Part shown: piece after piece, positions 1 to 64,000 of the stretch | Position numbering within the stretch: position 1 is the stretch's first letter | Layout: each line of letters starts with the position of its first letter | Assembly (NCBI GenBank): GCA_009699575.1 | Contig: WLNY01000007.1 | Coordinates: 1 to 64,000, forward strand | Direction: 5' to 3' | DNA from: Actinomycetota bacterium | Lineage (GTDB): Bacteria; Actinomycetota; Actinomycetes; Nanopelagicales; Nanopelagicaceae | Length of the DNA: 64,000 bases | Translations under genes and position numbers: made by a program | The notes under the pieces: model-generated | The model's database searches: none | What the model saw: only the letters and a program-made list of their open reading frames with translations | What the model was told of the DNA's origin: nothing

Positions 1-1226
1 GGTTGCGCGTAATAGATCAGGGCAGTGTGGCAACGCCAGCAATGAGGGTAGGAGTGTTCGTATGGCTGATGGCGATAGAGCGCTCCACGAGTTTTTAGTT
101 CTTTGACAAGTAATTTATCTGCATCTTTAAAAAAGAGCCCGCCGACAAGTGCAACATCTGCGAGGAAATGCCCATCAGGTGCAACGGGATTAACAACTGG
201 TAAACCATATGCGCGACAGACTGCAAGGTCGTCTGCTCCGAATGCTGGGGACTGATGCACCAGACCGGTTCCGTCTTCAGTTGTCACATATGTGGCAAGA
301 ACAACAAAGTGAGAATCAGGAATCTCAACAAAATCAAAAGGGCGCTTGTACGTTGTGCGTTCCAATTCTTTTCCAAGCATTGACGAAATAATTTCAACGT
401 CGCCATCGAGACTCTTCAGAAGATCTTCGGCAACCACTAGAACTTCGCTGACTTCGTCGCGAGTAACTTTGGCTGCTACGTAGGTAACTTCTGGATGAAC
501 AGCGATTGCCGTATTAGAAACAAGTGTCCAGGGAGTTGTTGTCCACACCAAAAGACTTGCAGCTAATTTCTCAAGTGGTCCCGATGTGATGGGAAAACGA
601 ACAAATACTGATGGGTCAATAACCGTTTCGTATCCTTGTGCTAATTCATGATCAGAGAGTCCGGTACCGCATCGAGGGCAGTACGGTGCGACGCGATGAT
701 CTTGGACAAGCAAACCCTTTTTCCAAATCTGCGAAAGACTCCACCAGACGCTCTCAACATATTCAGGTGACATCGTCCAATACGCTTGATCAAAATCAAC
801 CCAAAAACCCATTCGATTAGTCATCGCTGTAAAAGCATCAACATGTCGAGAGACCGATTCGCGGCACTTATTGTTAAATTCTGAAATTCCATATTTCTCG
901 ATATCGCCTTTGCCGGCAAATCCAAGTTCTTTCTCAACGGCGATTTCAACTGGGAGTCCATGGCAATCCCACCCAGCTTTACGCGTGACGTATTTACCCT
1001 TCATCGTATGAAATCGAGGGAAAACATCCTTAAATACTCGTGCTTCGATGTGGTGCGTTCCTGGCATGCCATTTGCAGTCGGAGGGCCTTCGTAGAAACT
1101 CCAACTCTCGCCACTTTCGCGCGCGGCAACTGACTTGTCAAAGATTTCATTGGTGCGCCAGAAATCAAGAATGGAGTGCTCCATAGCGGGCAGATCCACG
1201 TGGGTTGGAATTGGGCGAAAGACCAT
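1..1226 (-). CDS. ileS: Isoleucyl-tRNA synthetase (N-terminal part, cut by window edge)
   Basis: Charges tRNA-Ile with isoleucine in the cytoplasm. Reading the minus strand from the ATG at 1226 gives about 408 residues without a stop. They include a class-I synthetase signature region (PTANGMPGTHH, the HIGH-equivalent) and the WDCHGLPVE block typical of the long, eukaryote-like IleS form common in Actinobacteria. The CP1 editing domain follows; the KMSKS loop lies beyond the window. An in-frame TAG lies upstream of ATG 1226, which supports this start. A TAGACT box lies ten bases before the ATG (1236-1241 on the minus strand), so the leader would be very short. No T-box leader is visible. Diverges from the DksA-like gene. 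Confidence 0.95.
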   Translation of the reverse strand, partial: MVFRPIPTHVDLPAMEHSILDFWRTNEIFDKSVAARESGESWSFYEGPPTANGMPGTHHIEARVFKDVFPRFHTMKGKYVTRKAGWDCHGLPVEIAVEKELGFAGKGDIEKYGISEFNNKCRESVSRHVDAFTAMTNRMGFWVDFDQAYWTMSPEYVESVWWSLSQIWKKGLLVQDHRVAPYCPRCGTGLSDHELAQGYETVIDPSVFVRFPITSGPLEKLAASLLVWTTTPWTLVSNTAIAVHPEVTYVAAKVTRDEVSEVLVVAEDLLKSLDGDVEIISSMLGKELERTTYKRPFDFVEIPDSHFVVLATYVTTEDGTGLVHQSPAFGADDLAVCRAYGLPVVNPVAPDGHFLADVALVGGLFFKDADKLLVKELKTRGALYRHQPYEHSYPHCWRCHTALIYYAQ

Positions 1227-1301
1227 AAGGTCGCCAAGTCTAATGGATGAAGGGGGAGGGCAAACCTCGTGGCGAAGTTGGTGCTAGCGCGGATATCAGA
1301 A

Positions 1302-1307
1302 TAGGGT
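1302..1307 (+). promoter_or_regulatory. Candidate -10 box for the DksA-like gene
   Basis: TAGGGT lies seven bases before the GTG at 1315. This fits a TANNNT -10 box whose transcript starts at or next to the start codon (leaderless). No clear -35 is visible. Favours GTG 1315 over GTG 1306 as the start. Confidence 0.35.
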
Positions 1308-1314
1308 GCGCGGC

Positions 1315-2103
1315 GTGCCTACAAAAAATCTTAAAAAGAAGGCTGTAGCCAAGAAGGCTCCGGCAAAAAAAGCTCCAGCCACAAAGGCTGTTGTAAAAAA
1401 GGCTGTTGCGAAGAAGGCTCCGGTGAAGAAAGCGCCTGCGAAAAAAGTAGCGGCTAAAAAAGCTCCCGCCAGCGCTACAAAGAAAACTACGACCATTAAA
1501 TCCACCGTCAAAAAAGTTCCAGGTCGCCCCTTCCCGTCAAAAACAACCCTGACTGTCGATGAGAAATCTCAAACAGTGAGCGTTTCTACAATCGTTGCTC
1601 CCGTCGCCGTCGCCGTCATCGAAGAGCGCCGCCTGGTTATGCCGCCTCCACCGCGTCCAGTTAAAAGCGGAAAGAAAATTGCGCCACTTAAGCCAATAAA
1701 ACTAGCGCCCACTCCGATAGTTGTTTCAGATTCTGAAGCGGCCTGGTCTGCAGCCGAGCTCAAGGCAATTCGCGTTGAGCTTGCCAAGGAGTTGGTACGC
1801 CTACAAGCCGAGCTAAAAACAATTGAACACGAAATGGATGAACTCATTTCTGATTCCGGAGATGGCGCTGGCGATGATCAAGCCGATGCGGGAACAAAAA
1901 CATTTGAACGCGAACACGAAATGTCATTAGTTATTAATGCTCGTGACATGGTTCTGCAAACCGAGCGAGCTCTTGAGCGTATTGATACTAAGAGTTATGG
2001 CAATTGCGAAGAATGTGGAAACGCGATTGGAAAAGCACGTCTCCAGGTTTTCCCTCGCGCAACTCTCTGCATGCTCTGCAAGCAGAAAGAGGAACGGCGC
2101 TAA
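1315..2103 (+). CDS. DksA/TraR-family zinc-finger protein with lysine-rich N-terminal tail
   Basis: Probable RNA-polymerase- or DNA-associated regulator of 262 residues. Residues 1-60 are a Lys/Ala/Pro tail made of KKAPAKKA-like repeats resembling histone H1. A Pro-rich linker follows (PPPPRP near residue 110), then an acidic, probably helical segment (about 145-190). The C-terminus is a DksA/TraR zinc finger with CEEC and CMLC pairs about 17 residues apart. The position between ileS and lspA matches the TraR-type gene found there in other Actinobacteria, as I recall. The start could also be the in-frame GTG at 1306; 1315 is chosen because of the TAGGGT box. lspA begins six bases after the stop. 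Whether it acts like DksA on polymerase or as a nucleoid protein cannot be told from sequence. Confidence 0.85.
   Translation: MPTKNLKKKAVAKKAPAKKAPATKAVVKKAVAKKAPVKKAPAKKVAAKKAPASATKKTTTIKSTVKKVPGRPFPSKTTLTVDEKSQTVSVSTIVAPVAVAVIEERRLVMPPPPRPVKSGKKIAPLKPIKLAPTPIVVSDSEAAWSAAELKAIRVELAKELVRLQAELKTIEHEMDELISDSGDGAGDDQADAGTKTFEREHEMSLVINARDMVLQTERALERIDTKSYGNCEECGNAIGKARLQVFPRATLCMLCKQKEERR
1330..1482 (+). repeat. Low-complexity coding repeat (Lys-Lys-Ala/Pro tail)
   Basis: Degenerate tandem units of 12-15 bases built on AAG-AAG-GCT and AAA-AAA-GCT encode the KKA(P/V)A tail of the DksA-like protein. The repeat is in frame and explains the open but meaningless Phe/Ala-rich frame on the opposite strand. 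Such tracts can expand or contract between strains. Confidence 0.7.
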
Positions 2104-2109
2104 AAAATC

Positions 2110-2610
2110 ATGCGCACACGCCAATGGCGAACGCTATTTTTAATTGCTTGGGTTGTGTGGTTATGCGATCTTGCCACGAAAGTCTGGGCAGTGAATGAAC
2201 TCTCTCACAGGGCAAATATAAAAGTTTTCGGCAGTTTTCTTCAATTTACCTTCACCCGAAATTCAGGGGCGGCATTTAGTTTTGCAACTGGTAAGACGAT
2301 TTTCTTTACGATTTTTTCACTAATTGTTCTAATTTTCATCACGAGATATTCAGGAGTAATTACATCCAAAGGGTGGGCCGTTGTACTGGGTCTGGTTTTA
2401 GGGGGAATTTCAGGTAATTTAACTGATCGAATTTTTCGCGCTCCAAGTTTTCTCCAGGGCCACGTCATTGATTGGATAGCCCTTCCGAATTGGCCGATAT
2501 TTAATCTCGCTGACTCCGCTATTGTTATCGCAGCTGGAATTGCATTCATCCTTTCAGTGCGCAACATTGCGCCGATTGAAAGTGCTAGCGAGAGCAGTGA
2601 AAATGACTAG
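2110..2610 (+). CDS. lspA: Lipoprotein signal peptidase (signal peptidase II)
   Basis: Membrane aspartyl protease that removes the signal peptide from diacylated prolipoproteins. 166 residues, the usual size, with four hydrophobic segments. The two catalytic aspartates are recognisable: D106 in GNLTDRIFR and D135 in FNLADSAIV. The TRNSGAAFS motif after the first loop is also conserved. The start is the ATG at 2110, six bases after the preceding stop. The last eight bases overlap the next gene, so the two are probably translationally coupled. Works with Lgt, encoded at 17751. Confidence 0.96.
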   Translation: MRTRQWRTLFLIAWVVWLCDLATKVWAVNELSHRANIKVFGSFLQFTFTRNSGAAFSFATGKTIFFTIFSLIVLIFITRYSGVITSKGWAVVLGLVLGGISGNLTDRIFRAPSFLQGHVIDWIALPNWPIFNLADSAIVIAAGIAFILSVRNIAPIESASESSEND

Positions 2611-3541
2611 AGTCGCACGAACGCTTTCCGTACCAGAAGGCGTCGAGGGAGAACGCATCGATAGCGCTTTGACACGCGTGCTCGGTCTCTCACGGACAGC
2701 TGTTGTTCGACTTCTGGAAGATGGAGACATCACCACCTCAGGTCAACCCATGCAGAAATCAGACCGAGTGACCGCAGGCCAAATTATTGAAGTACTCATG
2801 CCTCAAGAAAAAAATTCCGAAGCGATTCCCTTAACTCCCTTAGAAGGACTGCGTATCGTCTATAACGACGATGAAATGATTGTTATCGATAAACCTGTCG
2901 GATGTGCGGCGCACCCAAGCCCTGGCTGGGAAGGGCCAACTGTTGTCGGCGCTCTTACGGCTGCTGGATATTCAGTGTCGACTAGTGGTCCAGCCGAACG
3001 CGCAGGAATCGTGCATAGACTCGATGTTGGAACCAGTGGTCTCATGGTCGTTGCTAAAAGCGATCGCGCATACACATTTTTAAAAGATGCATTTAGAAAT
3101 CGAACAGTTGAAAAGATTTATCACGCACTCGTTCAAGGTCATGTAGACCCAACGGTTGGCACAATTGATGCACCCATTGACCGTCACCCTAAAGAGGATC
3201 ATCGTTTTGCAGTTGTGGCCAATGGCAAAGAAAGCATTACTCACTATGAAGTCATTGAGTATTATCGTGGCGTTTCACTTGTTCAAGTAGAACTCGAAAC
3301 AGGTCGCACTCACCAAATTCGAGTGCATTTCTCTGCGCTGCGACATCCGCTCGTGGGCGATCTCACCTACGGCGCCGATCCCGTACTTGCCGGTTCTTTG
3401 CACATGAGTCGGCCTTGGCTTCATGCCCTCGAGCTACGTCTGAATCATCCGATCACGGGTGAGGCCATGGTCTTTCAGGCGCCTTATCCGCAAGACCTTC
3501 AAGAATCTCTGGCGTTGCTTTCCGACGCAGTACTGCCTTAA
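2603..3541 (+). CDS. RluA/RluD-family 23S rRNA pseudouridine synthase
   Basis: Isomerises uridines in 23S rRNA. 312 residues from the ATG at 2603, which overlaps the lspA stop by eight bases. A longer in-frame reading exists from 2522 but lies entirely within lspA and is rejected. An S4 RNA-binding domain covers about residues 12-75. The synthase signature GIVHRLDVGTSGLMV has the catalytic aspartate at D141, and a second family motif, ETGRTHQIRVH, follows near residue 235. Its place between lspA and dnaE suggests RluD rather than RluC, but the exact target uridines are not deducible. Confidence 0.93.
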   Translation: MTRVARTLSVPEGVEGERIDSALTRVLGLSRTAVVRLLEDGDITTSGQPMQKSDRVTAGQIIEVLMPQEKNSEAIPLTPLEGLRIVYNDDEMIVIDKPVGCAAHPSPGWEGPTVVGALTAAGYSVSTSGPAERAGIVHRLDVGTSGLMVVAKSDRAYTFLKDAFRNRTVEKIYHALVQGHVDPTVGTIDAPIDRHPKEDHRFAVVANGKESITHYEVIEYYRGVSLVQVELETGRTHQIRVHFSALRHPLVGDLTYGADPVLAGSLHMSRPWLHALELRLNHPITGEAMVFQAPYPQDLQESLALLSDAVLP

Positions 3542-3559
3542 CGACTAGCCTCACCATTC

Positions 3560-6500
3560 ATGTCATCTTTCGCCCACCTTCACGTTCACACCGAGTATTC
3601 GATGCTCGATGGTGCTGCGCGCGTGGGCGACCTCATGGGCGAAGTGGCGAGGCAGGAAATGCCAGCTATAGCAATGACTGATCACGGAAATGTATTTGGC
3701 GCTTTCGATTTTTATAAAGCTGCCAAAAAAGTAGGTGTTAAACCAATTATTGGCATAGAGGCATATGTCGCACCCGAATCCCGTTTCGAAAAGAAGCGCG
3801 TCAAGTGGGCAGATGGTGGAGAGGATGATGTCTCTGGCGGCGGCGCGTATACCCACATGACAATATTGGCGGAAAATAATCAAGGACTCGGAAATCTTTT
3901 TAGACTCTCATCACTTGCTTCTCTTGAAGGCTATTACTACAAGCCTCGCATGGATCGTGAATTGCTTGCGAAATATTCAGAGGGCCTCATAGCAACAACG
4001 GGTTGCCCTGGTGGAGAAATTCAAACTCGGTTGAGAATGGGTGCCTATAAAGAGGCGTTGCGAGCAGCTTCTGATTATCGCGATATTTTCGGAATGAATA
4101 ATTTCTTCCTTGAGGTGATGGATCACGGAATTGGAATTGAAACTCGCGTCAAAGATGACCTGCTCAAACTTGGTAAAGAGCTCAAGCTTCCTTTGCTAGC
4201 AACTAATGACCTTCACTACACATTTCATGAAGATGCCTCTTCTCATGAGGCACTGCTCTGCGTGCAATCCGGATCCACACTTGCTGACCCAAAAAGATTT
4301 AAGTTTGAAAATGACGAGTTTTATCTCAAAAGCCCTGCTCAAATGCGAGAGCTTTTCAAGGATATTCCCGAGAGTTGTGATAACACTCTTCTCATTGCCG
4401 AACGATGCAACGTTACGTTGCGTGAGAATGAAAACCTTATGCCTCGCTTTGAAGTACCTGCTGGCCAGACCGAGGATTCTTGGCTCGTAGCTGAATCTGA
4501 AAAGGGCTTAGTCGCTCGGATGGGCGATCGCGCAACAGATGCTCATCGCGATCGCTTGAAATACGAACTCGGTGTCATGATCTCCATGGGATTCCCAGGT
4601 TACTTCCTCGTCGTGGCAGATCTAGTTGCTCATGCTAAAAAAGTTGGTATTCGAGTAGGTCCGGGTCGTGGTTCAGCCGCAGGATCACTTGTCGCGTATG
4701 CACTTGGAATCACAGGCCTTGATCCCCTTGAACACGGTTTACTTTTCGAGCGCTTTCTCAATCCAGAGCGTATTTCAATGCCTGATATCGATTTGGACTT
4801 TGATGAGCGACGTCGAAGCGAAATGATTCGTTACGCAACGCAAAAATATGGAGAAGACCGCGTTGCCCAAATCATTACCTACGGAACAATTAAATCAAAG
4901 CAGGCGCTAAAAGATTCAACCAGAGTTCTTGGTTACCCATATGCAATTGGTGAAAAACTTACGAAGGCACTTCCACCTTCAGTTATGGGTAAAGACATTT
5001 CACTCGGGGGAGTCTTTGACTCCAGTAACGATCGGTATGTAGAGGCAGGGGAATTTCGATCACTCTACGAATCAGATCCTGATTGCAAAAAAGTTGTAGA
5101 CACTGCACTGGGTCTTGAAGGACTCAAGCGCCAATGGGGAGTACACGCAGCGGGAGTAATTCTTTCTCGAGAGCCACTCCTTGATGTTATTCCGATTCAT
5201 CGCCGTGAAGCCGACGGTGCAATCATCACGCAGTTTGATATGGGAGCATGCGAAGCTATTGGTTTGCTAAAAATGGACTTTTTAGGACTTCGAAATTTAT
5301 CTGTCCTTGACGATGCACTACTTAATATCAAATCAAATCAAAATATCGAGGTTGTTCTTGAAGATCTCACTTTGGATGACACAAAAACATTTGAACTACT
5401 TTCTCGTGGTGACACCTTAGGAGTCTTCCAGCTAGATGGTGGCCCGATGAGAGCGCTTCTTCGAAGCATGTCACCGGACTCCTTTGAAGACATCTCCGCA
5501 GTCATTGCTCTCTACCGTCCAGGCCCAATGGGTGAAAATGCACACAATAACTACGCGGACCGAAAAAATGGTCGTAAGCCAGTGGAGCCAATTCATCCAG
5601 AGCTCTCTGAGGCGTTGCAAGATATTTTGGGCGATACCTACGGTTTGATTGTTTACCAAGAGCAAGTAATGGCCATTGCACAAAAAGTTGCAGGTTTTTC
5701 ACTTGGACGAGCCGACCTCTTGCGTAAAGCGATGGGTAAGAAAAATAAAGAAATTCTAGATAAGGAGTACGTGCCCTTTGAAGGCGGCATGAAGGAAAAT
5801 GGTTTTGGCAACGCTGCAATTAAGCGACTATGGGATGTTTTGATTCCATTCTCGGACTACGCATTCAACCGTGCACATAGCGCTGGGTATGGCGTTGTCT
5901 CGTATTGGACTGCCTATCTCAAAGCTAATTACCCAACTGAATATATGGCAGCTTTACTCACAAGTGTGCGCGATGATAAAGATAAGTCTGCTCTGTATCT
6001 CAGCGAATGTCGCCGTATGGGAATTCAAGTGTTGCCGCCAGATGTTAACGAATCTGACGCCGAATATACCCCTCGTGGGAAAGATATTCGTTTTGGACTT
6101 GTTGCGATTCGCAATGTTGGGGATTCTGTTGTTGCGTCAATTAAATCGGCGCGGGATAACAAAGGTGCATTTACTTCCTTTGGTGATTTTTTAGCCAAAG
6201 TTGATGCACAGGTGTGTAATAAAAAAACAATCGAGTCTCTCATTAAAGGTGGCGCATTTGATTCACTTGGCCATCCTCGCAAGGGCTTAATGGCAATTCA
6301 TCTCGAAGCAATTGATTCTGTGAGCGAAACGAAACGTGCTGAGGCAATTGGTCAGTTCGACCTCTTCGGATCCGAACCTGGGGCACTCGTTGCGGCAGAG
6401 GAAATCATTGTTCCTCCAACCGAATGGGAGAAAGCCATGTTGCTCTCCTATGAACGCGAGATGCTAGGTCTATATGTTTCAGATCATCCACTTCTTGGAA

Positions 6501-7054
6501 TCGAACACGTGCTTCGCGCAGGAACAGATCTATCAATTAGCTCGTTATTAGATGATGGCGCATCTCAGGACTCCATCGTCACGATCGGTGGGCTCATTAC
6601 AAGTGTCACGCGTAAAGTGACTCGCCAAGGCGCTTCATGGGCTGTTGTCACGGTTGAGGATTTAGAAGGCTCACTCGAAGTTCTATTTTTTGCTAATACT
6701 TATAACCAATATGCACTCACACTTATAGAGGACCGAGTTGTAATGATTCGCGGTCGCGTAGATAAACGTGAGGACCAGGTACGTTTTACTGCTCTTGAGA
6801 TGAAAGCTGCCGATATCACTACTGGGCCATCTGGACCGTTGATTATTTCGTTACCCATTGCGCAATGCACACCACCAATCGTTGATCGCTTAAAAGAGAT
6901 ACTGCGCTCACATCCTGGAAAGCGCGAAGTACATCTACATTTGGTGGAAGATTCAGATCGCACTGTCATGAAGCTTGATGCCTTGGTTACCTCCTCTCCT
7001 TCACTGAGCGCGGATTTGAAATCAATTTTGGGGCCTGATTGCCTGTCGGGCTAA
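3560..7054 (+). CDS. dnaE: DNA polymerase III alpha subunit
   Basis: Main replicative DNA polymerase, 1164 residues, normal for DnaE1. An N-terminal PHP domain (VHTEYSMLDGAA, MTDHGN) spans about 1-210. The C-family palm carries GPGRGSAAGSL (about 367) and the metal-binding PDIDLD pair (D409/D411), with a third acidic motif in KMDFLGLRN near 572. The fingers, helix-hairpin-helix and OB-fold (IGGLITSVTRK, near 1015) follow. The presence of the OB and C-terminal domains argues against the shorter DnaE2 mutasome polymerase. Start ATG 3560, 18 bases after the preceding stop. A TAGCCT box lies eight bases before it, so the gene could also be transcribed from its own promoter. Confidence 0.97.
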   Translation: MSSFAHLHVHTEYSMLDGAARVGDLMGEVARQEMPAIAMTDHGNVFGAFDFYKAAKKVGVKPIIGIEAYVAPESRFEKKRVKWADGGEDDVSGGGAYTHMTILAENNQGLGNLFRLSSLASLEGYYYKPRMDRELLAKYSEGLIATTGCPGGEIQTRLRMGAYKEALRAASDYRDIFGMNNFFLEVMDHGIGIETRVKDDLLKLGKELKLPLLATNDLHYTFHEDASSHEALLCVQSGSTLADPKRFKFENDEFYLKSPAQMRELFKDIPESCDNTLLIAERCNVTLRENENLMPRFEVPAGQTEDSWLVAESEKGLVARMGDRATDAHRDRLKYELGVMISMGFPGYFLVVADLVAHAKKVGIRVGPGRGSAAGSLVAYALGITGLDPLEHGLLFERFLNPERISMPDIDLDFDERRRSEMIRYATQKYGEDRVAQIITYGTIKSKQALKDSTRVLGYPYAIGEKLTKALPPSVMGKDISLGGVFDSSNDRYVEAGEFRSLYESDPDCKKVVDTALGLEGLKRQWGVHAAGVILSREPLLDVIPIHRREADGAIITQFDMGACEAIGLLKMDFLGLRNLSVLDDALLNIKSNQNIEVVLEDLTLDDTKTFELLSRGDTLGVFQLDGGPMRALLRSMSPDSFEDISAVIALYRPGPMGENAHNNYADRKNGRKPVEPIHPELSEALQDILGDTYGLIVYQEQVMAIAQKVAGFSLGRADLLRKAMGKKNKEILDKEYVPFEGGMKENGFGNAAIKRLWDVLIPFSDYAFNRAHSAGYGVVSYWTAYLKANYPTEYMAALLTSVRDDKDKSALYLSECRRMGIQVLPPDVNESDAEYTPRGKDIRFGLVAIRNVGDSVVASIKSARDNKGAFTSFGDFLAKVDAQVCNKKTIESLIKGGAFDSLGHPRKGLMAIHLEAIDSVSETKRAEAIGQFDLFGSEPGALVAAEEIIVPPTEWEKAMLLSYEREMLGLYVSDHPLLGIEHVLRAGTDLSISSLLDDGASQDSIVTIGGLITSVTRKVTRQGASWAVVTVEDLEGSLEVLFFANTYNQYALTLIEDRVVMIRGRVDKREDQVRFTALEMKAADITTGPSGPLIISLPIAQCTPPIVDRLKEILRSHPGKREVHLHLVEDSDRTVMKLDALVTSSPSLSADLKSILGPDCLSG

Positions 7055-7064
7055 AGAAATATCA

Positions 7065-7080
7065 GGAGCGAGAGTGCTCC
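7065..7080 (+). other. Small hairpin between dnaE and hisD
   Basis: GGAGC-GAGAGT-GCTCC can form a 5-bp stem just after dnaE. No U-tract follows, so it is a weak terminator at best. A TAGAAT box (7090-7095) downstream could be a -10 for the his cluster. Another, less perfect box (TAGGCG, 7125-7130) lies seven bases before the hisD ATG. Confidence 0.3.
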
Positions 7081-7137
7081 CGGGTGCCTTAGAATTGCCC
7101 TACAAGTTTGGTTAATTCACAGAATAGGCGTGCTCCG

Positions 7138-8442
7138 ATGATCAGAAAAGTCGATCTGCGTGGCCGCAGTTTAAGTAAGAGTGCCTATCAAAATGAATTG
7201 CCACGGGCAGAACTCGATGTGGCCGAAGCGATGCGCTTAGTGGCCCCCATTCTGGAGCGAGTACGACGTGGCGATGAGAGTGACCTGATTTCATTAGCTC
7301 AGGAATTTGATGGAATTCAACCTCCCTCTATTAAAGTTCCACGTGAAGTTTTGCGACAGTCACTTGCTGATCTTGATCCAGAAATTCGTACAGCACTTGA
7401 ACTTTCGGCGCAGAGAATTCGAATCGTTCACCAAGAGCAAATACGTGGCGAGAACACAGTTCGTGTGGTGGATGGCGGAACTGTCACTGAGAAATGGATT
7501 CCGGTAGATCGCGTCGGACTATATGTTCCTGGTGGACGTGCTGTGTATCCAAGTAGCGTTCTAATGAATGTGATCCCTGCACAAATTGCTCAGGTTCGTA
7601 GCATCGCAGTTGCATCACCGCCACAGAAAGTTTTCGGTGGTTATCCTCACCCAACAATTTTGGCAACATGTGAACTACTTGGTGTTACTGAGGTCTATGC
7701 AGTGGGGGGAGCGCAAGCAATTGCACTTTTTGCTTATGGCATGGAGGGACTATGCGACAAATGTGATTTAGTCACAGGACCTGGAAATATTTATGTTGCA
7801 GCGGCGAAGAGAGCCCTGCGTGGAGTCATAGGAATTGATTCCGAGGCAGGGCCGACTGAAATCGCAATCCTTGCAGATAAGAGTGCGATCGCTTCAGATA
7901 TTGCGGCAGATCTCATGAGCCAGGCAGAGCACGACGTGATAGCTGCAGCAATATTGGTTACCGACAGCGAAGAATTAATTTCACAGGTCGAGAAAGAACT
8001 TATTGCTCGAGTTCCATTGACGAAACATCACGCGAGAATTCGCGAAGCCCTTGCTGGCGTCCAATCAGCGCTGGTTCTAGTGGATTCAATTGAGCAGGGC
8101 CTAGATGTCGTCAATGCATACGCCGCCGAGCATTTAGAAATTCAAACCGTGGATGCCTCCCTTAATGCGCAGGAGATTAGAAATGCTGGGGCAGTATTTA
8201 TTGGACGATTTTCTCCAGTATCTCTGGGTGATTATTCTGCAGGTTCCAATCACGTACTTCCTACTGGAGGGTGTGCTTGTCACTCAAGTGGACTCTCGGT
8301 TGCTACCTTCTTACGAGGGCTGCATTTTATTGAGTACTCGGAGGAAGCATTTAAAGAGATTGCATCAACTGTCATCACTCTCGCAAACGCAGAAGATCTT
8401 CCCGCACACGGTGAAGCGATGCAGGTCAGGCTGGATCAATGA
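7138..8442 (+). CDS. hisD: Histidinol dehydrogenase
   Basis: Catalyses the last two steps of histidine synthesis, L-histidinol to histidine with NAD. 434 residues from ATG 7138. The in-frame TTG at 7108 would add ten untypical residues, while family members start at MIRKVDLRG as here. Recognisable blocks are [11 protein letters not shown] (near 125), [17 protein letters not shown] and the late HVLPTGGCA region with the zinc-binding and catalytic His residues. First gene of the his-trp cluster; its stop overlaps the hisC start (ATGA). Confidence 0.96.
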
Positions 8443-9542
8443 GCACTTGGCCAGAATGGTTACCCCTTCGCCCTGAACTTGCACCAATGTCACCCTATGG
8501 TGCGCCTCAAGTGCGCGCTGATGCGAGCCTCAATACCAACGAAAACCCTTACGCGCCATCAACTGCTTTAGTCGATGAGATTACAACTCGCATAAAGGAT
8601 GTCAGTAAGAGCCTCAATAGATACCCCGATCGGGAAGCAATTCAGCTTCGCACTGAATTGGCGCAGTACATAAACTCTCAATCAGGTACCGAATTTGATA
8701 TTTCCAATATCTGGGCAGCTAATGGAAGTAATGAAATTATTCAATCAATTTTTCTTGCATTTGGAAGGTCTTCAGCCTTAGGTTTCACGCCGTCATATTC
8801 AATGCACTCACTCATTGCTAAAGTAACTGCAACTCCATGGATTGATGGAATACGTAGAAACGATTTTTCTTTAGATGTCGATTCAGCTTGTGCCCAGATT
8901 TCATCTTTTGCTCCTGCCTTAACTTTTATCACAACGCCCAATAACCCTACAGGTAGCGCAATAACCATAGATGAGATAGAAAAAATTGCTCAAGAGGTTT
9001 CAACGCGAGGTGGCCTTCTTGTCATTGATGAGGCTTATGCTGAATTTTCAAGTGAAAAATCAGCAGTGACTCTCATTGCTAAATATCCACATGTACTTGT
9101 CATTAGGACCATGAGTAAAGCATTTGCTTTTGCGGGCGTTCGACTTGGATATCTCATTGCTCATCCGCAGGTCATTGATGCAATGCGATTAGTTCGCTTG
9201 CCGTATCACCTCAGCACACTAACCCAAGCCGCAGCTAGCGCAGCCCTTGAATTTAAATCTGAACTCCTAGGTACAGTGGCGCAGATTATTTCCGCACGCG
9301 AAGCTATGGCTTTCGAGCTTGAACGGTTGGGACTTGTCGTGGTTCCCAGTTGCGCGAATTTTCTCTTATTCTCCGGTTTTGGCATTGAATCGGCAAAACT
9401 CTGGGAAAAATTACTTGATAGAGGCGTTCTGATTCGTGATGTGGGATTATCAGGGTACTTGCGAGTCACTATCGGCAGCGCCGCCGAAAATGCACAGTTC
9501 ATTTCAGTATTACAAGAAATCCTAGGCGGGAGTAAAGAATGA
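8439..9542 (+). CDS. hisC: Histidinol-phosphate aminotransferase
   Basis: PLP-dependent class I/II aminotransferase that makes histidinol phosphate from imidazole-acetol phosphate and glutamate. 367 residues. Family landmarks are NTNENPY near 30, TTPNNPTGS near 165, VIDEAYAEF near 190 and the PLP lysine in [16 protein letters not shown] near 225. Start ATG 8439 overlaps the hisD stop by four bases, and its own stop overlaps hisB the same way. HisC-type enzymes in Actinobacteria can also act on aromatic amino acids, which sequence alone cannot exclude. Confidence 0.95.
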
Positions 9543-10123
9543 GAACAGCACGAATCGAGAGAACTACAAAAGAATCAAGTGTCTTAGTGGAACTCAATCT
9601 AGATGGACAGGGAAGTATTTCAGTTGACACTGGTGTTCCCTTTTTCGATCACATGCTCTCGCAACTTGGCAAACATTCCGGTTTTGATCTCACCGTAAAA
9701 ACTTCAGGCGATGTGGATGTAGATTCACATCACACAGTTGAGGACACATCACTTGCATTTGGAGAGGCACTGCGAAGTGCCCTGGGAGATAAATCAGGCA
9801 TCAGGCGATTTGGTGATGCGATGGTCCCACTTGACGAAGTTCTCGTTCAGGCCGCTGTCGATCTTTCGGGACGACCATACCTAGTGCATCGCCAACCCGA
9901 AATTGTTGAACTCATCGGTACTTTTGATACCACGCTTGGCAAGCACATCTGGGAATCAATAGTTGCCGAAGCCCATATTGCTCTTCATATTCGCGTGCTT
10001 GAAGGTCGCAATGCTCACCATGTATTTGAAGCGCAATTTAAAGCTGTTGCTCGCGCACTGCGTGAAGCAGTGACGGTTGACTCACGCGTTTTAGGAATTC
10101 CTTCCACCAAGGGCACTCTTTGA
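9539..10123 (+). CDS. hisB: Imidazoleglycerol-phosphate dehydratase
   Basis: Dehydrates imidazole glycerol phosphate to imidazole-acetol phosphate. 194 residues, the monofunctional form without the phosphatase domain of the enterobacterial fusion, so histidinol-phosphatase must be encoded elsewhere. The manganese-binding histidine motifs are clear: FFDHMLSQLGKHSGFD (near 36-50), DSHHTVED (near 63) and the second-half counterparts EAHIALHIRVLEGRNAHHVFEA. ATGA overlap with hisC upstream. Confidence 0.96.
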   Translation: MRTARIERTTKESSVLVELNLDGQGSISVDTGVPFFDHMLSQLGKHSGFDLTVKTSGDVDVDSHHTVEDTSLAFGEALRSALGDKSGIRRFGDAMVPLDEVLVQAAVDLSGRPYLVHRQPEIVELIGTFDTTLGKHIWESIVAEAHIALHIRVLEGRNAHHVFEAQFKAVARALREAVTVDSRVLGIPSTKGTL

Positions 10124-10713
10124 TTGCAATTTTAGATTACGGCTCTGGAAATTTACGATCCGCTCAAAGAGCATTCGCAACTTCAGGTCAGGAAATAATT
10201 CTTACGTCTGATATCGATATTTGCCTGGAAGCACAGGGTCTTGTCGTTCCAGGAGTGGGAGCCTTTGAAGCCTGCATGAAAGGCATCGATAACATTTCTG
10301 CCGCAGACTTAATTAGGAAACGTCGCGTACTTGAAAGACCAACTTTAGGAATTTGTATAGGGATGCAAATCCTTTTTTCAGATGGGCTAGAGCACGGCGT
10401 TCATAAGGGAATTGGAATGTGGCAAGGGGAAGTATCAAAAATTGATGCTCCAATTCTTCCGCACATGGGTTGGAATACTGTCGAAGCACCAGAGGGCTCG
10501 CAACTATTTGCGGGAATTGAAAACGAATCGTTCTACTTCGTGCACTCATACGCCGCTAAGAAGAGTGTTGGAATAAAGCAAGCATGGACTACTCATGGAG
10601 AGAGATTTCTTTCAGCGGTAGAAGATGAGTATCTCAGCGCTACTCAATTTCATCCTGAGAAATCAGGAGAAGCTGGTTTAGCTCTCATAAAGAATTGGAC
10701 GAAAACACTATGA
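10120..10713 (+). CDS. hisH: Imidazole glycerol phosphate synthase, glutaminase subunit
   Basis: Class-I glutamine amidotransferase that feeds ammonia to HisF. 197 residues starting at a TTG (10120) overlapping the hisB stop (TTGA). The next residues, [13 protein letters not shown], are the exact expected N-terminus, so the rare start is believable. The catalytic triad is visible: C79 in GICIGMQ, and H178 and E180 in [10 protein letters not shown]. Partner of hisF two genes downstream. Confidence 0.95.
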
Positions 10714-11435
10714 CCTACCTCGAATTATTGCCAGCCGTTGATGTCAAAGATGGACGTGCTGTACGACTAGTCCAAGGCGAGCTTGATCGAGAAAGTATTT
10801 ACGGCGCCCCACTTGAAGTAGCCCTTGAATTTCAAAACGCTGGCGCAGAGTGGCTTCATCTTGTAGACCTTGATGCAGCCTTTGGACGAGGAAGTAATGC
10901 CGAGCTACTTGCGCAAGTTGTCGGTGCCCTTGATATTAAAGTGGAACTTTCTGGTGGGATTCGAGACGACGAGTCGCTTACGCGAGCATTGGCTACTGGT
11001 TGTCATCGTGTCAATCTTGGAACTGCTGCACTTGAAGATCCCGAATGGACAGCTCGAGTCATTGGGCAATATGGCGATCGGATTGCAGTAGGCCTTGACG
11101 TTCGCGGCCATACGTTGGCTGCTCGCGGGTGGACAAAAGAAGGTGGCGATCTTTTTGAAACTCTGGCGCGCTTAGATAGCGATGGATGCGCACGCTATGT
11201 CGTTACTGATGTGACCAAAGATGGAACATTGGCTGGCCCGAATCTTGAATTACTTGCAAGCGTCTGCGCGGCAACAAAGAAACCAGTTATTGCCAGCGGA
11301 GGAATATCTTCACTTGCAGATATCAAGGCACTCGCAGAGTTGCGCTCCATTGGAGTTGAAGGAGCAATTGTTGGAAAGGCCTTATATACAGGCGCTTTTA
11401 CTTTGCCACAAGCGCTAGAAGTTACAGGTCGATGA
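10710..11435 (+). CDS. priA: PriA-type phosphoribosyl isomerase (HisA, probably also TrpF)
   Basis: (Beta-alpha)8-barrel isomerase acting on ProFAR in histidine synthesis and, in Actinobacteria, also on phosphoribosyl anthranilate in tryptophan synthesis. 241 residues from ATG 10710, which overlaps the hisH stop (ATGA); the upstream TTG at 10695 is inside hisH. The catalytic aspartates sit in [17 protein letters not shown] and in [14 protein letters not shown]. The phosphate-binding SGGIRDD and ASGGISSL loops and the ARGWTKEGG loop are PriA-like. The adjoining trp genes lack trpF, which supports the dual role. Bifunctionality is inferred from family and context. Confidence 0.9.
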
Positions 11436-12202
11436 CTCTCTCGGTTCGTATCATTCCGTGTCTTGATGTCACAGACGGACGTGTTGTCAAAGGCGTCAAT
11501 TTCACCAATTTGGTAGATGCCGGGGATCCAGTAGAAATGGCATCGCTCTACAACGCAGAAGGTGCAGATGAGCTCACCTTCCTCGATATTTCAGCAAGTG
11601 TTGCTGGCCGTGAAACCACTCTTGATGTTGTTAGGCGGACAGCAGAACAGGTTTTTATCCCACTCACTGTTGGAGGGGGAATTAGAAGTGTTGAAGATGT
11701 CGATCGTCTCTTGCGCGCAGGAGCAGATAAAGTTTCAATTAATACTGCAGCGATTCAATCACCAGAATTAATTGCCGACATTGCAGATCGATTTGGTTCA
11801 CAGGTGTTAGTTCTCTCTGTCGATGCTCGACGAGCCCGAACTGATTCTGGTTTTGAAGTCACCACTCACGGAGGTCGCGAAGGAAGCGGAATTGATGCAC
11901 TTGGTTGGATTGAGAAGGCCTGCGCCCTCGGTGTGGGAGAAATCTTGCTCAATTCAATGGATGCTGATGGAACGCGCGCCGGTTATGACATTGGAATGAT
12001 TTCTGCTGTTCGAGCTATTTCTCACGTACCCCTCATTGCAAGTGGTGGAGCGGGCGCCCTCTCAGATTTTGCTGCAGCCCTCGATGCAGGCGCAGATGCA
12101 CTCTTGGCAGCAAGCGTGTTTCATTTTGGTGTTCACCGAATCAAAGATGTAAAAAACTATTTATCAAGTCAGGGATATCCCATTCGCGCCCTCCGCGCGT
12201 GA
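11432..12202 (+). CDS. hisF: Imidazole glycerol phosphate synthase, cyclase subunit
   Basis: Forms imidazole glycerol phosphate and AICAR from PRFAR and the ammonia supplied by HisH. 256 residues. The catalytic aspartates are in [19 protein letters not shown] (near residue 11) and [14 protein letters not shown] (near 176). [13 protein letters not shown] and ASGGAGAL are the phosphate loops. Start ATG overlaps the hisA stop by four bases. HisH and HisF are separated by hisA, the usual actinobacterial order. Confidence 0.96.
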
Positions 12203-12219
12203 TAGGGCAGAATTGGCCT

Positions 12220-12567
12220 ATGTCCGCATTTGAACTCTCTCCAGAAGTCCTCACTCTTCTTAAAGATTCTTCGGCCCTTATTCCAGCCATTGCCCAAGAT
12301 GCAATCTCCGGAGAAGTTCTCATGCTTGCGTATATGAATGCATCTTCACTTGCCCAGACAATTGCTACAGGTAAGGCCACTTATTGGAGTCGTAGTCGGA
12401 ATGAAATATGGGTTAAAGGTGCGACATCTGGACATTTTCAAAATGTACGTTCCATCGCCCTTGATTGCGATGGCGATGCTCTTTTGATTCAGGTAGATCA
12501 ATTAGGGCCTGCCTGTCATACAGGAAGTCAGAGTTGCTTTCACCAACTGATTGATGGTGAATTATGA
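12220..12567 (+). CDS. hisI: Phosphoribosyl-AMP cyclohydrolase
   Basis: Opens the adenine ring of PR-AMP in histidine synthesis. 115 residues, without the HisE pyrophosphohydrolase domain. Zinc and substrate motifs are [25 protein letters not shown] and the cysteine sites DCDGDALL and [13 protein letters not shown]. Start chosen at ATG 12220, matching family length. A GTG at 12199 overlapping the hisF stop would add seven residues and cannot be excluded. hisG and hisE are not in the window. ATGA overlap with trpE. Confidence 0.93.
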
Positions 12568-14048
12568 AACTAGAAGAATTTAGAGAATATGCTCGAACAA
12601 ATAATGTGATTCCTGTTTATCGTAAGCTCTTAGCCGATGGAGAGACTCCTCTCGGCGTGTATCGCAAACTCGCACGAAATGCTCCCAATACATTTCTCCT
12701 TGAATCTGCAGAACATGGTGGAGCTTGGTCTCGATATTCATTTATTGGAGCACGCACTGAGGCAACTCTCACCGAAAAAGATGGACTTGCTGTATGGACT
12801 GGTTTGAAACCTGCAGGCGCTCCGAGCGGAATAGATCCCTTGCAAGCACTGCGAATTAGCGCCTCACACTTGCATTCGCCTCACATTCAAGGATTGCCTC
12901 CACTGACTGGCGGTCTCGTGGGATATATGGGTTATGACACCGTTCGAAGACTTGAGAAATTGCCAGATCTCACTGTAAAAGATTTACCACTTCCAGAATT
13001 AGCGTTCATGCTTACAGGAGACCTAGCAGTTATGGACCATAGCGATGGCACTATTACTTTGATTGCTAATGCAATTAATTGGGATGGCAGCGATGACCGC
13101 GTTGATGAAGCATGGCACCTGTGCCAAGAAAGACTCGATCGGATGCAAGAAGAACTTCAACAAGGAATTCCAGGGTCAGTTGAAGAACTTGTGCAAGGTT
13201 TCATTCCAGATGCACAACGCAATGTTTCGCAGGAAGAATTTATAAAGTCTGTAGCCAAAGTTAAAGAAGAAATCCTTGAAGGTGAAGCGTTTCAAGTAGT
13301 TTTGTCGCAAAGATTTAATATGGAATGCACTGCGGAACCTATTGATGTATATCGAATGCTACGTTTGCATAACCCAAGTCCCTATATGTATCTCTTTCAT
13401 TTCGAAGATGGTCTCAGTGTTGTCGGGTCAAGTCCTGAGGCACTGGTCAAAGTCACGGGACGCGACGTGATGGTGCATCCAATTGCAGGTACGAGAAAAC
13501 GGTCACATTCTCCAGAGGAAGATAAACGTTTGGGTGAAGAACTTCTCAACGATCCTAAAGAGCGAGCTGAGCACCTCATGCTTGTTGACCTTGGACGCAA
13601 TGATCTCGGTCGTATCTGCGCACCGGGAACTGTAGAAGTTATCGATTTTATGCACATCGAGCGTTATTCACATGTCATGCACATTGTCTCGACCGTGACT
13701 GGCACTCTTGCTCCGTCATCCTCGGCAGTGGATGCGCTTTTTGCTGTATTTCCAGCTGGAACGCTTTCCGGTGCTCCAAAACCTCGCGCGATGGAAATCA
13801 TTGAAGAACTGGAAACAACCAAGCGCGGTATTTACGGTGGCGCTATTGGGTACATCGATTTCACTGGCAATATAGATACATGTATTGCAATTAGAACTGC
13901 TGTGATTTATCAAGGCAACGCCTATGTTCAAGCGGGAGCAGGCATTGTTGCTGACTCGAATGCGCAGAGTGAAAATGAGGAATGTGCCAATAAAGCAGCC
14001 GCGGTTCTCTTTGCTATTGCTGCTGCAAATAAGTTAAAGGCTCGCTAA
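12564..14048 (+). CDS. trpE: Anthranilate synthase component I
   Basis: Converts chorismate to anthranilate, the first step to tryptophan. 494 residues. The N-terminal domain carries the LLES motif near residue 45, part of the tryptophan feedback site. The chorismate-utilising C-terminal half has the [26 protein letters not shown] and GGAIGYIDF blocks with the catalytic and Mg residues. Directly coupled to hisI (ATGA), so histidine and tryptophan genes share a transcript unless internal promoters exist. The amidotransferase partner TrpG and TrpD are not in the window. Confidence 0.96.
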
Positions 14049-14236
14049 TGTCATCGACTCTTGAGTTGATTGTTTCAGTTGTAGTTGTAATTGTCTTGAC
14101 TGTATTTATCTCCTCGCGGTTTCGAATTTCTAGTCGTTACGAGAGAAGTCACTCACTTCTAAATAACTGGAATAGCTTGGATATGGGCATTGACCCAACT
14201 GACGAGGAAGGTCGCACTTCTGATGAGCGTTCTTGA
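14048..14236 (+). CDS. Small single-pass membrane protein between trpE and trpC
   Basis: 62 residues, no recognised family. An N-terminal hydrophobic helix (about residues 6-24, Val/Ile-rich) is followed by a basic patch (RFRISSRYERS) and an acidic polar tail. The ATG overlaps the trpE stop (TAATG), and the 3' end overlaps trpC by 14 bases, so both junctions suggest translation. In other Actinobacteria a larger 'Trp biosynthesis associated' membrane protein lies at this place; this might be a reduced counterpart, but I see no sequence match. Function unknown. Confidence 0.6.
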   Translation: MSSTLELIVSVVVVIVLTVFISSRFRISSRYERSHSLLNNWNSLDMGIDPTDEEGRTSDERS

Positions 14237-14996
14237 TTCGATTATTGAAGGAGTCCGAGAAGATTTAGCGGCTCGAAGACTTTCAAGTGGTGAGATTTTG
14301 GAAAGAATGTATTCCGTCAGTCCAGCAATTCCACTTCTTGAGACTCTTCGCGCCAACGAAATGTCAGTAATTGCCGAGGTAAAGCGTTCATCACCAAGCA
14401 AAGGTGAACTTTCGAAAATTGCAGACCCTGCTGCACTAGCGGCCCAGTATGAAGAGGCAGGTGCGAGTGTAATAAGCGTCCTGACCGAAAAAAGAAGGTT
14501 CGGGGGATCGCTAGATGATTTAGATTCCGTGCGTTCCAGAGTTCGGATTCCAATCCTACGCAAGGATTTCATGATTGATGAATATCAATTTTTTGAAGCA
14601 CGGGCACATGGAGCCGATGTTGTTCTACTCATCGTCGCTGCCATCAGCGCATCTCAACTCCGAGATTATTACGCGATGACGCTAGAACTTGGAATGAGCG
14701 CGATTATCGAAGTACATACTGAGGATGAACTCGAACGAGCGTTAGAGATATCACCGGAGATTATTGGAATCAATGCACGAAATCTTAAAACACTCGATGT
14801 GGACCTTGCCGCCTTCTCTTCCCTAATGCCTCGCATACCTGATTCAATAATTAAAGTTGCCGAATCTGGAATTTCAATGCGAGCAGATGTTGAGTTGGCG
14901 CGAGATGCAGGAGCATCGGTGATCTTGGTTGGTGAAGCCCTCGTTCGCTCTTCCGATCCGGCTCTCACTCTGCGCCAATTGCTTGGGCAAGGCTAG
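14223..14996 (+). CDS. trpC: Indole-3-glycerol-phosphate synthase
   Basis: Ring-closes CdRP to indole-3-glycerol phosphate. 257 residues, the single-domain form (no TrpF fusion). Motifs are VIAEVKRSSPSKG (near 48-60, catalytic Lys), LRKDFMIDEYQ (near 110), EVHTEDELERAL, GINARNLKTL and VAESGIS. Start chosen at ATG 14223 (MSVLDSIIEG); an upstream in-frame TTG at 14190 is less plausible. Overlaps the small membrane protein gene. The TAG stop forms the first half of the TAGAAT box in front of trpB. Confidence 0.95.
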   Translation: MSVLDSIIEGVREDLAARRLSSGEILERMYSVSPAIPLLETLRANEMSVIAEVKRSSPSKGELSKIADPAALAAQYEEAGASVISVLTEKRRFGGSLDDLDSVRSRVRIPILRKDFMIDEYQFFEARAHGADVVLLIVAAISASQLRDYYAMTLELGMSAIIEVHTEDELERALEISPEIIGINARNLKTLDVDLAAFSSLMPRIPDSIIKVAESGISMRADVELARDAGASVILVGEALVRSSDPALTLRQLLGQG

Positions 14997-14999
14997 AAT
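14994..14999 (+). promoter_or_regulatory. Candidate -10 box for trpB (leaderless arrangement)
   Basis: TAGAAT overlaps the trpC stop codon and is followed by exactly six bases (CTCCCA) and then the trpB ATG. This is the TANNNT-N6-ATG arrangement expected for a leaderless mRNA. No -35 is convincing. If real, trpBA can be expressed apart from the his-trpEC transcript. Confidence 0.45.
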
Positions 15000-15005
15000 C
15001 TCCCA

Positions 15006-16196
15006 ATGAGCAGAGAACTCTCGCCAGGTCATTTTGGAGAATTCGGTGGACGATATGTTCCTGAAGCACTTGTCGGCGCGCTCGATGAATTAGAAGCTGC
15101 ACATAATGCTGCGCAACTGGATCCAGTATTTCAAGCCGAGTTAGCTCACCTGCATAAGACTTACACGGGGCGCCCAAGCATCATCACTGAGGTTCCACGT
15201 TTTGCTGAGCACGCAGGTGGCGCACGGATAATTCTCAAGCGCGAAGATCTCAATCACACTGGAAGTCACAAAATTAATAATGTTCTCGGTCAAGCATTGC
15301 TTACTAAAAGACTTGGTAAGAAGCGAGTCATCGCTGAAACTGGCGCTGGCCAACATGGCGTGGCATCTGCAACGGCAGCGGCATTAATGGGACTTGATTG
15401 CGTTGTATACATGGGTGAGGAAGATACGCGTAGGCAATCGCTAAACGTTGCACGAATGAAACTCCTTGGCGCCGAAGTGGTCCCTGTTACGACAGGGTCA
15501 AAGACTCTTAAAGATGCGATCAATGAAGCAATGCGTGATTGGGTAACAAATGTAGAAACAACAAATTACCTTTTCGGTACCGTTGCAGGCCCACACCCTT
15601 TCCCAACTATGGTGAGAGATTTTCAAAAAATAATTGGGATTGAAGCACGATCGCAAGTTCTTGAACTCACCGGACGTTTACCTGATGCCGTTTTGGCATG
15701 CGTTGGCGGAGGCTCCAATGCGATTGGAATATTCCATGAATTCATTCCAGATGCTGACGTTCGACTTATAGGTCTTGAAGCCGGGGGAGATGGCGTTGAC
15801 ACCCCAAGACATGCATCTTCAATCACGGGTGGATCTCCAGGAGTTCTCCATGGTGCACGCTCTTATTTATTGCAAGATGAGAATGGGCAAACAATCGAGT
15901 CTCACTCGATTTCAGCAGGACTTGATTACCCTGGCGTCGGTCCCGAACATGCATATTTACATGACCTTGGCCGTGCGGAATATCGACCCATAACAGATGC
16001 ACAAGCGATGCATGCATTTGCACTTCTGTGCAAGACCGAAGGAATAATTCCTGCAATAGAGACTGCGCACGCGCTTGCAGGTGCTCTGCAGGTCGGAAAC
16101 GAACTAGGCCCCGATGCAATTATTTTGATCAATCTTTCTGGTCGCGGTGATAAAGATGTGCAAACTGCTGCGGCATATTTTGGGATTGAAATTTAA
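15006..16196 (+). CDS. trpB: Tryptophan synthase beta subunit
   Basis: PLP enzyme condensing indole and serine to tryptophan. 396 residues, TrpB1 type. Motifs are the N-terminal [12 protein letters not shown], the PLP lysine K89 in HTGSHKIN, the GAGQHG indole-channel motif near 117 and the phosphate-binding [10 protein letters not shown] near 235. No Shine-Dalgarno precedes the ATG; a TAGAAT box lies six bases upstream. trpA follows three bases after the stop. Confidence 0.97.
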
Positions 16197-16199
16197 ACC

Positions 16200-17000
16200 A
16201 TGACATCACTTGATGAACTTTTTGTAAAGACACGTGCTGAAAATCGCGCCGCACTCATCGCATATATTCCAGCCGGATATCCAACACACGAAGGATGCAA
16301 AAGAGTTATCGAAACTTTTGCGAAGTCAGGTGTTGACGCGATTGAAATTGGCTTCCCGTATAGCGATCCAGTAATGGACGGACCGACAATCCAAGCCGCT
16401 GCAGAGCAGTCACTCGCTGCAGGTACAGGTGCCCGCGAAGTTTTTGAATCTCTCAAGCATGCCACTGAACTTGGAATCCCAAGTGTGGTCATGACGTATT
16501 GGAATCCCATCGAAAAATATGGCGTGGATCGATTTGCCCACGACATTGCAGCCAACGGCGGTTCTGGAGTAATTACACCAGATCTCACAATTGACGAAGC
16601 AGATCGCTGGATTGAGTCCACTCATAGCAACGACATTAATTCTATATTTGTTATCGCCCCAAGCACTGTCGGGGAGCGACTAGAAAAAGTGACTTCACAT
16701 TGTTCGGGGTTTGTCTACGCTGCCAGCATCATGGGAGTGACCGGCGCGCGCGGTGGCCTTTCAACAGGTGCATCTGATCTTGTCGCCAGAACACGCGCAG
16801 TGACTCCCACCCCTATTGCAGTTGGGCTAGGAGTTTCAACTCGCGAGCAAGCAAAAGAAATCGCAGGATTTGCAGATGGTGTGATTGTGGGTTCTGCCTT
16901 TATAAATGCCCTACGCGATGCCCCAGACTTAGAAACTGGCTTAGAACATGTCGCGCAACTCGTGAAAGAATTGGCTCTTGGCGTACGGGAAGGCCGATAA
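16200..17000 (+). CDS. trpA: Tryptophan synthase alpha subunit
   Basis: Cleaves indole-3-glycerol phosphate to indole, which is channelled to TrpB. 266 residues. The catalytic residues fall at their canonical numbers, E49 and D60, in IEIGFPYSDPVMDGPTIQ. The phosphate loop GLGVSTREQ and GVIVGSAF complete the barrel. End of the his-trp cluster; a GATAAT at the stop codon may be the -10 of the following gene. Confidence 0.96.
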   Translation: MTSLDELFVKTRAENRAALIAYIPAGYPTHEGCKRVIETFAKSGVDAIEIGFPYSDPVMDGPTIQAAAEQSLAAGTGAREVFESLKHATELGIPSVVMTYWNPIEKYGVDRFAHDIAANGGSGVITPDLTIDEADRWIESTHSNDINSIFVIAPSTVGERLEKVTSHCSGFVYAASIMGVTGARGGLSTGASDLVARTRAVTPTPIAVGLGVSTREQAKEIAGFADGVIVGSAFINALRDAPDLETGLEHVAQLVKELALGVREGR

Positions 17001-17035
17001 TGCTCTTAGGAACGAACACACAGATAAATAAGGAG
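16971..17035 (+). promoter_or_regulatory. Candidate promoter and ribosome site for the DsbA-like gene
   Basis: TTGGCT (16971-16976) and GATAAT (16996-17001) are spaced by 19 bases, longer than ideal, at the end of trpA. A clear AAGGAG Shine-Dalgarno (17030-17035) lies 11 bases before the ATG at 17047. The ribosome site is solid, the promoter tentative. Confidence 0.35.
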
Positions 17036-17046
17036 ACCTGCTAGAT

Positions 17047-17745
17047 ATGGCTACTCAGAAAAAAAGCGCCCAAGGTGGCGATAAAGTCACTCGGAATCTC
17101 GTCATCGGTATGGTCGTCCTTGTTGTGGCCGTGGGTGCTGGAATTTCAATAGCGCAAAATAAAAGCAGCTCGTCTGCTGCGCTTCCGTCGAGTGTTTCTC
17201 AAGAGAATGGCTACGGAGTCACATTTAACGGTTCTCTCACTAACGTTCCCGTAATTGATATTTGGGAAGACTTCCAATGCCCAATCTGTCAGCGCTTTGA
17301 AAGCCTTAACGGTAAATACATTGAAAAAATTATCACTGAAAAAACAGCGAAGGTTGTTTTCCACCCGCTTTCTTTCATCGGGGCTGAATCAGTGGCTGCT
17401 GCAAATGCTGCCGCTTGCGCTTCAGATGAAAACAAGTTCCTCGGTTTCCACCAAGCTGTGTATGCAAATCAGCCTGCTGAAAATTCTGGCGTCATGACAA
17501 ATGAATTTCTTATCGGCTTAGGTGCTGGAGTTGGTATTACGTCAGAAAAGTTCAAGACGTGTGTCAACACCGCTGCGTACTCTAACTGGGTGACGAACGT
17601 CGCGACCGATGGTGGCAAGAATAAAATTAACTCCACCCCAACTGTTTTCATTAATGGAAAAGAAATAAATCGTGGAGATGGAAAGACGGATATGGGACAG
17701 TACTTTGATGCTGCAGCATTTGCTGCAGCAGTCGAACAAAAGTAA
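17047..17745 (+). CDS. Membrane-anchored DsbA-like thiol-disulfide oxidoreductase
   Basis: 232 residues. A short basic cytoplasmic N-terminus leads into one transmembrane helix (about 19-37), a Ser/Ala linker, then a thioredoxin/DsbA fold outside the membrane. The active-site motif CPIC is near residue 79 in WEDFQCPICQRFE, and the cis-Pro loop is STPTVFING near 195. Two further cysteines (near 118 and 177) may form a structural disulfide. Probably assists folding of exported proteins. Strong AAGGAG ribosome site. Followed five bases later by lgt, linking it loosely to envelope functions. Confidence 0.88.
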   Translation: MATQKKSAQGGDKVTRNLVIGMVVLVVAVGAGISIAQNKSSSSAALPSSVSQENGYGVTFNGSLTNVPVIDIWEDFQCPICQRFESLNGKYIEKIITEKTAKVVFHPLSFIGAESVAAANAAACASDENKFLGFHQAVYANQPAENSGVMTNEFLIGLGAGVGITSEKFKTCVNTAAYSNWVTNVATDGGKNKINSTPTVFINGKEINRGDGKTDMGQYFDAAAFAAAVEQK

Positions 17746-17750
17746 AACTC

Positions 17751-18563
17751 GTGTTGCGTTCAATTCCCACGCCTACTATTTCTGTTGTGGAAATTGGTCC
17801 ACTAACTGTTCATTTCTATGCATTATGCATAATCACTGGCATTGCCATTGCAATCTGGATGGGCGAGGTTCGCTTTAGGAAAAATGGCGAAAACCTGCAA
17901 GGCGTAGTTTCAGATATTGCGATGTGGAGCGTACCTGCTGGAATTATCGGTGGCCGCATTTACCACGTCCTTACTTCTCCTGATCAATATTTTGGATCAG
18001 GAGGTCATCCACTTGATGCCATTAAAATTTGGGAAGGTGGACTGGGAATTTGGGGTGCGATTTCACTAGGAAGTGTTACGGCTTTTTTTGCATATAAAAA
18101 TCTTGCAAAGAGTAAAGAACTACCAAAATTCGCATTCTTTTTAGATGCGCTTGCTCCGGGAGTGCTCATTGCTCAAGGGATAGGTCGATTTGGTAATTGG
18201 TTTAATGGAGAACTTTTTGGTCGCCCGCTGAATGCCCCATTCGCACTTGAGATACCAGCCAATCTTCGTCCGGTAGGTTTTGAAAAGTTTGAAACATTTC
18301 ACCCGACCTTTGCCTACGAGGCGCTCTGGTGCTTTCTTATTGCCGGAATACTTATATGGCTCACACCGCGTCTCAAGGCAGGGATGACTTTTACCCTGTA
18401 TGTATTTCTTTATTGTGTAGGGCGTTTCTTCATTGAAGCTCTTCGAATTGATTCTGCTCACACAATTATGGGATTGCGCCTAAATGTTTGGGTCAGCGTT
18501 GTGGTTGGACTAATCTCGCTTGGCGTTTTCGCAAGAATTTCGCGTCAATCAGGTAGGCTCTAA
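17751..18563 (+). CDS. lgt: Prolipoprotein diacylglyceryl transferase
   Basis: Integral membrane enzyme that adds diacylglycerol to the lipobox cysteine of prolipoproteins. 270 residues with about seven membrane segments. The Lgt signature GRFGNWFNGELFGRP (near 145) and HPTFAYEALW (near 183) are present. Start is the GTG at 17751 or the TTG directly after it; both give the expected MLRSIPTPT/LRSIPTPT N-terminus. The last codons carry the TAGGCT box proposed for the next gene. Confidence 0.95.
   Translation: MLRSIPTPTISVVEIGPLTVHFYALCIITGIAIAIWMGEVRFRKNGENLQGVVSDIAMWSVPAGIIGGRIYHVLTSPDQYFGSGGHPLDAIKIWEGGLGIWGAISLGSVTAFFAYKNLAKSKELPKFAFFLDALAPGVLIAQGIGRFGNWFNGELFGRPLNAPFALEIPANLRPVGFEKFETFHPTFAYEALWCFLIAGILIWLTPRLKAGMTFTLYVFLYCVGRFFIEALRIDSAHTIMGLRLNVWVSVVVGLISLGVFARISRQSGRL
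18554..18559 (+). promoter_or_regulatory. Candidate -10 box for the VIT transporter gene (leaderless arrangement)
   Basis: TAGGCT within the last codons of lgt, followed by six bases (CTAAAT) and the ATG at 18566. The same hexamer is found six bases before ctaA and upstream of gapA. Confidence 0.45.
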
Positions 18564-18565
18564 AT

Positions 18566-19273
18566 ATGGGCCTGGAAGATGTGTATGCGCGCAATTTAAG
18601 TCACCGAACTCATCGCGCTGGCTGGTTACGTGCGGCCGTGCTTGGCGCTAATGATGGACTGGTATCAACTGCAAGTCTCATGATCGGTGTGGCAGCAGCC
18701 AATGCCAGCGATTTCCTGATCACAGCCGGACTTGCCGGAATAACAGCTGGCGCAATGTCGATGGCTGTCGGTGAGTATGTATCAGTGCGTTCACAAAACG
18801 ACGTGGAAGATTCTGATCGCCTTTTGGAAATGGAACATCTCGCCATGGACCCAGAAGGCGAACTTTTAGAACTGACTCAAATTTATGTAGACAGGGGGTT
18901 GCCTCCAGAACTAGCCAATCAAGTAGCTGTCGTGATGCATGAAAAGGATGCCCTTGCCGCACATCTTCGCGACGAATTGGGTCAACATCCACATACGAAA
19001 GCACGACCTATGCAAGCTTCCCTTGCCTCAGCAGCAAGTTTTACATTGGGAGGTTTAGTGCCATTTATGGGAGCGTTCGCCCCTTCACTGGGTGCAAAAG
19101 CATGGAGCATCGTTGGATTCACAATTGCGGGCCTGATTCTGACCGGAATCGTGAGCGCTAGGACAGCTGGTTCAGCAGTGCTTCGTCCAACAGTACGAGT
19201 CATTTTTGGGGGATGCGCAGGCATGCTCATCACCGCTGGAATTGGTCAACTTGCTCACGTCAGCGGGTTATAG
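18566..19273 (+). CDS. VIT1/CCC1-family Fe2+/Mn2+ transporter
   Basis: 235 residues. Typical VIT start, with RAAVLGANDGLVSTASLMIG near 25 and GAMSMAVGEYVSVRSQNDVE near 66, followed by a soluble acidic/His-containing segment (about 85-145, the metal-binding region of the family) and three C-terminal hydrophobic helices. Probably moves ferrous iron or manganese across the cytoplasmic membrane by proton antiport; direction and metal cannot be read from sequence. No Shine-Dalgarno; TAGGCT six bases before the ATG. Confidence 0.88.
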   Translation: MGLEDVYARNLSHRTHRAGWLRAAVLGANDGLVSTASLMIGVAAANASDFLITAGLAGITAGAMSMAVGEYVSVRSQNDVEDSDRLLEMEHLAMDPEGELLELTQIYVDRGLPPELANQVAVVMHEKDALAAHLRDELGQHPHTKARPMQASLASAASFTLGGLVPFMGAFAPSLGAKAWSIVGFTIAGLILTGIVSARTAGSAVLRPTVRVIFGGCAGMLITAGIGQLAHVSGL

Positions 19274-19311
19274 AGAAAAATCCCAGCGCTAGGCGTTGCA
19301 AAACCTCGAGT

Positions 19312-19381
19312 GCTACTCTTTGGCCACACGCGTGAGTCAGTGCGTAGGCATTTGTAAGAAGAACGAGCACAGGGCCAAAGA
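19312..19381 (+). promoter_or_regulatory. gltB upstream region: extended -10 and 9-bp inverted repeat
   Basis: In the 141-base gap before gltB, TGCTACTCT (19311-19319) reads as an extended -10 (TGN-TANNNT). TCTTTGGCC (19317-19325) is repeated inverted as GGCCAAAGA at 19373-19381, 47 bases apart. The left arm overlaps the -10, so a protein or loop acting on the repeat could control the promoter. No known nitrogen regulator site was recognised. Confidence 0.35.
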
Positions 19382-19414
19382 TGTCCCGCAACACAAGGAC
19401 ACGAGGAGAAGCCA

Positions 19415-22400
19415 ATGGCGCTGCAATCTAATTTTCCAATTGCACAAGGATTATACGATCCTGCCAATGAGCATGATGCGTGTGGTGTTGCGATGGTTGC
19501 CACTCTTAACAAAATCCCCACTCATGAAATTGTTGAACAAGGTTTACGTGCCCTTCGAAACTTAGAACATCGTGGGGCGTCGGGCGCCGAGCCAGATAGT
19601 GGAGATGGCGCAGGAATACTTATTCGTGTTCCAGATAAATACTTTCAGGAGGTCTGCGAGTTTGACCTACCTACCTCTGGATTTTATGCAGCGGGAATTG
19701 CATTTATTGAAAAAGGCACTGAGGTGCGTGCAGACATTGAAAAGATTGCACGTGAAGAAGGTTTGCGCGTTCTCGGTTGGCGCACGCTCCCAATTAATCC
19801 TTCATCCCTAGGGAAAACAGCGCTATCTGTCATGCCAGATTTCCAACAACTTTTTCTTTCCGGCGAAAATGGTGAAAGTGGAATTGAATTAGATCGACTC
19901 ACATTTTGTCTTCGCAAACGTGCAGAACATGCGCTAGGTGTGTACTTTCCATCACTGTCATCGCAGACAATTGTGTACAAGGGGATGTTAACAACTGGAC
20001 AGCTCGAAGAGTTTTTCCCAGAACTCAGCGATCCAAGAGTTGAATCGCCATTGGCACTTGTCCACTCGCGCTTTTCAACCAACACTTTCCCATCGTGGCC
20101 CCTAGCTCACCCATATCGCTACATTGCTCATAACGGTGAGATTAATACAGTTAAGGGAAATCGAAATTGGATGCGCGCCCGTGAAACCCTTCTCGAAAGC
20201 GATCTGATACCGGGTGACTTACAGCGGCTATTCCCAATCGTTGAAATGTCAGGCAGCGACTCAGCTTCCTTCGATGAAGTACTTGAACTCTTGTACTTGG
20301 GAGGACGATCCTTACCGCATGCAGTTTTGATGATGATTCCCGAAGCCTGGGAAAATAACTCGACGATGTCTCAGAAGCGTCGCGATTTCTATGCCTTTCA
20401 CGCATCACTTATGGAGCCATGGGATGGTCCTGCATGCGTGACCTTTACCGATGGAAATCAAGTCGGCGCGGTTCTTGACCGTAATGGTCTTCGCCCTTCT
20501 CGCTTTTGGGTGACGAAGGATGGTTTCGTTGTTCTTGCCAGCGAAGTCGGAGTCCTAGATATTCCAGCGGATCAAATTGTTCGGAAAGGTCGCTTGCAAC
20601 CTGGAAAAATGTTCCTCGTCGATATCAAAGCAGGTCGAATCATTGAAGATGACGAGATCAAAGATTCGTTGGCAAACAATGCGCCGTATGAGGATTGGCT
20701 TCACGCAGGAATAATCAAACTCGCCGATCTACCGGCGCGCGAACATATTATTTATCCTCACTCGTCCGTCGTGCGTCGTCAACGCGCATTTGGATACACA
20801 GAAGAAGAGTTGCGACTTTTAGTAACTCCGATGGCGAAAAATGGAGCAGAGCCACTTGGTTCAATGGGAAGCGATTCACCTATTGCAGCGTTATCTGAAA
20901 AACCAAGACTGCTCTTTGATTACTTCACTCAACTCTTTGCTCAAGTGACAAATCCACCGCTTGATGCAATTCGTGAAGAACTTGTAACAAGTTTGGGTGG
21001 CTCCCTTGGGCCAGAACATAATTTACTTGATCCAGGACCATCGTCATGTCGTCAAATTTCACTTGCTTTTCCTGTCATCGATAATGATGAACTCGCAAAA
21101 ATTATTCACGTTAACGCCGATGGTGACCATCCAGGTTTGGCCGCTCATGTTGTGCGAGGACTCTTCAGGGTCGCACAAGGTGGTGAAGGGCTTCGCCAAC
21201 GCCTCAATGAAATTACTCAGGAAGTTAGTTCTGCCATAGCCGATGGCGCGCGCATGATTGTTTTATCAGATAGAGATGCAGACGCCGAAGATGCCCCAAT
21301 TCCATCGTTGCTTCTTACTGCCGCAGTTCACCACCACTTAATTCGCGAAAAGACTCGAACAAAAGTAGGGCTTGTTGTTGAAGCAGGAGATGTCCGCGAA
21401 GTTCACCATGTTGCACTCCTAATTGGCTATGGCGCTGCAGCAGTAAATCCTTATTTAGCAATGGAGAGCGCGGAAGACTTAGTGCTTCAGGGAGTTATTA
21501 CAGGAATTACGCCAGAAAAGGCGGTTCGAAATCTCATAAAGAGCTTGGGTAAAGGCGTTCTTAAAGTTATGTCCAAAATGGGTATTTCTACTATCGCTTC
21601 CTACACTGGCGCTCAAGTTTTTGAAGCAATTGGCCTATCTCAAGAAGTCGTTAATGAATTCTTCACTGGTACAACAACTCGATTAGGTGGCATTGGGCTC
21701 GATCTCATTGCAGCCGAAACCATCGCTCGTCACCACCTTGCATATCCAGTTGGTGGCGAAATCCCTGGAACCAAGCGATTGCCCATTGGCGGGGAGTATC
21801 AATGGAGACGCGACGGTGAGCCTCACCTCTTTGACCCAGAAACTGTTTTCACGTTACAGCACTCAACTCGTACAAAGCGTTATGACGTTTTTAAACGCTA
21901 TACAAGCCATATCAATAATCAGAGCAAGCAATTAATGACCCTTCGAGGTCTCTTCGAGTTCAAGGACCACGCCCCCATTTCCATCGATGAAGTTGAACCT
22001 ATCTCTTCGATTCTTACACGTTTTTCAACAGGGGCTATGTCCTATGGATCGATCTCTCAAGAAGCACACGAGACTCTGGCGATAGCTATGAATCGTTTGG
22101 GTGCGAAATCAAATACCGGTGAGGGTGGAGAAGATCCTGATCGATATCAAAAAATGGAGAACGGCGACTCAAAACGTTCGGCGATTAAACAAGTTGCAAG
22201 CGGTCGCTTTGGAGTTACAAGTGATTACCTAGTCAATGCAGATGATATTCAAATCAAAATTGCTCAAGGTGCAAAGCCGGGGGAGGGCGGTCAACTTCCT
22301 GGCAACAAGGTATATCCATGGATTGCGAAGGTTCGTTATTCAACTCCCGGAGTGGGTCTGATCTCTCCGCCACCTCATCACGATATTTACTCAATCGAAG

Positions 22401-23926
22401 ATCTTGCCCAGTTGATTCACGATTTAAAGAATGCTAATAAAAATGCACGCATTCATGTCAAGTTAGTAGCAGAAGTTGGTGTTGGCACCGTCGCTGCTGG
22501 TGTGAGTAAAGCCCATGCTGATGTTGTTTTGATTTCAGGTCATGATGGCGGAACGGGTGCTTCTCCTCTAACATCTCTCAAGCATGCCGGTGCTCCATGG
22601 GAACTGGGCCTTGCCGAAACTCAACAAACCTTGTTGCTCAATGGATTGCGAGATCGCATTGTCGTCCAAACCGATGGTCAATTAAAAACTGGTCGCGATG
22701 TAGTTATTGCCGCACTTCTTGGTGCCGAAGAGTTTGGATTTGCAACTGCGCCTTTGGTTGTTTCTGGATGCGTCATGATGCGTGTCTGCCATTTAGACAC
22801 ATGTCCAGTTGGAGTAGCTACGCAAAACCCAGAACTCAGAAAACGATTTTCTGGGAAACCTGAATTTGTCGAAACCTTCTTTGAATATATTGCAGAAGAG
22901 GTTCGCGAGATTTTGGCCCAACTTGGATTTAGAACACTCCAAGAAGCAATTGGCCATGTTGAGATGCTAGATACCAGAGACGCTGTTAACTACTGGAAGG
23001 CAAGTGGTCTTGATCTCTCACCGCTACTCGTTAGACCAGATGTATCTAGTTCGCTATTTGCCACTCAAAAGCAAGATCACGGATTAGATGCAGCTCTTGA
23101 TAATCAGCTCATTGAATTGGCAGCTCCGGCGCTTGTCGAAAAGAAGAATGTTCGAATCGATCTTCCAGTGAGAAATGTGAACCGTACGGTTGGAACGATG
23201 CTTGGCGCGGAAATCACCCGAACATTTGGTGCGCAAGGATTAGAGGCAAACACAATTGATGTCACCCTGCGAGGGTCTTCAGGGCAATCTCTTGGTGCAT
23301 TTATTCCACGAGGTCTCACTTTGCGTTTATACGGTGATGCCAATGATTATGTTGCCAAAGGAATTTCAGGCGGTCGAGTAATCGTTCGACCGGATGAGAG
23401 GGCATCTTTTACATCACACGAGAATGTCATCGCTGGAAATGTTATTGGGTATGGCGCAACATCTGGCGAGATACTTATCAGAGGTGTTGTTGGAGAAAGG
23501 TTCTGTGTTCGAAATTCCGGCGTTACTGCAGTCGTTGAAGGAATTGGCGATCACGGGTGTGAATACATGACTGGAGGAACAGTTGTTGTATTGGGTCAGA
23601 CTGGCCGCAACTTCGCAGCAGGTATGTCTGGTGGCCGGGCATTTGTTCTTGATCTTGATAGAGATCGAGTAAACGCGGATATGGTTGACGTACTTGCAGT
23701 TCCACTGGACCAACGAGAAATTCTGCGCGCGATAATCACCTCGTTTGAGAGTGAGACAGGGTCTACTGTGGCAAGAGAAATACTGTCCACCTGGGAAACT
23801 TCCCTCGCGCGTATTTCAATGGTGATGCCTCGTGATTATGCGCGCGTACTTGCAGCTATTGAGCGAGCAACGCGGGAAGGGCTACCCGCAGACCAATTTG
23901 TAATGGAGGTGGCAGCACATGGCTGA
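19415..23926 (+). CDS. gltB: Glutamate synthase (NADPH), large subunit
   Basis: Makes two glutamates from glutamine and 2-oxoglutarate, the outlet of ammonium assimilation. 1503 residues, full length. A class-II glutaminase domain begins at C23 ([12 protein letters not shown]) after a short propeptide. The central domain and FMN-binding synthase domain ([11 protein letters not shown], near 870; [10 protein letters not shown]) follow, with the 3Fe-4S cysteines in [15 protein letters not shown] near 1130 and the C-terminal Gly-rich beta-helix ([21 protein letters not shown]). A GAGGAG ribosome site lies six bases before the ATG. gltD overlaps its stop by eight bases. Confidence 0.97.
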
Positions 23927-25376
23927 TCCAAAAGGATTTTTAACGACACCACGCGAGACACCCACGAGACGTCCTGTAGATGTGCGCATCAAGGACTGGC
24001 ATGAAGTCTATGAACCACAAAGTTTTGAACATCTGCAAAAGCAGGCAGGACGCTGCATGGATTGTGGTATTCCGTTTTGTCATCAAGGTTGTCCGCTTGG
24101 AAATCTAATTCCCGAGTGGAACGATTTAATTTGGCGCGGGGATAAAGATTCGGCAGTCGAGAGATTGCATGCTACAAATAATTTTCCTGAATTTACCGGA
24201 CGCCTATGTCCAGCCCCTTGTGAAACTGCATGCGTCGTGGGCATCAATGCTGACGCTGTAACAATCAAGCAGGTAGAACTTCGCACCATCGAAGAAGCTT
24301 TTGCTGATGGTAATGTCAAAGCACTTGCACCAGATCGCATATCTGGAAAAACTGTTGCAGTAATTGGTTCAGGGCCTGCTGGGCTTGCAGCAGCTCAACA
24401 GCTCACTCGTGCAGGCCATACCGTTGCCGTGTATGAAAGAGCTGAGAAAATTGGCGGCCTGCTTCGTTATGGGATTCCAGAATTTAAGATGGAGAAGCAC
24501 ATTCTTGATCGACGTATCGCGCAAATGGAGAAAGAAGGAACTCGTTTTCGTCCAGGTGTGAAAGTTGGCGAAGAAATTACTGGTTCACAGTTGCGCACGC
24601 GCTATGACGCAGTAGTCCTTGCCGTGGGATCCACGCAATGGAGAGATCTACCGATTCCCGGACGTCAAAGCGTTGGTGTCTACCAAGCGATGGAATATTT
24701 GCCTTGGGGTAACCAAGAAGCCCTAGGAGAAATCACAGAGAGACCCATCAATGTTGAGGGCAAACACGTGGTCATTTTGGGCGGCGGGGATACAGGTGCT
24801 GACTGTCTAGGAACCGCTATTCGTCAAGGCGCAGCTTCTGTGACTCAACTCGAAATTATGCCCCGTCCCAGCGACGAGCGGCCTGCATCTGCACCGTGGC
24901 CTATGTACCCGATGATTTATAGAGTTTCAAGTGCTCATGAAGAAAAAGACAATCGTTTATTTTCTGTCAGCACGGAAGAGTTTTTATCCGATGACAATGG
25001 AAATTTGCGCGCACTTAAAATTGTTGAGACAGAATTTAAAGATGGAAAATTCTCGCCAGTAGAAGGTACCTCTCGTGAGATTCCTGCTGATTTTGCCTTT
25101 CTTGCAATGGGATTCACTGGCCCAGAAAAAAACGTGTTGCTTGACCAATTAGAGGTCACGTTGGATGAACGTGGCAATATAATTCGTGATGATATGTTCC
25201 AGTCTGCAGCAGAAGGAGTATTTGTTGCAGGGGATGCAGGTCGAGGACAATCGCTGATTGTTTGGGCCATAGCCGAAGGAAGAAGTGCTGCTAGTGCGGT
25301 AGATGCGTATCTCACAGGCGAACCATCACAACTTCCCGCACCAATACTTCCGACAGCTCGAGGGCTAATTGTTTAG
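23919..25376 (+). CDS. gltD: Glutamate synthase (NADPH), small subunit
   Basis: FAD flavoprotein delivering NADPH electrons to GltB. 485 residues. Iron-sulfur cysteine motifs lie near the N-terminus ([17 protein letters not shown] and [12 protein letters not shown]), then the FAD Rossmann motif [15 protein letters not shown] near 148, the NADPH site [14 protein letters not shown] near 288, and the C-terminal [22 protein letters not shown] 23919 lies inside the gltB end (ATGGCTGA), implying coupled synthesis of the two subunits. Confidence 0.96.
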
Positions 25377-25395
25377 AGAGAATAGGTAAAGAACT

Positions 25396-26835
25396 ATGCG
25401 TCGCGCCAAAATTGTTTGCACAATGGGTCCAGCAGTTGAGTCTCCAGAGAAAGTCCGAGCGCTCATCAAAGCTGGAATGAATATGGCTCGCCTGAATCTC
25501 TCGCACGGTGGCTATCCGGAGCATCAAGAACGTTTAGATCAGGTCCGCGCCGCTGCTAAAGAAGCGGGTGTGCCTGTAGCAATTCTTGTTGATCTTCAAG
25601 GACCAAAGATTCGCTTGGCTCGATTCGCCAACGGTCCACATGATCTTGCACGAGGCGACATTTTTACGATCACAATTGATGATGTAGAAGGCACAAAAGA
25701 TCGAGTCGGCACGACCTATAAGGGCTTGCCTGGAGATTGCAAGCCAGGAGATCGCATTCTCATTGACGACGGAAAAGTAACTGTAGAAGTTACTTCAGTA
25801 ACTAAAACAGATGTTGTAACGAAGGTAATCGAACCCGGAGCAGTGAGTAATAACAAAGGAATCAATCTTCCAGGTGTAGCTGTGTCCGTACCGGCATTGT
25901 CTGAAAAAGATATCGAGGATTTGCGTTGGGGACTTCATGCAGGTGCAGATTTCATCGCCCTATCATTTGTTCGAAGTGCTGATGATCTTAAAGACGTACA
26001 TAAGATAATGGACGAAGAAGGAATCAGAGTTCCGGTTATTGCAAAAATTGAAAAACCACAAGCAGTTGCCAATTTACAGGGAATTGTTGATGCATTCGAT
26101 GGCATCATGGTTGCACGTGGAGACCTTGGAGTTGAATTACCTATCGAGGATGTACCTCTTGTTCAAAAGCATTGCGTGGAGTTAGCACGTGAAGCAGCCA
26201 AACCAGTCATTGTTGCAACACAGATGCTTGATTCAATGATCACGAATTCTCGTCCTACTCGCGCCGAAGCAACGGATTGTGCAAACGCTGTTCTAGATGG
26301 CGCAGATGCACTCATGCTTTCGGGTGAGACAAGTGTCGGAGATTTTGCAATAGAAGCGGTAGAAACAATGGCGCGCATTATTGAAAAAACCGAAGAAGGC
26401 GGCCTCAACCGAATTCTTCCGTTGAAACATTCACCTCGCACAAAAGGTGGCGCAATTACCAAAGCAGCAACGGAAGTCGGCACAACAATGGGATCCAAAT
26501 TTCTCGTGGCATTTACCGCCAGTGGAGATTCTGCAAGGCGTATGGCGCGTTTGCGTTGTTCAATCCCTATCATCGCTCTCACGCCCGATGTCGGTACATA
26601 TAACCGCTTGGCGTTGACCTGGGGAGTAGAGCCGATGATTGCTCCAGTTGTTTCGCACACTGATGAAATGGTCAAGCAAGTTGATTCGATCATGCTCAGC
26701 AGTAAGCGAGCCTCAAAGGGTGAAAACATCATTATCGTTGCCGGTGCACCTCCAGGGCTGCCAGGTTCAACAAATGCGATGCGCGTACATGTAATCGGCG
26801 ATGCTGTCGATGGGCTTGCACCCGCATATAGATAG
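25396..26835 (+). CDS. pyk: Pyruvate kinase
   Basis: Last step of glycolysis, phosphoenolpyruvate plus ADP to pyruvate plus ATP. 479 residues. The N-terminus RRAKIVCTMGPA, the substrate loop MNMARLNLSHG, the catalytic KIEKPQAV lysine near 218 and the metal-binding MVARGDLGVELP near 238 are intact. The C-terminal allosteric domain is present. Starts 19 bases after gltD and may be co-transcribed with it. A 225-residue open frame on the opposite strand within this gene is a shadow. Confidence 0.97.
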   Translation: MRRAKIVCTMGPAVESPEKVRALIKAGMNMARLNLSHGGYPEHQERLDQVRAAAKEAGVPVAILVDLQGPKIRLARFANGPHDLARGDIFTITIDDVEGTKDRVGTTYKGLPGDCKPGDRILIDDGKVTVEVTSVTKTDVVTKVIEPGAVSNNKGINLPGVAVSVPALSEKDIEDLRWGLHAGADFIALSFVRSADDLKDVHKIMDEEGIRVPVIAKIEKPQAVANLQGIVDAFDGIMVARGDLGVELPIEDVPLVQKHCVELAREAAKPVIVATQMLDSMITNSRPTRAEATDCANAVLDGADALMLSGETSVGDFAIEAVETMARIIEKTEEGGLNRILPLKHSPRTKGGAITKAATEVGTTMGSKFLVAFTASGDSARRMARLRCSIPIIALTPDVGTYNRLALTWGVEPMIAPVVSHTDEMVKQVDSIMLSSKRASKGENIIIVAGAPPGLPGSTNAMRVHVIGDAVDGLAPAYR

Positions 26836-26859
26836 CCCACTGAGTCCGCTACTTATATG

Positions 26860-26865
26860 TAGACT
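26860..26865 (+). promoter_or_regulatory. Candidate -10 box for the tRNA
   Basis: TAGACT lies ten bases before the first base of the tRNA, so a transcript from it would begin about four bases ahead of the mature tRNA. The preceding CTAC-TTATAT-GTAG is a small inverted repeat. No clear -35. Confidence 0.35.
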
Positions 26866-26875
26866 GTGCACTCAC

Positions 26876-26948
26876 GCCTCGGTACTCCAACGGTAGAGAG
26901 GGCAGTCTCAAACACTGCATAGTGTCGGTTCGAATCCGACTCGAGGCA
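26876..26948 (+). tRNA. tRNA with CAA anticodon (leucine, UUG codon) but class-I shape
   Basis: A 73-base cloverleaf. Acceptor GCCTCGG pairs with TCGAGGC plus discriminator A73. The D-arm has only a 3-bp stem (CTC/GAG). The anticodon arm GCAGT-CTCAAAC-ACTGC puts CAA at 26909-26911. The variable loop is ATAGT, only five bases, and the T-arm is GTCGG-TTCGAAT-CCGAC. A14, A15-T48, GG18-19, T33 and TTC54-56 are all in place, so it looks functional. Bacterial tRNA-Leu normally has a long variable arm; this one does not, although A73 fits leucine. CCA is not encoded. A start codon follows one base after the 3' end. Confidence 0.8.
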
Positions 26949-26949
26949 C

Positions 26950-27537
26950 ATGAACACAGGACGTATTCGCATACTCGTTGCTGAAGACGAAGCGCTCATC
27001 CGCATGGATCTTGTGGAGATGCTCGAAGAAGCAGGATACGAAGTCGTTGCGCAAGCTACCAACGGTGCCGAAGCAATTGAGTTGGCGAATCAACACAAGC
27101 CAGATTTAGCAATTCTTGACGTAAAGATGCCAGTACTCGATGGAATCTCTGCAGCGCAAGAAATAATAGGAATATCTCCAGTTCTTATGCTCACTGCCTT
27201 TAGTCAAAAAGAACTGATTGATCGTGCACGCGATGCTGGCGTAATGGCATATGTTGTGAAGCCATTTACCATTTCCGATTTAGTCCCAGCCATAGAAATC
27301 GCAATGAGTAGACATACCCAGATGCAATCACTTATTGAAGAAGTGGCTGATTTGCACGAAAGATTGGAAACTCGCAAAATTATTGACCGCGCCAAGGGCA
27401 TTTTGATGGCCGCATTAAATCTCACAGAACCAGAGGCATTTTCCTGGATTCAGCGCGCAGCTATGGATCGACGCCTGAGCATGAAGCAAGTGGCCCAGGC
27501 GGTAATTTCGCCAAGCGCCGTCCCAGATGGTGGTTAG
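26950..27537 (+). CDS. pdtaR: ANTAR-domain response regulator (PdtaR-like)
   Basis: Two-component regulator that acts on RNA, not DNA. 195 residues. The receiver domain (about 1-122) has the acidic pocket AEDEALIRMD, phospho-acceptor D57 (AILDVKMP) and K104 (VVKPF). A coiled linker then leads to an ANTAR RNA-binding domain (LETRKIIDRAKGILMAALN..AFSWIQRAAMDRR..MKQVAQAVI, about 135-185). It closely resembles mycobacterial PdtaR as I remember it. ANTAR proteins bind paired hairpins to prevent termination. No ribosome site: the ATG is two bases after the last tRNA base, so the message probably arises by processing of a tRNA-mRNA transcript. No partner kinase gene is in the window. Confidence 0.92.
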   Translation: MNTGRIRILVAEDEALIRMDLVEMLEEAGYEVVAQATNGAEAIELANQHKPDLAILDVKMPVLDGISAAQEIIGISPVLMLTAFSQKELIDRARDAGVMAYVVKPFTISDLVPAIEIAMSRHTQMQSLIEEVADLHERLETRKIIDRAKGILMAALNLTEPEAFSWIQRAAMDRRLSMKQVAQAVISPSAVPDGG

Positions 27538-27575
27538 ACGTTACATAATCGAAACATCCTGAGCCTAAATCTGGC

Positions 27576-27643
27576 TTGTCTTGTGGCTTATCGGGGGGCT
27601 ACCCTTCACATCTCCCTGTCCCGGGACACAAGAACAGGAAAGG
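27576..27643 (+). promoter_or_regulatory. livK promoter candidate, palindrome and ribosome site
   Basis: TTGTCT (27576-27581) and TACCCT (27600-27605) with an 18-base spacer form a plausible promoter. Just downstream is the perfect 12-base palindrome TGTCCCGGGACA (27617-27628). The ribosome site AGGAAAGG (27636-27643), six bases before ATG 27650, fixes the start. CCTGT (27615-27619) can alternatively pair with ACAGG (27634-27638), which overlaps the ribosome site. Confidence 0.4.
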
Positions 27644-27649
27644 CTTTAC

Positions 27650-28777
27650 ATGACAAAGAATCGTCTTGTCTCGCTCGTAGCTACTGTTGGAATCGTTGCA
27701 GCGTCACTCGTTGCATTCACTCCAGCGGCTAATGCTGCTTGCTCAGGCAAATTAAAGATTGCATACCAAGGTCCATTAACTGGTCCAGAAGCTGCACTCG
27801 GACTCAACGAACTTAATGGTGTTAAGTTCGCTCTTAAGAAGTTTCTTAAGGCAAATCCAAAGGCTAATGTTGATGCAACTGTCTACGAAGTAGACGATCA
27901 AGGAGATCCAGCTGTTGCTGGTCCAATCGCTCCTAAGGTTGCAGCTGAAGAGTGTGTAGTTGCACTCGTTGGTCCTGCTTACTCAGGTGCATCAAAGGTT
28001 TCACTACCTATCTACCTATCTGCAGGTCTTCCAATCATTACACCATCAGCTACAAACCCAACTCTTCCAACATTCGGTAAGGAAATTTTCCACCGCGCAG
28101 TGTTGACAGATGATTACCAGGGTCCAGCAGCAGCACGTTTGATCGTGTCAAAGAACAAGAAGGCTAAAGTTTTCTTGGTTAACGACGCATCAGACTATGC
28201 AGTTGGCCTACAAAAGACAGTTGATATCTCACTTGGTAGCCGCGTTGTAGGAAAAGACGTCACACCAAACGGTACAACTGACTTCACAGCAACAATTGCC
28301 AAGATCAAGCGTTCAAAGGCAACTGCAGTGTTCTACTCAGGTTATTTCTCACAAGCTGCAGTATTTGTAAAGCAGCTCCGTGACTCTGGTTCAAAGATTG
28401 TTTTCGCTTCAGGCGATGGAACTCTTGATAACCAGTTTGTAAAGCTTGCTCGTAAGTCAGCTGAAGGTTCTCTTTTGACAGCCCCAGCAATTCCTTTCGA
28501 GACAGCTTCACCAGCACTTGCTAAGGAAATGGTTGCCGCAGGTTGGACTCCTGGTGTTTACACCACAGAGTCATTCGATGCTGCTAACTTCTTCTTCGAA
28601 GCAATCAAGGCTGGAAACACTGATCGCGCAAGCATCAACAAGTACGTCTCAACTAAGTCATTCAAGGGTCTTTCAAAGACACTTAAGTTTGACGCTGAAG
28701 GTGAAGTATCTGGCGCAGACGTCAATGGCTTCATCATCAAAAAGGGAAAGATCGTACTTCTAGGCGCAATTAAGTAA
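27650..28777 (+). CDS. livK: Branched-chain amino-acid ABC transporter, substrate-binding protein
   Basis: Extracytoplasmic binding protein (type-I periplasmic fold, Leu/Ile/Val or related amino acids). 375 residues from ATG 27650. A signal peptide (MTKNRLVSLVATVGIVAAS, hydrophobic to about 25) ends at ANA-AC. The lone Cys after it lacks a normal lipobox, so it may be released or anchored in an unknown way. Ligand-fold landmarks are YQGPLTGPEAALG, VGPAYSGAS and the hinge region ASGDGTLDNQFV. Lys codons are almost all AAG and Ser mostly TCA, unlike its neighbours, which suggests very high expression. Followed by a strong hairpin before the permease genes. Confidence 0.93.
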   Translation: MTKNRLVSLVATVGIVAASLVAFTPAANAACSGKLKIAYQGPLTGPEAALGLNELNGVKFALKKFLKANPKANVDATVYEVDDQGDPAVAGPIAPKVAAEECVVALVGPAYSGASKVSLPIYLSAGLPIITPSATNPTLPTFGKEIFHRAVLTDDYQGPAAARLIVSKNKKAKVFLVNDASDYAVGLQKTVDISLGSRVVGKDVTPNGTTDFTATIAKIKRSKATAVFYSGYFSQAAVFVKQLRDSGSKIVFASGDGTLDNQFVKLARKSAEGSLLTAPAIPFETASPALAKEMVAAGWTPGVYTTESFDAANFFFEAIKAGNTDRASINKYVSTKSFKGLSKTLKFDAEGEVSGADVNGFIIKKGKIVLLGAIK

Positions 28778-28815
28778 TTAATCGCACTAGGTTAGAAATA
28801 GTAAATTGTAAGAAC

Positions 28816-28851
28816 GGATGGAGACGGTGAAGAAATTCACCGTCTCCATCC
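28816..28851 (+). terminator. Strong 16-bp hairpin between livK and livH
   Basis: A perfect inverted repeat, arms 28816-28831 and 28836-28851, with a GAAA tetraloop. The sequence after it (CTTATACAG) has no run of T, so it is likely a partial terminator or 3'-end stabiliser of livK mRNA rather than a full stop. This fits far more binding protein than permease being made. Confidence 0.7.
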
Positions 28852-28874
28852 CTTATACAGAGTTGGGGTAGCTA

Positions 28875-29825
28875 ATGGATTTTGCACTTCTTCGTGATGC
28901 ATTTTGGGGGCTGACTTTTGATGGACTCGCCCTTGGTGCTATTTACGCTTTGATTTCGCTGGGCTACACCCTTGTGTATGGCGTTCTTCGCCTTATTAAC
29001 TTTGCACATTCTGAAGTATTTATGATTGGCACCTTCGCCTCCCTTGTTGCCTCTGGAATTATGGGTGTAAAGGTTGAGGATGATCCTCGTACCGGCTGGA
29101 AAATGGTTCTCACTCTTCTGGTCTGCCTTCTATTTTCAATGGCAGCGTCGGCAATCACAGCCGTGCTTGTTGAAATTGTTGCCTACCGCAGATTACGTCA
29201 AAGAGGAGCCACAAAACTAGCTACGTTGATTTCAGCAATTGGAGTTTCAATCTCTCTCGTCGAATTATTTAGAATTATTACTGACTCGCTTCCACGTGAA
29301 TTTCCAAGAATTATGGATAAGACTTTTCTATTTTCATATGCCGGTGCCGATATCCGTAACGATAAAGTCATTGTGATTGTTGCTGCCGGGGTAATGATGT
29401 TTGCACTTGAGCGCTTCATCAGTAAGTCACGGTATGGAAAAGGTATTCGCGCAGTATCCATGGATGAAACCACCGCCACATTGATGGGCGTTAACATCAA
29501 TCGAGTTATCACAGTGACATTCTTAGCTGGCGGATTGATGGCAGGCGCTGCAGCGTTCTTCTACATTCTTACTTACGAAAATACTTCATTCAAAGTCGGA
29601 TTCTTTCTCGGCATTAGTGCATTTACTGCCGCTGTTCTTGGGGGAATTGGAAATCTTAAAGGTGCCCTATTTGGTGGGTTCATGCTTGGAATTCTCGAGA
29701 CGTATACAAGCGCGGTATTTGGAACTGCTTGGAAGGCTGTAATTTCATTTTCAATTTTGGTTCTGGTCCTACTCATCAAGCCAACAGGCTTATTTGGTGA
29801 ATCAATCCAGCAAGCGAGGGTCTAA
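28875..29825 (+). CDS. livH: Branched-chain amino-acid ABC transporter permease, LivH type
   Basis: Inner-membrane permease of the Liv importer. 316 residues with about eight hydrophobic helices. Typical N-terminus FDGLALGAIYALISLGYTLVYGVLRLINFAHSEVFMIG, and the ABC-contact (EAA-like) region AVSMDETTATLMGVNINRVITVTF near 200. The C-terminal AVLGGIGNLKGALFGGFMLG is diagnostic. ATG 28875 lies 23 bases after the hairpin; its stop overlaps the livM start by one base. Confidence 0.94.
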   Translation: MDFALLRDAFWGLTFDGLALGAIYALISLGYTLVYGVLRLINFAHSEVFMIGTFASLVASGIMGVKVEDDPRTGWKMVLTLLVCLLFSMAASAITAVLVEIVAYRRLRQRGATKLATLISAIGVSISLVELFRIITDSLPREFPRIMDKTFLFSYAGADIRNDKVIVIVAAGVMMFALERFISKSRYGKGIRAVSMDETTATLMGVNINRVITVTFLAGGLMAGAAAFFYILTYENTSFKVGFFLGISAFTAAVLGGIGNLKGALFGGFMLGILETYTSAVFGTAWKAVISFSILVLVLLIKPTGLFGESIQQARV

Positions 29826-30889
29826 TGGCTGATAAGAAGCATAAATTTAACTTGCGTGATCACGCTGCTGATTTCTGGGATGCATCACCACGCTGGCGCA
29901 AAGTATCGCTTTCATTCCTATTCATAGCGATTTGTTATGCGCTTCCATTTCTTAACAACCCTCTGATTAATACTCCAGGTTCTGATTTTCAATCAGTCCT
30001 CTTCTATCCAGTAGGAATGTATGTGTTGATGGCAATTGGCCTCAACATAGTTGTCGGAAAAAGTGGATTGCTTGATTTGGGTTATGTAGCGTTCTTTGCA
30101 ATAGGCGCATACACAATGGCGATTCTTGGAACCAAAACATCCTTAAACTTCTGGGAAATTTTACCTATCGGTATGGGATTTGCGATGCTGGCTGGAGTAT
30201 TACTTGGCACGCCTACTCTTCGCCTGCGTGGAGATTATCTTGCTATCGTGACACTTGGTTTTGGTGAAATTGTTCGTATTGTTGCTGTCAACACTGACGC
30301 AATTGGTGGGCCACGAGGTATCGCTGGTATCCCAACGCCGCCAGATATTTTCAATGCAAAGTTCACAATCCTTGATCCAAAACCTTATTACTGGCTACTT
30401 CTAACCTTCACGCTCTTGATGATTTGGGTAGTTCGCCGAATGGCTGCTCGTCGTCCAGGACGAGCGTGGGATGCAATCCGTCAGGATGACGATGTTGCCC
30501 AGTTAATGGGCGTAAATACATTGAAGTACAAAGTTTGGGCATTCGTGTTGGGAGCTGCCGTGGCTGGAGTTGGTGGAGTCATTTATGCTTCACAGATTCT
30601 TTCAATTGTTCCAGACCAATTTAATCTCAACGTTTCAATTCTCATTCTCGCATGCGTTGTTTTTGGTGGAATTGGAAATGTGTGGGGCGTAATTTTAGGA
30701 GCAGCCCTACTGGCATTTACTCCCGAAAGAATTCGTTTTCTCAGCCAACCTCGTATTTTAGTATTTGGCGTCGCACTGGTAGTGATGATGAATCTTCGCC
30801 CCGATGGAGTCCTACCGAAAAAGAAGCGCGAACATTTTGATCCTGATTGGCACACGATTGAAGAGTCAGGCGAAGGGGAGATTAAATAA
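29825..30889 (+). CDS. livM: Branched-chain amino-acid ABC transporter permease, LivM type
   Basis: Second membrane subunit of the Liv importer, partner of LivH. 354 residues. A charged N-terminal extension (about 30 residues) is followed by about nine hydrophobic segments. LivM motifs are IGLNIVVGKSGLLDLGYVAFFAIGAYT near 77, LRLRGDYLAIVTLGFGEIVRI near 135 and the ABC-contact stretch WDAIRQDDDVAQLMGVN near 215. The C-terminus is a charged cytoplasmic tail. Start ATG shares a base with the livH stop. Confidence 0.94.
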   Translation: MADKKHKFNLRDHAADFWDASPRWRKVSLSFLFIAICYALPFLNNPLINTPGSDFQSVLFYPVGMYVLMAIGLNIVVGKSGLLDLGYVAFFAIGAYTMAILGTKTSLNFWEILPIGMGFAMLAGVLLGTPTLRLRGDYLAIVTLGFGEIVRIVAVNTDAIGGPRGIAGIPTPPDIFNAKFTILDPKPYYWLLLTFTLLMIWVVRRMAARRPGRAWDAIRQDDDVAQLMGVNTLKYKVWAFVLGAAVAGVGGVIYASQILSIVPDQFNLNVSILILACVVFGGIGNVWGVILGAALLAFTPERIRFLSQPRILVFGVALVVMMNLRPDGVLPKKKREHFDPDWHTIEESGEGEIK

Positions 30890-31665
30890 TGAGTGAGAAA
30901 TTGCTAGAACTAAAAAATGTCACTATGAAATTTGGTGGCGTGACTGCGCTCAATGAAGTTAATTTCTCCGTTTCAAAAGGTGAAATCGCTGCCCTGATTG
31001 GTCCCAATGGCGCTGGTAAGACAACCGTCTTTAACGTCGTAACTGGTGTGTATAAGCCGACATCGGGTGAAGTGAATTTCAACGGTGTTTCTGTTGTTGG
31101 TCGCAAGCGTTATCAAGTGACAAAAATGGGAATCGCTCGAACATTTCAAAACATTCGTCTCTTTGGCGAGAGTACTGCCTTGGAAAATGTTGTCACTGGC
31201 GCAGATGTTCATTCCAAATCAGGTGTTGTAGGAGCGATTTTTGGAACACCTCGATCACGCCGCGAAGAAGCCGCAGCTCTTGAAAGAGGCCTTGAGCTTC
31301 TAGAGTTCATGGGTCTTCGCCATCGCGCTGGTCAACTTGGAAAGAACTTGCCATACGGAGACCAGCGTCGACTTGAGATTGCTCGAGCCCTAGCTACGAA
31401 TCCACAATTACTGCTTCTTGACGAACCAGCTGCTGGTTTTAATCCAGCAGAAAAAGTCGCTCTAGCTGAGACGATTCGCAAAATTCGCGATGCCGGATAC
31501 ACCGTACTTCTCATCGAGCATGACATGTCTTTGATTATGGGAATCTCTGACCGAGTTGCAGTATTAGATTTCGGGCAAAAAATTGCTGATGATCTTCCAT
31601 CAATTGTTCAAAATGACCCTCGAGTAATCGAGGCCTATCTAGGAGCACCTGCTGATGCGTCTTGA
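30889..31665 (+). CDS. livG: Branched-chain amino-acid ABC transporter ATPase, LivG type
   Basis: One of the two ATPases that power the Liv importer. 258 residues. Walker A GPNGAGKTT (near 38), Q-loop ARTFQNIRLF, the signature region LPYGDQRRLEIARAL (LivG proteins use this variant in place of LSGGQ), Walker B LLLLDEPAAGFNP and switch His in LLIEHDMSLI. The YGDQRR form and the GFNPAE continuation separate it from LivF. Overlaps livF by 11 bases. Confidence 0.95.
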   Translation: MSEKLLELKNVTMKFGGVTALNEVNFSVSKGEIAALIGPNGAGKTTVFNVVTGVYKPTSGEVNFNGVSVVGRKRYQVTKMGIARTFQNIRLFGESTALENVVTGADVHSKSGVVGAIFGTPRSRREEAAALERGLELLEFMGLRHRAGQLGKNLPYGDQRRLEIARALATNPQLLLLDEPAAGFNPAEKVALAETIRKIRDAGYTVLLIEHDMSLIMGISDRVAVLDFGQKIADDLPSIVQNDPRVIEAYLGAPADAS

Positions 31666-32374
31666 AATTAAAGATCTTCACGTTCACTATGGCAAGATCG
31701 AAGCCATCAAGGGCATCAGCATTGTTGTTAACGAGGGCGAGATTGTTACGCTCATTGGCGCCAATGGCGCTGGTAAAACTACGATGCTCAAAACCATCTC
31801 GGGACTTCGAAAAGTCTCCAGTGGTCAGATTATTTTTAACGGTGAAGATATTTCAAAGATGCCAGCGCATAAGCGCGCTGATCTTGGGTTATCACAAGCA
31901 CCGGAGGGACGCGGAATTTTCCCTGGAATGAGCGTTCTTGAAAACCTGGAAATGGGTAAGTACAACCGTAAAGATAGAAAAATTGAAATGAAGGAAGATC
32001 TTGACAAGGTTTATCATCTTTTCCCAAGACTACTCGAACGCTCTAAGCAGGCCGGTGGCACACTCTCGGGTGGAGAACAGCAGATGTTGGCTATTGGCCG
32101 GGCGTTGATGGCGCGCCCAAAAGTTCTTTTATTAGATGAACCATCCATGGGACTTGCACCTCTCATGATTGCCAATATCTTTAATATCATTACTGAAATT
32201 AATAAAACTGGCGTCACGATTTTATTGGTTGAGCAAAATGCGCAGCAAGCGCTCCAACGTGCACACCGTGCGTATGTCCTTGAAGTGGGTCACGTTGTAA
32301 AAGAGGCTAAAGCTTCTGACCTTCTCAACGATCCTGCAGTTCGCGCCGCGTATCTTGGAACCGGTGCTCACTAA
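31655..32374 (+). CDS. livF: Branched-chain amino-acid ABC transporter ATPase, LivF type
   Basis: Second ATPase of the Liv importer, forming a heterodimer with LivG. 239 residues. Walker A GANGAGKTT (near 36), the LivF-typical ADLGLSQAPEGRGIFPGMSVLENL region, signature LSGGEQQMLAIGRAL (near 137), Walker B LLLLDEPSMGLAP and H-loop LLVEQNAQQAL. Ends the liv operon, six bases from the convergent thioesterase gene; no terminator is visible there. Confidence 0.95.
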   Translation: MRLEIKDLHVHYGKIEAIKGISIVVNEGEIVTLIGANGAGKTTMLKTISGLRKVSSGQIIFNGEDISKMPAHKRADLGLSQAPEGRGIFPGMSVLENLEMGKYNRKDRKIEMKEDLDKVYHLFPRLLERSKQAGGTLSGGEQQMLAIGRALMARPKVLLLDEPSMGLAPLMIANIFNIITEINKTGVTILLVEQNAQQALQRAHRAYVLEVGHVVKEAKASDLLNDPAVRAAYLGTGAH

Positions 32375-32380
32375 GTGGGT

Positions 32381-32827
32381 TTATCTGGGCGCAAGAATTA
32401 AGCAAGTGATACGGGCAGTGCAGGTTCGCTGCCCGTCTTCATTTGTGATGACTATTTCGTAGCAGCACATTGTTTTTCCAAGCGAAACAGCCGTCGCGAC
32501 ACCAGTGACATAGCCACTTGTTGCAGATTTATGGTGAGTTGCATTGATATCAACACCAACAATTCGACGTGTGGGGCCTGCATGAAGTTGAGTCCCAATC
32601 GAGCCGAGGCTCTCAGCGAGGACAACGTTTGCACCACCATGAAGGAGTCCGATTGGTTGTGTGTTCCCTTCGACAGGCATACGCGCAACCAAACGTTGAG
32701 GTGAGGCCTCCAGAATTTCAATACCCATCTTCTTATCGAGTGCACCAATCCCACGCTCTCGAATTAGTTCAAGGAAATTCTTCTCTTCATCTGCTGGAGT
32801 CATGCGCGCAAGTCTAACTTGTTCCAT
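32381..32827 (-). CDS. PaaI-type hotdog thioesterase
   Basis: 148 residues, a single hotdog-fold acyl-CoA thioesterase domain. LLHGGANVVLAESLGSIGT (near 62-80) contains the HGG loop and the Glu/Asp position used in catalysis, and INATHHKSATSGYVTGVA is the second strand motif. Substrate is probably an aromatic or medium acyl-CoA such as a menaquinone-pathway or detoxified CoA ester; this cannot be settled from sequence. Lies between two plus-strand units, convergent with livF and divergent from polA. Its start codon shares a base with the proposed polA -10 box. Confidence 0.85.
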   Translation of the reverse strand: MEQVRLARMTPADEEKNFLELIRERGIGALDKKMGIEILEASPQRLVARMPVEGNTQPIGLLHGGANVVLAESLGSIGTQLHAGPTRRIVGVDINATHHKSATSGYVTGVATAVSLGKTMCCYEIVITNEDGQRTCTARITCLILAPR

Positions 32828-32832
32828 AAGAT
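32827..32832 (+). promoter_or_regulatory. Candidate -10 box for polA (leaderless arrangement)
   Basis: TAAGAT followed by six bases (GCGACC) and the polA ATG at 32839. The first base is also the first base of the start codon of the divergent thioesterase gene, so polymerase sitting here would cover both starts. Confidence 0.45.
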
Positions 32833-32838
32833 GCGACC

Positions 32839-35424
32839 ATGACCAAACGCCTTTTACTCATAGACGGTCATTCCATGGCGTACCGTGCATTTTTTGCCCT
32901 ACCTGCTGAGAATTTCACAACTGCCCAAGGACAGCACACGAATGCGATTTATGGCTTTGCCACCATGATGATTTCGCTTCTGAAAGAAGAGAAGCCAACC
33001 CACGTAGCTGTGGCATTTGATGTCTCCCGCAAGACTTTTAGGTCGGAAATATTTCCTGACTACAAAGCCAATCGAGCCAAGACCCCTGATGAGTTTCGAT
33101 CTCAAATGTCATTTCTACACGACCTCGTGAGTGCATTTGGAATTAATCAATTCGAACTCGAAGGATATGAAGCAGATGACATCATCGCAACAATTACGAA
33201 GAGGGCCGAAAGCGATGGTTTTGACGTTCTCATTTGCACGGGAGATAGAGATAGTTTCCAGTTAGTAAATTCAAAGACAACAGTTCTCTATCCAAAGCGC
33301 GGAGTCAGCGAGATGTCTCGAATGACTCCGGAAGCGGTGCAAGAAAAATACGGAATGACTCCCGTGCAATATCCAGATTTTGCAGCACTTCGCGGAGACC
33401 CAAGTGATAACTTGCCTTCGATTCCTGGGGTGGGGGAGAAGACCGCATCGAAATGGATCATCGAACACGGGTCATTGCAGGATTTACTTTCCAATGTAGA
33501 TACGATCGGCGGAAAAGTAGGTCAGTCTCTACGCGATTCCATTGATAATGTGATTCGAAATCGTGAGTTGACTCAACTGGTTCATGACGCGCCGATTACA
33601 TTCGATCTCGATTCACTCAAGTGGGATGGCCCTAACGAAACTCTGGTGACTCCACTCTTCGATGAATTAGAGTTTCGAACTCTGAAAGATCGTCTTGCCC
33701 CATTAATGCAGGGAACATCTAAGAAAGTTCCAACAGTTGAAATGAGTTTATTTATTTCCGAGATAGATCCGCATGTACTTACTGCCGATGAAGCGAGTGA
33801 GAAAATTGCGAATCACCAGGGTGAGATATCTATTTACTTTGAATTACATGACGAAGTTATACATAGATATGCAGTTGCGCTCTCATCGACAGAGGCGTTT
33901 TTAGTTCATTCATCCGAGATGGGTCCGTGGGCAAGCGATGCATCTGTGCAAAAGATTGCTCATGACGCGAAAGCCATAGCAAGAAATGTTGCATTCGATG
34001 GAGTTGTATTTGATACAGCCCTTGCTGCATATCTTGTCAATCCGGGAGTGCGAACCCAAGAACTTGGAGATCTACTCGAGCGATGGGGAAATGGCAATAC
34101 CATCAATGCATCAAGCATCGAAGATAGCTTATTAACAAGTGCTGCTTCGCTCTTTAGTTTGAGAGAATCACTCACGAAAGAATTACACGAAAGAAATTTA
34201 ACCGAACTTTTTCTCACGCTCGAATTACCTATTGCGAAGCTCCTGGCTCTTATGGAAAAGAGGGGAATCGCTGTAGATCGCAAGTCACTTGAAAAGTTAG
34301 CAATGTTTTTTGAGGGTGAAGTTAATCGAGAGACAAAGGCGGCACACGCTTCAGTCGGTCATGAATTTAACGTTGCCTCGCCAAAGCAATTGCAGGTTGT
34401 TCTCTTTGATGAATTGAAATTACCTAAGACCAAAAAAATTAAAACTGGGTACACAACAGATGCTGACGCGTTGGCTTGGTTATTTGCAACTTCTAAGCAT
34501 CCACTTCTTGAATCTCTCCTTCGCATTCGAGAGACCAAGAAATTGGGCACAACAGTGGAAGGCCTAATTTCAGAGATTGCACAGGACGCTCGAATACACA
34601 CTCACTTTGCCCAGACTGTCGCCGCGACGGGTCGACTCTCTTCAGTGGGCCCGAATCTTCAAAACATTCCGGTTAGATCCGAAGAGGGTCGAAAAATACG
34701 AGAGTGCTTCATCGCTGGCGATGGATACGAATCACTTCTTACTGCGGATTATTCTCAAATCGAAATGCGCATCATGGCCCATTTATCAAATGACGCCAAT
34801 CTCCTGGCAGCTTTTGAATCAGGGGAGGACCTGCACGCAACCATTGCTGCAGAAGTTTTTGGAGTGAAGCCAACTGATGTCGATCCTGAGATGCGCCGGC
34901 AAATCAAGGCTATGTCATACGGTCTTGCCTACGGACTGAGTTCCTACGGTCTGGCCATGCAGTTAGATCTCACACCACCTGCAGCGCAAGAACTCATGGA
35001 TAAATATTTCCTTCGATTCGGTGGAATTCGCGATTACTTGCACAGCGTTGTTGAAGCTGCACGCAAGGTTGGGTACACCGAAACGGTTATGGGACGCAGG
35101 CGCTATCTGCCTGACTTACTCCACGATAACCGACAAAGGAGAGAAGTTGCCGAGAGAATGGCTCTCAACGCACCGATTCAAGGATCAGCTGCCGACATCA
35201 TCAAAAAAGCGATGCTCAATGTTCAGGGCGCCATTGAAAGAGAGAAATTAAAATCACGACTTCTCTTGCAAGTCCATGATGAATTAATCCTTGAAGTTTT
35301 CAAGGGAGAAGAAGAGAAATTATCTGACCTTGTGAAAAAGGAAATGGGGTCTGCGTTCCCACTTCGTGCGCCGTTAGATGTCAGCGTCGGAATCGGCATG
35401 TCCTGGAATGAAGCGGCGCATTAA
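32839..35424 (+). CDS. polA: DNA polymerase I
   Basis: Repair and Okazaki-fragment polymerase. 861 residues. An N-terminal 5'-3' exonuclease (LLIDGHSMAYRAFFAL; YEADDIIAT; TGDRDSFQLV; GDPSDNLPSIPGVGEKTA) spans about 1-290. The middle 3'-5' exonuclease-like domain (about 300-470) lacks recognisable DxE/Dx metal ligands, so it is probably inactive in proofreading, as known for other actinobacterial Pol I. Polymerase motifs follow: A with D637 (TADYSQIEMR), B (RRQIKAMSYGLAYG) and C (V812-H-D-E815). Gene has no Shine-Dalgarno; TAAGAT six bases before the ATG. Confidence 0.96.
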   Translation: MTKRLLLIDGHSMAYRAFFALPAENFTTAQGQHTNAIYGFATMMISLLKEEKPTHVAVAFDVSRKTFRSEIFPDYKANRAKTPDEFRSQMSFLHDLVSAFGINQFELEGYEADDIIATITKRAESDGFDVLICTGDRDSFQLVNSKTTVLYPKRGVSEMSRMTPEAVQEKYGMTPVQYPDFAALRGDPSDNLPSIPGVGEKTASKWIIEHGSLQDLLSNVDTIGGKVGQSLRDSIDNVIRNRELTQLVHDAPITFDLDSLKWDGPNETLVTPLFDELEFRTLKDRLAPLMQGTSKKVPTVEMSLFISEIDPHVLTADEASEKIANHQGEISIYFELHDEVIHRYAVALSSTEAFLVHSSEMGPWASDASVQKIAHDAKAIARNVAFDGVVFDTALAAYLVNPGVRTQELGDLLERWGNGNTINASSIEDSLLTSAASLFSLRESLTKELHERNLTELFLTLELPIAKLLALMEKRGIAVDRKSLEKLAMFFEGEVNRETKAAHASVGHEFNVASPKQLQVVLFDELKLPKTKKIKTGYTTDADALAWLFATSKHPLLESLLRIRETKKLGTTVEGLISEIAQDARIHTHFAQTVAATGRLSSVGPNLQNIPVRSEEGRKIRECFIAGDGYESLLTADYSQIEMRIMAHLSNDANLLAAFESGEDLHATIAAEVFGVKPTDVDPEMRRQIKAMSYGLAYGLSSYGLAMQLDLTPPAAQELMDKYFLRFGGIRDYLHSVVEAARKVGYTETVMGRRRYLPDLLHDNRQRREVAERMALNAPIQGSAADIIKKAMLNVQGAIEREKLKSRLLLQVHDELILEVFKGEEEKLSDLVKKEMGSAFPLRAPLDVSVGIGMSWNEAAH

Positions 35425-35430
35425 TTAAAT

Positions 35431-36657
35431 CTATTGGTTAGTTGTCGCGTTATCCTTCATTGCTTGGAGATCTTCATCTTTAGTTGGAATTCGATCTGCT
35501 GCTGCGAGGCGCCCACGACCGATCGTCAAAATTAAAAAGCCGATTCCGATACACACGCTCGTTGTTGCAAGACATGTACGAGGTGAGTAAGTGTCAGAAA
35601 TCCAACCACCCATGGCGGCTCCCAGTGACATCAAAGTTCCCTCCACACTCCACAGCCACCCCATCATGGCCGTCGGAGATCCCTTGGGGCGAATCGCCTC
35701 CATCACTTCCCAGTAGAAAACTTGAATAGCTCCACCGACGAGTCCCAACGCTGCGCCAGCTAAAGCCATCGACCAACCCGGGTATGTAAAGGCAATCGGA
35801 ATGGAGACAATAAACCAGGCTGCATATGTTTTGCGGAGAGTGGAAAGCGCTGGTCTGTTTTTTGAAACAAGCCCAGCAAGCAGTCCACCGACTACGTTAG
35901 CTACACCCATTGCTCCAAATATCCATGCAGTTCTTTGTGGAAAGCCTTCCAATGTTGAAAACGCTGGAACGGCTACGTCAAAGAGTCCCCAACCAAAACC
36001 AATGAAGCACCCTTCAATCATGAGAAGTTGCAATGGTTTATGTTTCCAAATGGGCGCGTGATCTTTCGCTTTCTTCTCGGGAATCCAATTACGCGAAACG
36101 TTTGTGAGTCCCAATGACCCACCACCGATGAGCATTAAAATTGCTGCAGTAGAAAGTGCGCTCCCAGGATGGTTCGACAAAGCGAGCGCAGTAGCAACAA
36201 CAGGGCCGATCACGCCCGCGAAATTCATGACAGCGGTATCTGCGGCATATGCAACGCGCAAGAAATCTGGCGGCACAACTTCCTTCCACAGTGGGCGAAT
36301 CGACAAGTTAATCGGAGGAGCGCTAAAACCCAAGACGAGAGCAGTCGCAAGAATGAGGTTTTTATCGTGCATGGAGTTAAGCGCAAAGAGAAGAGTTGCA
36401 TAACCAGGTACAAAAATTCGAAGTGGCCATTTTTGCCCAAAGGTATCCATGATGGTTCCGCGAAGTCCTGCAGTTGCTGCGCCTGCCAAAGAATTGAGGC
36501 CAATGGCCAAACCCGCAATCGCTATAGAATTAGTCTCTTGCTGGGCTTTAAAGAAAATAGAGAGACCAATCATCCCGTAGGCAATTCGTGCAGGAAGGGC
36601 AGCGAGCACCAAGACCCAGGCATTAGGGAAAGCAAAGAGTTCTTTATAGCGATTCAT
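35431..36657 (-). CDS. Major facilitator superfamily transporter
   Basis: 408 residues with about 12 hydrophobic segments and the short basic loops expected of MFS proteins. Sequence around GLRGTIMDTFGQKWPLRIF (near 65) corresponds to the loop-2/3 region, but the classical GXXXDRXGRR motif is degenerate. The substrate is unknown; it may be an efflux protein, as many single MFS genes are. It sits on the minus strand between polA and rpsA, ending six bases from the polA stop. A TAGAAT box (36667-36672, minus strand) lies nine bases before its ATG, implying a near-leaderless message. Confidence 0.82.
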   Translation of the reverse strand: MNRYKELFAFPNAWVLVLAALPARIAYGMIGLSIFFKAQQETNSIAIAGLAIGLNSLAGAATAGLRGTIMDTFGQKWPLRIFVPGYATLLFALNSMHDKNLILATALVLGFSAPPINLSIRPLWKEVVPPDFLRVAYAADTAVMNFAGVIGPVVATALALSNHPGSALSTAAILMLIGGGSLGLTNVSRNWIPEKKAKDHAPIWKHKPLQLLMIEGCFIGFGWGLFDVAVPAFSTLEGFPQRTAWIFGAMGVANVVGGLLAGLVSKNRPALSTLRKTYAAWFIVSIPIAFTYPGWSMALAGAALGLVGGAIQVFYWEVMEAIRPKGSPTAMMGWLWSVEGTLMSLGAAMGGWISDTYSPRTCLATTSVCIGIGFLILTIGRGRLAAADRIPTKDEDLQAMKDNATTNQ

Positions 36658-36712
36658 TTCGGGGTGATTCTAGCCTTGGAAACCACATGTTCGCGCGTAG
36701 TCATTGCCCGAA

Positions 36713-36742
36713 TTGACCCCTGTAAGGCTCAAACCGTACGCT
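36713..36742 (+). promoter_or_regulatory. Probable rpsA promoter
   Basis: TTGACC (36713-36718), 18-base spacer, TACGCT (36737-36742). Transcription would begin near 36749, giving a pyrimidine-rich leader of about 36 bases with ACGGAG ahead of the TTG start. The best sigma-70-type promoter in the window. Confidence 0.55.
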
Positions 36743-36784
36743 TACCCCTTCTATCCCTTCTACTAACTATCCCTACGGAGCACC

Positions 36785-38173
36785 TTGACTACATCACCAG
36801 TAATTGCAGTAAATGACATCGGATCAGCAGCTGACTTTCTAGCTGCAATCGAAGGAACAATTAGAAATTTTAATGACGGCGACCTCGTTGAAGGAACCGT
36901 AGTTCAAATTGACCGCGAAGAAGTTTTGGTCGATATCGGATACAAAACTGAAGGAGTAATCCCTTCTCGTGAACTTTCGATCCGTCACGATGCAGATCCG
37001 AACGACATTGTAAAAGTTGGCGACAAAGTTGAAGCTCTCGTTCTTCAAAAAGAGGATAAAGAGGGTCGCCTGATTCTTTCCAAGAAGCGCGCACAGTACG
37101 AACGCGCATGGGGAGATATTGAAGGCAAGAAAGAGCGCGATGAAGTTGTGGTTGGAACAGTTATTGAAGTTGTTAAGGGTGGACTTATCGTTGATATCGG
37201 GTTGCGTGGCTTCTTGCCAGCTTCCCTAGTTGAGATGCGTCGCGTTCGCGATCTCACCCCTTACATCGGCAAGCAGGTTGAAGCTCGAATTATCGAACTC
37301 GATAAGAATCGCAACAACGTTGTACTTTCACGTCGCGCATTCCTAGAACAGACTCAATCCGAATCTCGCACGACTTTCCTAAGCCAATTGCAAAAGGGTC
37401 AAGTTCGCACAGGCGTTGTGTCATCTATCGTGAACTTCGGTGCATTCGTTGACCTTGGTGGCGTAGATGGACTCGTTCACGTCTCAGAACTTTCATGGAA
37501 GCACATTGATCATCCAGGCGAGGTTGTTGAAGTTGGAGATGAAGTTACCGTTGAAGTTCTCGAAGTTGATTTCGAGCGCGAGCGTGTTTCGCTTTCACTC
37601 AAGGCAACCCAAGAAGATCCATGGCAGGCATTTGCTCGCACCCACACAATTAATCAAGTTGTGCCAGGTGTTGTGACCAAGCTCGTTCCATTCGGTGCAT
37701 TTATTCGTGTACACGAAGGAATCGAAGGTCTTGTTCATATCTCAGAATTGGCCGAACGCCATGTTGAGATTCCAGAGCAGGTTGTACAAGTTGATGATGA
37801 ACTATTCGTGAAGATTATTGATATCGATCTAGAACGTCGTCGCATCTCACTTTCTCTCAAGCAAGCTAATGAAGGCCACGAGGTTGAGATTGAAGCATTT
37901 GATCCAACTCAATATGGAATGGCTGCTCGTTACGATGCAGAAGGAAACTTCATCTACCCAGAAGGTTTCGATGTAGATTCACAAGAGTGGAAGCCAGGCT
38001 TTGAGACACAGCGCGAAGAGTGGGAGCGTCAATACGCTCAAGCTCAAGAGCGTTTCATGGCTCACAAGAAGCAAAAGGCTGAAGCAAAGGCCGCTGATGC
38101 AGCAGCAGAAGATGCTCCAGTTGAGGCATATGTGACATCAACACCTGAGCCAGAGGCAACACCAGAAGCGTAA
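36785..38173 (+). CDS. rpsA: 30S ribosomal protein S1
   Basis: mRNA-binding ribosomal protein. 462 residues with four S1 RNA-binding repeats (about 32-105, 120-188, 205-275 and 290-362), each with the VxGVV..IVxFGAFVDLGG-type core, most clearly repeats 3 and 4. The first two are more diverged, and the Ala/Glu/Pro-rich C-terminal tail is actinobacterial in style. TTG start at 36785 preceded by ACGGAG; no nearby ATG gives a better N-terminus. Own promoter upstream and strong terminator downstream make it a single-gene unit. Biased codon choice fits high expression. Confidence 0.95.
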   Translation: MTTSPVIAVNDIGSAADFLAAIEGTIRNFNDGDLVEGTVVQIDREEVLVDIGYKTEGVIPSRELSIRHDADPNDIVKVGDKVEALVLQKEDKEGRLILSKKRAQYERAWGDIEGKKERDEVVVGTVIEVVKGGLIVDIGLRGFLPASLVEMRRVRDLTPYIGKQVEARIIELDKNRNNVVLSRRAFLEQTQSESRTTFLSQLQKGQVRTGVVSSIVNFGAFVDLGGVDGLVHVSELSWKHIDHPGEVVEVGDEVTVEVLEVDFERERVSLSLKATQEDPWQAFARTHTINQVVPGVVTKLVPFGAFIRVHEGIEGLVHISELAERHVEIPEQVVQVDDELFVKIIDIDLERRRISLSLKQANEGHEVEIEAFDPTQYGMAARYDAEGNFIYPEGFDVDSQEWKPGFETQREEWERQYAQAQERFMAHKKQKAEAKAADAAAEDAPVEAYVTSTPEPEATPEA

Positions 38174-38190
38174 TTAATTTCTACCTTATT

Positions 38191-38236
38191 AAAGGGAGTT
38201 CACGGGAATCATTGATTTCCATGAACTCCCTTTTTT
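38191..38236 (+). terminator. Rho-independent terminator of rpsA
   Basis: AAAGGGAGTTCA pairs with TGAACTCCCTTT, extended inside by GGGAATC/GATTTCC across one C-A mismatch with an ATT loop, and followed by TTTTTT. The clearest intrinsic terminator in the window. Confidence 0.9.
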
Positions 38237-38259
38237 AATACCCAGCGTTAAAGAGGCGG

Positions 38260-38265
38260 TAAAGT
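38260..38265 (+). promoter_or_regulatory. Candidate -10 box for coaE (leaderless arrangement)
   Basis: TAAAGT followed by six bases (TTGCCC) and the ATG at 38272, just after the rpsA terminator, where a new promoter is needed. Supports ATG 38272 over the TTG at 38266. Confidence 0.5.
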
Positions 38266-38271
38266 TTGCCC

Positions 38272-38880
38272 ATGTTAGTTGTGGCTTTAACTGGTGGAAT
38301 CGGCGCAGGCAAATCACTTGCTGCACGCTTTTTCTCTCAACTTGGAGCGCTCGTAATAGATGCCGACCATCTTGCAAGAAGGGCGATTGAACGGGGCAGT
38401 GACGGCTTTGATGAAGTGCTCACTCGATTTGGCGATCACATATTGATCAATGGTGACATTGATCGCAAGGCGCTGGGAGAGATAATATTTTCAGACCCAC
38501 AGGCACGTGAAGACCTTGAGGCAATTATTCACCCTCGTGTAAGAAAAGAATTTGAGGAAGCCGTTCAAAGTCTTACTGGTGATCAGGTATTGGTTTACGA
38601 AATTCCACTTCTGGTGGAGACAGGAGCCGCTGGTCGATTTGATTACGTCATAACTGTTGAATCTGAGATTGAGGGCCGCAAAGAGCGACTCCGTAAGCGA
38701 GGAATGTTTGACAGTGAGATTGATCGTCGACTCCTCGCGCAAGCTACTCCAGAAGCCCGCGCTGATGTTGCTGATACCGTTATTTACAACGATGGCTCTG
38801 AGGATGATCTTTTAAGAAAAGTTGAAAATCTCTGGGAAGATGAAATTCTGCCCCTCTCGCGCAATAAATCTACACTGTAG
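38272..38880 (+). CDS. coaE: Dephospho-CoA kinase
   Basis: Last step of coenzyme A synthesis, phosphorylating dephospho-CoA with ATP. 202 residues, single domain without the C-terminal UPF0157/GrpB-like extension seen in many Actinobacteria. P-loop GGIGAGKS near residue 8, then IDADHLARRAIERG, the IIHPRVRKEF region and the lid with RLRKRG. Start ATG 38272. The order rpsA-coaE-uvrB matches that of mycobacteria, as I recall. Its TAG stop is next to the TAGAGT box for uvrB. Confidence 0.94.
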   Translation: MLVVALTGGIGAGKSLAARFFSQLGALVIDADHLARRAIERGSDGFDEVLTRFGDHILINGDIDRKALGEIIFSDPQAREDLEAIIHPRVRKEFEEAVQSLTGDQVLVYEIPLLVETGAAGRFDYVITVESEIEGRKERLRKRGMFDSEIDRRLLAQATPEARADVADTVIYNDGSEDDLLRKVENLWEDEILPLSRNKSTL

Positions 38881-38881
38881 A

Positions 38882-38887
38882 TAGAGT
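38882..38887 (+). promoter_or_regulatory. Candidate -10 box for uvrB (leaderless arrangement)
   Basis: TAGAGT, six bases (TCGAGA), then the uvrB ATG at 38894. It immediately follows the coaE stop. A GTTCGA here resembles half of an actinobacterial LexA site, but the other half is missing. Confidence 0.45.
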
Positions 38888-38893
38888 TCGAGA

Positions 38894-40984
38894 ATGCGTC
38901 CTCTTAATGACATCACCCGAACGGTCGAGCCCTTCGCTGTCATTAGTGACTATGTTCCTGCTGGTGATCAACCTCAAGCCATAGAGGAAATTGCAAAACG
39001 AATTAATGCTGGTGAGCAAGATGTTGTCTTGCTTGGCGCAACAGGTACTGGAAAATCAGCCACTACAGCGTGGCTTATTGAGAAATTACAACGACCTACC
39101 CTTGTTATGGCGCCAAATAAAACTCTTGCAGCTCAGTTGGCTAACGAATTTCGAGAGTTGATGCCGAATAATGCGGTCGAATATTTTGTTTCGTACTACG
39201 ACTATTACCAGCCAGAGGCATACGTTCCTCAATCGGATACATTTATAGAAAAAGATTCGAGTGTGAACGATGAGGTAGAAAGACTGCGCCACTCGGCTAC
39301 CAATTCTCTTCTTACTCGTCGTGATGTCATTGTTGTGGCGACAGTTTCGTGTATTTATGGTCTTGGAACCCCACAAGAATATATAGATCGAATGATTAAA
39401 CTAAAAGTTGGAGACGAAATTGAACGTAATGTTCTTCTTCGTCGTTTCGTTGATGTTCAATATAAGCGAAATGACATGGCATTCGAACGAGGAACATTTC
39501 GCGTTCGCGGCGACACTATTGAAATCATTCCAATGTATGAAGAACTTGCAATTCGAGTCGAAATGTTTGGCGATGAAATCGAACGTATAACAACGCTCAA
39601 CCCACTCACTGGCGAGATTGTTCGCGAAGAGAGTGAAATGTACATCTTCCCAGCTACTCACTATGCAGCCGGGCCGGAAACCATGAAACGAGCCATCGGC
39701 GATATCCAAGATGAACTACAGGTTCAGCTCAACCTATTTGAAAAGCAAGGCAAACTCCTTGAAGCACAGCGACTTCGGATGCGAACCACATTTGATATTG
39801 AAATGATGGAGCAACTTGGATTTTGTTCGGGGATTGAGAATTATTCACGCCACCTAGATGGACGTGAGCCCGGTTCTGCCCCAAATTGCTTACTTGATTA
39901 CTTCCCAGAAGATTTCTTGCTTGTCATAGATGAAAGTCACGTGACTGTTCCGCAAATTGGAGCGATGTTTGAGGGAGATGCTTCGCGAAAACGTACTCTT
40001 GTTGAACATGGATTTAGACTTCCAAGCGCACTTGATAATCGACCGCTTAAGTGGCCTGAGTTTCTAGATCGGGTGGGTCAGAAAGTTTTCCTCTCTGCCA
40101 CTCCAGGGCCGTATGAATTGAATAAAGTAGAAGGCGATGTTGTCGAACAAGTCATTCGACCAACTGGGCTTGTTGATCCGCAGATTGTTATTAAACCTAT
40201 TAAAGGTCAGATTGATGATCTGCTGGAGGAAATTAATATTCGTGCGGCTAGAAATGAAAGAGTCCTTGTAACAACGCTAACGAAGCGAATGTCTGAAGAC
40301 CTTACCGACTACCTTCAGGAGAAGGGTGTGAGGGTGAGGTACTTGCATTCTGAAGTCGATACTCTGCGCAGAGTCGAGTTATTACGCGAACTGCGAGCGG
40401 GGGAGTACGACGTCCTCATCGGAATCAACCTACTACGCGAAGGACTAGACCTCCCAGAAGTTTCATTGGTTGCAATATTAGATGCCGATAAAGAGGGATT
40501 CCTTAGGTCGGCCACTTCATTAATTCAAACAATTGGTCGAGCAGCTCGTAACGTATCTGGAGAGGTACACATGTACGCCGACAACATAACTAAATCCATG
40601 GCGAAAGCAATCGATGAGACAAACCGTCGCAGAGCAAAACAAGTTGCCTACAACCTGGAACGCGGAGTGGATCCACAGCCGCTGCGTAAGAAAATTGCCG
40701 ATATCACCGATTTAATAAATCGAGAAGATGAAGACACGCAGGAACTGCTGGCGCAGTCCAATAAAGGTAAAAAGAATAAAAATGGCGGCGCGCCACCTAT
40801 AGGTCTCAAGCCAAAAAATCATGCGTCTATACCAAGACAGGAACTGGTGGCGTTGATAGAGTCGCTCACAGATCAGATGAAGTCTGCGGCTTCGGATTTA
40901 GGGTTCGAGTTAGCCGCTCGCCTTCGCGATGAAATTCGAGACTTAAAGCGCGAACTGCGCTCTATGGAAGAAGCGGGGATTTAG
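38894..40984 (+). CDS. uvrB: Excinuclease ABC subunit B
   Basis: Damage-verifying helicase of nucleotide excision repair. 696 residues. Walker A GATGTGKS near 50, the beta-hairpin region [16 protein letters not shown] near 100, DEAD-like box VIDESHVT near 340, and helicase motifs V-VI ([22 protein letters not shown]). The C-terminal UVR coiled domain that binds UvrC (about 650-690) is present. Followed directly by uvrA and then uvrC, so the whole excinuclease is encoded here. Confidence 0.97.
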
Positions 40985-43846
40985 TTGAGCATCGATAAGT
41001 TGATTATTCGCGGTGCTCGCGAGCATAACCTTAAGGATGTTTCTCTCGAACTTCCTCGTGAAGCTTTGATTGTCTTTACCGGACTTTCGGGATCTGGAAA
41101 ATCTAGTCTTGCCTTCGATACTATTTTCGCAGAAGGACAACGACGTTACGTTGAATCGCTCTCGGCCTACGCGCGCCAATTTTTAGGGCAAATGGATAAA
41201 CCAGATGTTGATTTCATCGAAGGACTCTCTCCTGCGGTTTCTATTGATCAAAAATCAACCAATCGTAATCCCCGCTCAACTGTTGGAACTATCACTGAAG
41301 TGTATGACTACTTGCGTCTGCTCTTTGCACGTGCTGGACGACCTCATTGTCCAAACTGTGGCAAAGCAGTGAGCCGTCAAAGTCCTCAGCAGATTGTTGA
41401 CCAGATTCTCCTCATGCCCGCGGCGACAAAATTTCAGGTGTTGGCCCCTGTCGTTCGAGCGCGCAAGGGAGAGTTTGTTGATCTCTTTGCCGATCTCATC
41501 TCGCAGGGATACTCACGTGCGCGTATAGATGGCGAAGTAGTAGCACTTACTGATGCACCAAAACTAAAGAAACAAGAAAAGCACACGATTGAAGTTGTCG
41601 TTGATCGCCTCACTGCAAAAGCCGAATCGAAATCACGACTAACAGATTCTATTGAGACTGCTCTACGGCTTGCTAGCGGTATTGTTCTACTCGATTTTGT
41701 GGATGCCAAGAGCGCGGAAAAAGAGCGCACTTTTAGTGAACATCTTGCCTGTCATGAGTGCAACTTATCGTTTGAAGAGCTGGAACCGCGATCATTTTCA
41801 TTTAACTCACCATTTGGTGCATGTCCCGAATGCAGTGGGATTGGCACCAAGTTAGAGGTAGATGAAGAATTAATTATCCCTGACGACTCCATTTCAATTT
41901 ATGAAGGGGCGATTGCTCCATGGGCTGGCGGGCAATCTTCTGAATATTTTCTCAAGCTGCTCGAGGCACTATCTGAAGAGGTGAAATTCTCACTCGATGC
42001 GCCGTGGAAAAAATTATCAGTTAAGGCAAAAGAAGCAATTATCAATGGTTTTGAATATGAAATTCATGTGAAGTATAAGAATAGGTATGGTCGAGTACGT
42101 AATTACACCAGTGGCTTTGAAGGAGTAGTGCCATTTATCCATCGTCGTCATGGAGAGACTGATAGCGATTTCAGTCGTGAGAAGTACGAAGCGTATATGC
42201 GTCAAATTCCTTGCGGAGTGTGCAATGGAGCTCGCCTCAAGCCAGAAGTTCTAGCAGTAACAGTAGGAGACTTAAATATTGCGCAGATTTGCGAACTCTC
42301 AATTGCTGATTGTGCAGAATTTTTAAAGAAGATTGATCTCAATTCTCGCGAGGCACAAATTGCAGAGCGAGTAATGAAAGAAGTGCACGCCAGGCTTGGA
42401 TTTCTTCTAGATGTTGGCCTGGATTATCTTTCTCTTGCCCGCCCTGCGGCCACGCTTTCAGGTGGTGAAGCACAACGCATTCGGTTGGCAACGCAAATAG
42501 GTTCGGGACTCGTTGGAGTGCTCTACGTGCTCGATGAACCCAGTATTGGTCTTCATCAAAGAGATAATCGTCGCCTCATAGAGACGCTGACTCGCCTTCG
42601 TGATTTGGGAAATACGCTCATAGTTGTTGAGCACGATGAGGAAACTATTAGGACCGCAGATTGGGTTGTTGACATTGGACCTGGTGCCGGTGAACACGGC
42701 GGAAAAGTGGTTGTCTCTGGTAGTTATCAGGATTTATTAGATTCGAAGGAATCAATCACAGGTGCGTATTTGAGTGGACGTAAATCTATTGCTATTCCAG
42801 AGACGCGACGTCCTGTTGATACAAAACGTCAGCTTGTTATTAAAGGGGCCAAGGAAAACAACTTGAAAGATATTGAAGTTGCGGTTCCACTAGGGGTATT
42901 CGTCTCAGTCACTGGAGTCAGCGGTTCTGGAAAGTCAACTCTTATTAATGACATTTTGTATTGCGTCCTTGCAAATAAATTAAATGGTGCGCGAATAGTT
43001 CCTGGTCGCCATCGAACAATTACAGGTATTGATCTTCTCGATAAAGTGGTTCATGTTGATCAATCTCCGATTGGTCGCACACCGCGTTCTAACCCAGCGA
43101 CATACACCGGGGTGTGGGATAAAGTTCGAGCACTCTTTGCTGAAACGACTGAGGCTAAAGTTCGTGGTTACCAGCAGGGTCGATTTTCCTTTAACGTCAA
43201 AGGCGGTCGTTGCGAGAATTGCTCGGGTGACGGAACCATTACTATTGAAATGAATTTCTTGCCCGACGTATATGTGCCGTGCGAAGTGTGCCATGGTGCA
43301 CGCTATAACCGAGAAACACTTGAGGTTCATTACAAAGGCAAAACAGTGGCGGATGTACTTAATATGCCAATCGAGCAAGCTCATCTATTTTTTGAATCCG
43401 TACCAACAATCGCGCGATATCTTAAGACTTTGTGCGATGTCGGTCTCGGGTATGTTCGACTTGGGCAATCGGCGCCCACTCTTTCAGGCGGCGAGGCGCA
43501 ACGCGTGAAACTGGCAACAGAGTTGCAGCGTCGATCTACGGGACGAACTATTTACGTATTAGATGAACCAACCACAGGTCTGCATTTTGAAGATGTCAAT
43601 AAATTACTCGGTGTGCTCAGTCGTCTTGTTGATTCTGGAAATACGGTCGTCGTTATCGAACATAATCTGGATGTAATCAAGTCTTCAGATTGGGTCATTG
43701 ATATGGGTCCCGAAGGGGGATTCCGCGGGGGAATGGTGGTAGCCGAGGGAACTCCGGAAGATGTGTCGAAGATTAAAGCTAGCTATACCGGTAATTTCTT
43801 AGCTGAGATTTTGAAAAGTAATCGTAAGTTAGTTTCCAAGAAGTAA
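40985..43846 (+). CDS. uvrA: Excinuclease ABC subunit A
   Basis: Damage-sensing ABC ATPase of nucleotide excision repair. 953 residues. TTG start at 40985, the base after the uvrB stop, giving the correct N-terminus [15 protein letters not shown]. Two ATPase halves: Walker A GLSGSGKS near 33 and GVSGSGKS near 645, signatures [12 protein letters not shown] near 495 and [12 protein letters not shown] near 835. The zinc modules are CPNC, CHEC..CPEC, CGVC and CENC..CEVC. No truncation. Confidence 0.97.
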
Positions 43847-43854
43847 GTCCTACT

Positions 43855-45777
43855 ATGGCCGACCCAGCTTCTTATCGACCACGAGACATCCCAGAACTTC
43901 CGGGTGTCTATCGGTTCTTCGACGACAACGACAAAATTATTTACGTCGGCAAGGCTAAGAATTTAAGAAATCGACTGGGAAGTTACTTTCAAGGTAACTT
44001 GGCTGAAAAGACTTTCAGAATGGTACATCAAGCAGTGCGAGTGGACTGGACCATTGTTGATGGAGAGATAGAGGCTCTGCAGCTCGAATTTAACTGGATT
44101 AAACAATTTGACCCGCAGTACAACGTGCAGTTTAAAGATGACAAGTCCTATCCATATTTGGCAGTCTCAATTGAGGATGAATTCCCGCGAATTTTCATCA
44201 CCCGAAAGCAAAAGCGCCCAGGTCTGAAATATTTCGGGCCGTTTATTCATACGTGGGCACTTCGAAGTACCTTTGAAGTTTTACTCAAAGTTTTTCCGGT
44301 TCGATCATGCTCACAAGGTAATTTCGAAAGAGCACAGAAATCGGGCCGTCAATGCTTGCTGGGGGATATAGGTAAGTGCGCAGCGCCGTGTGTTGGCTGG
44401 GTTACGCAAGAGGAGCATAAAGACATAGCCAACCGACTCGTGAACTTCATGGCACTTGGAAATGCCGACATCATTCCAACACTTCGGCAGGAGATGGCTC
44501 AGGCATCGGCAGTAGAAGAATTTGAACGAGCAGGGAAAATCCGCGACCAAATAGAAGCTCTTACCCGCTCTCGAGAGTCTACAGATGCTGCCATTTCTGA
44601 AAATTTAACAGGAGACTTCATCGCTATTCATCAAGATGGCGCCCATGCGGCTGGTTCGATATTTCATATTCATGAAGGGTCAATTAAAGGATCACGTTCA
44701 TGGATTGTGGATCAAAAGAATTCTCTGGAAGGCGAAGACCGTATTGAATCTCTTCTCTTTTCTATTTATGGTGAGAGTGAGAAGAATGAAATTCCATCAC
44801 ATATTTATATCAATGAATTGCCAGGAGATCTCACTGCGATAACGGGATGGCTAATAGAACGCCGAGGAGCACTTGTCACGATTTCCGAACCTATTCGTGG
44901 CGAGAAGGCAGATATCCTTTCGACTGTTAAACGAAATGCGCAGTATGCGCTTATTCAGTACTTGAGTAAGCGAGCAAGTGATTCGGCTGTAAGTGGACAG
45001 GCTCTCATTGAAATAGAGGATGAGTTGGGTCTGAGCAGAACTCCATTGCGTATTGAATGTTTTGATATTTCAAATATTTCTGGCACTTCAGTTGTTGCTT
45101 CTATGGTTGTTTTCGAAGATGGAGTGGCAAAGAAGAGTGAGTACAGGCGCTTCATCATCGATACAACGGAAGGTTTTGATGACACCCGAGCGATGCACCA
45201 AGTTATTTCCCGACGCTTAAAGAGAATGATCCATGACCGAAGCGAAAATCTTATAGACGCAACAGATGCCGGTGCGAAGGTCAGTAGATTTGCATACCCT
45301 CCGCACCTAATTGTTGTCGATGGTGGAGCTCCTCAGGTCGCTGCGGCTCAACGCGCACTCGATGACTTAGGAATCAAGGACATTGCACTTTGTGGTCTTG
45401 CAAAGAGATTAGAAGAAGTCTGGCTTCCTCACAATAAGGATCCCCTCATTCTTCCACGAACAAGTGAGGGCTTGTATTTGTTGCAGCGAATTCGTGATGA
45501 AGCACATAGATTCGCAATTACATTCCACCGATCACGAAGATCAAAGGTGATGCTTGAATCAATCTTGGATGAAATTGATCAACTGGGGCCATCTCGCCGA
45601 GCAGCCTTACTCAATAGGTTTGGGTCGGTCGCTGCGATAAAAAAAGCATCACTGCTTGAACTATCTGCCACTCCTGGAATAGGTGAAAAAATTGCCCACA
45701 TTATTTATGACCACCTGCGAAGCGCTCAGATGAGCGGGGCAGTCAATACATCAACGGGTGAAATTGCAGATGCTTGA
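43855..45777 (+). CDS. uvrC: Excinuclease ABC subunit C
   Basis: Makes both incisions in nucleotide excision repair. 640 residues. N-terminal GIY-YIG nuclease (PGVYRFF, IIYVGKAKNLRNRL; about 12-95), UVR domain near 215, RNase H-like C-terminal nuclease with IECFDISNISGTSVVASMVVF near 400 and LIVVDGGAPQVAAAQ near 485, and a tandem helix-hairpin-helix at the end (LNRFGSVAAIKKASL, ATPGIGEKIAHII). Eight bases after uvrA. Confidence 0.96.
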   Translation: MADPASYRPRDIPELPGVYRFFDDNDKIIYVGKAKNLRNRLGSYFQGNLAEKTFRMVHQAVRVDWTIVDGEIEALQLEFNWIKQFDPQYNVQFKDDKSYPYLAVSIEDEFPRIFITRKQKRPGLKYFGPFIHTWALRSTFEVLLKVFPVRSCSQGNFERAQKSGRQCLLGDIGKCAAPCVGWVTQEEHKDIANRLVNFMALGNADIIPTLRQEMAQASAVEEFERAGKIRDQIEALTRSRESTDAAISENLTGDFIAIHQDGAHAAGSIFHIHEGSIKGSRSWIVDQKNSLEGEDRIESLLFSIYGESEKNEIPSHIYINELPGDLTAITGWLIERRGALVTISEPIRGEKADILSTVKRNAQYALIQYLSKRASDSAVSGQALIEIEDELGLSRTPLRIECFDISNISGTSVVASMVVFEDGVAKKSEYRRFIIDTTEGFDDTRAMHQVISRRLKRMIHDRSENLIDATDAGAKVSRFAYPPHLIVVDGGAPQVAAAQRALDDLGIKDIALCGLAKRLEEVWLPHNKDPLILPRTSEGLYLLQRIRDEAHRFAITFHRSRRSKVMLESILDEIDQLGPSRRAALLNRFGSVAAIKKASLLELSATPGIGEKIAHIIYDHLRSAQMSGAVNTSTGEIADA

Positions 45778-45798
45778 CAGGTATACGAAGATATCAAC

Positions 45799-46662
45799 AT
45801 GAACAGCAACGAAGTCCTCATACTTACTGGCATGTCAGGTGCAGGGCGATCCACAGTGGCGCACGCATTGGAAGACCTCGGTTGGTATGTGGTCGATAAC
45901 TTGCCGCCGTCGTTGCTTCTAGATTTAGTTAGAAAAGGTGCCCAGACTAAATCTTTGGCCATAGTCGTAGATGTCCGCGGCGGTAAATTCTTTGATGATT
46001 TGACTGAGGCATTGCAACTTCTTCGAGAATCTGCAGAAAATGTGCGTTTGCTTTTTCTAGATGCATCCGATCAAGCTCTCGTTCAACGTTTTGAATCCAC
46101 TCGTCGACCTCATCCACTTCAAGGTACTGATCGAATCCTAGATGGCATAACTCGCGAGCGTGAAAAACTCGAAGAGCTTCGTGCTCAAGCAGATGTCGTT
46201 ATTGATACGAGCAATCTCAATGTTCATCAACTCGAGAAGCGCACCGGTGAAATATTTGCAGCTGGAATGACTCAAGCAGTGAGAATTAATGTACTTTCCT
46301 TTGGATATAAGTATGGAATTCCCGTTGATGCAGATTTGGTTCTCGACTGCCGCTTCATCCCGAATCCCCACTGGATTCCCGAACTGCGTCCACTCACAGG
46401 ACTATCTGATGAGGTTTCAGATGTAGTTCTCACCAGTGATGGCGTTTCAACATTTGTCTCATCGTACGTTTCACTGCTCGGTCAGATGCTGCCTGGCTAT
46501 CTCCGAGAAGGAAAGAAGTACCTCACTGTCGCAATCGGGTGCACTGGAGGAAAGCATAGAAGTGTTTCTGTTGCGCGCGAAATTGTTCGACAGTTAAATA
46601 ATTCGAAAAGTGAAGTAGAAATTTCGGCTCATGCTACACATCGAGATGTCGGCCGTGAATGA
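45799..46662 (+). CDS. rapZ: RapZ-family nucleotide-binding protein
   Basis: 287 residues. P-loop GMSGAGRST near 13 (Arg in place of the usual Lys, normal for this family), followed by LGWYVVDNLPP. The C-terminal domain has SFGYKYGIPVDADLV, RFIPNPHW and the GCTGGKHRSV motif near 250. In enterobacteria RapZ is an RNA-binding adaptor controlling amino-sugar synthesis; its actinobacterial role is not established here. Sits in the conserved uvrC-rapZ-yvcK-whiA run; ATGA overlap with the next gene. Confidence 0.93.
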   Translation: MNSNEVLILTGMSGAGRSTVAHALEDLGWYVVDNLPPSLLLDLVRKGAQTKSLAIVVDVRGGKFFDDLTEALQLLRESAENVRLLFLDASDQALVQRFESTRRPHPLQGTDRILDGITREREKLEELRAQADVVIDTSNLNVHQLEKRTGEIFAAGMTQAVRINVLSFGYKYGIPVDADLVLDCRFIPNPHWIPELRPLTGLSDEVSDVVLTSDGVSTFVSSYVSLLGQMLPGYLREGKKYLTVAIGCTGGKHRSVSVAREIVRQLNNSKSEVEISAHATHRDVGRE

Positions 46663-47609
46663 GCGCTCCACGTTTTGTTGCACTAGGTGGAGGTCATGGA
46701 CTCAGCGCAACCCTTCGTGCTCTTCGCCCAATCACAACTGAAATAACGGCAGTAGTAACAGTTGCCGATAATGGCGGATCGAGTGGTCGCTTGCGTAAAG
46801 AATTTCCCATTTTTCCCCCGGGAGATTTGCGTATGGCTCTAGCCGCCTTGTGCAGTGACGATGAATGGGGACGCAACTGGGCAGAAATATTGCAGTATCG
46901 CTTTACAAGTGAGGGACCATTAAATGCTCACGCCGTTGGAAACCTTTTGCTAGCCGCCTTGTGGGATAGAGATGGCGATCCTGTCGCAGGGCTAGACCAG
47001 GTGGGCTCGCTCTTGCGCACAGTCGGAAGAGTGCTACCTATGGCCAGCATTCCCTTAGATATTGAGGCAACCTTTCTTAACGATGGAATCACTTCGCATG
47101 TGAGCGGTCAAGTTCAGGTAGCGACCGCGCAAGGAGTCCTCGTTTCTCTCTCGTTGGTACCAGAAAATCCAGACGCCAGATCTGAAACGATTCAAGCAAT
47201 AAGAGATGCCGAGTGGATCACAATCGGCCCCGGATCGTGGTTTTCTAGCGTATTGCCACATTTTCTAGTTCCTGCCCAAAGTAAGGCGCTCATTGAATCT
47301 ACAGCGCGCAAAATAGTTATTCTCAATCTCGATGCGCACCCAAGTGCTCACGGAGATGAATTTGCGGGGTATACCCCCATGGAACATTTGGAAATGCTTT
47401 CATCGTATATTCCGCAGATGAGTCTTAATTACGTTGTGGTTGACTCATTGGGTCTAAATGATTTCAGTGAACTTCAAGCCAGAGTTGAGAGTTATGGAGG
47501 CGAATTAGTAGTTGCTAACCTTCGCGATAGCTCAACAAGTGTTCACCATGATGTGGAAAAATTAACTTCCGTTTTGGCACACATCATAGGTAAATCTTTG
47601 GTTGGATAA
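46659..47609 (+). CDS. YvcK/CofD-like UDP-sugar-binding protein
   Basis: 316 residues, the gluconeogenesis-factor or YvcK family. N-terminal glycine-rich [13 protein letters not shown] near 8, [16 protein letters not shown] near 37, [13 protein letters not shown] near 57 and [14 protein letters not shown] near 185. Family members bind UDP-sugars and affect cell-wall synthesis and growth on gluconeogenic carbon. It is not the F420 enzyme CofD itself, as shown by its pairing with rapZ and whiA. Start ATG overlaps rapZ; its stop overlaps the possible longer whiA start. Confidence 0.9.
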
Positions 47610-47613
47610 GCAC

Positions 47614-48591
47614 ATGGCAATGACAGCAGCAGTAAAAGATGAGCTCAGTAGAATTGCGATTACAAAACCTTGTTGCCGCAAAGCCGAAGTTTCGTCACTC
47701 CTTCGATTTGCCGGTGGTTTACACATCGTTTCAGGGAAAATTGTTATTGAAGTAGAGCTAGATACAGCGCAAAGCGCGAGAAGGCTCCGCAAAGATATTT
47801 CAGATATTTACGGACATGAAAGTGATCTTGCAGTTCTCTCGTCCGGTGGGCTTCGAAAAGGTTCTCGGTATGTTGTGCGCGTTATCGAAGCGGGCGAGGC
47901 GCTAGCTAGACAGACAGGATTAGTTGATGCCAATGGCCGACCCGTTCGTGGCTTGCCGCCACAAGTAGTTTCAGCGGCAGTATGCGATTCAGAGGCTGCC
48001 TGGCGTGGTGCATTTATCGCACATGGCTCTTTAACCGAACCGGGTCGCTCATCCTCATTGGAAATTACCTGTCCAGGTCCGGAAGCTGCCTTAGCCCTTG
48101 TTGGCGCTGCGCGCCGATTGGGAATCTCAGCAAAGGCTCGCGAAGTGCGAGGAGTAGACCGCGTAGTTATTCGCGATGGTGATGCAATTGGGGTTCTGCT
48201 CACAAGGCTTGGCGCACACGAAAGTGTTATGGCCTGGGAAGAGCGACGCATGCGTCGGGAGGTTCGGGCAACGGCTAATCGTTTGGCTAATTTTGATGAT
48301 GCGAATTTGCGCCGCTCAGCTCGGGCTGCAGTTGCTGCTTCAGCTCGCGTTCAAAGGGCAATGGAAATATTGGGACCAACCATTCCTGAGCATTTAAAGG
48401 AAGCTGGAGAACTGCGCATCAATCACGGCCAAGCAAGTTTAGAAGAATTGGGATCTCTAGCTTCGCCCCCCATGACAAAGGACGCTATAGCCGGTCGTAT
48501 TCGTCGCTTGCTGGCTATGGCCGATAAGAGGGCTCAAGAGCTTGGGATTCCCGATACAGAGGCTAGCCTCTCGCCAGATCTTCTTAATTAG
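47614..48591 (+). CDS. whiA: WhiA sporulation/cell-division regulator homologue
   Basis: 325 residues from ATG 47614 ([14 protein letters not shown], the standard family start); a TTG at 47602 would add four residues and overlap yvcK. N-terminal degenerate LAGLIDADG homing-endonuclease-like domain ([27 protein letters not shown]), C-terminal helix-turn-helix domain ([45 protein letters not shown]). In Streptomyces WhiA with WhiB drives sporulation septation; non-sporulating relatives keep it as a division regulator. Highly conserved C-terminus. Confidence 0.96.
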
Positions 48592-48609
48592 ACGTAACTC
48601 TCACCTCTG

Positions 48610-48643
48610 CTACTTCGAGGTAGCGGGCAGGCGCTGATAGGCT
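48610..48643 (+). promoter_or_regulatory. gapA promoter region with near-palindrome
   Basis: TAGGCT (48638-48643) is a likely -10, with a poor -35 (TTCGAG, 48614-48619) 18 bases upstream. The -35 lies inside CTACTTCGAGGTAG (48610-48623), a 14-base near-palindrome that could be an operator. The leader would be about 113 bases. The ATG at 48763 is preceded by a weak GCGAGG ribosome site. The rest of the 171-base gap shows nothing I recognise. Confidence 0.35.
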
Positions 48644-48744
48644 TACGTACGTACCCCAGTGTTGTGGCGATTATTTGCCCGTACCCGTTTGCACCTCCCA
48701 TTTTCACCAGGAAACGCAGCAGGGTATCCATCTGGGTCTTCTAA

Positions 48745-49760
<1,016 letters not shown>

Positions 49761-49761
<1 letters not shown>

Positions 49762-50960
49762 TGAGTGATCTTGCTTCACTAGACGTAGTTGGAAAGCGAA
49801 TCTTTCTTCGATGTGACTTAAATGTCCCATTAAAAGATGGAGCGATCACAGATGATGGTCGCATTCGTGCTTCGCTTCCAACTATTTCTTCTCTTCTCGA
49901 GCGTGGCGCTTCGTTAGTAATTGGAGCACATCTTGGTCGACCAAAAGGTGAAGTAAAGCCTGAACTCTCTCTTGCCCCTGTGGCTAAGAGACTCAGTGAA
50001 CTTCTATCTAAGCCGGTCAAGTTCCTTCCTGGCACCGATGGAAATGTGACCGGAGAGAATGTCGCACAAGCAAGCGCTGATCTTAAGCCAGGTGAAGTCT
50101 TGCTTCTTGAAAATCTACGTTTCAGCCCAGATGAAACAAGCAAAGACGAATCTGCGCGTCAGGCTTTTGCACAAGAACTCGCTTCATACGTTGACCTCTA
50201 TGTGGGAGATGGTTTTGGCGCGGTCCACCGTGCGCATGCTTCAGTAGTTGATTTGCCCGCGCTGCTGCCTCATGCTGCAGGATTCCTTGTTTCGGCTGAA
50301 GTAGAAGTTTTGAAAAAACTAACTCACAACCCAGAGCGCCCATACGGAGTCGTACTTGGTGGAGCAAAAGTTTCTGACAAGATCGGCGTAATCTCTAACT
50401 TACTTGGGAAAGTCGATGTAATGGCTATTGGCGGTGGAATGGTCTTTACATTCTTGGCAGCGCAAGGAAATGAAATCGGAAAATCTTTGGTTGAAGTTGA
50501 TCTCATTGAAAAAGTCAAAGAGCTCATTTCCCAAGCTAGAGAGCAGGGCGTTCAACTCATTTTGCCCACAGATATTCTCGTAGCAAAAGAATTTAGCGCT
50601 GATGCCGCGCCAACACTCGTGGCATCTAACGAGATTCCGGCAGATCAAATCGGGCTCGATATCGGTCCAGATTCTGCAGCAGCGTTTGCCTCTGCAATTA
50701 AGGGCTGTAAAACTGTTTTTTGGAATGGCCCTATGGGAGTCTTTGAATTCCCGGCTTTTGCTAACGGAACAAAGGTAGTCGCTGAAAGTCTGACGCACGT
50801 ATCAGGAATTAGCGTGGTAGGTGGGGGAGACTCAGCAGCTGCAGTAAGAGCTCTAGGATTTAAAGATTCACAATTTGGATACATCTCTACTGGTGGAGGT
50901 GCTTCCCTTGAATATCTTGAAGGAAAAGAACTTCCGGGCTTACACGCTCTTGATCTTTAA
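49761..50960 (+). CDS. pgk: Phosphoglycerate kinase
   Basis: Substrate-level phosphorylation, 1,3-bisphosphoglycerate plus ADP to 3-phosphoglycerate plus ATP. 399 residues from ATG 49761, the usual N-terminal region being KRIFLRCDLNVPLKDG. An in-frame upstream reading from 49704 lies inside gapA and is rejected. Other landmarks are GAHLGRPKG near 58, LLENLRFSPDE near 118, the hinge VLGGAKVSDKIGVI near 200 and nucleotide-binding VGGGDSAAAVRALG near 353. Confidence 0.96.
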
Positions 50961-50998
50961 TATTTTCTCCGTTAACACACTACTGAAAAGAGTCAGCA

Positions 50999-51772
50999 AT
51001 GCGTAAGCCGCTCATGGCAGGTAACTGGAAAATGAACCTCAATCATCTAGAAGCGATTGCAGTGGCTCAAAAATTGATTTACAGTCTTGATGATAAAGAC
51101 TATGACGCAGTAGATGTCGCGATAATTCCTCCCTTTACAGATATTCGCTCAATTCAGACTCTTGTAGATGGAGATCGCCTCCGACTTGTCTACGGAGCTC
51201 AAGACCTATCACCCGAGGCAAGTGGCGCTTTCACTGGCGATATATCAGCATCAATGCTTGCTAAACTTGGATGCACATATGTTCTAGTGGGCCATAGTGA
51301 ACGTCGCGCTATTCACCATGAAGATGATGCACTTGTCAATCGTAAGATTAAAGCTGCACTCGCACATGAACTCACACCAATTTTTTGTGTAGGTGAAGAA
51401 CTTTCAGTTCGCGAGTCAGGTGCTCATGTAAGCCATGTTGTCCGCCAAGTGCGCGCAGGGCTGGAGGGGCTCACTAAGCCAGAGTTAAAAAAGATTGTCA
51501 TTGCATACGAACCAGTCTGGGCTATTGGCACTGGGAAAACAGCAACTCCTGAAGATGCGCAAGAAGTATGCGCATCGATTCGTGAAGAGATCGAATCAAT
51601 TGGCTCTGCCGAGATTGCCTCTAATATGAGAATTCTCTACGGGGGTTCAGTGAAGTCCGCCAACGTAGGAGAAATAATGGCAAAGGAAGATGTCGATGGC
51701 GCCCTTATCGGGGGAGCTAGCCTTGATCCCGAGGAATTGGCCAAGATCGTGAAGTTTTACGCGGCCGAGTAA
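50999..51772 (+). CDS. tpiA: Triosephosphate isomerase
   Basis: Interconverts dihydroxyacetone phosphate and glyceraldehyde 3-phosphate. 257 residues. Substrate lysine in AGNWKMNL (K12 region), catalytic His in VLVGHSERR near 100, catalytic Glu in [19 protein letters not shown] near 170, and the phosphate loop [11 protein letters not shown] near 215. 38 bases after pgk with no terminator between, so probably co-transcribed. Confidence 0.97.
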
Positions 51773-51843
51773 TTGCTCGATTTGCTCTTCGAGCAGGTAT
51801 CCTTACCCACCTACGCACAAGCCTTGAACTGGAGTCATCTACT

Positions 51844-52071
51844 GTGAAATTAGCTCTCTCGATCCTTCTCGTGATCACCAGCATTGTGATGATCCTGCTT
51901 GTTCTTCTTCACAAGGGCAAAGGTGCCGGTCTCTCTGACCTCTTCGGTGGAGGCATCTCCTCAAACTACGGTGGTTCAAATGTCGTCGAGCGAAATCTCG
52001 ATCGCATCACAATTGTCGTAGGTGGACTCTGGTTTACAGGTGTTGTTGCCCTGAGCCTTGTACTTAAGTAA
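51844..52071 (+). CDS. secG: Protein-export membrane protein SecG
   Basis: Small accessory subunit of the SecYEG translocon. 75 residues with two hydrophobic helices (about 3-22 and 54-73) joined by the typical Gly-rich loop KGKGAGLSDLFGGG. GTG start at 51844. Upstream, TGCTCG (51774-51779) and CGAGCA (51790-51795) form an inverted repeat, and TATCCT (51798-51803) could be a -10. The location after tpiA is standard. Confidence 0.92.
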   Translation: MKLALSILLVITSIVMILLVLLHKGKGAGLSDLFGGGISSNYGGSNVVERNLDRITIVVGGLWFTGVVALSLVLK

Positions 52072-52116
52072 AACCTCTCACTTTTATTCACGCACGGATT
52101 TATAAAGGAGTTCTAC

Positions 52117-52455
52117 ATGGCAAGTGCAATTCGCGGAAGCCGAGTCGGCGCAGGCCCAATGGGCGAAGCCGAGCGTGGCGATTCAATCGCTCGTTCACAA
52201 GTTTCATACTGGTGCTCTAATGGCCATGAAGTGCGTCCTTCATTTGCTGAAGAAGAGAGCGTTGTCATTCCAGCTGAATGGGATTGTCCAAAATGCGGAT
52301 ATCCGGCTGGTCGCGATAAGAACAACCCACCTAGCCCAATTAAAAATGAGCCTTACAAGACTCACTTGGCATATGTGAAAGAGCGTCGCTCAGATGCCGA
52401 AGGCGAGAAAATTCTTGAAGAAGCTCTACGTAAACTTCGCGGAGATGACGAGTAA
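52117..52455 (+). CDS. rbpA: RNA polymerase-binding protein RbpA
   Basis: Actinobacteria-specific transcription activator that binds the primary sigma factor and stabilises open complexes. 112 residues. Basic N-terminal tail (AIRGSRVG), zinc-type core domain (YWCSNGHEVRP and WDCPKCGYPAG), basic linker and C-terminal sigma-interaction domain (KTHLAYVKERRSDAEGEKILEEAL). The AAAGGAG ribosome site six bases ahead of the ATG is one of the best in the window. Its stop codon directly abuts the stop of the convergent pgi. A firm marker for the phylum. Confidence 0.96.
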   Translation: MASAIRGSRVGAGPMGEAERGDSIARSQVSYWCSNGHEVRPSFAEEESVVIPAEWDCPKCGYPAGRDKNNPPSPIKNEPYKTHLAYVKERRSDAEGEKILEEALRKLRGDDE

Positions 52456-53991
52456 CTAAATTTGCTTGAGTAGTTCAAGTAATTCTGAAATTCCCTCTGT
52501 GCGATCACGAAGATGAATGCGCAGCACAGGTAATCCACGAGTGAGCAAAGCGTTCCCATCACCAAGGGCCTGAGCGGTAATGAGTGTATTAAAGGTAAAA
52601 GATTGTTCTGGAATTTCAATATCTTTATCTATAGCTCCAGTAACTTGTAGAAAAATTCCGTTCGGTTGTCCGCCTTTATGAAACTGTCCGGTTGAATGCA
52701 GGAAACGTGGACCCCAACCAAAAGTTACGGGACGGTGTACCCGTTGCGCCAAAATCTCACGTGATGCTGCAATTGCACTGTCATTGAGGCGATCGAGATA
52801 CGCCATAATCCCGATGTAGCCATTATTTTTTAAACCACTCATAAATTCTCGAATAATTTCAATCGGCGTTCCTGTGCCCCCAAAGAATTCAAGTGCTGAT
52901 GAAGTCAGCGATGGGACTTCCTTGGGAATCGACCCACCCCATTGGGTAAGAAGTGCACCTGTTTGCTCTTTGGCTTCTTGAACATTTGGTTGATTAAACG
53001 GATCTATTGCCAGGCCAGCACCAACAAGGGCTGTGACCCATTCCCAGTAAATAAACTGCGAACCAAGATCCCCACTTACAACTAGATCGCTTTCGCCCGC
53101 AAATGAGATGGCAAGTGCTTCTCCGTCGACAAAGCTATTTGGTCCTTCTATGACAACGGGAAGGCGGCCTACCGATTCTTTACCTGTGGATTCAGCAACT
53201 AACTGCTCGATCCAATCGGAGAGGCCGGGCATTGCCGCACCAGCATCGGTGAATGAAAGATATTGTTTTGATTCTGTAATTATTTCGTAAGCGCAATCCA
53301 GCACCAACGATGGCTGTCTAAGAATTTGCTCCTTCGTTTCACTCGCGCTATCAATAAGAATGGAGGTATCAATACCGATGAGTGCAGCTGGTGTTAATCC
53401 AAATGCACCAAGAACGCTAAATCGACCTCCGACATGGGGATCAGCGTTTACAACTGTGTACTTATCTGCGCGAACTTTCTTATCAAGGGGGGAGTCAGGA
53501 TCGGTAACAATAACCATGTGATCTTGAGGTGCTAATCCGGCTGATGAAAACTGAGATTCGAAGAGTGTTTTAAATGAGGCAGTCTCAATAGTTGAACCAG
53601 ATTTCGAACTAATTATTACAAGAGTCTCGTTTAAGTTTCCGCTAAGAGCGTTCGAAATATATTGTGGATCTGTTGAGTCCAAGACAAATAATTCGCGTCC
53701 AAAAGTTTGGGCAATCACTTGCGGCCCAAGTGAAGAACCACCCATTCCGCATAAAATCACTTGTGAGAGATTGCGAAACTTTGCGCTGAGGGCATCTAGC
53801 ACGGGTAGTAAATCTCGAGAGGTCTCAGGGAAATCTACCCAATTCAACCGAATGGCTGCTTCCTGGGCTGCTTGCGCCCCCCAGGTTGCGGCATTTTTCT
53901 CAACCAAGCCTTGATGCGCGCGGGTCAGAAGTGCATAGAGTTCGCTGTTGCGATCGATATCTTTTAGACGTTTACCCGAAAGAGTAATCAT
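52456..53991 (-). CDS. pgi: Glucose-6-phosphate isomerase
   Basis: Interconverts glucose 6-phosphate and fructose 6-phosphate. 511 residues with the sugar isomerase (SIS) folds: CGMGGSSLGPQVIAQ near 82, VIISSKSGSTIETASF near 125 and ADPHVGGRFSVLGAFGLTPAAL near 180. This is the form related to the isomerase half of actinobacterial transaldolase-isomerase fusions. Here it is a separate gene coupled to tal by an ATGA overlap. Last gene of the minus-strand ctaA-tkt-tal-pgi run. Confidence 0.9.
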   Translation of the reverse strand: MITLSGKRLKDIDRNSELYALLTRAHQGLVEKNAATWGAQAAQEAAIRLNWVDFPETSRDLLPVLDALSAKFRNLSQVILCGMGGSSLGPQVIAQTFGRELFVLDSTDPQYISNALSGNLNETLVIISSKSGSTIETASFKTLFESQFSSAGLAPQDHMVIVTDPDSPLDKKVRADKYTVVNADPHVGGRFSVLGAFGLTPAALIGIDTSILIDSASETKEQILRQPSLVLDCAYEIITESKQYLSFTDAGAAMPGLSDWIEQLVAESTGKESVGRLPVVIEGPNSFVDGEALAISFAGESDLVVSGDLGSQFIYWEWVTALVGAGLAIDPFNQPNVQEAKEQTGALLTQWGGSIPKEVPSLTSSALEFFGGTGTPIEIIREFMSGLKNNGYIGIMAYLDRLNDSAIAASREILAQRVHRPVTFGWGPRFLHSTGQFHKGGQPNGIFLQVTGAIDKDIEIPEQSFTFNTLITAQALGDGNALLTRGLPVLRIHLRDRTEGISELLELLKQI

Positions 53992-55085
53992 GTATTGAGG
54001 GCACCTGCGACGCTAGAGAGAAGTTCTTCCCATGCTTGTGCAAATTTCTTCACGCCATCAATTTCGAGAGCGTTTGTAATAGCGGGCAGAGAAATTCCCA
54101 GTGAATCGAGAGATGCAATCACTTCACGAGAAGTCGAATAAGTTTCTGAAATTGTATTTCCTCGGAAAACACCGTGGTCAATGACAGCATCCAGAGTTGA
54201 TTGAGGCATCGTATTAACTGTGTGTGGGGCGATGAGTTCAATTACATAGCGGGTATCCTCGTAGGCAGGATCCTTCACACCAGTAGATGCCCACAACGGT
54301 CTTTGCATATTCGCTCCGCTTTGGCTAATCGCCTTCCATCGTGTCGAGTTCATTTTCTTCTCAAAGACTTCATATGCAAGGGCTGCATTGGCTATGGCAG
54401 TTTTACCCAAAAGTTCTCTCGATTTGTCAGTATCAATTTTCTTGAGTTCCTGATCAACAGCAGAATCTATTCGACTGATGAAAAATGAAGCTACTGAATG
54501 TATCTCGGAAGTACTCTCTCCCTGAGCGATTCTCGCTTCGAGTCCTTGCATGAAGGCATCAATAACTTGCTCATAACGGCTGAGAGAGAAAATCAAAGTT
54601 ACATTGACACTTATTCCCTCTGAAATCAAAGCTGTGATTGCTGGCAAACCTTCGATTGTCGCCGGAACTTTGATCATCACATTCGGTCGGTTGATTAAGG
54701 CGTATAGCGTGCGACCTTGTTCTATGGTTTCTTTCGTGTTGTGAGCTAGGCGAGGATCGACTTCAATACTGACTCGACCGTCCACGCCCTTAGACGTGGT
54801 GTAGATATCAGAGAAGAGGTCACATGCATTTCGAACATCATCCGTAGTCAGTTTCCTAACCACCTCATCAACAGTTGAGCCTTTCATAGCTGCAATGTCA
54901 GCGGCATATTCCTGAGCTCCCGAGATAGCAGAACTAAAAATGCTCGGATTAGTCGTTACTCCAACAACCCCGGATTGCGATATTCGGGCAGGCAACGAGT
55001 GTGCATCGGTACCCGTAATTTTTGCCCGTGAGAGATCATCGAGCCAGATACTTGTTCCAGCATTTCTTATGTCATCAATAATCAT
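53988..55085 (-). CDS. tal: Transaldolase
   Basis: Transfers dihydroxyacetone units in the non-oxidative pentose phosphate pathway. 365 residues, the longer actinobacterial type. TSIWLDDLSRAKITG near 10, GVTTNPSIFSSAI near 41, the VSIEVDPRLAHNT strand near 105 and the Schiff-base lysine in NVMIKVPATIEGLPAI near 138. Its start overlaps the tkt stop and its stop overlaps the pgi start, four bases each. Confidence 0.95.
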   Translation of the reverse strand: MIIDDIRNAGTSIWLDDLSRAKITGTDAHSLPARISQSGVVGVTTNPSIFSSAISGAQEYAADIAAMKGSTVDEVVRKLTTDDVRNACDLFSDIYTTSKGVDGRVSIEVDPRLAHNTKETIEQGRTLYALINRPNVMIKVPATIEGLPAITALISEGISVNVTLIFSLSRYEQVIDAFMQGLEARIAQGESTSEIHSVASFFISRIDSAVDQELKKIDTDKSRELLGKTAIANAALAYEVFEKKMNSTRWKAISQSGANMQRPLWASTGVKDPAYEDTRYVIELIAPHTVNTMPQSTLDAVIDHGVFRGNTISETYSTSREVIASLDSLGISLPAITNALEIDGVKKFAQAWEELLSSVAGALNT

Positions 55086-57142
55086 GAAAGCGCCTTCTTT
55101 GCTGCGGCAATTACCGCATCGGTTGTGAAGCCAAACTCCTTGAAGAGAATATTGGCAGAAGCAGATGCACCGTAATGCTCTATTGAAATTGCTACCCCTT
55201 TATCACCAATAATGTCGCGCCATCCTTGGGCAATACCTGCTTCGATACTCACGCGAGCGCGCACAGATGGTGGCAACACTAAATCACGATACTGCGCGTC
55301 TTGTTCGTTAAACCATTCAATACAAGGAGCACTCACAACTCGAGTGGATATTGATTGTGTTTCAAGAAGATCTGCACTTTCGATGGCGAGGGCTACTTCT
55401 GAGCCCGTTGCGATCAGAATAACTGAAGGTACTGCAGTGCTAGATTCCTTGAGAATGTATGCACCCTTATCAACTTGATCAGCGCTGCCGTGTATTGATC
55501 GATCATAAACAGGGAGGTTTTGCCTAGAGAGAAGTATTCCGACTGGGCTATTGCGTTTAATAATTGATCTCCATGCATGGGCAACTTCGTTGGCATCTGC
55601 TGGTCGAATCACTGCTAAGCCAGGAATGGAACGCAGCGCGGCAAAATGTTCAATGGGCTGATGAGTTGGACCATCTTCACCCAATCCGATTGAGTCATGG
55701 CTCCAAACGAACGTTGAAGGTAACTTCATCAGAGCTGCAAGGCGTACGGCTGGTCTCATGTAATCGCTAAACACAAGGAAAGTACCGCCAAAACTTCTGG
55801 AGAGTCCATGAAGAGAAATCCCATTAAGAATCGAACCCATTGCGTGTTCACGGATTCCAAAGTGAATAATCCGACCGTATGGATCAGCATCTTTCATCTG
55901 CGATGAAGTTGGCAGAAATGACATTCCACCTTCAATGGTTGTGTTATTGCTTTCGGCTAGATCAGCAGAGCCACCCCAAAATTCTGGAAGCGTTTTTGCA
56001 AGTGCATTAATTACATGACCAGAAGCCGCGCGAGTGGAAACATCCTTTCCGGCGGGAAATTCGGGAATAGATGCATCCCATTGATCTGGCAATTCACGAT
56101 TTCGTAGCCGAGTGAGAAGCTGAGCTTTCTCGGGATGGGTTTGTGTCCATTGATCGAATCGAAGATTCCAGGACGCATGCGATTGCGCTCCACGAGCCTT
56201 TACAAGACGTGCGTGGTCTAAAACCTCTGAGGGCATGGCAAATGTTTCTTCGGGATTGAGACCGAGAACTACTTTGGTCGCAGCAATTTCGCTCTCACCA
56301 AGTGCGGAACCGTGTGATTTAGAAGTGCCTTGGGCCTTTGGAGCTGGCCACGCTATGACAGAGTGCATTCGAATGAGAGTTGGCCGTGACGTCTCTTTTT
56401 TCGCGGACACCATTGCGGCATCAAGGGCTACTAGTTCAATATTTCCATCTGTGGCTGCTGCTACATCAATAACATTCCAGCCATATGCTCGATATCGAGC
56501 TGAAACATCTTCGGTAAAAGATACGTGAGTATCTCCTTCAATTGAAATTCGATTATCATCATAAATAACTTTTAGATTTCCAAGTTCTTGAGTGCCTGCC
56601 AGCGATGACGCTTCTCCGCTTACTCCTTCTTGCAAATCGCCGTCAGAGCAAATAACCCAAATATTGTGATCAAAGAGTGACGCGTCCTTAGGTGAATCTG
56701 GATCGAGTAATCCACGTTCGTAGCGCGCAGCCATAGCCATACCAACAGCTGTCGCGACCCCTTGACCCAATGGGCCAGTTGTCATTTCAACACCAGCTGT
56801 ATGACCGTATTCCGGATGTCCTGGAGTCAATGAATCCCAGGTGCGAAATTTCTTTAAGTCATCTAGTTCGAGACCATAGCCACTGAGAAATAATTGGGTA
56901 TAAAGAGTCAAGGAAGAGTGCCCGCACGAAAGAATAAAACGATCACGGCCTAGCCAATGTGGATCAGCAGGGTCATGCACTAAGTGGCGTTGAAAGAGAG
57001 CGTAAGCAACAGGAGCCAATGTCATAGCTGTTCCGGGGTGACCATTGCCAACTTTTTGTACGGCATCCGCAGCGAGTGCTCGAGCATGAGCAACTACGCG
57101 GTCATCGAGTTGCGTCCATCCGGCAAGTGTTGATGTCATCAT
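55082..57142 (-). CDS. tkt: Transketolase
   Basis: Thiamine-diphosphate enzyme moving two-carbon units in the pentose phosphate pathway. 686 residues from ATG 57142 (the next codon is also ATG); further upstream readings have an unlikely N-terminus. Substrate His in GHPGTAM near 35, the ThDP/metal motif ICSDGDLQEGVSGEA near 165, the catalytic-Glu region HFGIREHAMGSILNG near 420 and the GLGEDGPTHQPIEH loop near 480. Weak ribosome site (AGAG). 22 bases after ctaA on the same strand. Confidence 0.96.
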   Translation of the reverse strand: MMTSTLAGWTQLDDRVVAHARALAADAVQKVGNGHPGTAMTLAPVAYALFQRHLVHDPADPHWLGRDRFILSCGHSSLTLYTQLFLSGYGLELDDLKKFRTWDSLTPGHPEYGHTAGVEMTTGPLGQGVATAVGMAMAARYERGLLDPDSPKDASLFDHNIWVICSDGDLQEGVSGEASSLAGTQELGNLKVIYDDNRISIEGDTHVSFTEDVSARYRAYGWNVIDVAAATDGNIELVALDAAMVSAKKETSRPTLIRMHSVIAWPAPKAQGTSKSHGSALGESEIAATKVVLGLNPEETFAMPSEVLDHARLVKARGAQSHASWNLRFDQWTQTHPEKAQLLTRLRNRELPDQWDASIPEFPAGKDVSTRAASGHVINALAKTLPEFWGGSADLAESNNTTIEGGMSFLPTSSQMKDADPYGRIIHFGIREHAMGSILNGISLHGLSRSFGGTFLVFSDYMRPAVRLAALMKLPSTFVWSHDSIGLGEDGPTHQPIEHFAALRSIPGLAVIRPADANEVAHAWRSIIKRNSPVGILLSRQNLPVYDRSIHGSADQVDKGAYILKESSTAVPSVILIATGSEVALAIESADLLETQSISTRVVSAPCIEWFNEQDAQYRDLVLPPSVRARVSIEAGIAQGWRDIIGDKGVAISIEHYGASASANILFKEFGFTTDAVIAAAKKALS

Positions 57143-57164
57143 TTTCTCTATTCTTCTCGCGGTT

Positions 57165-58046
57165 TTATCTAGGATTAGTAGTGAATGAAAGCCAGACTCG
57201 CCACGTTGCGATCCAGACCAGAGTTGAACCAAGTAGATGAAGCGCAACTAGCACCTCTGGAACATTTAGGAAATATTGTGTGTACCCGATGAGGCCCTGA
57301 AGTAATGCAAAAGTTATAAAAATTCGTAATCGTTTTTTTGAATAGACATTTGTTTCTGAATGCACATACAGAGCTAATGTGATTCCAAAGAGTGCAATCA
57401 CTAAATCTGCATGCAGCCACGCAACGTTGTCAAAAAGAAAAGGAAAGCGACGAGCTTGCACATCGCCGGCATGAGGCCCACTTCCAGTTACTATTGTCCC
57501 AATCACAAGTACGGCTACCGCTACAAATAAATGTGCTCGACTTAGTACTAGCGACGTTTTATCCGTTGGGGTTACACGCAGAGTTGGAACTTTTGACCGT
57601 TGATGTAATGACGAAGCGGCTGCTATGAGAATTGTTGAAAGTAAATAATGTCCAGCAACAGGAATTGGATTGAGGTGGGTAAGAACAGTTATTCCACCAA
57701 GAATTCCTTGTCCCAGAATTCCTGCAATTTGGCCCAGCGCCAAAAGTCGCAAGTCTTTTCGATGCGTGATTAAAACAAGAAGTAATGACTTTATGGCTAC
57801 GACAACAAGCACAAAAGTAAGGAGGCGGTTTCCAAACTCAATCCATGAATGCAGGGTTCCTTCAACTTGGTTCGCAGTCGGTGCAATGGATCCGTCGGTG
57901 CACTCGGGCCATGTGGGACAACCCAAGCCTGAGCCCGTGACTCGCACAATTCCGCCAGTGAGGACCAGGCCTGCTTGTAAAAAGAGGAGGAGACCGAGGA
58001 TTCGAGTGAGCCACGCATGGGCAAGTCTCGTAATCATCTCTCTCAT
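57165..58046 (-). CDS. ctaA: Heme A synthase (CtaA/Cox15)
   Basis: Oxidises heme O to heme A for aa3-type cytochrome oxidase. 293 residues, about eight membrane helices. LVLTGGIVRVTGSGLGCPTWPEC near 28 carries the conserved cysteine pair, EFGNRLLTF near 70 contains a heme-region residue, and HYLLSTILIAAASSLHQR near 132, HADLVIALFGITLALYVHS near 210 and VALHLLGSTLVW near 270 carry the remaining histidines. Start ATG 58046, with TAGGCT six bases ahead and no ribosome site. The usual neighbour ctaB is absent. Confidence 0.93.
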   Translation of the reverse strand: MREMITRLAHAWLTRILGLLLFLQAGLVLTGGIVRVTGSGLGCPTWPECTDGSIAPTANQVEGTLHSWIEFGNRLLTFVLVVVAIKSLLLVLITHRKDLRLLALGQIAGILGQGILGGITVLTHLNPIPVAGHYLLSTILIAAASSLHQRSKVPTLRVTPTDKTSLVLSRAHLFVAVAVLVIGTIVTGSGPHAGDVQARRFPFLFDNVAWLHADLVIALFGITLALYVHSETNVYSKKRLRIFITFALLQGLIGYTQYFLNVPEVLVALHLLGSTLVWIATWRVWLSFTTNPR

Positions 58047-58052
58047 GCGTAC

Positions 58053-58058
58053 AGCCTA
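58053..58058 (-). promoter_or_regulatory. Candidate -10 box for ctaA (leaderless arrangement)
   Basis: On the minus strand TAGGCT, then six bases (GTACGC), then the ctaA ATG. Same hexamer and spacing as the VIT transporter gene at 18554. Confidence 0.5.
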
Positions 58059-58117
58059 GAACCCACGAGCGGGCGCCGCGCGCAGGTGTCCAACTGGTAG
58101 TCCAGAGGTATTTACGA

Positions 58118-58132
58118 CACAATACTGTTGTG
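58118..58132 (+). promoter_or_regulatory. Candidate SufR operator over the sufR start
   Basis: CACAA-TACTG-TTGTG, a perfect inverted repeat with five-base arms and spacer, whose last three bases are the sufR GTG. It also covers possible -10 boxes (AATACT/TACTGT). Size and position fit autorepression of the suf operon by SufR, which is known to bind short inverted repeats in front of suf genes. Confidence 0.5.
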
Positions 58133-58816
58133 AAAAAGAGCGCCCAGACGACGATGCAGCCAGCGGAGGATATTCGCACCCGGGATGCTGTCGCGCGCTC
58201 AATTCTTGAAAATGGACCCTCTACCGCGGTAGTTCTAGCCCAGCGTCTAGGAATCACCCCTGCTGGAATTCGACGCCATCTCGATCTCCTCGTCTCTGAT
58301 GGAGTACTCGAAGCAAAAGAGCCCCATGTTGCCCTCGTGCGTGGCAGAGGCCGCCCATCAAAAGTTTTTATCATGACGGATTCAGGGCGCGAGAAATTTG
58401 AACATTCGTATGACGATTTAGCAGTTGCAGCGTTGAAATTTATGGCACAGAAATCTGGCAGTAACGCAGTGGTGGAGTTCGCTCAATCACGAGCAGATGA
58501 CATTTCTCGAAAAGCCACTTTAGTGATGTCAAAGCGTTCGCATAAAGTCGATGCACTTGCACATTTTCTTAGCGAACAAGGATACGCGGCGACGGTTTCA
58601 CCTCGCGGAAGTGGCGAAGAAATTTGTCAGCACCACTGTCCCATTGCGCACGTCGCGGCCGAATTTCCAGAACTTTGCGAGGCGGAGACGGAAGCGTTCT
58701 CAGCTTTGCTCGGAACTCACGTTCAACGTTTGGCCACAATTGCCCATGGCGATGGTGTCTGTACAACTTATATCCCAAAAACTACAACAGCAATACAAAC
58801 GAAAGGTCGCACATGA
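58130..58816 (+). CDS. sufR: SufR-type iron-sulfur-cluster transcriptional repressor
   Basis: 228 residues. N-terminal winged helix-turn-helix ([37 protein letters not shown], about 18-55, wing at [10 protein letters not shown]). The C-terminal domain has cysteines C166, C170 and C183 with nearby histidines, likely ligands of the sensing Fe-S cluster. In cyanobacteria and mycobacteria SufR represses suf genes when clusters are plentiful. GTG start at 58130; ATG 58154 is an alternative if the transcript starts inside the first codons. ATGA overlap with sufB places it first in the operon it should control. Confidence 0.93.
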
Positions 58817-60222
58817 CAATCGCACATCCTGAACTCGAGGGCATTGGCAAGTACGCATTTGGTTGGGCAGATAAAAACGAAGTGAGCGCTAACTCGCGAC
58901 GTGGCCTCAATGAAGATGTCGTGCGCGATATTTCTGCAAAGAAATCTGAGCCACAGTGGATGCTGGATTTGCGGCTCAAAGGCCTTGCGCTATTTGAAAA
59001 GAAACCGATGCCCACATGGGGATCTGACTTGACTGGAATTTTTTTCGACACCATCAAATATTTCGTTCGCTCGACTGAGAAGCAAGCGACAACGTGGGAT
59101 GACCTACCCGATGATATTAAGAACACTTACGACAGGCTTGGAATCCCAGAAGCCGAAAAGCAAAGGCTTGTATCAGGAGTTGCTGCGCAATACGAGTCCG
59201 AAGTTGTTTACCACTCGATCCGCGAAGACCTTGAAAAACAGGGCGTTATATTTCTTGATACAGATAGTGGACTTAAGCAGCACCCAGAACTATTTAAAGA
59301 ATATTTCGGTTCGGTGATTCCAGTAGGTGATAACAAATTCGCCGCACTTAATACCTCTGTATGGTCGGGTGGATCCTTTATCTATGTGCCAAAGGGTGTC
59401 CATGTAGATATTCCATTGCAGGCATATTTCCGTATCAATACCGAAAACATGGGTCAGTTTGAGCGCACACTCATTATCGCTGATGAAGATTCTTATATTC
59501 ACTATGTTGAAGGGTGCACTGCTCCAATTTACAAATCTGATTCACTTCACTCAGCTGTTGTTGAAATTATTGTCAAAAAAGGTGCTCGTGTTCGTTACAC
59601 AACTATTCAAAATTGGTCGAACAACGTGTACAACCTCGTGACTAAGCGTGCAACATGTGCAGAAGGCGCAACTATGGAATGGATTGACGGAAACATTGGC
59701 TCAAAAGTAACCATGAAGTATCCGGCCGTTTTCCTTATGGGGCCGCACGCAAAGGGCGAGACGCTTTCGATTGCCTTTGCCGGAGAAGGTCAGCATCAAG
59801 ATTCTGGAGCGAAGATGGTCCATGCTGCTCCATACACATCATCTACTGTAATTTCTAAATCAGTAGCGCGCGGTGGTGGGCGTACTTCATATCGTGGACT
59901 TGTTCAAATTCAAGAAGGCGCACATCACTCTAAGAGCACAGTTAAATGTGATGCACTTTTGGTCGACACTATTTCGCGTTCTGATACGTATCCATATGTA
60001 GATATTCGAGAAGACGATGTCTCGATGGGTCATGAAGCAACAGTGTCAAAAGTGAGTGATGATCAACTCTTTTATCTGATGTCCCGCGGACTTGCAGAGG
60101 ATGAAGCGATGGCGATGATTGTTCGAGGATTCATCGAACCAATCGCTCGAGAACTTCCGATGGAATACGCCCTCGAACTCAATCGACTCATTGAGTTGCA
60201 AATGGAAGGCGCTGTTGGCTAA
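58813..60222 (+). CDS. sufB: Fe-S cluster assembly scaffold SufB
   Basis: Scaffold subunit of the SufBCD complex. 469 residues from ATG 58813 ([18 protein letters not shown]); longer in-frame readings lie within sufR. Conserved blocks include [14 protein letters not shown] near 175, [10 protein letters not shown] near 228 (conserved Cys) and the C-terminal [24 protein letters not shown] near 400 with the conserved His/Glu. Coupled to sufR (ATGA), and sufD begins on its last base. Confidence 0.96.
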
Positions 60223-61313
60223 TGAGTGTTCTCACAACTAATTATCTCGTTCCGACAGGACGAGAAGAGGCGTGGCGTTTTACTCCACTCAAACGCCTTG
60301 CCGGGTTACATGATGGGACTGCAGTAGTCGGGCAGCGTAAATCATTAGCGCCATCACATGATTTTGGTCCTGGAGTTCGCTTCTCTCACGTAGGACGTGA
60401 GTTGCTTGCACCACTTAGCCAGAGCGATGATGTCATTGTTCAAAGAGTCAGAGAAAACGCCTTAGAAGTAGCGCACTTGGAAATCTTGCCCAATTCTGAA
60501 ATTGCGGAACCATTGATGTTTACTCGTGTCCAAAGCGGTTTGGATTCCGCAGAATTTTCGAGAGTGCGAATTACACTTGGAGCTCATTCAAAAGCAACGG
60601 TAATTTTTGAAAATACTGGCGACTCTATTTTGGCTGAAGATATTGAATTTGATTTAGCTCCGGGTTCTCACCTGACGTTTGTTACATTGCAAGAATGGGA
60701 GTCTAAGACTGTTTTTGCTGCGAGCCATCGAGCATTTGTTGATCGAGATGCAACATTTAAATCAATTTGCGTAACCGTGGGCGGTTCGCTAGTACGAATT
60801 CTTCCAACAGTGGAATTTAAAGGCGCAGGCGCTTCGGTTGAACTCCTTGGAGTTTATTTCGCAACAGCTGGCCAGTACTTTGAACATCGAATGCATGTCG
60901 ATCATTTGGTGCCAAATGCAAAATCTCGAGTGAATTACAAGGGAGCACTTGCAGGAGAAAAAGCGCACACTGTTTGGATTGGCGATGTGTTTATTCGCGC
61001 AGCTGCGGAAGGTACAGACACCTATGAACTCAACCGAAACCTTTTGCTCAGTGATGGCGCACGTGCAGATTCAGTTCCCAATCTAGAGATCGAAACAGGG
61101 GAGATTGTCGGAGCGGGTCACGCCAGCACAACGGGGCGCTTCGATGACGAGCAACTTTTTTATCTCATGTCCCGAGGAATCGAACTTGATGACGCAAGGC
61201 GCCTAGTAGTTCGAGGATTCTTTAACGAGATCGTCATGGAAATCAATGATGAAAAGATCCAAGAAAGAATCATGAATCGTATTGATGGCGAGCTTGCAAA
61301 GGTTGGTTCTTAA
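60222..61313 (+). CDS. sufD: Fe-S cluster assembly protein SufD
   Basis: Partner of SufB in the SufBCD scaffold, needed for iron entry. 363 residues. N-terminal REEAWRFTPLKRLAGL, a central beta-helix with VNYKGALAGEKAHTVWIGDVFI near 248, and the C-terminal [22 protein letters not shown] near 300, which mirrors SufB. ATG 60222 shares a base with the sufB stop. No truncation. Confidence 0.95.
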   Translation: MSVLTTNYLVPTGREEAWRFTPLKRLAGLHDGTAVVGQRKSLAPSHDFGPGVRFSHVGRELLAPLSQSDDVIVQRVRENALEVAHLEILPNSEIAEPLMFTRVQSGLDSAEFSRVRITLGAHSKATVIFENTGDSILAEDIEFDLAPGSHLTFVTLQEWESKTVFAASHRAFVDRDATFKSICVTVGGSLVRILPTVEFKGAGASVELLGVYFATAGQYFEHRMHVDHLVPNAKSRVNYKGALAGEKAHTVWIGDVFIRAAAEGTDTYELNRNLLLSDGARADSVPNLEIETGEIVGAGHASTTGRFDDEQLFYLMSRGIELDDARRLVVRGFFNEIVMEINDEKIQERIMNRIDGELAKVGS

Positions 61314-61314
61314 T

Positions 61315-61611
61315 ATGAGTGATTTATCATTTGCATCGTTAATTGAAAATAAGCCGGTACGCATTGAGAAAAACGGCGAATCGATTTGCGTTACCCGAGT
61401 AGGTGAAGAAGTTTTTGCAATTGGAGATACGTGCAGCCATTCAGATGCGTCTTTGTCTGAAGGCGATGTCAGCGATCACAAGATTGAATGCTGGCTTCAC
61501 GGAGCGGAATTTGATTTGCGCACAGGCGTTGCACTCACATTGCCTGCTGTAACCCCAGTGAAAACATACGAAGTAGCCATCGACGGAGATTCCGTCACGG
61601 TCAACATTTAA
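61315..61611 (+). CDS. Rieske [2Fe-2S] ferredoxin of the suf operon
   Basis: 98 residues, a single Rieske domain. Ligands are C40-x-H42 and C59-x2-H62 (TCSHSD and ECWLHGAEFD). A small Rieske gene between sufD and sufC is usual in Actinobacteria; it probably carries electrons for cluster assembly or protects the cluster, but its role is not established. Start ATG 61315, one base after the sufD stop, gives MSDLSF. Confidence 0.9.
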   Translation: MSDLSFASLIENKPVRIEKNGESICVTRVGEEVFAIGDTCSHSDASLSEGDVSDHKIECWLHGAEFDLRTGVALTLPAVTPVKTYEVAIDGDSVTVNI

Positions 61612-61638
61612 TTTATCCAAGCAACGAAGGAGAGCGCC

Positions 61639-62391
61639 ATGAGCACATTAGATATCCGCGGCCTACAGGTCAGCGTCGAAACAGAGAACGGTCCCATTGA
61701 AATCCTTAAAGGAGTTGACCTGACCATTAAATCAGGCGAGACTCATGCAATCATGGGGCCAAATGGTTCAGGTAAATCAACTCTTGCCTATTCAATTGCA
61801 GGACATCCAAAATACAAAATTACAGGTGGAGTTGTGACACTCGACGGAGAAGACATCTTGGAGATGAGCGTTGATCAACGCGCGAAAGCGGGACTCTTTC
61901 TCGCCATGCAATACCCGGTTGAAGTTCCTGGTGTTTCTGTATCCAACTTCCTTCGAACAGCAGTAACTGCTCTGCGCGGAGAGGCTCCAAAACTTCGCAC
62001 ATGGGTGGGAGAAGTAAAGGGCGCGATGGAGGCCCTGAGTATGGATCCTTCGTTTGCGCAACGAAATGTCAATGAAGGTTTTTCAGGCGGAGAAAAGAAA
62101 CGTCATGAAATTATGCAACTAGAACTTCTCAAGCCTAAAATCGCAATTTTGGATGAGACAGATTCAGGCTTAGATGTTGATGCGTTGCGAATTGTTTCTG
62201 AAGGCGTAAACCGAGCGAAAAAAGATAATAATCTTGGCGTTCTTCTCATCACTCACTACACACGCATTCTGCGATATATCGAACCTGATTTTGTCCACGT
62301 ATTTGCTAATGGACGTATTGTTGAAGAAGGTGGCCCTGAGTTGGCTGAGAAGTTAGAAGCAACTGGTTACGCTGAATACGTAACTAATTAA
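61639..62391 (+). CDS. sufC: Fe-S cluster assembly ATPase SufC
   Basis: ABC-type ATPase that drives conformational change in SufBCD. 250 residues. Walker A GPNGSGKST near 39, Q-loop LAMQYPVEVPGV near 90, signature FSGGEKKRHEIMQ near 150, Walker B IAILDETDSGLDVDAL and His switch LLITHYTRIL. A clear GAAGGAG ribosome site (61626-61632) six bases before the ATG marks this as the best-translated start in the operon, perhaps to supply the SufC dimer per complex. Confidence 0.96.
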   Translation: MSTLDIRGLQVSVETENGPIEILKGVDLTIKSGETHAIMGPNGSGKSTLAYSIAGHPKYKITGGVVTLDGEDILEMSVDQRAKAGLFLAMQYPVEVPGVSVSNFLRTAVTALRGEAPKLRTWVGEVKGAMEALSMDPSFAQRNVNEGFSGGEKKRHEIMQLELLKPKIAILDETDSGLDVDALRIVSEGVNRAKKDNNLGVLLITHYTRILRYIEPDFVHVFANGRIVEEGGPELAEKLEATGYAEYVTN

Positions 62392-62399
62392 TTTTATCT

Positions 62400-63647
62400 A
62401 TGTCACTTGACGTCGCTTCCATAAAAGAAGATTTCCCAATCTTCAAGCGGAGCATTCGCGACGGAAAAAAATTGGTCTACTTAGACAGCGGTGCCACCAG
62501 TCAGAAACCACGTTCTGTCATTGAAGCGGAGGGTAATTTCTATCGCCTTCATAATGCAGCCGTACACAGGGGAGCGCATCAATTAGCTGAGGAGGCAACA
62601 GATGCGTATGAAGGCGCACGCGAGATTGTTGCCAACTTTCTTGGAGCTCACGTCGATGAAATTGTCTTCACCAAGAGCGCCACGGAATCTCTCAATCTTC
62701 TAGCGTATGCCTTCTCAAATGCTCAACCAGGTAATCGATTTGCTCTCCAACCAGGCGATGAAATTGTTGTTACTGAAATGGAACACCATGCCAATCTCAT
62801 TCCGTGGCAACAACTAGCCGCGCGCAGTGGTGCAACGCTTTCATGGTTTGGGCTTACCACTGAAGGTCGACTCAACCTCGAACCTTTAAAAAAGTTGATT
62901 ACAGCGAAGACTAAAATTGTTGCGCTTACTCATCAATCAAATGTTCTCGGAACCATCAATCCGTTAGCAGAAATTGTCGCGCGAGCACATGAAGTGGGTG
63001 CCGTAGTCATCTTGGATGCGTGCCAATCGGCGCCTCATATGAGTATTGATGTCTCTGCTCTCGATGTAGATTTCCTTGTATTTTCTGGACATAAGGCAGT
63101 GGGTCCAACAGGGGTCGGAGTGCTCTGGGGCAAAGCCGAGCTCCTTGATCAGTTACCACCGTTTCTCTTTGGCGGCTCAATGATTGAGACCGTGACAATG
63201 ACTAGTGCAACGTGGGCGAAAGCACCCAAGCGTTTTGAAGCTGGCGTGCCGAACATGGCGCAAGCAGTTGGACTCGGCACTGCGTTGCAATATCTAACGC
63301 GTATCGGAATGGATTCGATTCATGAGCACGAACAAGTGCTTACCAAATATCTTATTGAGCAATTAATATCAATTGACGATGTAAGAATCGTAGGGCCGCT
63401 TTCATGTGAGAATCGTGGAGCTTCTGTGTCTTTTACCTGTGGCGATATCCACCCCCATGACATGGGTCAGTTTCTAGATAACCAAGGAATTGCAGTTCGT
63501 ACGGGTCACCACTGCGCTTGGCCGTTGGCTCGCGCGATGGGCGTTCCTTCGACTACTCGCGCTTCGTTATACCTGTACAACGATATCTCTGACGTAGATG
63601 CTCTCACTAATGGAATTCGTGATGCTCAGAAATATTTCGGCAAATGA
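62400..63647 (+). CDS. sufS: Cysteine desulfurase SufS
   Basis: PLP enzyme releasing sulfur from cysteine for cluster assembly. 415 residues, group II (SufS/CsdA). KLVYLDSGATSQKP near 22, the H123-region MEHHANLIPWQQ, PLP lysine K232 in SGHKAVGPTG and active-site C372 in VRTGHHCAWPL. The persulfide cysteine loop is short, as expected for the type that needs an external acceptor, here SufU, whose ATG overlaps the stop (ATGA). Confidence 0.96.
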   Translation: MSLDVASIKEDFPIFKRSIRDGKKLVYLDSGATSQKPRSVIEAEGNFYRLHNAAVHRGAHQLAEEATDAYEGAREIVANFLGAHVDEIVFTKSATESLNLLAYAFSNAQPGNRFALQPGDEIVVTEMEHHANLIPWQQLAARSGATLSWFGLTTEGRLNLEPLKKLITAKTKIVALTHQSNVLGTINPLAEIVARAHEVGAVVILDACQSAPHMSIDVSALDVDFLVFSGHKAVGPTGVGVLWGKAELLDQLPPFLFGGSMIETVTMTSATWAKAPKRFEAGVPNMAQAVGLGTALQYLTRIGMDSIHEHEQVLTKYLIEQLISIDDVRIVGPLSCENRGASVSFTCGDIHPHDMGQFLDNQGIAVRTGHHCAWPLARAMGVPSTTRASLYLYNDISDVDALTNGIRDAQKYFGK

Positions 63648-64000
63648 ATCTAGATAATTTGTATCAGGAAGTGATTTTGGATCACTACAAGCACCCACAA
63701 CACAAGGGATTGAGCGAGAAATTTGATGCACAAGTTCATCATGTCAATCCAAGTTGTGGAGATGAGATAACGCTGAATGTGAATCTTGCGGATTCAACAA
63801 TTTCAAGTCTCACGTGGGATGGCGTTGGCTGCTCAATATCTCAGGCAAGTGTTTCCATCATGAGTGATCTTTTAATTGGCAAAAGCCTTGACGAAGCCCA
63901 AGTAATATTTGATTCGTTCATAGAACTCATGCAAAGCAAGGGTGCGTTAGTAGCTGATGAATCGATTCTTGAAGATGCGGTTGCACTAGCCGGAGTATCT
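63644..64000 (+). CDS. sufU: SufU sulfur-relay protein (N-terminal part, cut by window edge)
   Basis: Zinc-bound sulfur acceptor for SufS, related to IscU. 119 residues are visible. LYQEVILDHYKHPQHKG at the N-terminus, the first zinc-site cysteine with Asp in NPSCGDEI near 38, and the second cysteine in GVGCSISQASVSIM near 63. The SufU-specific insertion follows, and the third cysteine lies past the window. Start ATG 63644 overlaps the sufS stop. Confidence 0.94.
   Translation, partial: MNLDNLYQEVILDHYKHPQHKGLSEKFDAQVHHVNPSCGDEITLNVNLADSTISSLTWDGVGCSISQASVSIMSDLLIGKSLDEAQVIFDSFIELMQSKGALVADESILEDAVALAGVS

Follow-up and report, generated by a model that had tools for sequence, protein, structure and literature searches.

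A leucine tRNA(CAA) with a class II D-arm and a five-nucleotide variable loop, widespread in Actinomycetota

We report that positions 26876-26948 of the window (the whole 64,000-nt stretch of DNA analysed here) encode what is very probably, at a probability of about 0.9, a functional leucine tRNA for UUG that joins a class II D-arm to a class I variable loop of 5 nt, a combination that we call the S-type. As judged from sequence, this reading is carried by conservation, by a covarying structure, by the gene type being the sole CAA tRNA called in a complete congeneric genome, by the leucine meaning of the UUR codons and by a single leucyl-tRNA synthetase (LeuRS), and also by a long-armed UUR tRNA-Leu being the nearest non-S-type sequence. 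In role the S-type is an ordinary UUG-reading leucine tRNA; in architecture it is a real, little-noticed exception. An earlier note made from the letters alone had started from the premise that bacterial tRNA-Leu is class II, which fails in many Actinomycetota.

Structure, conservation and locus of the gene

The gene (26876-26948, plus strand) is 73 nt long, ends on A73 and has no encoded CCA. It is called as tRNA-Leu(CAA) by ARAGORN (26876-26949) and matched by Rfam RF00005 over 26876-26948 (54.2 bits, E 7e-9). Read from the sequence, it has a 7-bp acceptor stem, U8 and A9, a 3-bp D-stem, a 5-bp anticodon stem with a CTCAAAC loop and a 5-bp T-stem with a TTCGAAT loop. The D-arm, of class II geometry (26885-26900, plus strand), pairs CTC with GAG around C13 A14 A15 C16 G18 G19 U20 A20a G21 A22; the anticodon CAA lies at 26909-26911 and the variable loop ATAGT at 26919-26923 (both plus strand; the loop holds positions 44-48, and its U48 partners A15). 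The complete CAA cloverleaf with A73 and a 5-nt loop that the earlier note had described is therefore confirmed by the sequence, both programs and covariation.

Covariation was measured in a 21-row alignment of relatives (A1, with L133 and L142 left out), where the cloverleaf with a 3-bp D-stem (10-12/23-25) gave standard pairs in 99.8% of 420 cells (20 pairs) and slid versions of the same cloverleaf gave pairs in 51% at best. Twelve of the 20 pairs changed on both sides, a figure reached by none of 500 shuffles, and the D-stem pairs 10:25 and 11:24 did so in 11 and 8 of the 21 rows. The 3' partner of the D-stem is ambiguous in the window sequence alone (GAGAG): the minimum-energy fold takes the first GAG, and covariation in relatives supports the second. 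The fold energy is modestly better than that of shuffled sequences (z -1.95; 8 of 200 shuffles were as good).

The tRNA thus stands between the two classes. A 3-bp D-stem with 13 and 22 unpaired is the leucine-type D-arm that marks class II, and it is present; the long variable arm of class II (10 nt or more) is replaced by 5 nt. Class I tRNAs have a 4-bp D-stem, which is lacking since positions 13-22 are C-A, a non-standard pair, in 212 of 212 parsed short forms; the 4-5-nt variable loop of class I is present, at 5 nt both here and in 135 of 135 parsed relatives. A long-arm folding of the same bases, which the earlier note had set against its own reading, was sought and is ruled out, as only 5 nt in total separate the anticodon and T stems. 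Among 143 short sequences (differing 3' trailers were counted as distinct, and the parse required U8, purines at 14 and 15, G18G19 and UUCRA), 135 parse with a class II D-arm and eight do not. A14, A20a, G21, A22, C13, A73 and the 5-nt loop are present in all 135, and A15-U48 in 134; the remaining one has G15-C48, as has L357 (family f16, like L267). Together with covariation, the constancy of A20a, G21 and A22 bears out the earlier view that the 3-bp D-stem resembles class II.

The gene is strongly conserved. An S-type CAA tRNA is present in 53 of 61 genomes of the genus at 95-100% identity (the match in one of them, G029, spans 68 nt only) and in 146 of 151 sampled genomes of the order, covering 15 of 15 sampled genera, at 90-100% identity; that of Candidatus Planktophila versatilis (L155) is identical. 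In the complete congeneric genome G014, which has 41 tRNAs, the short-armed type is the only CAA tRNA called. Its Leu(UAA) is also short-armed, its Leu(GAG) and Leu(UAG) are long-armed, and no CAG tRNA was called in it. In the window genome (1.39 Mb, 49 contigs) the leucine set consists of these four as well, and the UUR pattern matches there are two of the short form and none of the long. The two short tRNAs, the sole UUR ones called in both genomes, are hence the ones able to decode UUA and UUG; at homology-covered sites of 11 window genes these codons account for 146 of 489 leucine codons. The tRNA calls of G014 also include some odd ones (L101, L102, L091, L095): an Ala(TGC) with an odd anticodon arm, a Gly(ACC) with A34 and two near-alike extra Val(GAC)-like genes.

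These data bear on the possibility that the gene is a decaying tRNA or a non-translational, regulatory tRNA-like RNA, a normal tRNA-Leu(CAA) being encoded elsewhere. The window genome, being 85% complete, could by itself hide another copy; against this, no second CAA tRNA was called in complete G014, nearly all aligned cells are paired and identity is high across the order, so that we consider this reading the least probable of all. A pseudogene, with broken stems and no selection, was rejected on genus conservation and pairing, in agreement with the earlier impression that the tRNA is not decayed, and the suggestion of a tRNA-derived regulatory RNA finds no support, given that a count of CAA tRNAs in G014 returned none besides the short type.

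The tRNA gene lies between pyk, encoding pyruvate kinase (25396-26835, plus strand; solved pyruvate kinase 5wrp, E 1.6e-165, and synteny), and a response regulator gene (26950-27537, plus strand; synteny and spacing) which we take to be pdtaR-like. The motif TAGACT (26860-26865, plus strand), 16 nt upstream of the tRNA, is a possible promoter -10 element: TANNNT begins 10-20 nt before the tRNA in 42 of 54 distinct order loci, compared with 20% of base-shuffled upstreams, and a full sigma-70 consensus was looked for upstream of the tRNA and not found. On the other side, the pdtaR ATG follows 2 nt past A73 in the window (A73-C-ATG, 26948-26950), and this arrangement, in frame and with no stop, was seen in 35 of 51 distinct order loci with enough flank; a leaderless pdtaR mRNA could be a product of tRNA 3' processing.

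Meaning of the UUR codons and probable charging

A more radical reading is that the tRNA carries another amino acid, UUG (and UUA) being reassigned or ambiguous. We compared 11 plus-strand window genes with homologues from outside the order, leaving out UUR partner codons. Leucine was found in homologues at 79% for TTG sites (72 sites, 848 pairs) and 58% for TTA sites (74 sites, 731 pairs), with 65, 58, 63 and 61% for CTT, CTC, CTA and CTG; the controls behaved as expected (ATG 49% Met, TTT 60% Phe, GTT 55% Val). Counted by site (at least five partners), leucine was the commonest residue at 38 of 46 TTG and 27 of 46 TTA sites, next to 70 of 100 CTT, 42 of 64 CTC, 19 of 27 CTA and 19 of 26 CTG sites. 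Four frames were omitted from this count, two on the minus strand (one of which lies antisense to pyk) and two on the plus strand that had a single match each; their inclusion gives 73% for TTG, 56% for TTA and 56-65% for CTN, and the same conclusion. UUR columns are therefore leucine about as often as CTN columns, and reassignment was rejected on this comparison.

One LeuRS gene above the cut-off was found in each of five genomes out of five, that of G000 covering profile positions 1-842 of 843; weaker matches below the cut-off we infer to be related synthetases. Given this single gene per genome and the leucine meaning of the UUR codons, the same LeuRS most likely charges both the short UUR and the long CUN tRNAs. 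Passages of a 2023 review report that A73, A15-U48, G18G19 and A20a matter for leucylation in E. coli, and that activity persists in E. coli tRNA-Leu variants from which the variable arm is missing (PMC9976931). All of these determinants are kept in the window tRNA, and their conservation in relatives also speaks against reassignment. LeuRS would then recognise the S-type through A73 and the corner of D-loop and T-loop (A15-U48, G18G19, A20a), the long arm being presumably as dispensable for this recognition as it is in E. coli.

An alignment of four S-type queries with the tRNAs of G014 and with three long-armed UUR tRNAs points in the same direction. Whichever query was used, the top-scoring long-armed UUR tRNA-Leu outscored all non-Leu tRNAs of G014, whose CUN tRNAs ranked low; only one of the three long-armed UUR tRNAs is sure to do so for all four queries, the other two ranking among the non-Leu tRNAs for some. 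The best score is a further point against another amino acid, a reading that we hold to be very improbable. Nor is descent of the S-type from a class I tRNA for another amino acid favoured, since its nearest relative in sequence beyond the type is a long-armed UUR tRNA-Leu. Among the three readings offered in the earlier note, that of an arm-less tRNA-Leu stands; a tRNA for another amino acid is disfavoured by the codons, the determinants and the one LeuRS, and a regulatory RNA has no support.

Relation to described tRNAs

Compared with the class II tRNA-Leu of the E. coli type, the S-type shares a UUR anticodon, A73, A15-U48, G18G19, A20a and the 3-bp D-stem with unpaired 13 and 22. It differs in having no long arm and, usually, in having A9 for G9, C13 for G13 and a loop of the form NNAGU. 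The animal mitochondrial tRNA-Leu(UUR), for which passages of the review name A73 and A14 as identity elements (PMC9976931), also reads UUR without a long variable arm; it is organellar, whereas the S-type is bacterial, with a canonical T-arm and D/T tertiary bases, and in the S-type genome G014, unlike in the animal mitochondria used for comparison, the GAG and UAG isoacceptors keep their arms. Allo-tRNAs are described, in passages of the work concerned, as non-canonical bacterial tRNAs with 8/4 or 9/3 acceptor/T stems, a few of them with leucine anticodons (PMC7609411); in contrast, the S-type has an ordinary 7-bp acceptor stem and 5-bp T stem.

Passages of the 2023 review give tRNA-Leu as long-armed everywhere except in animal mitochondria (PMC9976931). 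Passages on the M. tuberculosis toxin MenT3 name tRNA-Leu-2, 3 and 5 as long-variable-loop tRNAs (PMC11541572), a naming which implies that some Mycobacterium leucine tRNAs have no long loop; these same passages hold no account of the structure or distribution of a short type (PMC11541572). A paper on UUA in Streptomyces tabulates CAA tRNA genes, and its main text contains neither 'variable' nor 'extra arm' (PMC4932002). A search of the open-access literature by titles and the starts of abstracts, with subscription journals mostly uncovered, found no description of a short-armed bacterial tRNA-Leu. The S-type may be known elsewhere in the literature; what appears to be unremarked is a separate, widespread, arm-less leucine type, the gene itself being called by annotation programs.

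The S-type is a common bacterial exception to the long-arm rule, including in groups with cultured members (Streptomyces, Corynebacterium, Mycobacterium), and it opens to experiment the question of how a single LeuRS handles both architectures. It is relevant to tRNA annotation and isotype models, to LeuRS-directed drugs and to toxins that select tRNAs by their arm.

Distribution and probable history in Actinomycetota

The S-type is not a novelty of the genus, a possibility that was rejected because class and phylum searches show a wide spread. Among 20 class-level stretches picked by their similarity to the window tRNA (L142, with a tRNA-Pro only, was dropped), 19 carry a UUR tRNA-Leu and all 19 are short (18 CAA, one UAA); the count of the class search, 272 of 394 at E up to 0.1, takes in other tRNAs and matches over part of the length. 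A scan of named genomes gave at least 119 stretches, those listed being 118 from Actinomycetota and one from an alphaproteobacterial MAG. Among the matches listed, 111 of the 118 Actinomycetota stretches contain a short UUR tRNA-Leu that ARAGORN calls whole, and seven contain 3' halves only, with carriers in Mycobacteriaceae, Nocardiaceae, Corynebacteriaceae, Streptomycetaceae, Micromonosporaceae, Bifidobacteriaceae, Microbacteriaceae and others, and in genera that include Mycobacterium, Streptomyces, Bifidobacterium and Nocardia. Since the 119 stretches were preselected for AGTGT, loop conservation among them is partly circular.

Across 298 genomes of the phylum, an exact short-arm UUR pattern gave 98 matches spread over 81 genomes (both UUR tRNAs are short in 17 of them), and a long-arm UUR pattern matched at least 230 of the same 298. 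Run backward as a control, the short pattern matched no genome and the long pattern at least 12, so that a few of the long matches are due to chance; the exact short pattern misses D-loop variants (for example L203), which makes the short counts lower bounds. A separate count (286 of 298, with 16 candidates scored per genome) also rings on other tRNAs, and neither the count nor its absences were used. Both mixed states occur: UAA is short and CAA long in some genomes (for example in families f82 and f29), and CAA is short and UAA long in G556, G585, G618, G647 and G695 of family f62, which also includes genomes with both UUR tRNAs long. Several families outside the class have only long UUR tRNAs among the pattern matches listed.

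Short and long CAA genes often share a place in the genome. Within the class, a CAA tRNA lies at most 1.5 kb from pdtaR in 21 of 21 short and 11 of 13 long loci with enough flank, and in the rest of the phylum in 9 of 11 short and 7 of 14 long such loci; in named genomes this holds for 34 of 36 short cases (among the matches listed, with enough flank). The UAA tRNA was within this distance in 0 of 82. The CAA tRNA runs in the same direction as pdtaR in 45 of 47 loci of the order, and opposite to it in 21 of 21 short loci of the class and 28 of 34 named ones (among the matches listed); this switch of orientation is a local inversion. In genus g30, the gene on the pdtaR side is a long CAA tRNA in L330-L332 and a short one in L132, L135, L267 and L282, and the long-armed genomes of this genus (G246, G302 and G326) gave no short-pattern match.

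That both forms occupy one pdtaR-side locus, even inside a single genus, is what speaks for recurrent deletion, in which a functional leucine tRNA would have lost its arm in place many times, lineage by lineage. A few short forms with other variable loops or with G9 add to this: 9 of the 98 short-pattern matches have variable loops that do not end in AGU (eight stretches of this group were fetched), and in two of these eight, L354 and L355 of the outgroup family f78, the short-armed tRNA-Leu(UAA) also keeps G9 and has a GGGGGCG acceptor stem, possibly an independent loss of the arm and a second origin. Against recurrent deletion, the cores of the two types differ without exception among parsed sequences: all 212 short ones have A9 with C13-A22, and all 44 long ones have G9, with G13-A22 (41) or A13-A22 (3), in a parse that required A20a and G21 and left eight sequences unparsed. 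Furthermore, arm state needs only two changes on a tree from which the linked columns 9, 13, 16, 22 and 48 were left out (158 rows, 56 columns; 78 of 154 inner forks open), the anticodon among short rows changing 11 times. Finally, a loss in place would keep the stems alike, whereas short genes and long genes carry different acceptor stems. On balance, we find recurrent deletion improbable, less so than a change of amino acid.

A single derivation from a long-armed UUR tRNA-Leu is the probable source of the S-type, and gene replacement between types at fixed places, after that one origin, is the likeliest history. On this view a UUR gene would have shed its arm about once and acquired compensating substitutions in the core, as a rule A for G9, C for G13 and AGU at the loop end; in different lineages the new type would either have displaced long-armed genes or given way to them. 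Related genomes with the long or the short gene at one locus offer a natural experiment on what the arm is for. Arm loss may hide UUR decoding from enzymes that grip the long arm, such as nucleotidyltransferase toxins. The full picture, a second leucine tRNA architecture of roughly one origin that shares its LeuRS and has been swapped repeatedly at the pdtaR-side locus, perhaps in evasion of toxins, is put forward tentatively, at somewhat less than even odds.

Some observations stand beside this history. The short tRNAs of Streptomyces fall into several sequence types. A MAG labelled Neomegalonema (Alphaproteobacteria; L227, 1932 bases, GC 0.528) holds one S-type-like tRNA-Leu(UAA), possibly through contamination, transfer or a separate origin. 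Eight 3' halves of short tRNA-Leu without a 5' half (seven UAA, one CAA, among the matches listed) were found in L158, L162, L175, L187, L228, L236 and L241, two of them in the Mycobacterium MAG L158; they are probably attachment-site copies from integrating elements.
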